A stretch of DNA of 31,603 nucleotides from the IMG/VR virus record IMGVR_UViG_3300010883_009513, positions 1 through 31,603 of that record. One strand, written 5' to 3'. The DNA is from a virus. A program made the translations under genes and the position numbers. The notes under the pieces are model-generated. The model worked only from the letters and a program-made list of their open reading frames with translations, was not told where the DNA came from and did no database searches. Position 1 is the stretch's first letter. Each line of letters starts with the position of its first letter. This document shows positions 1-31,603 of this stretch, piece by piece.

Positions 1-426
1 ACAGATAGACGAACACACAGAGCAAAGGGATATTTTAGAGCCCAGTCCACAGAACAATATACCTTTAAAATTGTTGGTGATGATGCAATATATTTATGGA
101 TAGGGTCTGCCGGTGGTGACGTAGATTCATTTGAAAGCACAATTACTGCAAGCAATGACCTATGTTCCGCACCAGGCAGCCACGGTGACACTTTGGCTAC
201 TGGTTATATAAATTTAGTCGAGGGAGAAGTTTATCCCATTATACTTCTTGGTGGAAATCACGGTGGCCTGGCGACTGTACATATGAGTTGGCTCACTTCA
301 ACATTCACAGAGACACATAACGGCACACATTGGCTCCATCCGAATACAACTTTTCACACTACTGATGGACAAGATAATATCGAAGGACATCCAAGCAATG
401 TTGTTTGGAGTTATTTTAGGACGTAA
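1..426 (+). CDS. PA14/GLEYA-like domain protein, 3' fragment
   Basis: The frame is open from the first base and ends at TAA 424-426, leaving the last 141 residues of a longer protein whose start lies outside the window. The fragment reads as a PA14/GLEYA-type beta-sandwich: GYFRAQSTEQYTFKIVGDD is followed by AIYLWIG, and later comes GYINLVEGEVYPIILLGGN. In this family the GDD-AIYLW segment lies in the ligand-binding core. Such domains bind carbohydrate in adhesins, and in phages they sit on fibre or baseplate proteins. I infer a virion adhesin or structural role because a structural gene is plausible upstream, but the N-terminus is not visible. It ends 4 bases before iscU. The domain call rests on motif resemblance only. 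Confidence 0.7.
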   Translation, partial: TDRRTHRAKGYFRAQSTEQYTFKIVGDDAIYLWIGSAGGDVDSFESTITASNDLCSAPGSHGDTLATGYINLVEGEVYPIILLGGNHGGLATVHMSWLTSTFTETHNGTHWLHPNTTFHTTDGQDNIEGHPSNVVWSYFRT

Positions 427-430
427 AATT

Positions 431-805
431 ATGGCTTATTCAGAGAAAGTATTAGACCACTATGAAAATCCACGTAATGTGGGCAAGATGGACCCGGCGG
501 ACGAATCAGTCGGAACAGGAATGGTTGGAGCACCCGCTTGTGGTGATGTAATGAAACTCCAAATTAAAGTCGAAGATAATATAATTGTAGATGCAAAATT
601 TAAAACATACGGATGCGGTTCAGCAATTGCCTCATCCTCTCTCTTAACAGAGTGGGTCAAAGGTATGTCATTAGATGAAGCCCAGACAATTGAAAACTCC
701 TCTATTGCAGATGAATTGGCATTACCTCCCGTCAAAATTCATTGTAGTGTATTAGCCGAAGACGCAATTAAATCCGCTGTTGCCGATTACAGGTCAAAAC
801 ATTAG
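431..805 (+). CDS. iscU: Fe-S cluster assembly scaffold IscU
   Basis: A 124-residue protein that recognisably matches bacterial IscU over its whole length, starting MAYSEKVLDHYENPRNVG. IscU is the scaffold on which cysteine desulfurase IscS builds [2Fe-2S] and [4Fe-4S] clusters, which HscA/HscB then help release. All key residues are visible: Cys37 in APACGDV with Asp39, Cys62 in YGCGSA, Cys105 in IHCS, and the HscA-recognition motif LPPVK at 98-102. ATG 431 is chosen because it matches the family N-terminus; an upstream in-frame ATG at 365 would add unrelated residues overlapping the previous gene. iscA follows with a 1-base overlap (TAGTG). No iscS, hscA or hscB is in the window, so the phage protein probably works with the host machinery. 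The close match to cellular IscU suggests recent acquisition. Confidence 0.96.
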   Translation: MAYSEKVLDHYENPRNVGKMDPADESVGTGMVGAPACGDVMKLQIKVEDNIIVDAKFKTYGCGSAIASSSLLTEWVKGMSLDEAQTIENSSIADELALPPVKIHCSVLAEDAIKSAVADYRSKH

Positions 806-1131
806 TGATAACGATAACTGATACTGCCGCTGAACGAGTGACCAATTTCCTGAAGGAAAGGGGTTCTGGCTTAGGTATCAGAATTAATATCAGGACCACA
901 GGATGCTCAGGATACGCATATCAATTAGAGTACGCTGATACGATTGTTGATGGAGATATGGTATTTGATTCTAAAGGAGTCAAGGTATTAATCGACCATA
1001 AAGCACTAGCAATGATGGACGGCACTGATATCGATTATCAGAGAGAAGGGCTAAACTCAGGATTTGTCTTTAGTAATCCATATGAGGATGCAACCTGCGG
1101 TTGTGGGGAATCGTTTACTCTCAAAAAATAA
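805..1131 (+). CDS. iscA: A-type Fe-S carrier IscA/HesB-like
   Basis: 108 residues starting at GTG, overlapping the iscU stop by one base, which implies translational coupling. It matches the IscA/SufA/ErpA family throughout. The three conserved cysteines are present: Cys34 in TTGCSG, and Cys98 and Cys100 in the C-terminal CGCGE motif. The stretch GTDIDYQREGLNSGFVFSNP is typical of IscA. A-type carriers receive clusters, or iron, from scaffolds such as IscU and pass them to target enzymes. The bicistron with iscU indicates a dedicated cluster build-and-deliver module. IscA rather than ErpA or SufA is inferred from the iscU neighbour; the sequence alone does not separate them firmly. Confidence 0.95.
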   Translation: MITITDTAAERVTNFLKERGSGLGIRINIRTTGCSGYAYQLEYADTIVDGDMVFDSKGVKVLIDHKALAMMDGTDIDYQREGLNSGFVFSNPYEDATCGCGESFTLKK

Positions 1132-1143
1132 TTCAATTAGGGG

Positions 1144-1172
1144 TTGACAAACCTTCAGAATTACAGTATAAT
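1144..1172 (+). promoter_or_regulatory. sigma70-type promoter
   Basis: TTGACA at 1144-1149 and TATAAT at 1167-1172 are both perfect, with a 17-base spacer, preceded by GGGG. It lies just after iscA and drives the small genes from 1199, whose start has a good AAGGAG site. Confidence 0.9.
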
Positions 1173-1198
1173 ACTATAATGATAAAGGAGATAGACTT

Positions 1199-1438
1199 AT
1201 GTTTATAGAGAAATGGCAACTGATGAGCATCTTTATGGTGGCTGTATCAGCCTACTTCTCATACCGCTCTGGATTCAAAGAGGGGGTGCTTACTGGAATA
1301 CATCAATGCCTCGATGATTTGGCTAGGTTGAAGTTAATTTCACAATATGAGCATCCTGAAACTGGTGAAATGGAAGTGGGTAGATGGGATGATGAGAAGA
1401 ATTCTAAATTGGATAAATGGGAGAACGAGGATGAGTAG
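1199..1438 (+). CDS. small membrane-anchored protein, unknown
   Basis: 79 residues with one probable transmembrane helix at about residues 8-24 (LMSIFMVAVSAYFSYRSG). A charged, acidic cytoplasmic tail follows (GEMEVGRWDDEKNSKLDKWENEDE). The AAGGAG site 7 bases upstream of ATG 1199 supports the start. It is the first gene after the promoter at 1144 and overlaps the next gene by an ATGAGTAG junction. I do not recognise a family. Small N-terminally anchored proteins of this kind are common in T4-like early regions. Confidence 0.7.
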   Translation: MFIEKWQLMSIFMVAVSAYFSYRSGFKEGVLTGIHQCLDDLARLKLISQYEHPETGEMEVGRWDDEKNSKLDKWENEDE

Positions 1439-1691
1439 ACGAAATGCTTGGTACACTCAACGAGAGTGGGACCGAACTGTTGGTATCGGTGTGGTACCAG
1501 CCTCATATAAGGCTCCAATGAGTAAGGATGACCCAGACTGTCAAGCAGACTGTGAATGTCACGATATGCCAGATGTGTCTGTTCCTGTAGAAATGACTTC
1601 AGAGGCGAGAGCCTGGTTCAAGGAGCAGGGTTTACTGACTCCAGAAGAGGTCAGACAAAATAAAATGAAAATAAGTGAAGAAAAGGGTTGA
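1431..1691 (+). CDS. hypothetical protein
   Basis: 86 residues from ATG 1431, which overlaps the upstream stop. A longer in-frame start at 1347 is rejected because it would lie deep inside the previous gene. The protein has a small cysteine cluster (DCQADCECHD, about residues 36-45) that could bind metal. No family is recognised. Its last codons, reading SEEKG then TGA, are the conserved upstream block and -35 box of the next promoter: the stop TGA lies inside TTGACA at 1688-1693. Confidence 0.65.
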   Translation: MSRRNAWYTQREWDRTVGIGVVPASYKAPMSKDDPDCQADCECHDMPDVSVPVEMTSEARAWFKEQGLLTPEEVRQNKMKISEEKG

Positions 1692-1716
1692 CATTGCCCT
1701 ATAATGTCTGTATAAT
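1688..1716 (+). promoter_or_regulatory. sigma70-type promoter overlapping a stop codon
   Basis: TTGACA 1688-1693 and TATAAT 1711-1716 with a 17-base spacer. It is preceded by GAAGAAAAGGG, the block shared with several other promoters here. The -35 box contains the TGA stop of the gene ending at 1691. About 105 bases of leader with no ORF lie between it and the gene at 1821. Confidence 0.88.
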
Positions 1717-1820
1717 GTATCTTGTAAGTTAGTTAACAGACCTCTCATAGATTAAATGAGTTGCCTTTAAAAGATTGTTGACTAGTTTTATATAATGTAA
1801 GTTCTTGAAGGAGATAATAT

Positions 1821-2171
1821 ATGTACAGTATCAATATGATTGACGAAGGAGTCCAAAAGACTTTATCACGAGATAATGTGGTAGAGATGCTTAAAAATGA
1901 TGTGGCTCAGGTTACATTCAAAAAAGCAGATGGCTCAGAACGAGTAATGTCCTGTACATTGCTCAATGAAGTTCTCTCCCAACGTGCGCCTGAAACTGCG
2001 GCTTCTGATAAGCCTAAGTCTCCAGCAAAAGCACCTAATCCCAACACAGTTGCAGTCTATGATATGGTCGCTGACGGATGGCGTTCATTTCGACTAGATT
2101 CGGTAATCTCTATCGAATTTCCAGAAAGCATCTTTACTGATGAAGGCATTCAATACCCAACTTTTCAATAA
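1821..2171 (+). CDS. WYL_2 / Sm-like SH3 beta-barrel protein
   Basis: 116 residues starting after a strong GGAG site. It has two beta-rich segments resembling the WYL_2 (Sm-like SH3 barrel) proteins of marine T4-like phages. The first is VAQVTFKKADGSERVMSCTL (about residues 28-47); the second is VAVYDMVADGWRSFRLDSVI (about 73-92). A proline/lysine-rich linker separates them. WYL-type domains are thought to bind nucleic acid or nucleotides and act as regulators; the exact job of the phage versions is not established. It lies 15 bases upstream of the topoisomerase genes and probably shares their transcript. Confidence 0.65.
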   Translation: MYSINMIDEGVQKTLSRDNVVEMLKNDVAQVTFKKADGSERVMSCTLLNEVLSQRAPETAASDKPKSPAKAPNPNTVAVYDMVADGWRSFRLDSVISIEFPESIFTDEGIQYPTFQ

Positions 2172-2186
2172 CAATAGGTATAATTA

Positions 2187-4007
2187 ATGCGGAAGAATGA
2201 TGTTAAAGTTCTAAGCGAAATAGACCACGTTCTACATCGCCCAGGTATGTATGTTGGTGACACCACAGTTGGTAGTCACAACAAATGGGTGATGCAGGAC
2301 GGGGCAATCGTGAAGAAACAGGTAAAAATTGTGCCTGCGTTCTTAAAATTGTTTGATGAGATTGTTAGTAACTGTATCGATGAAGGTTTTAGGACCGACT
2401 TCAAACACGCTAATGAAATCAAAATACGATTAGAAGACAATGGCAAAATTACTGTGGCTGATAATGGTCGAGGTATTCCAGTGGTCATTTCAAATGACGG
2501 AAGCGGAATAACTCAAGCCGAACAGGCGTTTACTAATCTTAGAGCAGGTGCAAACTTTGAGGACGAGGGTCACGTATCTATCGGTACTCACGGTTTAGGT
2601 TCTACCTTAGTTAATATCCTATCGAAGAAATTCATAGCACATACAGATGACGGCAAGAAGCATTTTCGTCTACACTGTACTGGTAATATGAATGAGATAG
2701 ATACTGAGATAGAAAAGTCTAAAGGAGAACGAGGCACAACGGTTTCATACTTTGCAGATTTCGATAGACTAGGTATGAAAAATGTCGATGATGACCACAA
2801 GGGGCTTATTGAAAAACGAGTCAATGACCTTGCTGTTTGTTTTCCGAAAATCAAATTTAAATATAATGGGTTGCTTGTTCAAGCAGGTACTTTCAAGCAA
2901 TATCTCAAAAAAATAGGAGATGCTTATGAATGTATTGAAGAGCCTGAATTTAAAGTGGCTGTCTTACCATCCGAGTCTATGGAGACTATCAGTTTTATTA
3001 ATGGGATTGACACCTTCGGTGGTGGAGTCCACTGTGATATTGTCTCTAATGATATTGCTAACGCATTAAAAGATGCCATTAAAAAGAAGTACCGTTTAGA
3101 TATTCGACCTTCTGATATTAAAAATTCATTATTGTTTGTGATACTCACTAATTCGGTTGGTGACCCAAAGTTTGATAGCCAAACGAAAGAGCGATTGACT
3201 AATAATGCCAATGAGATAAAGCCAATATTTGATGGTGTGACCGAAGAAAAATTCATTGCTCGTATTATGAGAAATGAAGAATTGGTCGAGCCAATCATAG
3301 AGGCTCTTATGTTGAAAAAGCAATTGGCTGACCAACGTGCATTAAAGAAAGCAAATAAGAATGCCAAAAAGGCAAAAGTTGCTAGTCACATATCAGCATC
3401 AAGCAAGAATCCAGAAGATAAAATTCTGTTTATTACAGAGGGTCAATCTGCAATCAGTAACTTGATTAATGTACGTAAGACGGCTATTCACGGTGGATTC
3501 CCACTACGTGGTAAACCTCGAAATGTACGTGAATTGAAGCCTACTGAGATTATGAAGAATAAAGAATTATCTGAATTGATGTCCATTATCGGACTTCAAT
3601 TAGGTGAACCCGCAGACGATTTGAACTACGGAAAGATTGGTATCCTAGCGGATGCGGATTATGACGGATTCTCTATCGCCGCACTGCTGGTAAATTTCTT
3701 CTCTAATTGGAAGGAACTGTTTGATGATGAGCGAGTTCTCCTAATCAAATCTCCTATCGTGGTTGCCAAGAAAGGCAAGCAAATCAAACGATTTTACGAT
3801 TTAAAAGATTTTGTTGCGGAATCGCTTGACAACACCTGGAAAATACAGTATAATAAAGGCTTAGGGAGTTTATCAGTAGATGAGTATGACCTAATGATTA
3901 ATGACCCAGTAACAGAAGTGATTGCATACGACAGTGGAGCGAACACTTCATTAGAAACAGCGTTTGGCAAGAACCCAATCCCGAGGAAGCAATGGTTAAT
4001 GGTATGA
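2187..4007 (+). CDS. DNA topoisomerase II large subunit (gp39/gp60 type)
   Basis: 606 residues combining the parts split as gp39 and gp60 in phage T4. The N-terminal GHKL ATPase has LHRPGMYVGD, the Mg/ATP helix (EIVSNCIDEG), DNGRGIPV, and the lid GTHGLGSTLVN at about residues 134-144. The C-terminal TOPRIM domain has EGQSA at about 417-421 and DADYDG at about 488-493, the acidic residues that bind Mg for cleavage. Most type II enzymes have EGDSA, so Asp to Gln here is a mild oddity, but the catalytic Glu is kept. With gp52 (next gene) it forms the ATP-dependent enzyme needed for replication and DNA untwisting. It ends in ATGATGA, inside the gp52 start region. Confidence 0.96.
   Translation: MRKNDVKVLSEIDHVLHRPGMYVGDTTVGSHNKWVMQDGAIVKKQVKIVPAFLKLFDEIVSNCIDEGFRTDFKHANEIKIRLEDNGKITVADNGRGIPVVISNDGSGITQAEQAFTNLRAGANFEDEGHVSIGTHGLGSTLVNILSKKFIAHTDDGKKHFRLHCTGNMNEIDTEIEKSKGERGTTVSYFADFDRLGMKNVDDDHKGLIEKRVNDLAVCFPKIKFKYNGLLVQAGTFKQYLKKIGDAYECIEEPEFKVAVLPSESMETISFINGIDTFGGGVHCDIVSNDIANALKDAIKKKYRLDIRPSDIKNSLLFVILTNSVGDPKFDSQTKERLTNNANEIKPIFDGVTEEKFIARIMRNEELVEPIIEALMLKKQLADQRALKKANKNAKKAKVASHISASSKNPEDKILFITEGQSAISNLINVRKTAIHGGFPLRGKPRNVRELKPTEIMKNKELSELMSIIGLQLGEPADDLNYGKIGILADADYDGFSIAALLVNFFSNWKELFDDERVLLIKSPIVVAKKGKQIKRFYDLKDFVAESLDNTWKIQYNKGLGSLSVDEYDLMINDPVTEVIAYDSGANTSLETAFGKNPIPRKQWLMV
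3826..3854 (+). promoter_or_regulatory. sigma70-type promoter inside topoisomerase large-subunit gene
   Basis: Perfect TTGACA 3826-3831 and TATAAT 3849-3854 with a 17-base spacer, within the coding sequence, about 140 bases before the gp52 start. It would let the medium subunit and downstream genes be transcribed independently. Confidence 0.75.
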
Positions 4008-5296
4008 TGAATGTAACACAACTTATTGATAATCAGTATAAAGACTACTCCAAGTATGTTCTTTATAGCCGAGCAATTCCGCATCTTATTGATGGCTTAA
4101 AGCCGTCTCAGAGGAAGATTCTCTATACAGCATTAAAGACTGCTAAGAATGGAAGAATCAAAACTGCCTCTCTCAGTGGTAATACAATTTCGACTGCTAA
4201 TTATCATCACGGTGATGCCTCATTAAATGAAGCAATCACAAAGATGGTTCAGACCCACTCGAATAATATTGCATTGCTAGAGGGAGAAGGAAGTTTCGGG
4301 TCTAGGCTTGTTCCAGATGCCGCCGCACCAAGATACACATATGTCAAAATGAGTAATAATTTTGAGCAGTATTTTGCTGATACGATGGTTGCTGATAATA
4401 GCATTGACCCAGAAGACCCAGAACCAGCGTTCTATCTTCCTATCATCCCTTGGGTGCTAGTCAATGGAATCAAAGGTATCGCTGTCGGTTTTGCTACAGA
4501 GATACAGCCACGTAATCCGAAAGAGATTGCCAAGTTGTGTTCTGCATATCTGAGTGGGAAGAATATCGACAAGTCTGTTCTGTTGCCATTCTATCCAGAC
4601 TTCTCAGGCAAAGTGTTTGAAGAGGCAGATGCAGTCTATTGTGAGGGAAAATATATTCTCACTGGTCAGACTAAGTTAGAAATCACAGAGGTTCCTGTCG
4701 GATTCAACCGTGAGACATATGTTCAGTTGCTAGACAAGTTAGAAGATGAAGCCAAGATTGTTTCGTATATCGATAACTGTGACAAAACGGGGTTCAACTT
4801 CGATATTACATTGAAACGTGGTAAGGCGATGACCCCTACCCAGATTGTATCGATGTTCAAGTTAAGAAAAAAGATTAACGAGAACATCACTGTCATCAAT
4901 CACGAGGGCAAACTGAAGGTCTATGAGAATCCTATTCAAATTATCAAGGATTTCTGTGACTATCGTATTACCAAATATGTTGAGAGATACGCATATCTCA
5001 TTAACGAAGGAACTGGTACCCTCGGAACGATACAGGCGAAAATCAAATTCATTGAAATGATTTTGAAAGGAACCCTAGATTTTAAGAATAAAAATAGGGA
5101 AACCATAAAAAAAGAGTTGACAAACCACTTTGAACCTGTTATAATAGATATATTAATCAAGATGCCTATCTACTCATTATGTAATGATGAACTAGATAGA
5201 CTGAAGAATGAAGGAACGACTCTGTACAAACAGATAGAAGTATGGAAGAAAATCGATACGACCCAAGAATTCATTCGTGAACTTAAAGGACTTTGA
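3992..5296 (+). CDS. DNA topoisomerase II medium subunit (gp52 type)
   Basis: 434 residues. This subunit holds the DNA breakage-reunion domain. YSRAIPHLIDGLKPSQRKIL at about residues 29-48 is the conserved N-terminal signature of GyrA/ParC/gp52. AAPRYTYVK holds the active-site tyrosine, Tyr115, which forms the covalent 5'-phosphotyrosine link. The length fits gp52 (about 440 residues) and lacks the GyrA C-terminal wrapping domain. ATG 3992, with GAGGA just upstream, overlaps the large-subunit gene by 16 bases; ATG 4004 and 4007 are alternatives. A second internal promoter is embedded near the 3' end at 5117. Confidence 0.95.
   Translation: MVNGMMNVTQLIDNQYKDYSKYVLYSRAIPHLIDGLKPSQRKILYTALKTAKNGRIKTASLSGNTISTANYHHGDASLNEAITKMVQTHSNNIALLEGEGSFGSRLVPDAAAPRYTYVKMSNNFEQYFADTMVADNSIDPEDPEPAFYLPIIPWVLVNGIKGIAVGFATEIQPRNPKEIAKLCSAYLSGKNIDKSVLLPFYPDFSGKVFEEADAVYCEGKYILTGQTKLEITEVPVGFNRETYVQLLDKLEDEAKIVSYIDNCDKTGFNFDITLKRGKAMTPTQIVSMFKLRKKINENITVINHEGKLKVYENPIQIIKDFCDYRITKYVERYAYLINEGTGTLGTIQAKIKFIEMILKGTLDFKNKNRETIKKELTNHFEPVIIDILIKMPIYSLCNDELDRLKNEGTTLYKQIEVWKKIDTTQEFIRELKGL
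5117..5145 (+). promoter_or_regulatory. sigma70-type promoter inside gp52 gene
   Basis: TTGACA 5117-5122 and TATAAT 5140-5145, both perfect, with a 17-base spacer, inside the gp52 coding sequence. It is positioned to drive the small gene at 5298, RNase H and probably tRNA-Gly. Confidence 0.78.
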
Positions 5297-5297
5297 T

Positions 5298-5504
5298 ATG
5301 GAATTTGTTAATGAAATAAGTGAGAAAGAGAATGCCAAGCCAGAAAATAATGGCTCCTTAGAAATTGGCTATATTAAATTCACCAATGGAGAAGGCGTAG
5401 AGTTTGAAGTGAAAGATGTTAAAGTTAATGATGTTCAAGGCCTAAGAGAATTCATCTGGGAATTGATTGATGAAGTTGAAGTACGAGAGCGAGGCAACCG
5501 ATGA
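5298..5504 (+). CDS. small acidic hypothetical protein
   Basis: 68 residues, start ATG 5298 with AAAGGA 7 bases upstream; a GTG at 5277 inside the gp52 end is less likely. The protein is acidic with alternating charged and hydrophobic residues (LEIGYIKFTNGEGVEFEVKD) suggesting a short beta segment, then a helix (GLREFIWELIDEVEV). No family is recognised. It overlaps the RNase H start by ATGA, so the two are probably co-translated. Confidence 0.65.
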   Translation: MEFVNEISEKENAKPENNGSLEIGYIKFTNGEGVEFEVKDVKVNDVQGLREFIWELIDEVEVRERGNR

Positions 5505-6346
5505 TATTAGTAGATTTTAATCAAGTTATGATTGGGTCGTTGATGAGTAATGCGAAGACCCAAAGTGATGTATCAGAAGACTTGCTCCGACATATGGTGC
5601 TGAACTCTATACGTAACTATCGTAAACAGTTCACCAAGACCTACGGTGAGATTGTTATCTGTAATGATAGCAGACACTATTGGCGAAAGGATGTGTTCCC
5701 TCTGTACAAAGCCGCACGTAAGGCTGGACGAGATGCTTCTCCTTTTGACTGGAACGAAATCTTTAGAATCTTTGATAAACTTAGAGAAGAATTGAAAGAA
5801 CATTTTCCTTACAAGTTTGTTGAAGTTATGGGTGCAGAGGCTGATGACGTTATCGGTGTTCTCTGTAAATACCATCACGCTAAAGAAAACACTTTGATAT
5901 TGTCCTCAGATAAAGACTTTATCCAACTGCATAAATATAAGGGAGTGAGACAGTATAGTCCTGCTCAGAAGAAGTTCGTTAAACATACATCACCAGTTGC
6001 TTATCTAAAAGAGCATACCATTCGTGGTGATAGAGGTGATGGTATTCCAAACTTCTTGAGCCAAGACGATTGTATTGTTGAAGGAGTCAGACAGAATTCC
6101 ATCTCTAAAAAGAAGTTGGATATCTGGTTGACACAATCGACTGATGAGATTTGTGTAACTCACGAGATGACCGAGCGTTGGGAAAGAAATGACCAACTCG
6201 TAAATCTTGATAGAATACCTAAAGACTTAGTAAGCGATATTCAGAATAAGTTTGCTCAAGAGCCTTCAGGAACACGAAGAAAATTGTACGATTATTTTGT
6301 GATGAATAAACTAACCAGGTTAGTCGATGTTATCACAGACTTTTAA
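5501..6346 (+). CDS. rnh: T4-type RNase H (FEN1-like 5'-3' nuclease)
   Basis: 281 residues of the FEN1/PIN-like nuclease family. In T4 this enzyme removes RNA primers and adjacent DNA from lagging-strand fragments before ligation. Visible acidic metal-binding motifs are Asp5 in ILVDFNQ, the patch EAEADDVIG-like (GAEADDVIG) at about residues 111-119, SSDKDFIQL at about 135-143, and RGDRGDGIPN, the helix-hairpin-helix entry. The length is close to T4 RNase H (305). It begins with an ATGA overlap and is followed by tRNA-Gly after 4 bases. DNA ligase lies about 550 bases further on, completing the primer-removal and sealing pair. Confidence 0.93.
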   Translation: MILVDFNQVMIGSLMSNAKTQSDVSEDLLRHMVLNSIRNYRKQFTKTYGEIVICNDSRHYWRKDVFPLYKAARKAGRDASPFDWNEIFRIFDKLREELKEHFPYKFVEVMGAEADDVIGVLCKYHHAKENTLILSSDKDFIQLHKYKGVRQYSPAQKKFVKHTSPVAYLKEHTIRGDRGDGIPNFLSQDDCIVEGVRQNSISKKKLDIWLTQSTDEICVTHEMTERWERNDQLVNLDRIPKDLVSDIQNKFAQEPSGTRRKLYDYFVMNKLTRLVDVITDF

Positions 6347-6350
6347 AATG

Positions 6351-6425
6351 GCGGGTATCGTATAATGGTTATTATAAGAGGTTTCCAACCTTTTGATGTC
6401 AGTTCGATTCTGACTACCCGCTCCA
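6351..6425 (+). tRNA. tRNA-Gly (anticodon TCC)
   Basis: A 75-base cloverleaf. The acceptor stem GCGGGTA/TACCCGC is perfect, followed by T and an encoded CCA (6423-6425). The anticodon arm has loop TTTCCAA, giving anticodon TCC for GGA/GGG. The T arm is GTCAG-TTCGATT-CTGAC. It sits 4 bases after RNase H and is likely co-transcribed. Phage tRNAs usually supplement codons the phage uses more than its host; glycine GGA codons are frequent here. Confidence 0.96.
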
Positions 6426-6447
6426 CATTTGAAGAGGCTATGATATT

Positions 6448-6639
6448 ATGGAAGTGATTATAAGTGAAGAAGGCAACTTTGAATTCTTAATCGATAAGAT
6501 GGACATCATTCTCAGTATGTTGGGAATGGGATTCACCATCGGACTTTGGGTAGTAGTCGTAGTCGCATCAATTAGATTGGGCTGGAAGTTATGGCCTTGG
6601 GTATTAGCAGTAGGCGCCTTAGCCTTCTTATTTTTTTAG
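6448..6639 (+). CDS. small two-helix membrane protein, unknown
   Basis: 63 residues with an acidic N-terminus and two probable transmembrane segments: about residues 26-43 (GMGFTIGLWVVVVVASI) and 48-63 (WPWVLAVGALAFLFF). It starts shortly after the tRNA; GAGG lies upstream of the ATG. No family is recognised. The adjacent glutaredoxin starts 9 bases after its stop with its own GGAG site. Confidence 0.65.
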   Translation: MEVIISEEGNFEFLIDKMDIILSMLGMGFTIGLWVVVVVASIRLGWKLWPWVLAVGALAFLFF

Positions 6640-6648
6640 GAGTGACGA

Positions 6649-6936
6649 ATGCCCATATTTTTTAAAGTATTAGATGTAGTTGTTTATAGTAAGCCAGATT
6701 GTATATTTTGCGATAAGGCCAAGGCACTATTACAAGTCAAAGGAATAGCATATACCGAGCAGATTATCAATGTTGATATAACTGTCCCGGAACTTTTCGA
6801 GAAACTAGGTCAAGAAGTCAAGACAGTACCACAAATAGTGGTTGACAATACCCTCATAGGGGGTTATACTGAACTTACTGAATACATAGCGGAGAAAGAG
6901 AATGATGGAAGTGAGCAAGATATTATCAACACTTGA
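6649..6936 (+). CDS. nrdC: glutaredoxin
   Basis: 95 residues with a thioredoxin fold. The redox motif CIFC lies at 18-21 after VVVYSKPD, the cis-proline is in KTVPQIVVD, and the glutathione-site GGYTEL follows. In T4-like phages such proteins are electron donors for the phage ribonucleotide reductase, whose genes lie at 19957-23475 here. A dithiol CxxC supports that use, although a general glutaredoxin role is possible. The start has a GGAG site. The 3' end overlaps the DNA ligase gene by 35 bases. Confidence 0.93.
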   Translation: MPIFFKVLDVVVYSKPDCIFCDKAKALLQVKGIAYTEQIINVDITVPELFEKLGQEVKTVPQIVVDNTLIGGYTELTEYIAEKENDGSEQDIINT

Positions 6937-8236
6937 ATCTGATAATTCGAGGTTGTTTAAAGAAAAAGTCCTTACTGATAATAAGGACAACCCAACACTA
7001 AAACGTGTATTACAGGCCGCTCTGGACCCGTATACTCAATACTACCAACGCAAGATTCCCGAGTACACTCGCAAAGAAGGAACAATGTCATTAGACTGGG
7101 CATTGGGTTCTCTGCTAGTGTTAACGTCACGGGAAGAGACTGGAAACGCCGCAATAGGACGCTTAAAGAACACTCTTGGTAGACTGAGTGAAGATGATGC
7201 TGAAGTATTAAAGCGTGTGGTATCGAAGGACCTGAAGTGTGGCGTATCAATAGCAACAGTCAATAAGGTGTTTGGGAAAGATTTTATCAGCACCTACCCT
7301 TGTATGTTAGCAAGTGCATTCAATCAAAAATCATTTAAAGCAATCAAATATCCTGCCATCGCTCAGACAAAGATGGATGGGATGAGAGCAAATATCCTTA
7401 TAAATGCAGAAGGTGGAGTTGAGGTCCGTTCAAGAAGTGGACGTGAAATAGACCTCCTCGGGCATTTCGATGAGTTTGTTATGAAGATATTTTATAAGTC
7501 TGCCGTACTGGATGACTTAAATCATTTTTACGGTGCTGTCCTTGATGGTGAGTTACTAGTTCTAGATACTAATGGAGATATATTAGATAGAAAGACTGGT
7601 AATGGCATTCTCAATAAAGCAGTGAAGGGAACCATATCAGAAGAAGAAGCCTCACGAGTAAGAATGTGGGCTTGGGATATGATTCCTCTTGAGAACTTTA
7701 AATCAGGAAATTGTGCAATACCATACTTTGACCGACTTGCTGTACTGAACGAAAGAATGCAAGCCGTGTACAATATTCAAGAAGATAGTTTAGTTAACAT
7801 CCTTCCAGCAGAAATGGTAGGAAGTTATGAGGAAGCAGAAGCGGCCTTTAACGAGGCTTTAGATGCTGGTGAAGAAGGAATCATTGTGAAAAATGGTGAT
7901 TCGCCTTGGGAGAACAAGCGTTCTAAATACCAAGTGAAGATGAAAGCCGAATTAGAAGCAGACCTTTTAGTAGAATCAATTGTTGAAGGTTCTGGAAAAT
8001 ATCAAGGATTAGTTGGTTCTTTGAGTTGCACATCTAAAGACGGAAGTCTGAAGGTAAATGTTGGCTCAGGACTTACTGATATCGACAGGAATAAATCGCC
8101 CGATGAATTTATCGGAAAGATAATTTCCGTAAAATATAACGAAAAGATTAAGGACAAGAGCAACGACACTTGGTCATTGTTCTTACCTATCTTTCAAGAA
8201 TTAAGATTAGATAAATCAGAAGCAGATAATCTTTAG
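6902..8236 (+). CDS. ATP-dependent DNA ligase (gp30 type)
   Basis: 444 residues, somewhat shorter than T4 gp30 (487). The nucleotidyltransferase motif I KMDGMR carries the adenylated lysine at about residue 157 (T4 ligase uses Lys159). Other motifs follow: VRSRSGRE (motif Ia-like), LDGELLVLD (motif III), EGIIVKNGDSPWENKRSKYQVKMK (motifs IV-V). The C-terminal OB-fold has SGLTDIDR and ISVKYNE. It seals nicks between Okazaki fragments. The start ATG ATG at 6902 lies within the glutaredoxin gene; the overlap suggests coupled translation. Confidence 0.96.
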   Translation: MMEVSKILSTLESDNSRLFKEKVLTDNKDNPTLKRVLQAALDPYTQYYQRKIPEYTRKEGTMSLDWALGSLLVLTSREETGNAAIGRLKNTLGRLSEDDAEVLKRVVSKDLKCGVSIATVNKVFGKDFISTYPCMLASAFNQKSFKAIKYPAIAQTKMDGMRANILINAEGGVEVRSRSGREIDLLGHFDEFVMKIFYKSAVLDDLNHFYGAVLDGELLVLDTNGDILDRKTGNGILNKAVKGTISEEEASRVRMWAWDMIPLENFKSGNCAIPYFDRLAVLNERMQAVYNIQEDSLVNILPAEMVGSYEEAEAAFNEALDAGEEGIIVKNGDSPWENKRSKYQVKMKAELEADLLVESIVEGSGKYQGLVGSLSCTSKDGSLKVNVGSGLTDIDRNKSPDEFIGKIISVKYNEKIKDKSNDTWSLFLPIFQELRLDKSEADNL

Positions 8237-8246
8237 AAAGGCGTAG

Positions 8247-8447
8247 ATGGAAGTTCGAGTAAGAAACAACAATGTCGAAAAAGCAATTAAGATTTTAAAG
8301 AAGAAACTCCAGAAAGAAGGCTTGTTCCGAGAGTTGCGAATAAAAGAGTTCTATGAAAAGCCTAGTGAAAAGAAACGAAGGCGAGATAAAGATTCAAAAA
8401 ACCGTGTTGCAAAAGCACTACGAGATAAACTTAAAGAAGAGAGATAA
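8247..8447 (+). CDS. rpsU: ribosomal protein bS21
   Basis: 66 residues matching bS21 across its length. It starts [20 protein letters not shown] and has the diagnostic middle [20 protein letters not shown], followed by a basic tail. bS21 sits near the 3' end of 16S rRNA on the small subunit and influences initiation and Shine-Dalgarno pairing. Phage copies are known in marine phages and are thought to enter host ribosomes to favour phage mRNAs. The start follows an AAAGGCG site 10 bases after the ligase gene. Together with the tmRNA and tRNA here it suggests manipulation of host translation. Confidence 0.92.
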
Positions 8448-8451
8448 TATT

Positions 8452-8643
8452 ATGGACGTTTATGCTGTTAAGCAAGTTTCTACCAAGAAGATTATTGAGT
8501 CAGGCTTCACTAAGAAGTCCGATGCAAAATTAGCCCGCAATGCTCTATGTGAGTCAGTGTGGCAGAAGTTGAAGAAGGATGCTGTAAAGCCCTTCCCATT
8601 TATTGTAACAAAAGGTAAGGAGCATCCGAACTACGATGGCTAA
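8452..8643 (+). CDS. hypothetical protein
   Basis: 63 residues from ATG 8452 with a purine-rich GAAGAGAG site upstream; a start at 8353 inside the bS21 gene is rejected. The sequence (MDVYAVKQVSTKKIIESGF, then KKSDAKLARNALCE) looks like a small alpha/beta domain, as in single-domain phage proteins handling modified residues or nucleic acids, but I cannot assign it. It overlaps the next gene by 8 bases. Confidence 0.6.
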   Translation: MDVYAVKQVSTKKIIESGFTKKSDAKLARNALCESVWQKLKKDAVKPFPFIVTKGKEHPNYDG

Positions 8644-8920
8644 GAAAATAAATCCTTGGACTTTGGAAACTTATGAAGAAAAAGAATGTCCAGATTGTGA
8701 AGAGGACAAAGCCAAATGGGGACTAACGGATTCTATAAAGATGCTAAATAGTGATGAAGTAAAGCAACTTCAGAAAGAACGTCTTGCTATCTGCAAAAAA
8801 TGTGAGCATAGTAAAGACTTGATGGGTCGAGGTTGGATTAATTATTGTGACATTTGTGGATGTATGTTAAATGCGAAAACACGCATTGCATCCTCTAAAT
8901 GTCCAGATGGGAGATGGTGA
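8636..8920 (+). CDS. cysteine-rich putative zinc-binding protein
   Basis: 94 residues with paired cysteines: CPDC at 18-21, then CKKCEH, CDICGC and KCPDGRW in the C-terminal half. The pattern suggests one or two zinc ribbons. Similar small proteins with a terminal CPxGRW are conserved in marine T4-like phages, without an assigned function. It overlaps both neighbours slightly, typical of tightly packed phage genes. Confidence 0.65.
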   Translation: MAKKINPWTLETYEEKECPDCEEDKAKWGLTDSIKMLNSDEVKQLQKERLAICKKCEHSKDLMGRGWINYCDICGCMLNAKTRIASSKCPDGRW

Positions 8921-8927
8921 ATATAAT

Positions 8928-9911
8928 ATGGATTATCAAGAAGCAGGTGTCGACCTATACGAGCAAGAAGTATTTAATGTGAAACTTCAAGGCAAAATGC
9001 CTTGGTTAGGTGGTTTTGCTGGAGCAGTAGATATCGGAGAAGATTATCTAGTGTCAAGTTGTGATGGAATTGGAACTAAAATTCAACTCTATCTAGACAA
9101 CAAAGACCATCCAGAAGTTAGTATCAAAAATCTAGGTTGGGACCTCGTAGCAATGGTATTTAATGATATCGTTTGTACTGGTGCTGTTCCTATGTTTATG
9201 AACGACTACTTAGCAGTAAATAATTTAAAAGACGCCGAGTTCTTAGATTTAATTGCAGGTATCAATGAAGGATTAGCCGAGATAGGCGTTCCTTGTCCTT
9301 TGATATCAGGTGAAACTGCATTAATGCCCGCTCTGATGGAGAAGGGTAAATTTGATATTGCTGGATTCGGTGTTGGTGCTATCAAGAAGGAACTCTTCAT
9401 TGATGGTACGAATATTAAAGAAGGCGATTGGATGATTGGACTAAAATCATCTGGCTTCCATAGCAATGGCTATACGTTAATTCGTAAAGTCTGGCAGACA
9501 CAAAAGTATCGTGCTACTCAAGAAGAAGCCGATGCCCTGCTACCAAAACTACTAACACCGACACGAATTTATGCGTCAACCATATTGAAATTGCTATCGC
9601 AACATCGAAGCAGTGTTAATGGAATTGCTCATATAACTGGTGGTGGTAGAGATAATGTTCTACGCCTTCTAGGCGAAGATATTAACCTTCGTCCTCAGTG
9701 GGATGACAATTGGGAAAAACCAGAAGAATTTGACTGGATTCAAAAGATGGGCAGTATTAGTGACCAAGAAATGAAGCGAGTATTTAATGATGGTATCGGA
9801 ATGGTACTTATTGTTAGCGAAAACTCAGCCGTTGAAGTCATTGAAACATTGACTGCTCTAAAAGAGAGTCCTATTATTTGTGGGAAAATATCCTCAAGGC
9901 TTAAACAGTAA
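8928..9911 (+). CDS. purM: phosphoribosylformylglycinamidine cyclo-ligase (AIR synthetase)
   Basis: 327 residues, close to bacterial PurM (about 345). It catalyses the ATP-dependent ring closure of FGAM to aminoimidazole ribotide, step 5 of purine synthesis. Family motifs in order are YQEAGVD, SSCDGIGTKIQLYL, MVFNDIVCTGAVPMFMNDYLA, SGETALMP, GFGVGAIKK, LKSSGFHSNGYTL and HITGGGRDNVLRLL. ATG 8928 fits the family start; a start at 8871 inside the previous gene is rejected. Auxiliary purM genes are known in marine T4-like phages and probably raise purine supply for genome synthesis. Confidence 0.95.
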   Translation: MDYQEAGVDLYEQEVFNVKLQGKMPWLGGFAGAVDIGEDYLVSSCDGIGTKIQLYLDNKDHPEVSIKNLGWDLVAMVFNDIVCTGAVPMFMNDYLAVNNLKDAEFLDLIAGINEGLAEIGVPCPLISGETALMPALMEKGKFDIAGFGVGAIKKELFIDGTNIKEGDWMIGLKSSGFHSNGYTLIRKVWQTQKYRATQEEADALLPKLLTPTRIYASTILKLLSQHRSSVNGIAHITGGGRDNVLRLLGEDINLRPQWDDNWEKPEEFDWIQKMGSISDQEMKRVFNDGIGMVLIVSENSAVEVIETLTALKESPIICGKISSRLKQ

Positions 9912-10330
9912 TGACATATGAATCCACACTTTTATTGCCTGCCGCCTTAGGTTCAGCAATGCCATTAATGATGATAAATTTTGGTAATCGTTATACAACT
10001 GTTGCAACATTAATCAGGAAGATACATAACGAATTAATGGTAAAGAAGTTAACAAAGAAGGACAAACAAACAAATTTATATTTAAAGCAAATTGTGGTAC
10101 TCCGAAAACGGTTAACACTTAATCGAATTACTGCAACTTTAGCCGCCAGTGGATTTCTTTGTAATTTAATTTCTTTGTATTTTGGATATACAGGAAGTGT
10201 ATTAGAGTTTGGATATTTCTTTACTCTAGGAATTGCTTTGTTTGGAATTGCAATTGTACTTTATATTCTTGAATTGCAATTGGCTACTCGTGCTTTAGAT
10301 ACTCACCTACAAGACTTGGAAGAATTATGA
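9911..10330 (+). CDS. membrane protein, DUF2721-like
   Basis: 139 residues with hydrophobic segments near residues 5-22, 80-98 and 102-122, separated by a long basic region (IRKIHNELMVKKLTKKDKQ). The arrangement of N-terminal helix, charged cytoplasmic helix with conserved Asn/Arg, and two C-terminal helices resembles DUF2721 proteins. Their function is unknown. It begins in a TAATG overlap with purM and overlaps the next gene by ATGA. Confidence 0.6.
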   Translation: MTYESTLLLPAALGSAMPLMMINFGNRYTTVATLIRKIHNELMVKKLTKKDKQTNLYLKQIVVLRKRLTLNRITATLAASGFLCNLISLYFGYTGSVLEFGYFFTLGIALFGIAIVLYILELQLATRALDTHLQDLEEL

Positions 10331-10653
10331 CACAAGAAAGTATTAAGATTTTTGTAGACATTGATGGTACTATATGTACAACAGATGAAAAGCACGATTA
10401 TAATGCGGCTGAACCATTACCTAGCCGAATTGACCGTATAAATATTTTGCACGATGAAGGTCACGAGATTACATATTGGACTGGGCGAGGTGGACAATCA
10501 GGAATTGATTGGACTGAACTTACCATTAAACAGTTAGAGCAATGGGGTGCGAAATACACATTCTTAATTGTTGGTCAAAAGCCACATTTTGATTTGTATG
10601 TTTGCGATAAATCTATTAATGCAGATAGATTTTTTACGGAGGTAGTAATTTAA
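10327..10653 (+). CDS. HAD-superfamily phosphatase
   Basis: 108 residues. HAD motif I is FVDIDGTIC, with the nucleophile Asp11 and general acid Asp13. Motif II is probably the Thr in ITYWTGRGG, the conserved Lys is in VGQKPHFD, and DLYVCDKSINADRF resembles the acidic motif. The compact size suggests a capless HAD acting on small phosphorylated or nucleotide substrates. It overlaps both neighbours (ATGA at the start, TAATG at the end). The substrate is not predictable. Confidence 0.8.
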   Translation: MTQESIKIFVDIDGTICTTDEKHDYNAAEPLPSRIDRINILHDEGHEITYWTGRGGQSGIDWTELTIKQLEQWGAKYTFLIVGQKPHFDLYVCDKSINADRFFTEVVI

Positions 10654-10883
10654 TGCCACACGATTTGAAACCGAATAGTCACTTAGAAGGAGCGACACTA
10701 ATGACTCCTTCAGACGCACTAGCCCAATGCGAAGATTGTCGTATTGAAGTAAGCACTAAAGGTGTTGTTATAGATAATAGCACTGGTGATTTAGCGTATG
10801 AGATGATGGGGTTAGTTGTTATTATTTTACTCGGACTTACTGCCTATGCTGGATATCAAATTATTAAGAAGCGGTTTAAGTGA
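10653..10883 (+). CDS. small protein with C-terminal membrane anchor
   Basis: 76 residues, well supported by a GGAGG site. It has a soluble N-terminal part with CEDCRIEV and a single probable transmembrane helix at about residues 50-71 (MGLVVIILLGLTAYAGYQII), ending in KKRFK. This looks like an N-out or tail-anchored protein. No family is recognised. Confidence 0.65.
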   Translation: MPHDLKPNSHLEGATLMTPSDALAQCEDCRIEVSTKGVVIDNSTGDLAYEMMGLVVIILLGLTAYAGYQIIKKRFK

Positions 10884-11029
10884 GTTTTAGGAATGCCTGT
10901 AGACGTTCTTTGGGCCAGCGAATGGGAGATTTTGTTTGGGGACTCACCATATCTTGGGCAGTGTTCTTTGCGGCAGTCCTCGGAGCCACCTTCGTGATGA
11001 TAATTGTCAACTATTTGTACATAACATAG
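10880..11029 (+). CDS. small membrane protein (GTG start), putative
   Basis: 49 residues if started at GTG 10880, which overlaps the previous TGA as GTGA; ATG 10922 would give 35 residues. The sequence has basic residues followed by one strongly hydrophobic helix (WAVFFAAVLGATFVMIIVNYL). It fills the gap between its neighbours. The composition supports a real membrane peptide, but neither start has a clear ribosome site. Confidence 0.5.
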   Translation: MSFRNACRRSLGQRMGDFVWGLTISWAVFFAAVLGATFVMIIVNYLYIT

Positions 11030-11033
11030 GAAT

Positions 11034-11225
11034 ATGATGATAGATAAGATAAATTTTTACCAAGATTCTGAATATCTACGAATACGTAGAGTTGAGAAGA
11101 TTGCAAAAGCAAATACCCTCAAGAGTTACAAGGATTCAACCGCGAGGGTAGATATGGAGAATGCAAAAGGCTCAGAAAGGCGAGCCCCAAAACCTCCAAT
11201 GTCACCATTTGGTGACGAAGATTGA
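11034..11225 (+). CDS. small hypothetical protein
   Basis: 63 residues, rich in charged residues, ending in a proline-rich tail (RRAPKPPMSPFGDED). AGGA lies just upstream; ATG 11034 or 11037 could be used. No family is recognised and no membrane segment is visible. Confidence 0.55.
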   Translation: MMIDKINFYQDSEYLRIRRVEKIAKANTLKSYKDSTARVDMENAKGSERRAPKPPMSPFGDED

Positions 11226-11245
11226 GGTCTGTAATGACTCAATCT
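11219..11245 (+). terminator. hairpin after small-gene cluster
   Basis: AGATTGAG (11219-11226) pairs perfectly with CTCAATCT (11238-11245) around an 11-base loop, spanning the stop of the upstream gene. No strong T-run follows, so it may be a weak terminator or an mRNA-stabilising hairpin before the porin gene. Confidence 0.4.
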
Positions 11246-11282
11246 CTTAACGTAACACAAACAAGGAAACGGCAGTAACAGT

Positions 11283-12191
11283 ATGAATAATTGGATGACA
11301 GCAACATTAGTTGCATTGACATTAGTAATGTCGAATAGAGCGATAGCAGAGCCATCTCCAGATTTGGGCGGGCTAGAAGCAAAACTATTCGGTGAAATTA
11401 ACCAAGCCATAACAACAAATCAATCGGGTGATTCTGATTTTGTGACAGGCGTTAACAGTAGTCATTTCGGAGTTGACTTAACAGATAGTCGCTTCGGTGA
11501 AAATAAATGGTTCGGTCGCATTTCTGCGGACGTAGACCTAAACGATAAAGATGATGGTATTGACACTAAGGATGCTTATGTGGGGTATCAAAAGGGCCCA
11601 CTTGAACTAACCTTTGGTCGCCAAATGAATATGCGTGGTAAAATCAGAGAAGCGACAGTTGGTATCTTTGAGGGACCTAATAAATTTAAAACTCAAAATG
11701 AAGGTCGTGAAGGACAAACTCTCAAAGCACAATATGAGATGGGTACCACAGTTTTTGTAGGAACAGTAACGACAGATATTGGTGCATCTAACACAAAAGT
11801 TGATTCTTGGGAAGTAGGAACATCTTACCTCTTTAGAGATAATATCAATATGGTGTCAGGTTTTGCCAGAGATGAAGATACATCTACGAACACGCTACTT
11901 GGTGGAGTAAACTACACTTGGGGAGATTATCTCTTCGGTGGGACTTATGAAAGAGCATTGAAACACGCTCTGAAGCCAGGCAAAGGAAAATTCAATCTAG
12001 TAGCACAGAAACGACTAGACGATAAGAACACAATCAAGGGTGGATATCAAACTATCGAAAGCGGTACTGATACTTATCTTCTTGAAGCAGTACACGAGTT
12101 CAATGGTTACGGAGCGGTTTATGCCAATGCCGAACATATCACTGAAGACAGTGCTGAAAATTATACGCTAGGATTTAGACTTCGGTTCTAA
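11283..12191 (+). CDS. outer-membrane porin
   Basis: 302 residues. A signal peptide covers about residues 1-22 (LVALTLVMSNRAIAE, probable cut after AIA). The mature part has alternating beta-strand patterns typical of Gram-negative 16-strand porins: WFGRISADVDLND, DAYVGYQKGPLELTFGRQ, FNLVAQKRL and YAVYANAEH-like strands. It ends in GFRLRF, the terminal aromatic signal recognised by the BAM machinery. It is a full-length, apparently intact porin, which is unusual in a lytic-type phage genome. It may change host permeability or replace a receptor porin and so block superinfection. A strong terminator follows. Confidence 0.88.
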   Translation: MNNWMTATLVALTLVMSNRAIAEPSPDLGGLEAKLFGEINQAITTNQSGDSDFVTGVNSSHFGVDLTDSRFGENKWFGRISADVDLNDKDDGIDTKDAYVGYQKGPLELTFGRQMNMRGKIREATVGIFEGPNKFKTQNEGREGQTLKAQYEMGTTVFVGTVTTDIGASNTKVDSWEVGTSYLFRDNINMVSGFARDEDTSTNTLLGGVNYTWGDYLFGGTYERALKHALKPGKGKFNLVAQKRLDDKNTIKGGYQTIESGTDTYLLEAVHEFNGYGAVYANAEHITEDSAENYTLGFRLRF

Positions 12192-12216
12192 AACGAAGAA
12201 AGGCTAGGATGAGATA

Positions 12217-12244
12217 GGGAACACCAGCCGGTGTTCCCTTTTCT
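12217..12244 (+). terminator. bidirectional rho-independent terminator
   Basis: GGGAACACC (12217-12225), loop AGCC, GGTGTTCCC (12230-12238): a perfect 9-bp stem followed by TTTTCTTATT. It lies between the convergent porin gene and the minus-strand gene ending at 12247. Confidence 0.93.
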
Positions 12245-12246
12245 TA

Positions 12247-12789
12247 TTATATGTTCCAAGCAATCGCTCCGCCTTCCGCTTTAGGGTCAACTTTTATATC
12301 CCTAGGGTCTACGGGCTGAGTCTTGTCTAACTTCTTATCCAAATCATCTGGTGTTATCTGTGGCTTAGGACTCATTTCTTCTGTTTCCACAGGCTGAAGA
12401 TTCCCACCAAATAATACTACACAACTCATTCCAGATTCAAGATGAGCAATTAATGAAAATGTAGTAGTGTTGATATTGAAATATTGCATTATTGGTACTT
12501 GTATCGCTCTCGGCATATCGCCTTCTTTTGCGCCAGGAATCTGAATAACACCCATTCCCATAAGCATTTCTTTCTCGCCACGATTACCTTTAAATTCTTG
12601 TAAAATTACTGAGGTCGGACCACAATCAAGAAAAGTCGGCCATTTGCTGATTCCCGTTGGAGCCTGTTGTTGTTCGTCTTTAGGAACTGCTTCAGTTCCT
12701 ATGCTAGCCTCGTGTTCGGCTGCGGCAATTCCAGACCATAAAAAGCCAAATAGCACAGCGACCGAGACGAATATAGATGATTTATTCAC
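12247..12789 (-). CDS. secreted hypothetical protein
   Basis: 180 residues using GTG at 12789, chosen because AAGGAG lies 6 bases upstream and it gives a clean signal peptide (residues 1-24, MNKSSIFVSVAVLFGFLW then SGIAAAEHE). The mature protein has two cysteines (LDCGPTS, GMSCVVLFGG) that could form a disulfide, and a proline/acid-rich C-terminus. It is probably periplasmic. No family is recognised. It is the only minus-strand gene in the first 27 kb, with a TATAAATA late box upstream (12834-12841), suggesting late expression. Confidence 0.72.
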   Translation of the reverse strand: MNKSSIFVSVAVLFGFLWSGIAAAEHEASIGTEAVPKDEQQQAPTGISKWPTFLDCGPTSVILQEFKGNRGEKEMLMGMGVIQIPGAKEGDMPRAIQVPIMQYFNINTTTFSLIAHLESGMSCVVLFGGNLQPVETEEMSPKPQITPDDLDKKLDKTQPVDPRDIKVDPKAEGGAIAWNI

Positions 12790-12833
12790 TGTTTTCTCCT
12801 TTATATCGTATGCAAAGTAACTACTTTGTGAAC

Positions 12834-12841
12834 TATTTATA
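12834..12841 (-). promoter_or_regulatory. T4-type late promoter box
   Basis: Reads TATAAATA on the minus strand, 45 bases upstream of the GTG start of the secreted-protein gene. This is the exact T4 late -10 consensus recognised by gp55 with sliding clamp gp45. Confidence 0.6.
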
Positions 12842-12869
12842 TAAATGTTAAAATAAACGAAGAAAAGGG

Positions 12870-12898
12870 TTGACAACACGCTTTGGATACGTTATAAT
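12870..12898 (+). promoter_or_regulatory. sigma70-type promoter
   Basis: TTGACA 12870-12875, TATAAT 12893-12898, 17-base spacer, with GAAGAAAAGGG upstream. It shares the stretch AAAAGGGTTGACAACACG and a few further bases with the promoter at 31089. Confidence 0.92.
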
Positions 12899-12934
12899 AC
12901 TTGTATAGAATGATTAATGAAGAGGTATTAAATT

Positions 12935-13102
12935 ATGAGTAAAATGAAAGATTATGTTATGGATGTCCAAGAATGGGTTAATGATGTTGTAGCAGATGGG
13001 CAGTGTGATTTTGATAATGTCCATCAAAAAGCGACAGATTTCTTCGGAAATAGTATGGCTGGTGATATAGCGAAAGATTATGTCGAATACGAAATAGCGT
13101 AA
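12935..13102 (+). CDS. small hypothetical protein
   Basis: 55 residues (MSKMKDYVMDVQEWVNDVVADG ... AKDYVEYEIA, acidic and mostly helical). It starts at ATG 12935, 37 bases after a perfect promoter, with AGAGG upstream, and ends 18 bases before the next promoter's -35 box. It is therefore a monocistronic unit. Similar short MxxxxDYVxxVQEWV proteins occur in T4-like phages, without known function. Confidence 0.75.
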   Translation: MSKMKDYVMDVQEWVNDVVADGQCDFDNVHQKATDFFGNSMAGDIAKDYVEYEIA

Positions 13103-13120
13103 AAAAATTCAAAAAAGGGG

Positions 13121-13149
13121 TTGACAAGCCCTTCATTATCTAGTATAAT
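13121..13149 (+). promoter_or_regulatory. sigma70-type promoter
   Basis: TTGACA 13121-13126, TATAAT 13144-13149, 17-base spacer, preceded by AAAAAAGGGG. It drives the gene at 13185. Confidence 0.92.
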
Positions 13150-13154
13150 GTAAT

Positions 13155-13162
13155 TATAAATA
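13155..13162 (+). promoter_or_regulatory. possible late promoter box
   Basis: TATAAATA, the T4 late consensus, directly downstream of the sigma70-type promoter and 22 bases before ATG 13185. The pair could give the gene both early and late expression. Confidence 0.45.
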
Positions 13163-13184
13163 AAGTAAGAGAGTAGGAGAACCT

Positions 13185-13826
13185 ATGAATTTAACTATTA
13201 AAGGCGATACCACATTTCAGTTAGCAACTGATGTTGAGGCGTTTAATGATATCGTAAAGATGTACGATGGCAATAACCACTTCATCAAGGACGTCCTTTA
13301 TCGTGTTGAGAACAAGGGCTCCGTAACGGTTAAGCAGATTTCGGCTGTAGTTAAGTCATACAAATCTGACCTAGAATACAAAGAAAAGAACGAGGAACGC
13401 CTTGCTAGGCTAGTACCGATGAAAGATGGAAAGGGCGAAGTCATAGGACAAGTTGTGTCTATTAAGCAACAGCCAAATCCATACGATTACGGCCAATCTT
13501 ATGTTTATAAGATGTTGGTCGAAGATTTTAGAGGGTACCGTGTATTTGGTACTATTCCTCGTTTCTACCTCGAATTAGAAGAGGAATTGAAACCTGGAGA
13601 TTTCGTGAAGTTTGATGCGAAACTCAAGCAAAAGGAACTAGGATTTGGATTCTATTCATATCCAAAAAACGGTGTTGTCGTTGACGGCGAGACTGCCAAG
13701 ATTACTAAAGAAGAACTCGAAAAACTAAAGCCTAAGAAGAAGGACCAAGAAACAATTAACAAAGAAAAGGCCGTGTTAGCAAAGCAAGCCCACCAACGTG
13801 AGTTGATGGATTTTCTTTCAGCGTAG
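13185..13826 (+). CDS. hypothetical protein, possible OB-fold
   Basis: 213 residues with a strong AGGAG start. The N-terminal half has helical segments. The middle (VIGQVVSIKQQ, YVYKMLVEDFRGYRVFGTIPRFYLELEEELKPGDFVKFDAKL, given here in pieces) has the strand pattern of a single OB-like barrel, as in small nucleic-acid-binding proteins. The C-terminus is lysine-rich and helical. I infer a nucleic-acid-related role, not a defined function. It has its own promoter, suggesting substantial early expression. Confidence 0.65.
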   Translation: MNLTIKGDTTFQLATDVEAFNDIVKMYDGNNHFIKDVLYRVENKGSVTVKQISAVVKSYKSDLEYKEKNEERLARLVPMKDGKGEVIGQVVSIKQQPNPYDYGQSYVYKMLVEDFRGYRVFGTIPRFYLELEEELKPGDFVKFDAKLKQKELGFGFYSYPKNGVVVDGETAKITKEELEKLKPKKKDQETINKEKAVLAKQAHQRELMDFLSA

Positions 13827-13836
13827 ATACAATACA

Positions 13837-13959
13837 ATGAAACCATTAGGTAACGAAAAACAAAATGCTCTTAGTCGAAAATGGACTAAGGCAATGCGTA
13901 AGGCTGGCAAAGCCAAAGCCAGACAGAATAATAAGAAGGTGTCTGTAGACACCCAATGA
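13837..13959 (+). CDS. small basic peptide, putative
   Basis: 40 residues, highly basic (SRKWTKAMRKAGKAKARQNN), starting 10 bases after the upstream stop. The ribosome site is weak. Strong positive charge would suit nucleic-acid binding. The last codons overlap a GGTGTC-TGTA-GACACC hairpin. No homolog is recognised. Confidence 0.45.
   Translation: MKPLGNEKQNALSRKWTKAMRKAGKAKARQNNKKVSVDTQ
13938..13953 (+). other. hairpin; then 13960-14104 without visible genes
   Basis: GGTGTC, loop TGTA, GACACC form a perfect 6-bp stem. No T-run follows, so termination is uncertain. The remaining 145 bases up to the gene at 14105 contain no ORF or promoter that I can support. Confidence 0.4.
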
Positions 13960-14104
13960 CCCGGGCAATGGGGGAAGTCCTATTTGAGATACTATTCTAA
14001 AAGTTTTACTAATCCGTAAGCGTAATAGACATTTGTTTACGATTGATTTCTAAAACGTAGAACCCACTTATTTCGTTAGTTAACATAAAAATGGAACATA
14101 GATT

Positions 14105-14518
14105 ATGAGTTGTAAACACGTACACGAGCATAAACACCTTCCTCTCTGGTTGGTAAAAGTAACTTGGCTAGATGCCGCAGACTACTGTAATGGATGGCAC
14201 GATTTAGATGACCTACCGATTGCAAATAATTTCTTTGAATCCTACGGTATTCAATTCCTCGAAGATGACCTCTCCCTATACCTCACCGAAACAATCCGAG
14301 ACGATTTCTGTGTTGGAACTATCCATCAAATTCCCAAAGGGATGATTCAAGAAATTAAGCGTATTAAGAAGATTAAAGATGTGTGGGGATTTGAGTCGGA
14401 AGAGTCCAAGGCAAATGCTACATTAGACCGCATTGAGAAGGCCTTAGATGATATTGGACCTGCCACGTCAGAGAAAATAATCAAAAAAAAGGTGAAAAAA
14501 AGTAAAGAAAAGGGTTGA
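14105..14518 (+). CDS. hypothetical protein
   Basis: 137 residues. The N-terminus is histidine/cysteine-rich (MSCKHVHEHKHL) and could bind metal. The middle includes WLDAADYCNGWHDLDDLP, and the C-terminus is lysine-rich. The pattern VTWLDA ... IHQIPKGMI resembles conserved small proteins of T4-like phages of unknown function. As with the gene ending at 1691, its last codons (SKEKG then TGA) are the conserved promoter upstream block, and the stop lies in the -35 box of the promoter at 14515. Confidence 0.65.
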   Translation: MSCKHVHEHKHLPLWLVKVTWLDAADYCNGWHDLDDLPIANNFFESYGIQFLEDDLSLYLTETIRDDFCVGTIHQIPKGMIQEIKRIKKIKDVWGFESEESKANATLDRIEKALDDIGPATSEKIIKKKVKKSKEKG

Positions 14519-14542
14519 CATCCTCTGTGGTTAGTGTATAAT
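14515..14542 (+). promoter_or_regulatory. sigma70-type promoter overlapping a stop codon
   Basis: TTGACA 14515-14520 and TATAAT 14537-14542 with a 16-base spacer; AAAGAAAAGGG lies upstream. The TGA of the preceding gene is inside the -35 box. Confidence 0.9.
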
Positions 14543-14574
14543 ATACATATGATAAGAAATAAAGAGGAAAATAT

Positions 14575-15102
14575 ATGATAATATACTTAGATATGGATGG
14601 TGTGATAGCAGACTTTTTCACCGGGTTAGCCAAAACGAATGGCAAGACACATTGGAAAGAGATAGAAGACATTGAATTGAGCATCGAAGAGATAGCCAAT
14701 ACCGATTTCTTTAACACACTCGCTCTATATCCTACGTCACAAAAGTTAGTTGACTTTGTTAAGAAAGTTGCTAATGAGACAAGCATTGATTGGGGAATCT
14801 GTTCTTCTCCACTCCGAGGCGATTGGAAAAACTCTGCCTTCTGGAAAACAGAATGGTTAAAGAAGCACGATTTCCTACCAAAAAATGAGAACCTCAAGTT
14901 CTCTAGTAATAAGCCTGTTTATGCCACAAATAAAGATGGCATACCAAATGTTCTTATCGATGATAAGCCTGAAAATGTTGAAAAATGGATTGAGAAAGGC
15001 GGCATCGGTATACGATATCAAGCAAATGAAGATAAATTGGAAGATTTGATTAATACGATTTCAATGAATGTTGAGATGTATGAAATGATTAACGCCAATT
15101 AA
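14575..15102 (+). CDS. 5'(3')-deoxyribonucleotidase-like HAD phosphatase
   Basis: 175 residues of the HAD superfamily. Motif I is IYLDMDGVIADF (nucleophile Asp6, acid Asp8), a form typical of the NT5C/deoxyribonucleotidase group. Motif II is probably the Ser pair in GICSSPLRGD, and motif IV is LIDDKPENVEKW. Family members dephosphorylate deoxynucleoside monophosphates and may tune the dNTP pool or recycle host DNA nucleotides. It has its own promoter and an AGAGG start site. A hairpin with T-rich tail follows. Confidence 0.82.
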   Translation: MIIYLDMDGVIADFFTGLAKTNGKTHWKEIEDIELSIEEIANTDFFNTLALYPTSQKLVDFVKKVANETSIDWGICSSPLRGDWKNSAFWKTEWLKKHDFLPKNENLKFSSNKPVYATNKDGIPNVLIDDKPENVEKWIEKGGIGIRYQANEDKLEDLINTISMNVEMYEMINAN

Positions 15103-15127
15103 CCTACCTAATACAACGATTATCTAT

Positions 15128-15150
15128 GGGATGACTAAACTCATCCCTTT
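15128..15150 (+). terminator. probable rho-independent terminator
   Basis: GGGATGA (15128-15134), loop CTAAAC, TCATCCC (15141-15147), then TTTAACTTT. A perfect 7-bp stem after the nucleotidase gene and just before the next promoter. Confidence 0.7.
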
Positions 15151-15165
15151 AACTTTGAGAAAAAT

Positions 15166-15194
15166 TTGACTTTATACGATGAATGGTGTATAAT
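15166..15194 (+). promoter_or_regulatory. sigma70-type promoter
   Basis: TTGACT 15166-15171 (one mismatch) and perfect TATAAT 15189-15194, 17-base spacer. The expected transcript start falls at or next to ATG 15201. Confidence 0.82.
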
Positions 15195-15200
15195 AATACT

Positions 15201-15446
15201 ATGAATAAAGATAAATATTGGAACATAACGAGGGTACTAGAATGGTTTAGTACAGCAATAGTAGTAATCGGGGTAGGAACTAATGCCTTAGGGCATCACC
15301 CAGAGGGACCAATTATTATGACTGTCGGTTCTATATTCTGGGTTATTGTTGGGGTTAGATGGAAGTCTGCCTCAATCATTATAACAAATTCTGTGATATG
15401 TATCGTTTCAACTATAGGGTTGATAGTATATCATTTGAATACATAA
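15201..15446 (+). CDS. small multi-pass membrane protein
   Basis: 81 residues with about three hydrophobic segments: residues 13-27 (STAIVVIGVGTNAL), 35-51 (PIIMTVGSIFWVIVGVR) and 56-76 (IIITNSVICIVSTIGLIVY). A motif TNALGHHPEGP sits between the first two. ATG 15201 is chosen over the in-frame codons upstream because those lie inside the -10 region. With TATAAT ending at 15194, the mRNA would be nearly or fully leaderless. No function is known; similar proteins occur in other T4-like marine phages. Confidence 0.7.
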   Translation: MNKDKYWNITRVLEWFSTAIVVIGVGTNALGHHPEGPIIMTVGSIFWVIVGVRWKSASIIITNSVICIVSTIGLIVYHLNT

Positions 15447-15462
15447 AAAAAAGGTTTACTAA

Positions 15463-16077
15463 ATGTTCATTAAATTTCTAACAGGCATCACTTTCACATC
15501 GATGCTGGCTTGGGGTGTAGTCGCAAATGGTGGAGTGTCAGCCACAGTTAACGATGCAAAGGATTTAGTGTGGTCTCCTAAAGAGAAATTAAGTGTATTT
15601 GTCAAGAGTATGGAAAATTATCCTCTCCTGATGGGTCACGTTACTCTTCAGGAATATGATGATGTTGGTCACGTTGCCGCTGGTTATGGAACCAGAGCAT
15701 ATCTAATAACGGTCAAAACTGAGGAAGAAGCCTCACGAGTAATGAAGCAGAAATTGGTAGAAGCCAATATGTTTCTTGATAGGCTAGTTAAAGTTCCCTT
15801 GAAAGTACACGAAAGGGATGCACTAGTATCTTTGATTTACAATATCGGACCAACTGAGTTTGCCAAATCAAGGGCTCTGAAACACCTAAATAAAGGTGAG
15901 ATGAAGCAGTTCTTAACACAAGCGTTCCATCATAAACGTGGGTTTGTCCGAGTTCGCAATAAGATACACCAAGGTTTAGTTTCTAGGCGGGCTCTTGAAT
16001 CAAACATTTTCCAGAATGGGGATGAGATGAATTTTTATTGGATTAATATGAATCCTTCTGGATATCTTAAAGATTAG
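15463..16077 (+). CDS. GH24-type lysozyme (endolysin) with N-terminal membrane segment
   Basis: 204 residues. Residues 1-22 form a hydrophobic signal or signal-anchor segment. A GH24-like (T4 lysozyme family) domain follows: SMENYPLL with candidate catalytic Glu51, YDDVGHVAAGYGT with candidate Asp66/67, and a helical part with ALVSLIYNIGPTEFAKS and LNKGEMKQF. It would cut peptidoglycan at lysis. Two oddities are visible. The Glu-to-Asp distance is about 6 residues longer than in T4 lysozyme, and the catalytic Thr (TIGYG) is Ala (AAGYG). It could be an active variant or a structural or regulatory relative. The N-terminal segment suggests Sec export. Confidence 0.8.
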   Translation: MFIKFLTGITFTSMLAWGVVANGGVSATVNDAKDLVWSPKEKLSVFVKSMENYPLLMGHVTLQEYDDVGHVAAGYGTRAYLITVKTEEEASRVMKQKLVEANMFLDRLVKVPLKVHERDALVSLIYNIGPTEFAKSRALKHLNKGEMKQFLTQAFHHKRGFVRVRNKIHQGLVSRRALESNIFQNGDEMNFYWINMNPSGYLKD

Positions 16078-16099
16078 GGTTGCTACTTAATAAGCACGA

Positions 16100-16121
16100 G
16101 AGGGGTCACGGTTAACCCCTC
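16100..16121 (+). terminator. hairpin after lysozyme gene
   Basis: GAGGGGT (16100-16106) pairs with ACCCCTC (16115-16121) around an 8-base loop, followed by AATTT. Probable terminator. A closely similar GAGGGGTTA/TAACCCCTC hairpin occurs at 26530. Confidence 0.6.
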
Positions 16122-16131
16122 AATTTAATAC

Positions 16132-16160
16132 TTGACACGCCGTAAGTAATAGTGTATAAT
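16132..16160 (+). promoter_or_regulatory. sigma70-type promoter
   Basis: TTGACA 16132-16137 and TATAAT 16155-16160 with a 17-base spacer. It heads the modification cassette from 16182. Confidence 0.9.
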
Positions 16161-16181
16161 GTGTTATAAATTGAGAATAAG

Positions 16182-16670
16182 ATGTATATTTGTATATGCA
16201 ATTCTGTCAAAGAGGGCGATTACGAAAGATATAACCTGATTGGGACAAGTTGTGGCAGATGTGCAAAAGACGAAATTAACTATGAGAAGGGTGAGAATAT
16301 TATGAGTGAGGATAAAAAACAACGTGAAGTTGAAGTTGAAGAGAGCGCCGAATATGACAATTATCTAGGCGATGTTGATGACTCCTCGCTCCCTACCACG
16401 CTTGATGGTTTTATGGGAGAAGGTAAAACGGGTATCAACACTGAAGTTGATATTGATGGTTGGCGAAGTCATTGGAAACAAATGCCTGCGTACACACAAG
16501 AACCCAATGAGCCATTCAAAAAGGTCATTATGGCATTCAGAACTAAGGAAGACTACGAAGAATTCCAGAACCTGATTAGCCAGAAAATGACCCTCAAGAC
16601 CAAATCTGCCTGGCATCCTGCATTAGATAAAACTGCGAACTCGCTATCTCGCTGGATGGGGGACGATTAA
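16182..16670 (+). CDS. BFD-like [2Fe-2S] N-terminus joined to phage conserved domain
   Basis: 162 residues. The first 27 (MYICICNSVKEGDYERYN then LIGTSCGRC) carry CxC (4, 6) and CxxC (24, 27), the cysteine pattern of bacterioferritin-associated ferredoxin-like [2Fe-2S] domains, with a shortened spacer. An acidic linker follows, then a C-terminal domain (DIDGWRSHWKQMPAYTQEPN ... KKVIMAFRTKEDYEEF ... KTKSAWHP). That domain resembles the end of ParB-like proteins found beside TET-associated glycosyltransferases in phages. A second good start (ATG 16302 after AAGGGTGAG) could give the C-terminal domain alone. It overlaps the glycosyltransferase by one base. Confidence 0.7.
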   Translation: MYICICNSVKEGDYERYNLIGTSCGRCAKDEINYEKGENIMSEDKKQREVEVEESAEYDNYLGDVDDSSLPTTLDGFMGEGKTGINTEVDIDGWRSHWKQMPAYTQEPNEPFKKVIMAFRTKEDYEEFQNLISQKMTLKTKSAWHPALDKTANSLSRWMGDD

Positions 16671-17413
16671 TGAAGAGGCTGATATTACAAGTTAATGTTA
16701 AACTTGATGACTTCAAAGGCTTTAGCCGATTTAAACCCATTGAAGAAATTTATCGAATGAGCGAACAGCAAGCCAGGCTCTTTGCTAAAAAATGGGAAGT
16801 AGATTACCATCAGGTTACTGATTGCGATTATCTACCAACTAAAGGACCCTGGTTCCAACGATTTAAGATGTATGAAATGATGGATTATGATGAAATTCTG
16901 TATCTTGATATGGATGCTATCATATTGCCTGACTGTCCAAACGTATTTGATACTCTATCAGGTCATACTCTATCAGCGGTTAGAAGTTCTCCTTGGGACG
17001 AAAAACGCAAAAAAACGGGTGATTCCTATGATGAGTTGAGAGCCTTCCATAATGAAGTTCTCGGTGCAAAAGATGATTTTCGCCCATTCTGTAGTGGTGT
17101 GATGTTAGTCACAAAGGACTTCCTTACACAAACTAAAGATATTTGGAGAGATTACTTAGATTCCTTTGAGAAGAAGAGTAATGGAAGACCTTGTTTAGAT
17201 GAAGCCGTATTTAATAAATTAGTGATAGAAGCCTTTGATGGTAAGTATAATGAATTGAATGAGGATTGGGGACCGTGGTATCGTGGTGGTAAATATATCG
17301 AACACGTAGGCGGACCGTTTAAGAATTTCTTCAACGTAGAAAAGTTTAAGGAAAAGAACTTTCCTGAAGATATACCAGACCCATTCGCACAATTTGCGGC
17401 ATCGAAAGTATGA
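16670..17413 (+). CDS. GT8-like glycosyltransferase
   Basis: 247 residues with a GT-A fold. The DxD metal/nucleotide-sugar motif is at 80-82 (EILYLDMDAIILPD), preceded by a segment PWFQRFKMYEMMDYD typical of GT8/glycogenin-like enzymes. Later come FCSGVMLV and CLDEAVFNKLV (acceptor-site helix), and HVGGPFKNFF near the end. It transfers a sugar from a nucleotide sugar to an unknown acceptor. Placed directly before a methyltransferase and a TET-associated-type glycosyltransferase, it may decorate modified DNA bases; virion or host glycans are alternatives. Confidence 0.8.
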   Translation: MKRLILQVNVKLDDFKGFSRFKPIEEIYRMSEQQARLFAKKWEVDYHQVTDCDYLPTKGPWFQRFKMYEMMDYDEILYLDMDAIILPDCPNVFDTLSGHTLSAVRSSPWDEKRKKTGDSYDELRAFHNEVLGAKDDFRPFCSGVMLVTKDFLTQTKDIWRDYLDSFEKKSNGRPCLDEAVFNKLVIEAFDGKYNELNEDWGPWYRGGKYIEHVGGPFKNFFNVEKFKEKNFPEDIPDPFAQFAASKV

Positions 17414-18252
17414 CGCATTTTAAGAAAACCTCACAAGCCGACTTCTATGAACTAATCGATAATAGCGGTCTAGAGTTAGATAGAGAACTGGCTTGGGCTA
17501 ATGTACAAGAATGTAAAAAAGCCGGGACCACCGCTCACCAAGGTCTTACAGATGCTAATAATAAAGTAGGGCAATTGTACAAGAAATGGTACGATTCCCT
17601 AAAAACTGGTACACCAGATTATTCTGTATATAATGACCCATATTACGTCATTGACCTTTGGTTATGCTGGTGCGAGTATTCAAGAACGGCTGTAAGGAAG
17701 ATGACTAATTCAGGTGACAACAGCAAGAACTTGTTCGGTCAAAACCTTGTTGATTATATCGGCAAAGTTGATACAATCGTTGACTTGGGCTGTGGCTATG
17801 GATTTACGAGTGCCTATATAAGAGAAGAATTTAATGCAACAAGAGTTGTAGGAACTAATCTCGAAGGAACTTGGCAATTCGATAGTGCTAAGAAATATGG
17901 TGAGACCCACGGTTTTGGTGTAGTCGGTGATATTAGCCAAGCAAGTTATCTCAAATATCATATTGATGTTGTATTTGCTTCGGAGTATTTCGAGCATATT
18001 GAACGTCCAATCGACCACTTGCACGATATCTTATCTTATGGACCGAAGTGGGTCATTACAAAGAATGGATTTAATGGCGATGCAATTGGCCATTTTGATG
18101 AGTACAAAATAGGTAATGAAATTGTATCTGGAAAGTTGACTTCTAGGAAGTTTAATGATACAATGAGAGAATATGGATATAGGTCACTCAGAAAAGACTC
18201 TGGTGCGGCACTATATTTTAATAGTTGGCCGAATGTTTGGGAACGCCACTAA
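17410..18252 (+). CDS. class I SAM-dependent methyltransferase
   Basis: 280 residues, overlapping the glycosyltransferase by ATGA. The SAM-binding loop is VDLGCGYGFTSAYI at about 124-137, followed by an acidic strand end (TNLEGTWQF) and VVFASEYFEHIERP (motif IV/post-I, with a Glu-His pair typical of small-molecule methyltransferases). No DNA-methylase DPPY or Cys motif is seen, so it probably methylates a sugar, base side chain or metabolite. The N-terminal 110 residues are a helical extension. Its context suggests modification of the group added by the neighbouring transferases. Confidence 0.82.
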   Translation: MTHFKKTSQADFYELIDNSGLELDRELAWANVQECKKAGTTAHQGLTDANNKVGQLYKKWYDSLKTGTPDYSVYNDPYYVIDLWLCWCEYSRTAVRKMTNSGDNSKNLFGQNLVDYIGKVDTIVDLGCGYGFTSAYIREEFNATRVVGTNLEGTWQFDSAKKYGETHGFGVVGDISQASYLKYHIDVVFASEYFEHIERPIDHLHDILSYGPKWVITKNGFNGDAIGHFDEYKIGNEIVSGKLTSRKFNDTMREYGYRSLRKDSGAALYFNSWPNVWERH

Positions 18253-18265
18253 CCAAAGGTAGATT

Positions 18266-18334
18266 ATGATTAGAGCAATTATGGCTATAGGATTCACCGT
18301 AGGATTTTTGGTTTTGTTTTATTATAGTAATTAG
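18266..18334 (+). CDS. 22-residue membrane peptide, putative
   Basis: ATG 18266 after AAAGGTAG encodes MIRAIMAIGFTVGFLVLFYY then SN. It is essentially one transmembrane helix, in the gap between methyltransferase and glycosyltransferase. The ribosome site and hydrophobicity support it, but the length makes it uncertain. Confidence 0.5.
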   Translation: MIRAIMAIGFTVGFLVLFYYSN

Positions 18335-18373
18335 ATTATGTATTTAATGTTACGAACAAGTGAGGGAGAAGAA

Positions 18374-19360
18374 ATGCCAGAAGTACAACAATATGACCCG
18401 CAATACCCACTTTATACTATTAGTAAGGGTCGTGCAGATTCGATGATTACCTCACGGTCGTTATCTCGAATGAAGATTGCTCATTATATTGCTATTGAGC
18501 CTCAAGACGAAAAGCCGTACGAGGAAGCACTTATTAAGTTTGGGTTGAGTAACTACGCTACGTTATTGATTCTTCCATTCTCCAATCACGGTGATGGCCC
18601 TGGTCGAGCAAGAAACTGGTGTTGGGACCATTCTAAAGATGTCCTAAAAGCCGATTGGCATTGGGTAATGGATGACAATATATCTGACTTCTACCGACTG
18701 CATAATAATGTTAGAACTAGGGTAGAGAATGGAGCCTTGTTCAGGTCTTGTGAAGATTTTTGTAATCGATACGAGAACGTCAAAATGGCAGGGTTACAGT
18801 ACAGGTTCTTCATAGCACCAAATCAGAAGTATCCTCCATACGTCACCAACACTAGAATATACTCTTGTAATTTGATTAAGAATGATGGTGAACATAGATG
18901 GCGTGGTCGATATAACGAAGATACCGACTTGTCTCTAAGGATACTGAAAGATGGTAATTGCACGATACAATTCAATCATTTCCTTCAAGGTAAATGTGCA
19001 ACACAAACTGTCAAGGGTGGTAACACAGAAGAGTTCTACCACGCGGAGGCTACGGATAACGAAGAGTTTGAAGAGACTGGGTATAATGCTGAAGGAACTA
19101 TTAAGAAGAGCCAAATGCTCGTAGATATGCACCCAGACGTTTGTAGAATTGTATGGAAATATGGTAGATGGCATCATTTCTGTGACTATCTTCCATTCAA
19201 AAAGAATAAGTTAAAGTACAAGCCAGAGTATGCAAATATAGAATCTGGTGTTAATGAGTATGGCTTAACCCTCACTAGGACAGATAAGAATGGTGTAAGG
19301 GCTCCACGTGAAACATTCGATTTAAGTAAAGTTGCAGTTTTAGGAGATGAACAATTATGA
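18374..19360 (+). CDS. TET-associated-type glycosyltransferase (TAGT-like)
   Basis: 328 residues. ATG 18374 is chosen for its AGGGAG site; ATG 18338 is an alternative. The pattern matches TET/JBP-associated GT-A glycosyltransferases of phages: YPLYTISKGR at the start, HYIAIEPQDEKPYEEA, GPGRARNWCWDHS, then WHWVMDDNISDFYRLHNN with the DDN in place of DxD. Further on are NTRIYSCNLI, WRGRYNEDTDLSLRILKDG, KGGNTEEFYH and WKYGRWHHFCDYLPF. These enzymes add sugars to 5-hydroxymethylcytosine made by phage TET oxygenases. No TET or C5-methyltransferase lies in this window. The assignment rests on recalled family motifs. Confidence 0.8.
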   Translation: MPEVQQYDPQYPLYTISKGRADSMITSRSLSRMKIAHYIAIEPQDEKPYEEALIKFGLSNYATLLILPFSNHGDGPGRARNWCWDHSKDVLKADWHWVMDDNISDFYRLHNNVRTRVENGALFRSCEDFCNRYENVKMAGLQYRFFIAPNQKYPPYVTNTRIYSCNLIKNDGEHRWRGRYNEDTDLSLRILKDGNCTIQFNHFLQGKCATQTVKGGNTEEFYHAEATDNEEFEETGYNAEGTIKKSQMLVDMHPDVCRIVWKYGRWHHFCDYLPFKKNKLKYKPEYANIESGVNEYGLTLTRTDKNGVRAPRETFDLSKVAVLGDEQL

Positions 19361-19797
19361 AGAAAATAGGATTTACTTGCTCCTCTTTTGATTTACTCCA
19401 CGCAGGACATATTGCTATGTTGAGAGAATCCAAAGAGAATTGTGATTGGCTGGTGGTAGGACTGAATGTTAACCCTAAGAAAGGTGTATCCCAACAGTAT
19501 CCTGTCCAATCTGTAGTAGAGCGTTACACTCAATTGAGTGCCGTAAAGTTCGTAGATGAAATTGTGCCATACAATACAGAAGATGAGTTAATTGATTTGA
19601 TTCAGTTATTTCAAATTAACATTCGATTCATAGGTGAGGATTACAGAGATAAATCCTTCACTGGAGATGGATTAGATAACATTGAAGTTTTTTATAATAG
19701 GCGTGACCATCGTTTCAGTTCGTCCTCATTAAAAAAGCACGTTAAAGATGTTTATATTGAAACTAGTGACCTGCCAGCTGGATTTGAGGGGCAGTAA
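19357..19797 (+). CDS. TagD-like cytidylyltransferase
   Basis: 146 residues of the nucleotidyltransferase (HIGH) superfamily. HAGH is at 15-18 (SFDLLHAGHIAML), followed by a strand WLVVGLNVNP, ERYTQL (R-x-x-x-L), IRFIGEDYRD, and RFSSSSLKKH in place of the ISST motif. It resembles glycerol-3-phosphate or other phospho-alcohol cytidylyltransferases. It overlaps the glycosyltransferase by ATGA, so it may supply an activated group (CDP-linked) to the modification cassette. The substrate is unknown. Confidence 0.82.
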   Translation: MKKIGFTCSSFDLLHAGHIAMLRESKENCDWLVVGLNVNPKKGVSQQYPVQSVVERYTQLSAVKFVDEIVPYNTEDELIDLIQLFQINIRFIGEDYRDKSFTGDGLDNIEVFYNRRDHRFSSSSLKKHVKDVYIETSDLPAGFEGQ

Positions 19798-19799
19798 AA

Positions 19800-19807
19800 T
19801 ATAAATA
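19800..19807 (+). promoter_or_regulatory. possible late promoter box
   Basis: TATAAATA (T4 late consensus) just after the cytidylyltransferase stop and 10 bases before the -35 box of the nrd promoter. Chance occurrence is possible in A+T-rich DNA. Confidence 0.35.
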
Positions 19808-19816
19808 ATTATTCGC

Positions 19817-19845
19817 TTGACAAACCTATTAGAGTAGAGTATAAT
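19817..19845 (+). promoter_or_regulatory. sigma70-type promoter for nrdAB
   Basis: TTGACA 19817-19822, TATAAT 19840-19845, 17-base spacer. It is followed by a leader of about 105 bases before nrdA. Confidence 0.92.
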
Positions 19846-19917
19846 ACTGCTATAGTCGAGAGAAATTGATAGTCCCCTGGAAACGATATATAAACAAGGG
19901 ATATAATGCAAACAACG

Positions 19918-19937
19918 GATGCCGATGCTGGCATCCT
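19918..19937 (+). promoter_or_regulatory. hairpin in nrdA leader
   Basis: GGATGCC, loop GATGCT, GGCATCC: a perfect 7-bp stem 20 bases before nrdA ATG 19957. An 11-codon ORF (ATG 19905, MQTTDADAGIL) runs through it. It could regulate translation or be structural; no known riboswitch is recognised. Confidence 0.45.
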
Positions 19938-19956
19938 CTGAAGTTATGGAGTTGAA

Positions 19957-22299
19957 ATGGTCGGAACAAGCGAGAATCAGGTTAGAAAGAGGGACGGGTC
20001 GTTAGAGACATTAGATTATGATAAGATACACAAGATGCTTGAATGGTGTAGTAACGGCCTGAATGTTTCCGTATCCGATACAGCAATCAGTGCCCAAATA
20101 AAAATTGTCAATAAGATTTCATCACACGATATCCAACAAACATTAATCAAGTCTGCCGCAGAGAAGATTTCTCCTGAGACACCAGACTATGATATATTTG
20201 CTGGCCGTCTATTGATTACTAATATGCGTAAACAAGTATATGATAGCATTACCCCTATTGACTTCCTTGGATACATCAAGGGTCACGTAGAGCGAAAGTT
20301 ATATTCACCAGAGATATTGGAAAAATATTCTGAAGAAGAGATTACACAATTTGGTACTCATTTGGATTATGAAAATGATATGCACAGAGGATATGCCTCA
20401 GTCGTTCAATTAGAATCTAAGTATCTCATTAAAGACGTAAAGGATGACAGGCTAGTTGAAATGCCTCAAGAAACCTTTATGATTATTCCTATGGTTATCT
20501 TCGCAAATGAAGGAACAAATAGGACACAGTTAGTTATAGATTTTTATACAGCATTGAAGAATGATGAAATGAGTTTGCCTACTCCAGTTATTTCTGGTGT
20601 TCGCACACAACTGAAAATGTTTAGTTCGTGTTGTAAAATTAAGATGGGTGATACGGCTGAGTCTATTCTCGCCGCGGAATACGCTACTTCATTGATGACA
20701 AGCCAAAGGGCAGGCATTGGTGTAGATATGGGACCAGTCCGAGGTGTATTAGCACCTGTTAAGAATAACACAGTAAAACACACTGGTGCATTACCTATCC
20801 TTAAAGCAATTGAAAGTGTATCTAAACAGTTTACACAAAATTCATTGAGAACTGGTGCAACTGTAGTTAATTATCCAATTTTTAATTGGGAGATTATGGA
20901 TGTTCTTGAATACAAAAATAATCAAGGCTCTAACACTACACGAGCAAGGTTCATCGACTATTCTATTGGAGTCACATCAATCTTTATCGAAAGGATGATG
21001 AAGAAGGAAGACTTCACACTGTTTAGTGCAGAAGAGGTTCCTGAACTATTTGAGCATTATGGCGACAGTGAAAAGTTTAATGAAGCCTATATTAAATATG
21101 AGAATAAGCGAGGAATACGAAAGAAGTCTGTACCAGCAGTCGAAATCTTTAATAAGTTAGTTAAAGAGCGTGTTGGAACTGGTCGTATCTATATTCATTT
21201 TATCGATAATATTAACAAGCAGGGTATGTTCAAAGAGCCTGTCACACAGACAAATCTTTGTTCTGAGATATTCTTGCCAACTAAAGCAATGACATTTGAG
21301 GGACTTAAACGTACTCAAAAAGATAATATCAGTGACTATGACACAGACAATGGGATGATTTCCCTATGTATTCTTGGTTGTATTAATTTTGGCAAGTTGG
21401 CTAATATTACTAGACTAGATGCGTTAACCGCTCTGATGGTTCGATTCTTAGATAATCTAATTGATATCCAAGAATACCCATTAGATGCCGCTGAATATCC
21501 TACTAGGGCATACCGATTCCTAGGGATAGGAATAAGTGATTTTGCTCATTTTCTTGCTAAGAATGAGGCTCGAATAGGAACACATAAGAGTTTAGAATTG
21601 TCACATAAATGGGCAGAAAGATTCCAGTATGGCCTGATTAAAGCGTCTATGGAATTGGCTAAAGAACGTGGTCCTTGTGAAGCATATCATCTGAGCAGAT
21701 ATTCAGAGGTTACCTTACCAATAGATACTTACAATAAGAATGTAGACAAAATCTATGAGAATAAACTATTGTGTGATTGGGAACGATTACGAATACAGAT
21801 TAAGGAACACGGGATGCGACATACTACATTGTCCGCAATTCCTCCAACTGCTTCCTCTTCTCTAGTGTCTAATTCTACTCAAGGAATCGACCCGATTCAA
21901 TCTGTTACAGATACATTTGAATCCGCGGCATACACAGTTAAGAGCCTTGTTCCAGATTATGAGAAAGAACCATTCTATATGAAAGCGTGGGAATTCCCTA
22001 ATAACGATAGTTCAGAATACATCAAATTAATGGCAATATTGCAGAAATTTATTGACCAAGGTATGAGTGTTAATCAATGGTATGATTTGACTAAGATAGA
22101 GGGAAAGATACTAGATGCAAACAGAGTAAGACGGGATATCCTAACGGCGTATAAGTATGGGTTAAAAAGCCTATATTATATTCGCTCAAAAGATAAAGAA
22201 AATACAAGTGACTTAATTTCAAATCAACCACAAGCAAATCAGGATGATATTCCTATTGACGGATTAGACGGATGTGAGAGCGGTGCGTGTGCTATATAA
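19957..22299 (+). CDS. nrdA: ribonucleotide reductase class I, alpha subunit
   Basis: 780 residues. An N-terminal ATP-cone (QVRKRDGSLETLDYDKIHKM, residues 7-26) gives allosteric activity control. The catalytic barrel includes FSSCCKIKMGDT, MTSQRAGIGVDMG, TNLCSEIFLPT with the active-site cysteine, and AIPPTASSSLVSNSTQG. The C-terminal redox pair is CESGAC (Cys773, Cys778), which passes electrons from glutaredoxin or thioredoxin. It reduces ribonucleoside diphosphates to deoxy forms with NrdB. GGAG precedes ATG 19957. nrdB follows after 12 bases. Confidence 0.98.
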   Translation: MVGTSENQVRKRDGSLETLDYDKIHKMLEWCSNGLNVSVSDTAISAQIKIVNKISSHDIQQTLIKSAAEKISPETPDYDIFAGRLLITNMRKQVYDSITPIDFLGYIKGHVERKLYSPEILEKYSEEEITQFGTHLDYENDMHRGYASVVQLESKYLIKDVKDDRLVEMPQETFMIIPMVIFANEGTNRTQLVIDFYTALKNDEMSLPTPVISGVRTQLKMFSSCCKIKMGDTAESILAAEYATSLMTSQRAGIGVDMGPVRGVLAPVKNNTVKHTGALPILKAIESVSKQFTQNSLRTGATVVNYPIFNWEIMDVLEYKNNQGSNTTRARFIDYSIGVTSIFIERMMKKEDFTLFSAEEVPELFEHYGDSEKFNEAYIKYENKRGIRKKSVPAVEIFNKLVKERVGTGRIYIHFIDNINKQGMFKEPVTQTNLCSEIFLPTKAMTFEGLKRTQKDNISDYDTDNGMISLCILGCINFGKLANITRLDALTALMVRFLDNLIDIQEYPLDAAEYPTRAYRFLGIGISDFAHFLAKNEARIGTHKSLELSHKWAERFQYGLIKASMELAKERGPCEAYHLSRYSEVTLPIDTYNKNVDKIYENKLLCDWERLRIQIKEHGMRHTTLSAIPPTASSSLVSNSTQGIDPIQSVTDTFESAAYTVKSLVPDYEKEPFYMKAWEFPNNDSSEYIKLMAILQKFIDQGMSVNQWYDLTKIEGKILDANRVRRDILTAYKYGLKSLYYIRSKDKENTSDLISNQPQANQDDIPIDGLDGCESGACAI

Positions 22300-22311
22300 C
22301 GGAGAGCAAAG

Positions 22312-23475
22312 ATGACTAAAATATTTGACCTAGGTGAAACAATATCTAGTAAGAAAACGAGACTGTTCTTAGGACCAGAATCAACTCGCAGGAACATTCA
22401 GACCTATCACGACCCAAAGTATAAGTGGATATTAGATTTCGCTGAAGAACTTAGGGCTATGGGGAATTGGAGTAAGAATGAGATTGACCTGTCCAAGGAA
22501 AAACGAGACTTTGATGGACTTGACGAAGCAGGACGCCATATATTTGAAGCGGGCCTTAAATTCGCAATAACATTAGATTCCTGTGCAGGCCGAGCGCCTC
22601 TAGAATTGTTTAATAAAGGCGGGATATCTAACAATCCTGAATGGGAACTATATCTAACCAATCACCAGAACAATGAACTATTACACTCGGAATCATATAC
22701 TGAGATGGTACGAGCAGTATATAATGATGTTGATTTGTTTATCGATTCTATTATATCAGATGAGTATATCCAAAACAGAGCCACGAGTATTCTTAGTGCC
22801 TTTGATTGGTCAACCTCTGTATGTGAGAAGAATGAGGCTAACCAGACCGCTGAAGATAATGGTATGTCTAAGCCTTTTCCTGAAGTTGATGAGAAGATGC
22901 TGAAAACGGCAATATACAAGTCTGCATTGACTATTAATATGTTTGAGGGTATCAGGTTCTTCGCTACATTTGTGACGAATTGGTCCTTCTCAGAACAACC
23001 AGTCAAATTGATGCAAGGCTCTAGTAATATCTTTAAATTGATTGCACGAGATGAGATGATTCATTTGGACGTATTTCAACGAGTTCTGATGATGATGCGT
23101 AATGATAAATCAGAAGGGTTCCAAGAAATTATCAAGGAACTTGAGCCTGAAACTTATGAAATGTTTAAGATAGCATACGATGAAGAGATTGAATGGATTG
23201 ATTATCTATTCTCCAAAGGAACACCTCTTATCGGTATGAATGCTACAATACTGAAGCATTATATGGATTACATATTTGCTGTCAGAATGAAGAATATCGG
23301 GTTGGACCCAACTAAGATTGGGCTAGAATCAGCCCCATATAACCCCGTACCTTGGGTAGATAACTACCTCGATTCAAACCACATCAAATCTGCACCTCAA
23401 GAAATTGAGTCTGTAAATTATGTGGCCGCAATCGATAATAGTAAGGACGTGGATTTCGATATGGACGACTTGTAG
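22312..23475 (+). CDS. nrdB: ribonucleotide reductase class I, beta subunit
   Basis: 387 residues, ferritin-like fold. The di-iron ligands are visible: Asp89 in ITLDSCAGR, Glu122 and His125 in NNELLHSESY, Glu in EGIRFFATF, and the pair in ARDEMIHLD. The radical tyrosine is Tyr129, four residues after His125, as in class Ia. This subunit generates the tyrosyl radical that starts catalysis in NrdA. Since it needs iron, the phage Fe-S and ferredoxin genes could help its activation (inference). It has a GGAG start site. Confidence 0.98.
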   Translation: MTKIFDLGETISSKKTRLFLGPESTRRNIQTYHDPKYKWILDFAEELRAMGNWSKNEIDLSKEKRDFDGLDEAGRHIFEAGLKFAITLDSCAGRAPLELFNKGGISNNPEWELYLTNHQNNELLHSESYTEMVRAVYNDVDLFIDSIISDEYIQNRATSILSAFDWSTSVCEKNEANQTAEDNGMSKPFPEVDEKMLKTAIYKSALTINMFEGIRFFATFVTNWSFSEQPVKLMQGSSNIFKLIARDEMIHLDVFQRVLMMMRNDKSEGFQEIIKELEPETYEMFKIAYDEEIEWIDYLFSKGTPLIGMNATILKHYMDYIFAVRMKNIGLDPTKIGLESAPYNPVPWVDNYLDSNHIKSAPQEIESVNYVAAIDNSKDVDFDMDDL

Positions 23476-23486
23476 AAAGGAAGATT

Positions 23487-23669
23487 ATGTTCAATTTTAT
23501 TAGTACGAAGTTTAAAAATAGCAAGAACTTTAAAGCCGACTATGAGTACCAAAAACAAAGGGCGGATTCTCTTGAGTTAAAGTTGAATTTTGTTCTAAGT
23601 GGAATTGCTGATGTGGTTAAGAAAGTTGATAATAATGGTAACGTCAGTTACGAGAATATGGAGCAGTGA
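23487..23669 (+). CDS. small hypothetical protein
   Basis: 60 residues with a good AAAGGAAG site. It is a mostly helical, charged peptide (ADYEYQKQRADSLELKLNFV), possibly a short coiled coil. It lies between nrdB and groES and is presumably co-transcribed with them. No family is recognised. Confidence 0.6.
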   Translation: MFNFISTKFKNSKNFKADYEYQKQRADSLELKLNFVLSGIADVVKKVDNNGNVSYENMEQ

Positions 23670-23671
23670 AA

Positions 23672-24267
<596 letters not shown>

Positions 24268-24285
24268 AAAAAGTGAAGAAAAGGG

Positions 24286-24314
24286 TTGACAAGGAAGTTA
24301 TAGTAGCGTATAAT
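24286..24314 (+). promoter_or_regulatory. sigma70-type promoter
   Basis: TTGACA 24286-24291, TATAAT 24309-24314, 17-base spacer, with AAGTGAAGAAAAGGG upstream, identical to the block before the promoter at 1688. Confidence 0.93.
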
Positions 24315-24343
24315 ATACTTATAAATGATGAAAAGGAGATTAA

Positions 24344-24907
24344 ATGTACAACTTTAGAAAAATTGCAATATCGACATTAGTGGGTGCGACATTAGTGGTA
24401 GCGTCAGGAACAGCACAAGCGGATGAGGTTCTTTCTTATACAGACTATGCAAACATCACAAATGTTGAAGTTGTATATCGTACAAAGACTGTCCAGCGTC
24501 AAATCAACTGTCGTAATCAAACGAGTCAAATCTATCAAGCGCCTCGAAATGACCATTCAGGAAACGTCTTGGGTGCTATTATCGGTGGTGTAATCGGTAA
24601 TCAAATCGGTAAGAATGGTGGAAACCGTGGGGCCGCAACTGTGATTGGTGCAATAGGTGGTTCTGTTGTCGGTGGAAAGATGCAAACCCAGAATAATGGG
24701 ACAACTACCACTCAGAACACAACTGTCTGTGATAACGTCTTAGAGAGTGTCCAATCACGTCAGGTCGACCATTATCGTGTATCATATAGTATGGGTGGTC
24801 AGAATTGGACAATGATTGAGCAAAAGGAGCCTAGGGGCAACCAACGTAAAGTCAATGTGACCCTTCAGATTATGGAGAGCGTAGGAAATCGTAAATATAA
24901 TCATTAA
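24344..24907 (+). CDS. glycine-zipper 2TM envelope protein
   Basis: 187 residues. A signal peptide (residues 1-26, ISTLVGATLVVASGTAQA, cut before DEV) is followed by a soluble part and then a glycine-zipper 2TM segment at about residues 74-112: NVLGAIIGGVIGNQIGKNGG and AATVIGAIGGSVVGGKM. This matches the Rickettsia 17-kDa antigen/SlyB type of outer-membrane-associated proteins. No lipobox cysteine is at the cleavage site, so it is probably not a lipoprotein. Two further cysteines (INCRNQ, TVCDNV) may pair. It probably acts in the host envelope during infection. It has its own promoter and AAGGAG site. Confidence 0.8.
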   Translation: MYNFRKIAISTLVGATLVVASGTAQADEVLSYTDYANITNVEVVYRTKTVQRQINCRNQTSQIYQAPRNDHSGNVLGAIIGGVIGNQIGKNGGNRGAATVIGAIGGSVVGGKMQTQNNGTTTTQNTTVCDNVLESVQSRQVDHYRVSYSMGGQNWTMIEQKEPRGNQRKVNVTLQIMESVGNRKYNH

Positions 24908-24932
24908 TTTGCGAATTAATCAAAGAAAAGGG

Positions 24933-24961
24933 TTGACAACCTACTCAAAATGTCGTATAAT
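24933..24961 (+). promoter_or_regulatory. sigma70-type promoter
   Basis: TTGACA 24933-24938, TATAAT 24956-24961, 17-base spacer, with CAAAGAAAAGGG upstream. It drives the gene at 24971/24986 and the HD-domain gene. Confidence 0.93.
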
Positions 24962-24970
24962 ATACACTTA

Positions 24971-25213
24971 ATGGGAGAATACTCTTTGAAACGAAATAGT
25001 TCACCAGAGCAAGTCAAGAAGGTCAAAATGAACTCTGTTAAAGACCAACTTGACCAGCTCAAAAATCGGAAAATGACTCCTAAGAAGGCTAATTTAGTCA
25101 AACATCTGAAAAATTTGATGAAATGGAACCTTCGAAAGAGCCACGCTCCAAAACGTAAAAAAGCAATGGAGAAGGTAGTAATTCTGCCTGAGATGATTAA
25201 CGAAGATGAGTGA
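24971..25213 (+). CDS. small very basic hypothetical protein
   Basis: 80 residues from ATG 24971. TTG 24986 is an alternative with a proper GGGAG site 7-8 bases upstream, whereas ATG 24971 lies only about 3 bases after the expected transcript start. The protein is lysine/arginine-rich and helical (DQLDQLKNRKMTPKKANLVK, then LKNLMKWNLRKSHAPKRKK), suggesting RNA or DNA binding. It overlaps the HD-domain gene by 8 bases. No family is recognised. Confidence 0.62.
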   Translation: MGEYSLKRNSSPEQVKKVKMNSVKDQLDQLKNRKMTPKKANLVKHLKNLMKWNLRKSHAPKRKKAMEKVVILPEMINEDE

Positions 25214-25808
25214 GAAAGATAAGGACGAAATGACAGAAGAATATACAAATCATATGATTCGTAAGGCTGAGACCTTCGCTGAGATTGCCCACGATGGGCA
25301 GAAGCGTAAGGGTGGAAAAGATGTGCCTTACATCACTCACCCATTCGCAGTAGCGGAGATTCTCAAAGAGAATGGTGCAACGACTGAAGCAATACTAGGT
25401 GGTTTGCTTCACGATGTTGTTGAAGATACATCAAGCACGTTGGAAGACGTTGGAGATGCCTTCGGTCGAGGTGTGATGGAAGTTGTTGATTTTGTGTCTG
25501 AAGAAGGTGCTAGTCCAGAAGGAAAAGCACCCTGGAAAGTGAGAAAGACTGCTTATATTGAGCGACTACAGAATGCTCCCTATGACGCTGTCCTTGTCGC
25601 CAGTGCTGATAAATTGAGTAATGTTCGTGATACTGTTGATGACTACAAAGTAGTTGGAGAGGGTGTATGGAAGATGTTCAACAGCCAGAAACCTAGCCAG
25701 TACTGGTACTATACTACTCTGATTGCACTGTTTGAAAGTCGTGGGATTCCAAGCAAGATTATTAATGAATTGAAAAGTTCTATGTTGGTGCTCCACAAAG
25801 TTAAATGA
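25206..25808 (+). CDS. HD-domain alarmone hydrolase-like (MESH1/SpoT type)
   Basis: 200 residues matching small alarmone hydrolases. AHDGQKRKGGKDVPYITHPF has His29 and His45, GGLLHDVVEDT has the HDxxED set (His69, Asp70, Glu73, Asp74), and ASADKLSNVRDT carries the late Asp. Enzymes of this type use Mn to remove pyrophosphate from (p)ppGpp. No synthetase domain is present. In a phage this could lower the starvation signal and keep host synthesis active. Other HD-type nucleotide hydrolases remain possible. It is co-transcribed from the promoter at 24933. Confidence 0.82.
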   Translation: MSEKDKDEMTEEYTNHMIRKAETFAEIAHDGQKRKGGKDVPYITHPFAVAEILKENGATTEAILGGLLHDVVEDTSSTLEDVGDAFGRGVMEVVDFVSEEGASPEGKAPWKVRKTAYIERLQNAPYDAVLVASADKLSNVRDTVDDYKVVGEGVWKMFNSQKPSQYWYYTTLIALFESRGIPSKIINELKSSMLVLHKVK

Positions 25809-25809
25809 T

Positions 25810-25817
25810 TATAAATA
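25810..25817 (+). promoter_or_regulatory. possible late promoter box
   Basis: TATAAATA (T4 late consensus), 65 bases before ATG 25882. It could drive that gene and the downstream tmRNA, for which no sigma70-type promoter is visible. Confidence 0.5.
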
Positions 25818-25881
25818 GTTTTGTAATGACCAGAAAGGTTGTTATGACACAGACACACAAACTTATAAAAGGAACTTATAT

Positions 25882-26100
25882 ATGGCACATTCAACACCGT
25901 ATGAACTACGATTTCAAATGTATGGCTCAGCCTTAGAGCGATTAAAAGAGCAATACTTTGCAAAACTGGAGGAGGTTCTGTCTTCTCCTACTGACGGCGG
26001 GTCAATGGATATCCCATTCCCAACAGCCAATGACGCTATTGCCGAGGCATCCATTATTATGGATTTCGTCAATGGTGACAAACTATGTGCCTGCAAGTAA
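25882..26100 (+). CDS. small conserved phage protein, unknown
   Basis: 72 residues with AGGA upstream. The sequence PFPTANDAIAEASIIMDFVN near the C-terminus (about residues 45-64) resembles small conserved proteins of T4-like marine phages. The start MAHSTPYELRFQMYGSAL is helical. No function is known. It is the last gene before the noncoding region with the tmRNA. Confidence 0.65.
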   Translation: MAHSTPYELRFQMYGSALERLKEQYFAKLEEVLSSPTDGGSMDIPFPTANDAIAEASIIMDFVNGDKLCACK

Positions 26101-26258
26101 TGTCCACAATTTAACTAGCAAGGAGGTGTTCTTTTATCTACGAGTAATTTAAGTCAAATTCACTTACAGAGGAGAATTAATATACTGATATGATAGAAAA
26201 GTTGTTAAAAAATAAGCACGTTTGCTCAGGAATGACGTAAAAAGCGTGTCACGAGGTA
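26101..26258 (+). other. noncoding stretch upstream of tmRNA
   Basis: No convincing ORF. It contains AAGGAGGTG (26122-26130), a perfect complement of the 16S rRNA 3' tail but with no start codon at a proper distance. The GGAGGTG part (26124-26130) is also perfectly complementary to the tmRNA acceptor strand CACCTCC. A 16-codon ORF from 26190 is too weakly supported to call. It may be a 5' leader of the tmRNA precursor or a relic. Confidence 0.5.
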
Positions 26259-26477
26259 GATAACAGCGTAAATTTGTTGTTTAAGTTATCACAAGACCCG
26301 GGTGCAAATCCCGGCACCTCCACCATAAGAGCATTTAGTAGATGAGATATTGAATCACTGCTTGCTAAGTGCTTTTATGATGGGGGTGTTTTAGGATTCG
26401 ATTGAGATAGACGAGAACAATAGACGCTCGACCCATTTATACATAAGTCGAAAAAATACGTATAAATAAATGTAACT

Positions 26478-26510
26478 GCAAACACAGAAGCATACGCAAT
26501 AGCCGCATAA
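26478..26510 (+). other. tmRNA tag reading frame (ANTEAYAIAA)
   Basis: Starting at resume codon GCA 26478, 11 bases after pseudoknot PK1, the frame reads A-N-T-E-A-Y-A-I-A-A and stops at TAA 26508-26510. The stop lies in the loop of a hairpin (AATAGCC 26498-26504 with GGCTATT 26512-26518), as in standard tmRNAs. The C-terminal AIAA resembles degradation tags such as ALAA and AVAA recognised by ClpXP. Confidence 0.94.
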
Positions 26511-26529
26511 GGGCTATTTGAGGATTTCA

Positions 26530-26560
26530 GAGGGGTTACCTTATTACCAAATAACCCCTC
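26530..26560 (+). other. strong hairpin at 3' end of tmRNA coding piece
   Basis: GAGGGGTTA (26530-26538) pairs perfectly with TAACCCCTC (26552-26560) around a 13-base loop. It may be the last helix of the tmRNA coding piece or mark its end. No T-run follows, so simple termination is unlikely. Confidence 0.6.
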
Positions 26561-26562
26561 AC

Positions 26563-26825
26563 AGAATTAAAAAACCGTGTTGTAGGTTCAGGAATGTTTT
26601 AGACACCGTGAGTGTAGAAGTATTAAGAGAGACACCATAGATAGTGCAACATTCCGAGAGAAGGGGTCACCTAGTCTGATTTTGCCCAAATCTTACCCCC
26701 GAATAGTTGTTTACGGTGCAACTACAAATTAACGACCCAGATGCCTTCGGGACTGAGTTGTTAATACTAGACGTAGTTCTTATATAAGGCTACATATTTT
26801 AATCTTGCTCATTGAGGAGACAATT
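26563..26825 (+). ncRNA. possible structured noncoding RNA
   Basis: No ORF, but several helices. GGAATGTT (26591-26598) pairs with AACATTCC (26648-26655). AGTTG (26705-26709) pairs with CAACT (26719-26723). ATTAACGAC (26728-26736) pairs with GTTGTTAAT (26757-26765) around an inner CC-TTCG-GG tetraloop stem. This exceeds what I expect from an ordinary leader. It could be a separate RNA, the 5' leader of hsp20, or an RNA thermosensor-like element. No known family is recognised. Confidence 0.4.
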
Positions 26826-27260
26826 ATGACAAGGCAACAACTTACTACCCCACAAGGTTTTTTCGACCCGTGGACACACCAATCTTTCGGACTTGATAAT
26901 ATCTTTCAAGCGATGGAACAGTTCAATCACCAACCTAACCAGAAGTATCCCCCATATAATATAGTCAAAACAGACACCACATATGTGTTGGAGTTTGCTC
27001 TCGCAGGTTGGAAAATGGATGAACTATCCGCAGTTCTTGAAAAGAACGTATTGACTGTATCTGGCAAAAAGCTGGAGGAAGGAAATGAAGCGGTGATTCA
27101 TAGAGGAATTGCAAATCGTAGTTTCAACAGTTCATTTACTATCGGTGACAGTGTTCAAATTAAAGATGCTGATTTAACGGATGGTCTATTGACAATCAAT
27201 ATGGACATTGTGATACCGGAAGAAGATAAGCCTAGGACTATTAATATTAGTAGTTCCTAG
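26826..27260 (+). CDS. Hsp20 small heat-shock protein
   Basis: 144 residues from ATG 26826 (GAGGAGA site); the longer frame start at 26805 is not needed. The alpha-crystallin domain covers about residues 38-135: YPPYNIVKTDTTYVLEFALAGW, LTVSGKK, HRGIANRSFNSSFTIGDSV, LLTINMDIVIPEEDKPRTI. It is close to the IbpA type, with the conserved HRGIA.R.F and a C-terminal I-x-I (INI). It holds unfolded proteins for refolding. Hsp20 genes are common in marine T4-like phages and may aid virion assembly together with the GroES gene here. Confidence 0.93.
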   Translation: MTRQQLTTPQGFFDPWTHQSFGLDNIFQAMEQFNHQPNQKYPPYNIVKTDTTYVLEFALAGWKMDELSAVLEKNVLTVSGKKLEEGNEAVIHRGIANRSFNSSFTIGDSVQIKDADLTDGLLTINMDIVIPEEDKPRTINISSS

Positions 27261-27287
27261 AACATATTAACTGAAGGACACTATACT

Positions 27288-27497
27288 ATGATTATACTAT
27301 TTGTGACTACAGTTCTATTTGGATTTGCTAATGCTGACGCACTAGACCAGTTTAAAGTAGAACAAGATGCAGGCGCTGAATGGCATTATGTTGGTAAGAC
27401 TGTTCCTGACCCAAAGGCTAAGTCAATCCGTTGGAACGGGCACATTTACTACGAACTTAAAAAGCCAGTAGATGAAATCGAAGTGAAGGTTGATTAA
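27288..27497 (+). CDS. small secreted protein, unknown
   Basis: 69 residues. An N-terminal hydrophobic signal (MIILFVTTVLFGFANADA) probably directs export, with cleavage after ANA or ADA. The mature part is short and beta-like (WHYVGKTVPDPKAKSIRWNG, HIYYELKKPVDEIEVKVD). GAAGGA precedes the start. A strong terminator follows. No family is recognised. Confidence 0.68.
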   Translation: MIILFVTTVLFGFANADALDQFKVEQDAGAEWHYVGKTVPDPKAKSIRWNGHIYYELKKPVDEIEVKVD

Positions 27498-27514
27498 TTT
27501 CAACAATGCGTAAT

Positions 27515-27544
27515 AAAAAAGCACTCTAACGAGTGCTTTTTTTT
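27515..27544 (+). terminator. bidirectional rho-independent terminator
   Basis: AAAAAAGCACTC, loop TAAC, GAGTGCTTTTTT plus extra T: a perfect stem with T-tracts in both directions, between the converging genes ending at 27497 (+) and 27580 (-). Confidence 0.95.
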
Positions 27545-27579
27545 GGTCTATCTTAGGATGAAGTATTGAGTCTTGCCAG

Positions 27580-28149
27580 TCAACGGAACGGATTCCATAT
27601 AGACTTCTTTTTCTCTTCTTCTTTGACTACTTCAACCACTGCTTCAGTGATTGCTTCTTTATCTACTTGTGATAAATTAGACTGTTCTACGTCCTCAATA
27701 AGGATTACCTTACACGAGAAAATCTTACCATTTAGATTATGGCACTTGAATACAGTTTCAGTTTCACTATAATTATGGTATTGCTCAATATGTTGTTTCA
27801 TTAGGGCGGCACCATTTTCGCCGTGTGTATGTGCCTGGACCTTATCTTCTACTATAATAGTTTCTGGTAATCTAGTAACAATAACATTCGGATTGTCAAG
27901 AATGATATCAGTATTCACAGTTTCGACTATAGCAATCTCTTCAACTGGTTTATTGTTTGTGGCGTCTATCTTTTGGGTCAGTAATGAGCAAGCCGTGACT
28001 GTTGATGCTAGTGCAACCATACAAACACTATAGAAGACCGACTTATTGAACCACGAGGATTCAGGCTGTACAACCTTCTTCTTACGTTTCACGGGGGCTT
28101 TCTTTGCCATCTTTGAAGCCATTGGCTTTTTGGTTACTGTTCTGGTCAT
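27580..28149 (-). CDS. single-pass membrane protein, unknown
   Basis: 189 residues. The N-terminus is very basic (MTRTVTKKPMASKMAKK, PVKRKKK), then one hydrophobic segment at about residues 37-55 (SVFYSVCMVALASTVTACSL), and the rest is acidic and probably periplasmic, ending KKKSIWNPFR. Cys54 after VTA resembles a lipobox but sits too far in to be sure. AAGGAAG precedes ATG 28149. It may be an envelope or spanin-like protein; no homology is recognised. Confidence 0.68.
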   Translation of the reverse strand: MTRTVTKKPMASKMAKKAPVKRKKKVVQPESSWFNKSVFYSVCMVALASTVTACSLLTQKIDATNNKPVEEIAIVETVNTDIILDNPNVIVTRLPETIIVEDKVQAHTHGENGAALMKQHIEQYHNYSETETVFKCHNLNGKIFSCKVILIEDVEQSNLSQVDKEAITEAVVEVVKEEEKKKSIWNPFR

Positions 28150-28231
28150 TATTTACTTCCTTTAAAGTGGTAGACTTTTTCAACTGTCTACGTTTTATAC
28201 GTCTTTGCTTCTGCCTAGCGTCTTTACTCAT
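28082..28231 (-). CDS. small basic protein overlapping the next gene
   Basis: 49 residues (MSKDARQKQRRIKRRQLKKS, then TTLKEVNNDQNSNQKANGFK). It starts 3 bases after the upstream minus-strand stop and overlaps the start of the following gene by 68 bases. No clear ribosome site; translation coupling is possible. The very basic N-terminus is coherent, but the support is limited. Confidence 0.45.
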   Translation of the reverse strand: MSKDARQKQRRIKRRQLKKSTTLKEVNNDQNSNQKANGFKDGKESPRET

Positions 28232-28234
28232 ATA

Positions 28235-28525
28235 TTATTTGTTCATCCCAACTGCACTTCCTGTTAATATGGCTCCGAATGCTAGATGAAACAATCCGCC
28301 ACCCATTAATGTAAATGGACTATGTTGGGAAGTTAAGGTCTTCATTAATTCCATCTGTACTAAAACCTCTTCTGTACTATCGATAACTAGCATCAATGCT
28401 GAGATATCTGGTCTATTTAATCCGTACCAAATCGGCACGAACATAAAATCATAAAAGCAAATCAATAAATAAATTGATAAGGCAGTCCACCTCCAACGCA
28501 TTGTACTGATATCTGCATCCGTCAT
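28235..28525 (-). CDS. membrane protein, putative holin
   Basis: 96 residues with two or three hydrophobic segments: about 13-34 (ALSIYLLICFYDFMFVPIW), a weak central one, and 72-93 (LMGGGLFHLAFGAILTGSAV). The pattern of DF-x-x-x-P in the first helix and GGGLFH-AFGAIL in the last resembles phage holin-like proteins. A holin would open the inner membrane to release the endolysin. Its position among other small membrane genes supports a lysis role, but the call is by resemblance. Confidence 0.55.
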   Translation of the reverse strand: MTDADISTMRWRWTALSIYLLICFYDFMFVPIWYGLNRPDISALMLVIDSTEEVLVQMELMKTLTSQHSPFTLMGGGLFHLAFGAILTGSAVGMNK

Positions 28526-28526
28526 T

Positions 28527-28634
28527 TTAAATACACGGTGCTACACACTTTGCCGCACCAACACCCCAAACCATTAATGTTATAAAAGCAATTAGTCCTA
28601 CCGCTATCAATATAAATCTTGTCGCATCGTTCAT
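28527..28634 (-). CDS. 35-residue membrane peptide
   Basis: ATG 28634 with a strong AGGAGGG site encodes a peptide that is mostly one transmembrane helix (FILIAVGLIAFITLMVWGVG), ending with two cysteines (KCVAPCI). The excellent ribosome site argues that it is real. It lies one base from the start of the putative holin gene and is presumably coupled to it. Confidence 0.72.
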   Translation of the reverse strand: MNDATRFILIAVGLIAFITLMVWGVGAAKCVAPCI

Positions 28635-28651
28635 ACTACGACCCTCCTATC

Positions 28652-29083
28652 TTATCTTAAATAAACAAACAAGCCGAAACCTATCAACGCAACTAACATC
28701 AACCCACCCATAACTTTGGCCATTAAAATCATATTATCTTCCATCTCTTTCGCGGCCTTACGCTTGAGTCGGACCTTTTCTTTCTCTGCTTCTCTTAAAT
28801 CTCTAGTATACTGTACCTTAAATGCAATAAAATCTTGATAACCGTGAAGTCTCGATTTGTTTAACATCCACTTCAAATCTTCTTCTTGTCTAACCAAGGC
28901 CTCTTTGGCTTGAAAGGCTTCTAATACATCACCTTTGCCTGAATTGGCCTGTTTCTGTATCTCTTTCTCTGCACTAAAATAATTCGCTAGTGCCCCACCT
29001 GCTTCACCAATTTCTTTGCCATTTTGAAGCGTGGTCTTTATTACCTTGAAAGCCGCATTTGCAATTGCTAGTTCCGCCAGCAT
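28652..29083 (-). CDS. C-terminally anchored helical membrane protein (paralog A)
   Basis: 143 residues. An N-terminal helix (LAIANAAFKVIKTTLQNGKE) leads to GEAGGALANYF, then a long charged helical region, and one transmembrane helix at about 122-142 (AKVMGGLMLVALIGFGLFVY). The layout repeats that of the gene at 30564-31049, including an Ala-Glu start, a K-E/D-I-G segment and a tail anchor. Function unknown; the type recurs in lysis-region-like clusters of marine phages. AAGGATG precedes the start. Confidence 0.65.
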   Translation of the reverse strand: MLAELAIANAAFKVIKTTLQNGKEIGEAGGALANYFSAEKEIQKQANSGKGDVLEAFQAKEALVRQEEDLKWMLNKSRLHGYQDFIAFKVQYTRDLREAEKEKVRLKRKAAKEMEDNMILMAKVMGGLMLVALIGFGLFVYLR

Positions 29084-29092
29084 ATATCATCC

Positions 29093-29254
29093 TTATTCTA
29101 TCTCGCTTTTACGAGTCCAAATTTTGTCGAATAATACACCACAAGCAACTGACATAATCACGGCTAAATACGCATTAGAACTAACTAATGCTACCGCATA
29201 AAATCCAATTATTCCACCAACTATAAATCTAATTAAAGTACCTAATATTTTCAC
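29093..29254 (-). CDS. 53-residue membrane protein
   Basis: GTG 29254 overlaps the stop of the upstream minus-strand gene (GTGA). The peptide has two short hydrophobic segments: ILGTLIRFIVGGIIGFYAVA and AYLAVIMSVACGVLF. It ends KIWTRKSEIE. The tight overlap and consistent hydrophobicity support it; the ribosome site is weak (AAG only). Confidence 0.6.
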   Translation of the reverse strand: MKILGTLIRFIVGGIIGFYAVALVSSNAYLAVIMSVACGVLFDKIWTRKSEIE

Positions 29255-29856
29255 TTACCATCCCATTTAAGGTCACGTTTTCTGTGCCCATTCCAAGCAA
29301 CGAAGCCAGCAAGTCTTAGTGAATAGTATGCTAGATAGTTCAACGCATAGAATCCATTCACTTTAATGTTAATATCTCTGAATGTCTCATCCATCCACTT
29401 TTGGTCTTTTGTACCAATAGTAGAGTCGCCTTCTTTTCCTTTAGAGGCGCTATATCGTAGAGTTTCATACTTGTAACCGTAGTCGTGTACTAATCCACCA
29501 ATAAGAAGAACCCCAACTGGTGATAACCACGACCTAAGAAATTTAGGTATTGATGCACCGTCGAATACGAATCCTTTAGGGATAATGTACAATCGTCTAT
29601 CAATCTTGTATGTGAAGTCTTTGGTCAATTCCCACTTTCGAGTACCAGTAAGCCACATCCAGATAGCCCCAAAGAATCCTTTACCTGCGGTTGGAATTGT
29701 GATGGGTTTCATCTCAGGCATACCGTCGGTTACTTTGAAGTTAATTCCTTTATGTCGTTTTTCACTGACCCCAAACACAACCCGTAGGATAATTGCAACG
29801 ACTATTACTAGTGCTACTACCACGAACTGCCAATATTGTATCATCATATCTTGCAT
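29251..29856 (-). CDS. DUF1353-family protein with N-terminal membrane anchor
   Basis: 201 residues. An N-terminal transmembrane helix lies at about 8-29 (YWQFVVVALVIVVAIILRVV). The DUF1353 signature follows: IPKGFVFDGASIPKFLRSWL and GVLLIGGLVHDYGYKYE, with conserved Asp, Ser and His-Asp. DUF1353 proteins occur in phages and gene-transfer agents, often near lysis or tail genes; the biochemical role is unknown. GGAG precedes ATG 29856. Confidence 0.8.
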   Translation of the reverse strand: MQDMMIQYWQFVVVALVIVVAIILRVVFGVSEKRHKGINFKVTDGMPEMKPITIPTAGKGFFGAIWMWLTGTRKWELTKDFTYKIDRRLYIIPKGFVFDGASIPKFLRSWLSPVGVLLIGGLVHDYGYKYETLRYSASKGKEGDSTIGTKDQKWMDETFRDINIKVNGFYALNYLAYYSLRLAGFVAWNGHRKRDLKWDGK

Positions 29857-29869
29857 ACTTCATTCTCCA

Positions 29870-30070
29870 TTATTCTATAATTTTCTTTTCCTCAGATATT
29901 TTCTGAAGGTCCTGCTCTAAACAGGCGGTTGTTGAATCGATTAATTTAGGATGCTTATATTCATAGCATCCACCCGCTTTTGAATGAAATACTAGAAATA
30001 ATATTACTAGTATCATCGGGACACTTACCCAAAGGATGGTCTTCATCCTTGACCCTAATGCTTCTTTCAT
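29870..30070 (-). CDS. small single-pass membrane protein
   Basis: 66 residues from ATG 30070, overlapping the upstream stop as ATGA. One transmembrane helix (ILWVSVPMILVILFLVFHS) is followed by a periplasmic-type tail with two cysteines (GGCYEYKHP, TACLEQDL). The size and topology would fit a small i-spanin-like or accessory lysis protein, but nothing specific is recognised. Confidence 0.62.
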   Translation of the reverse strand: MKEALGSRMKTILWVSVPMILVILFLVFHSKAGGCYEYKHPKLIDSTTACLEQDLQKISEEKKIIE

Positions 30071-30507
30071 CTCTGTCTTTGTACCGCCGCTGTTCCAAAG
30101 TAAAATCCTAAGACGTTCATAATTGCATAAGGGAGCCAATCAGGTGTAACTACGCCAGTGAGTTGTTTCCATTCATTTGTTTCCCAAGTGAAATCAAAGA
30201 ACCACAACTTAAATCCGTGTGTTATTTCTGTCAGTACGTTTGTGTTCTCAGAGAATAGAACGGGTGCTACTAATATGAAGGCTGCCATCATCATCAAACA
30301 TACCACGATAAACTTCCGAGCCCACTTAGCAGATGCAGTTTGCATCTTAGCGGCACGTCTTGCTCCCTTTTCGTTCTGTTGTAGCAACGATAGGGTTTGA
30401 GCATTCCTCTCGTGTTCGTCCTGTCGCTTGTCCGCAGACATTTTCATAATTCCACCTAGTATAGTGGACAGCAACATTGATATAACTTCTAATGGTATTC
30501 CAAACAT
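30067..30507 (-). CDS. putative holin, 3-TM GTA-holin-like
   Basis: 146 residues from ATG 30507 with GGAG upstream; a TTG at 30519 is less likely. Three hydrophobic segments are visible: about 5-20 (LEVISMLLSTILGGIM), 64-84 (FIVVCLMMMAAFILVAPVLF) and 123-138 (YAIMNVLGFYFGTAAV). An amphipathic charged region lies between the first two. The last helix, ending FYFG, and the central W-A-R-K-F segment resemble gene-transfer-agent-type 3-TM holins. A TATAAATA late box lies upstream. Confidence 0.6.
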   Translation of the reverse strand: MFGIPLEVISMLLSTILGGIMKMSADKRQDEHERNAQTLSLLQQNEKGARRAAKMQTASAKWARKFIVVCLMMMAAFILVAPVLFSENTNVLTEITHGFKLWFFDFTWETNEWKQLTGVVTPDWLPYAIMNVLGFYFGTAAVQRQR

Positions 30508-30535
30508 AACAATCTCCAATCTTTAGTAACACAAC

Positions 30536-30543
30536 TATTTATA
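30536..30543 (-). promoter_or_regulatory. T4-type late promoter box
   Basis: Reads TATAAATA on the minus strand, 28 bases before the putative holin gene start at 30507. It could transcribe the whole minus-strand membrane-protein cluster late in infection. Confidence 0.6.
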
Positions 30544-30563
30544 CGAAAATCGACTAATTTTAA

Positions 30564-31049
30564 CTAGTAACGGTTATAAGCAACTGTACCGACAACAATA
30601 CCGATTATACAAAACAGGATAGCGAAAACACCACCGATTTGTTTCATCTCTTTCATTTGTTGGGCAGCCTCTAGCGCCTCTTGTTTCTTAATTAATCTCT
30701 GTTCTTCCTTTGCGGCCTGTATTCGTCTAGCCCTTTCTGTGATGATTTCTCTCCACGTATCTGGTCCGAATCTAAGGTTAATCATATGAGATATTTCTTG
30801 TAACTGCTCGGCTGCCAATTTGGCATCGATTGTCTCTCTAGCGATATGTGATGTATCAAACTGTTCACGTACACCGAGTCCCTTTTTGGAACGCTTGCGA
30901 TTAACCTCATCCTTACCTTTGAGGAGATTATCTACGGCACCTGCGATATCTCCGATATCTTTACAAGTGCTTATATTATCCTTGATGAATGATACACTGG
31001 CCTTAACCAATGCAATTCCAGCAAGTATTTCTGCTACTGGCATTTCCAT
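30564..31049 (-). CDS. C-terminally anchored helical membrane protein (paralog B)
   Basis: 161 residues with a GGAGGG start site. The N-terminal helix (VAEILAGIALVKASVSFIKD) leads to CKDIGDIAGAVDNLLKGKDE, then a long charged coiled-coil-like part (RRIQAAKEEQRLIKKQEALE), and a terminal transmembrane helix (GGVFAILFCIIGIVVGTVAY). The layout mirrors the gene at 28652-29083, suggesting duplication and divergence. It is the first gene of the minus-strand block. Confidence 0.66.
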   Translation of the reverse strand: MEMPVAEILAGIALVKASVSFIKDNISTCKDIGDIAGAVDNLLKGKDEVNRKRSKKGLGVREQFDTSHIARETIDAKLAAEQLQEISHMINLRFGPDTWREIITERARRIQAAKEEQRLIKKQEALEAAQQMKEMKQIGGVFAILFCIIGIVVGTVAYNRY

Positions 31050-31088
31050 TGCCCTCCACTACTTCTACAAGTATTTAGTAAAAAAGGG

Positions 31089-31117
31089 TTGACAACACGC
31101 TTTATAGGGTGTATAAT
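31089..31117 (+). promoter_or_regulatory. sigma70-type promoter
   Basis: TTGACA 31089-31094, TATAAT 31112-31117, 17-base spacer, after AAAAAAGGG. It is divergent from the minus-strand cluster and drives the two genes that follow. Confidence 0.93.
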
Positions 31118-31173
31118 AGACATATAATTAGAATAGATAAATATAGACTCCTAGAACCATAGAAAGGGAACGT

Positions 31174-31347
31174 ATGATAATTGAAACCATCGGTGTCATC
31201 ATCGGTATATTAGGCGCAGTTGGCATTCTAGCGAACTTCGTGTTTATTATCTTCATCAAAAGTAATGATGAAATGAACAAGAGTATCACGGCTGAAGAAG
31301 AGGCTGAAGATAAAATCGCAACTGGAATTAGATGGAGAAAGTTTTAA
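31174..31347 (+). CDS. small membrane protein
   Basis: 57 residues from ATG 31174 with AAAGGGA upstream. One transmembrane helix (TIGVIIGILGAVGILANFVF, continuing to IIFIK) is followed by an acidic tail with EEEAEDK and a basic end GIRWRKF. It follows a perfect promoter. No family is recognised. Confidence 0.7.
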   Translation: MIIETIGVIIGILGAVGILANFVFIIFIKSNDEMNKSITAEEEAEDKIATGIRWRKF

Positions 31348-31348
31348 T

Positions 31349-31603
31349 ATGGACCACAACTCAGATTTTAGATATGACCTCGAATGGGGTCAAGTAGGTG
31401 AGAACACTGTTGCTGAAATCGTAGCAGGAGACAAAACCGAAGTGAAATCCGAGCGGGACATTTGGGCTCGTACAGGTAATCACTTCGTTGAGATATCTAG
31501 TCGAGGTCACGAGAGTGGCATATGTGTGACAGAAGCCAAATACTGGTCTGTGAACTTCTTTAAGAACGACACATTCTGTTTTAATATAACCCTCACTGTA
31601 GAT
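31349..31603 (+). CDS. putative PD-(D/E)xK-like nuclease, 5' part
   Basis: 85 codons are visible from ATG 31349; the frame is open to the window end. Features include LEWGQVGENTVAEIVAGD, then TEVKSERDIWARTGNHFVEI with an E-V-K signature and TGN, then SGICVTEAKYWSVNFF. This resembles small Hjc/RecB-type nuclease-fold proteins of marine phages, where E-x-K binds the metal. The call is tentative because the C-terminal half is missing. Confidence 0.55.
   Translation, partial: MDHNSDFRYDLEWGQVGENTVAEIVAGDKTEVKSERDIWARTGNHFVEISSRGHESGICVTEAKYWSVNFFKNDTFCFNITLTVD

Follow-up and report, generated by a model that had tools for sequence, protein, structure and literature searches.

A divergent circularly permuted tmRNA gene in a T4-like, probably marine phage, and probable protein genes nested in the intervening segments of related phage tmRNAs

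Does a T4-like phage carry a complete gene for a circularly permuted, two-piece tmRNA (ssrA), and how would such an RNA work in an infected cell? The question is raised by a 31.6-kb virus fragment (IMG/VR record IMGVR_UViG_3300010883_009513), whose 31,603 nt are called the window throughout. A preliminary description made from the letters alone had proposed a phage-encoded, permuted two-piece tmRNA here, and a covariance model, ARAGORN and comparative covariation agree with it. The Rfam model RF04321 (tmRNA_permuted) matched positions 26265-26510 on the plus strand with 86.7 bits (E 1.5e-15, gathering score 47), giving the covariance-model significance on which that proposal had been made to depend, and ARAGORN, which is independent of Rfam, called a permuted tmRNA at 26233-26601. 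In the RF04321 alignment and the ARAGORN call alike, the CCA-bearing acceptor piece comes before the coding piece, which is the permuted order. Two further models suggested as checks stayed below their cut-offs in the window, alpha_tmRNA (RF01849) with 38.6 bits against 50 and beta_tmRNA (RF01850) with 61.5 bits against 84, and only the merged permuted model exceeded its cut-off among the Rfam tmRNA models tried. Some relatives do exceed one or the other: L077 and L191 reach 54.3 and 51.4 bits with alpha_tmRNA, and L147 and L148 reach 93.7 and 93.2 bits with beta_tmRNA. Judged by these scores, the window RNA is divergent, lying between the alpha and beta models and better described as beta; it is also divergent because its RF04321 score falls below the 113-162 bits of nearly all hits in Pseudomonadota. 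With high confidence we take the locus for a complete permuted tmRNA gene carried by a T4-like and probably marine phage, whose RNA would work by host-aided trans-translation.

The structural parts of the RNA are collected in Table 1, and most of those proposed beforehand were recovered. P2 helices join the two pieces (helices 1-3 of the covariation test), the weak one being P2b, with three pairs showing compensatory change and pairing in 66.7% of cells. The acceptor stem, GGGGGUG/CACCUCC in the window, carries the expected G3-U70 wobble, a G-U that is invariant in the relatives. The ten-codon tag is an open frame with its stop codon in the loop of a 7-bp hairpin that covaries in relatives, and it lines up with their tags GNTDTYALAA and VDSETYALAA; this alignment favours the ten-codon version over that of ARAGORN, which has two extra leading codons (VTANTEAYAIAA). 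The hairpin of the intervening segment is likewise present, with 16 bp by energy folding (z -3.5) rather than the 15 bp originally counted. Downstream of the tag, UGAGG (26519-26523) may pair with the loop CCUUA (26539-26543) in a candidate H-type pseudoknot; because both strands are identical in 9 of 9 relatives, covariation speaks neither for nor against it. For the region as a whole the folding z is -5.95, and the end of the coding piece at 26562 is approximate, the beta_tmRNA alignment extending to 26569. The T-loop of the window has U55 changed to G, a milder departure from the usual UUCRANU than the GGCAGUA of phages L018, L021, L026, L148 and L199, in which U54 and A58 are lost.

Table 1. 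Features of the permuted tmRNA gene and of its neighbours in the window
Feature	Position	Strand	Evidence
nrdB, ribonucleotide reductase small subunit, locus anchor in relatives	22312-23475	+	Pfam PF00268
HD-domain phosphohydrolase	25206-25808	+	Pfam PF13328, phrog_990
Acceptor (3') piece: P2 strands, T-arm, 3' acceptor strand, discriminator A, encoded CCA	26265-26325	+	RF04321 alignment, ARAGORN, covariation
P2a 5' strand AGCGU; partner ACGCU at 26424-26428, joining both pieces	26265-26269	+	covariation helix 1
P2b 5' strand UUGUU; partner AACAA at 26416-26420	26274-26278	+	covariation helix 2
P2c 5' strand UUAUC; partner GAUAG at 26406-26410	26286-26290	+	covariation helix 3
T-arm CCGGG-UGCAAAU-CCCGG, loop G at position 55	26298-26314	+	RF04321, covariation helix 4
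Acceptor stem 3' strand CACCUCC + A + CCA; partner at 26382-26388	26315-26325	+	covariation helix 5
Encoded CCA	26323-26325	+	ARAGORN
Intervening segment, 56 nt, hairpin, ends UGAU just before coding piece	26326-26381	+	energy folding, segment comparison
Coding (5') piece: acceptor 5' strand, D-arm analogue, P2 strands, hairpins, tag	26382-26562	+	ARAGORN, RF04321
Coding-piece hairpin CGAC...GUCG	26429-26450	+	RF04321, covariation helix 6
Tag frame ANTEAYAIAA + UAA, 10 codons	26478-26510	+	sequence, ARAGORN, alignment with relatives
Tag hairpin AAUAGCC-GCAUAAG-GGCUAUU, 7 bp	26498-26518	+	energy folding, covariation helix 7
3' hairpin GAGGGGUUA...UAACCCCUC, within 26519-26560	26530-26560	+	fold z -3.75, covariation helix 8
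Hsp20 small heat-shock protein	26826-27260	+	Pfam PF00011, phrog_432

Conservation of the structure was assessed in relatives located through the neighbouring NrdB and Hsp20 proteins and not through the RNA. Across nine aligned two-piece RNAs stripped of their intervening segments, 86.2% of pair cells were standard and 22 of 47 pairs had changed on both sides, for a tested structure that was drawn from the window sequence and is somewhat favoured by that choice. None of 500 shuffles reached the observed pairing and compensatory values, and with the partner strands offset by 1-3 bases pairing fell to 42-51%. The stem pairs are thus conserved in related phages, as the preliminary description had predicted for a genuine tmRNA, with clear compensatory changes in the acceptor stem, T-stem, tag hairpin and last hairpin. 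Among the nine homologues the T-arm is 100% paired, with compensatory change in four of its five pairs, and the acceptor stem is also 100% paired, with two covarying pairs; three of the four pairs of the hairpin at 26429-26450 covary. Positions 5 and 6 of the acceptor stem go from GC to AU to UA among the relatives, which show the forms GGGGGUG/CACCUCC, GGGGGCG/CGCCUCC, GGGGAUG/CAUCUCC and GGGGUUG/CRACUCC, all of them keeping G3-U70.

This pattern bears on two other explanations. The RNA could be a decaying or inhibitory copy, a tmRNA-like molecule that has lost tagging and acts by titrating SmpB or by competition with the tmRNA of the host, as its divergence and its sub-threshold alpha and beta scores might suggest; a TLD-only tmRNA is known from phage DS6A, and a similar molecule inhibits tmRNA (PMC4131195). 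We regard this as very unlikely, since the tag frame is open in all relatives examined, ending -ALAA or -AIAA, and since the tag hairpin, P2 and the acceptor stem have been kept through compensatory change. Less probable still, and hardly credible, is a functionless fragment of a cellular tmRNA picked up by imprecise prophage excision: tmRNA genes are common integration sites, and this route is discussed in the Melnitz paper (PMC9004378), yet the gene sits inside a T4-like block, on the nrdB side in 19 related loci, has undergone compensatory changes during its evolution, and has no near-identical phage DNA among the phage records compared.

The T4-like setting claimed at the outset is borne out by the neighbourhood of topoisomerase II subunits, an RNase H-like exonuclease, DNA ligase, NrdA/NrdB, GroES, HD phosphohydrolase and Hsp20. 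In the 19 related loci, found via NrdB, the tmRNA lies downstream of nrdB, and the two closest relatives (L191 and L077) have the Hsp20 neighbour in common with the window. The gene is optional, because 21 related loci gave no ARAGORN tmRNA in the corresponding region. At the DNA level, 50,697 phage records held no match to the tmRNA in a distant search or to 24.7 kb of the window in a near search, and promoter and terminator scans were not above chance. Neither the window nor any of ten related contigs, all of them fragments, yielded an SmpB gene; host SmpB is therefore presumably used. The fragment also encodes host-type metabolic and chaperone functions, namely an AIR synthase (PurM-like, 8871-9911), a GroES-like protein (23666-24046) and the Hsp20-like protein of Table 1, as well as a porin-like outer-membrane protein (11283-12191, Pfam Porin_4) and IscU- and IscA-like iron-sulphur assembly proteins (434-1131). 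Host assignment through the phage IscU was abandoned, its matches at 75-83% identity being spread over gamma- and betaproteobacteria so that no single assignment followed.

A marine methylophage report of tmRNA genes, mentioned in the preliminary description, proves to be that on the OM43 phage Melnitz, presumably by Buchholz and colleagues. The report describes a two-piece tmRNA in this phage and suggests a two-piece form for 53 phage tmRNAs, of which 50 come from phages of marine or aquatic origin (PMC9004378, 2022); a 2025 database lists 79 tmRNA sequences from bacteriophages along with 11,946 permuted genes (PMC11915505). The phage two-piece tmRNA is a kind already known, to which the window adds a different T4-like lineage and a different locus. 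RF04321 gives 113.4 bits for Melnitz (MZ577097), 93.6 for Pelagibacter phage Mosig (MT647606) and 90.6 for Pelagibacter phage HTVC008M (NC_020484); the two-piece tmRNA is annotated in the records of Melnitz and Mosig, and that of HTVC008M (145161-145370, tag ANFNEYALAA) stands without annotation in the stretch of the record read. These T4-like marine myophages and the window have permuted tmRNAs of the same acceptor design and with tags of the same type of end, -ALAA in the three phages and -AIAA in the window. Their locus lies next to exonuclease/PD-(D/E)XK genes and the late-transcription coactivator, in contrast to nrdB and HD/hsp20 in the window; and they score 67.6-106.7 bits with alpha_tmRNA, whereas the window RNA fits better as beta (61.5 vs 38.6). 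Melnitz also has a glutamine riboswitch.

With the permuted tmRNAs of Alphaproteobacteria, some Betaproteobacteria and Cyanobacteria (RF01849, RF01850 and RF01851, merged in RF04321), the window RNA shares the gene order, the acceptor/T-arm/P2 plan, the encoded CCA and a tag in a hairpin, but it is phage-borne, divergent and below the alpha and beta cut-offs. Permuted tmRNAs were present in 142 of 398 sampled Pseudomonadota genomes, where the longest RF04321 span was 332 nt and the others listed were at most 311 nt. This phylum sample was used instead of a class sample built on genome L416 as an alphaproteobacterial centre, where just 3 of 229 genomes passed the cut-off.

By analogy with the established tmRNA pathway, ordinary trans-translation on a phage RNA with a phage tag is the likely function. 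Once expressed, one precursor transcript would cover both pieces, and tRNA-type processing at the predicted ends would excise the 56-nt intervening hairpin, the acceptor stem and P2 helices holding the two mature pieces together. The host alanyl-tRNA synthetase would then charge the RNA (G3-U70), host EF-Tu and SmpB would work on it, and ribosomes stalled on broken messages would be rescued during infection, to the presumed benefit of the phage. ANTEAYAIAA, with its hydrophobic-x-Ala-Ala type of end, would be added as a tag for proteolysis.

The intervening segment of the window is an ordinary hairpin with no protein gene, whereas in the wider phage group this segment may hold protein genes and reaches 232 nt: the sister phages have 83 nt (L191), 134 nt (L125), 173 nt (L134), 176 nt (L145) and 232 nt (L126). 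Those of L134 and L145 hold a basic frame of 53 codons (MKKKRVGKRGR...), in which the two phages differ by 17 synonymous and 8 non-synonymous codon changes; L194 is also listed with this gene. Over ten distinct copies, pN/pS was 0.23 in frame vs 1.29 and 1.77 in the other frames. A search with the protein found 13 loci, where the gene is either nested in the tmRNA (L490-L495) or elsewhere in the phage genome (L496-L502).

A long-segment pattern scan exposed a second, larger group of nested frames in pelagimyophage-like contigs, with segments of 159 or 177 nt and a membrane-type protein of 38-44 residues (MKNPLVREVSKWMFKAYIVWSICADITLLAGIIYLVFF). Here pN/pS was 0.20 vs 0.87 and 1.91 in the other frames (49 distinct copies), and the half of the gene free of any overlapping frame gave 0.157. 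A Shine-Dalgarno motif AAGGAR precedes a short overlapping frame (...GDQDEEPLSTRGK) in 56 of 61 copies, L224 among these 56 having been read in the membrane-protein frame itself, which makes a two-frame cassette of about 19 codons overlapping the membrane-type gene (for example L385, around 2001-2114). When the protein served as query, so that the RNA played no part, 207 relatives turned up among viral contigs; this family, the only nested one looked for in cellular genomes, had no match in 84,980 bacterial and archaeal genomes. Among the best 80 of the 207 relatives (L325-L404), 76 lead into UGA-U-GGGG, at which a tmRNA coding piece starts, and RF04321 matched all 20 loci tested, a sample that includes loci with no ARAGORN call. 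The RF04321 span is 342-570 nt in phage loci with the nested membrane-protein gene, in contrast to at most 332 nt in the 142 cellular genomes. L401-L404 carry the same two-frame cassette outside the segment, immediately ahead of a tmRNA whose own segment is short and of the ordinary type, and the cassette has therefore moved relative to the tmRNA. Three cassette loci are surrounded by T4-like genes (PhoH, exonuclease, ssDNA-binding protein, thymidylate synthase or helicase loader), the block in which Melnitz, Mosig and HTVC008M keep their tmRNA.

We consider it highly probable that the intervening segments of the sister and pelagimyophage-like phages hold real nested protein genes of at least two unrelated families. 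Both families evolve under purifying selection, as their low in-frame pN/pS shows, and occur nested and outside the segment; nested copies almost always end in UGA one base before the tmRNA 5' end. The first pattern scans demand particular acceptor letters, so that their counts hold among the matches listed and are not frequencies. UGAU precedes the coding piece in 32 of 72 short gene-less segments and in 42 of 51 long ones. Because UGAU is also found in gene-less short segments, the nested genes probably use existing junction sequence as their stop. Only 16 of the 51 long segments beat shuffles for ORF length at p<=0.05, which makes ORF length a weak argument, and the case therefore rests on codon-level selection and on the copies outside the segment. 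Several candidates were set aside: L125, L304 and L320 have no long ORF, the single 64-codon frame of L126 is unsupported as a nested gene, and so are the nested ORFs of L240/L259 and L248/L256, pairs too alike for the selection test. The intervening segment of Melnitz (L199, MZ577097 about 46096-46257) contains an unannotated frame (MFKWLSKTRLVVITRDYFRERNRKADAKIPKYLSG...) common to the metagenomic contigs L211 and L301. Judged from sequence, it is a possible nested gene, running into the tmRNA coding piece and having a weaker signal (pN/pS 0.31, three sequences only). As contents of intervening sequences, the 2025 database paper (PMC11915505) mentions a tRNA gene and a repeat; we found no report of protein genes there in the open-access texts searched.

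Because the nested UGA ends one base before the tmRNA 5' end, it is conceivable that a single transcript would yield both a two-piece tmRNA and a mini-message, which would open with its ribosome-binding site and have a single base after its stop codon. If that end were trimmed, the mini-message would become a non-stop substrate of the same tmRNA, in an arfA-like feedback. In E. coli, arfA encodes a backup ribosome rescue factor from a non-stop message, its product depending on tmRNA activity (PMC10107115). The likeness is one of analogy only, a message whose stop codon coincides with its end or lies past it and a product tied to tmRNA activity; unlike arfA, to which they have no sequence relation, the nested phage genes have a hypothetical coupling to tmRNA. 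That maturation and nested-protein synthesis control each other, for instance through such feedback, is a speculation we think doubtful, and plain genome compactness is a simpler view of the nesting.

The window places a divergent lineage, at a locus of its own, beside the permuted tmRNAs already known from phages, and lends support to the view that selection keeps a ribosome-rescue RNA of their own in marine T4-like phages. The nested genes would be protein genes within a stretch that is cut away from the precursor of a structural RNA, where RNA processing could release or destroy the message, and present annotation, as in Melnitz, may miss proteins hidden inside tmRNA features.
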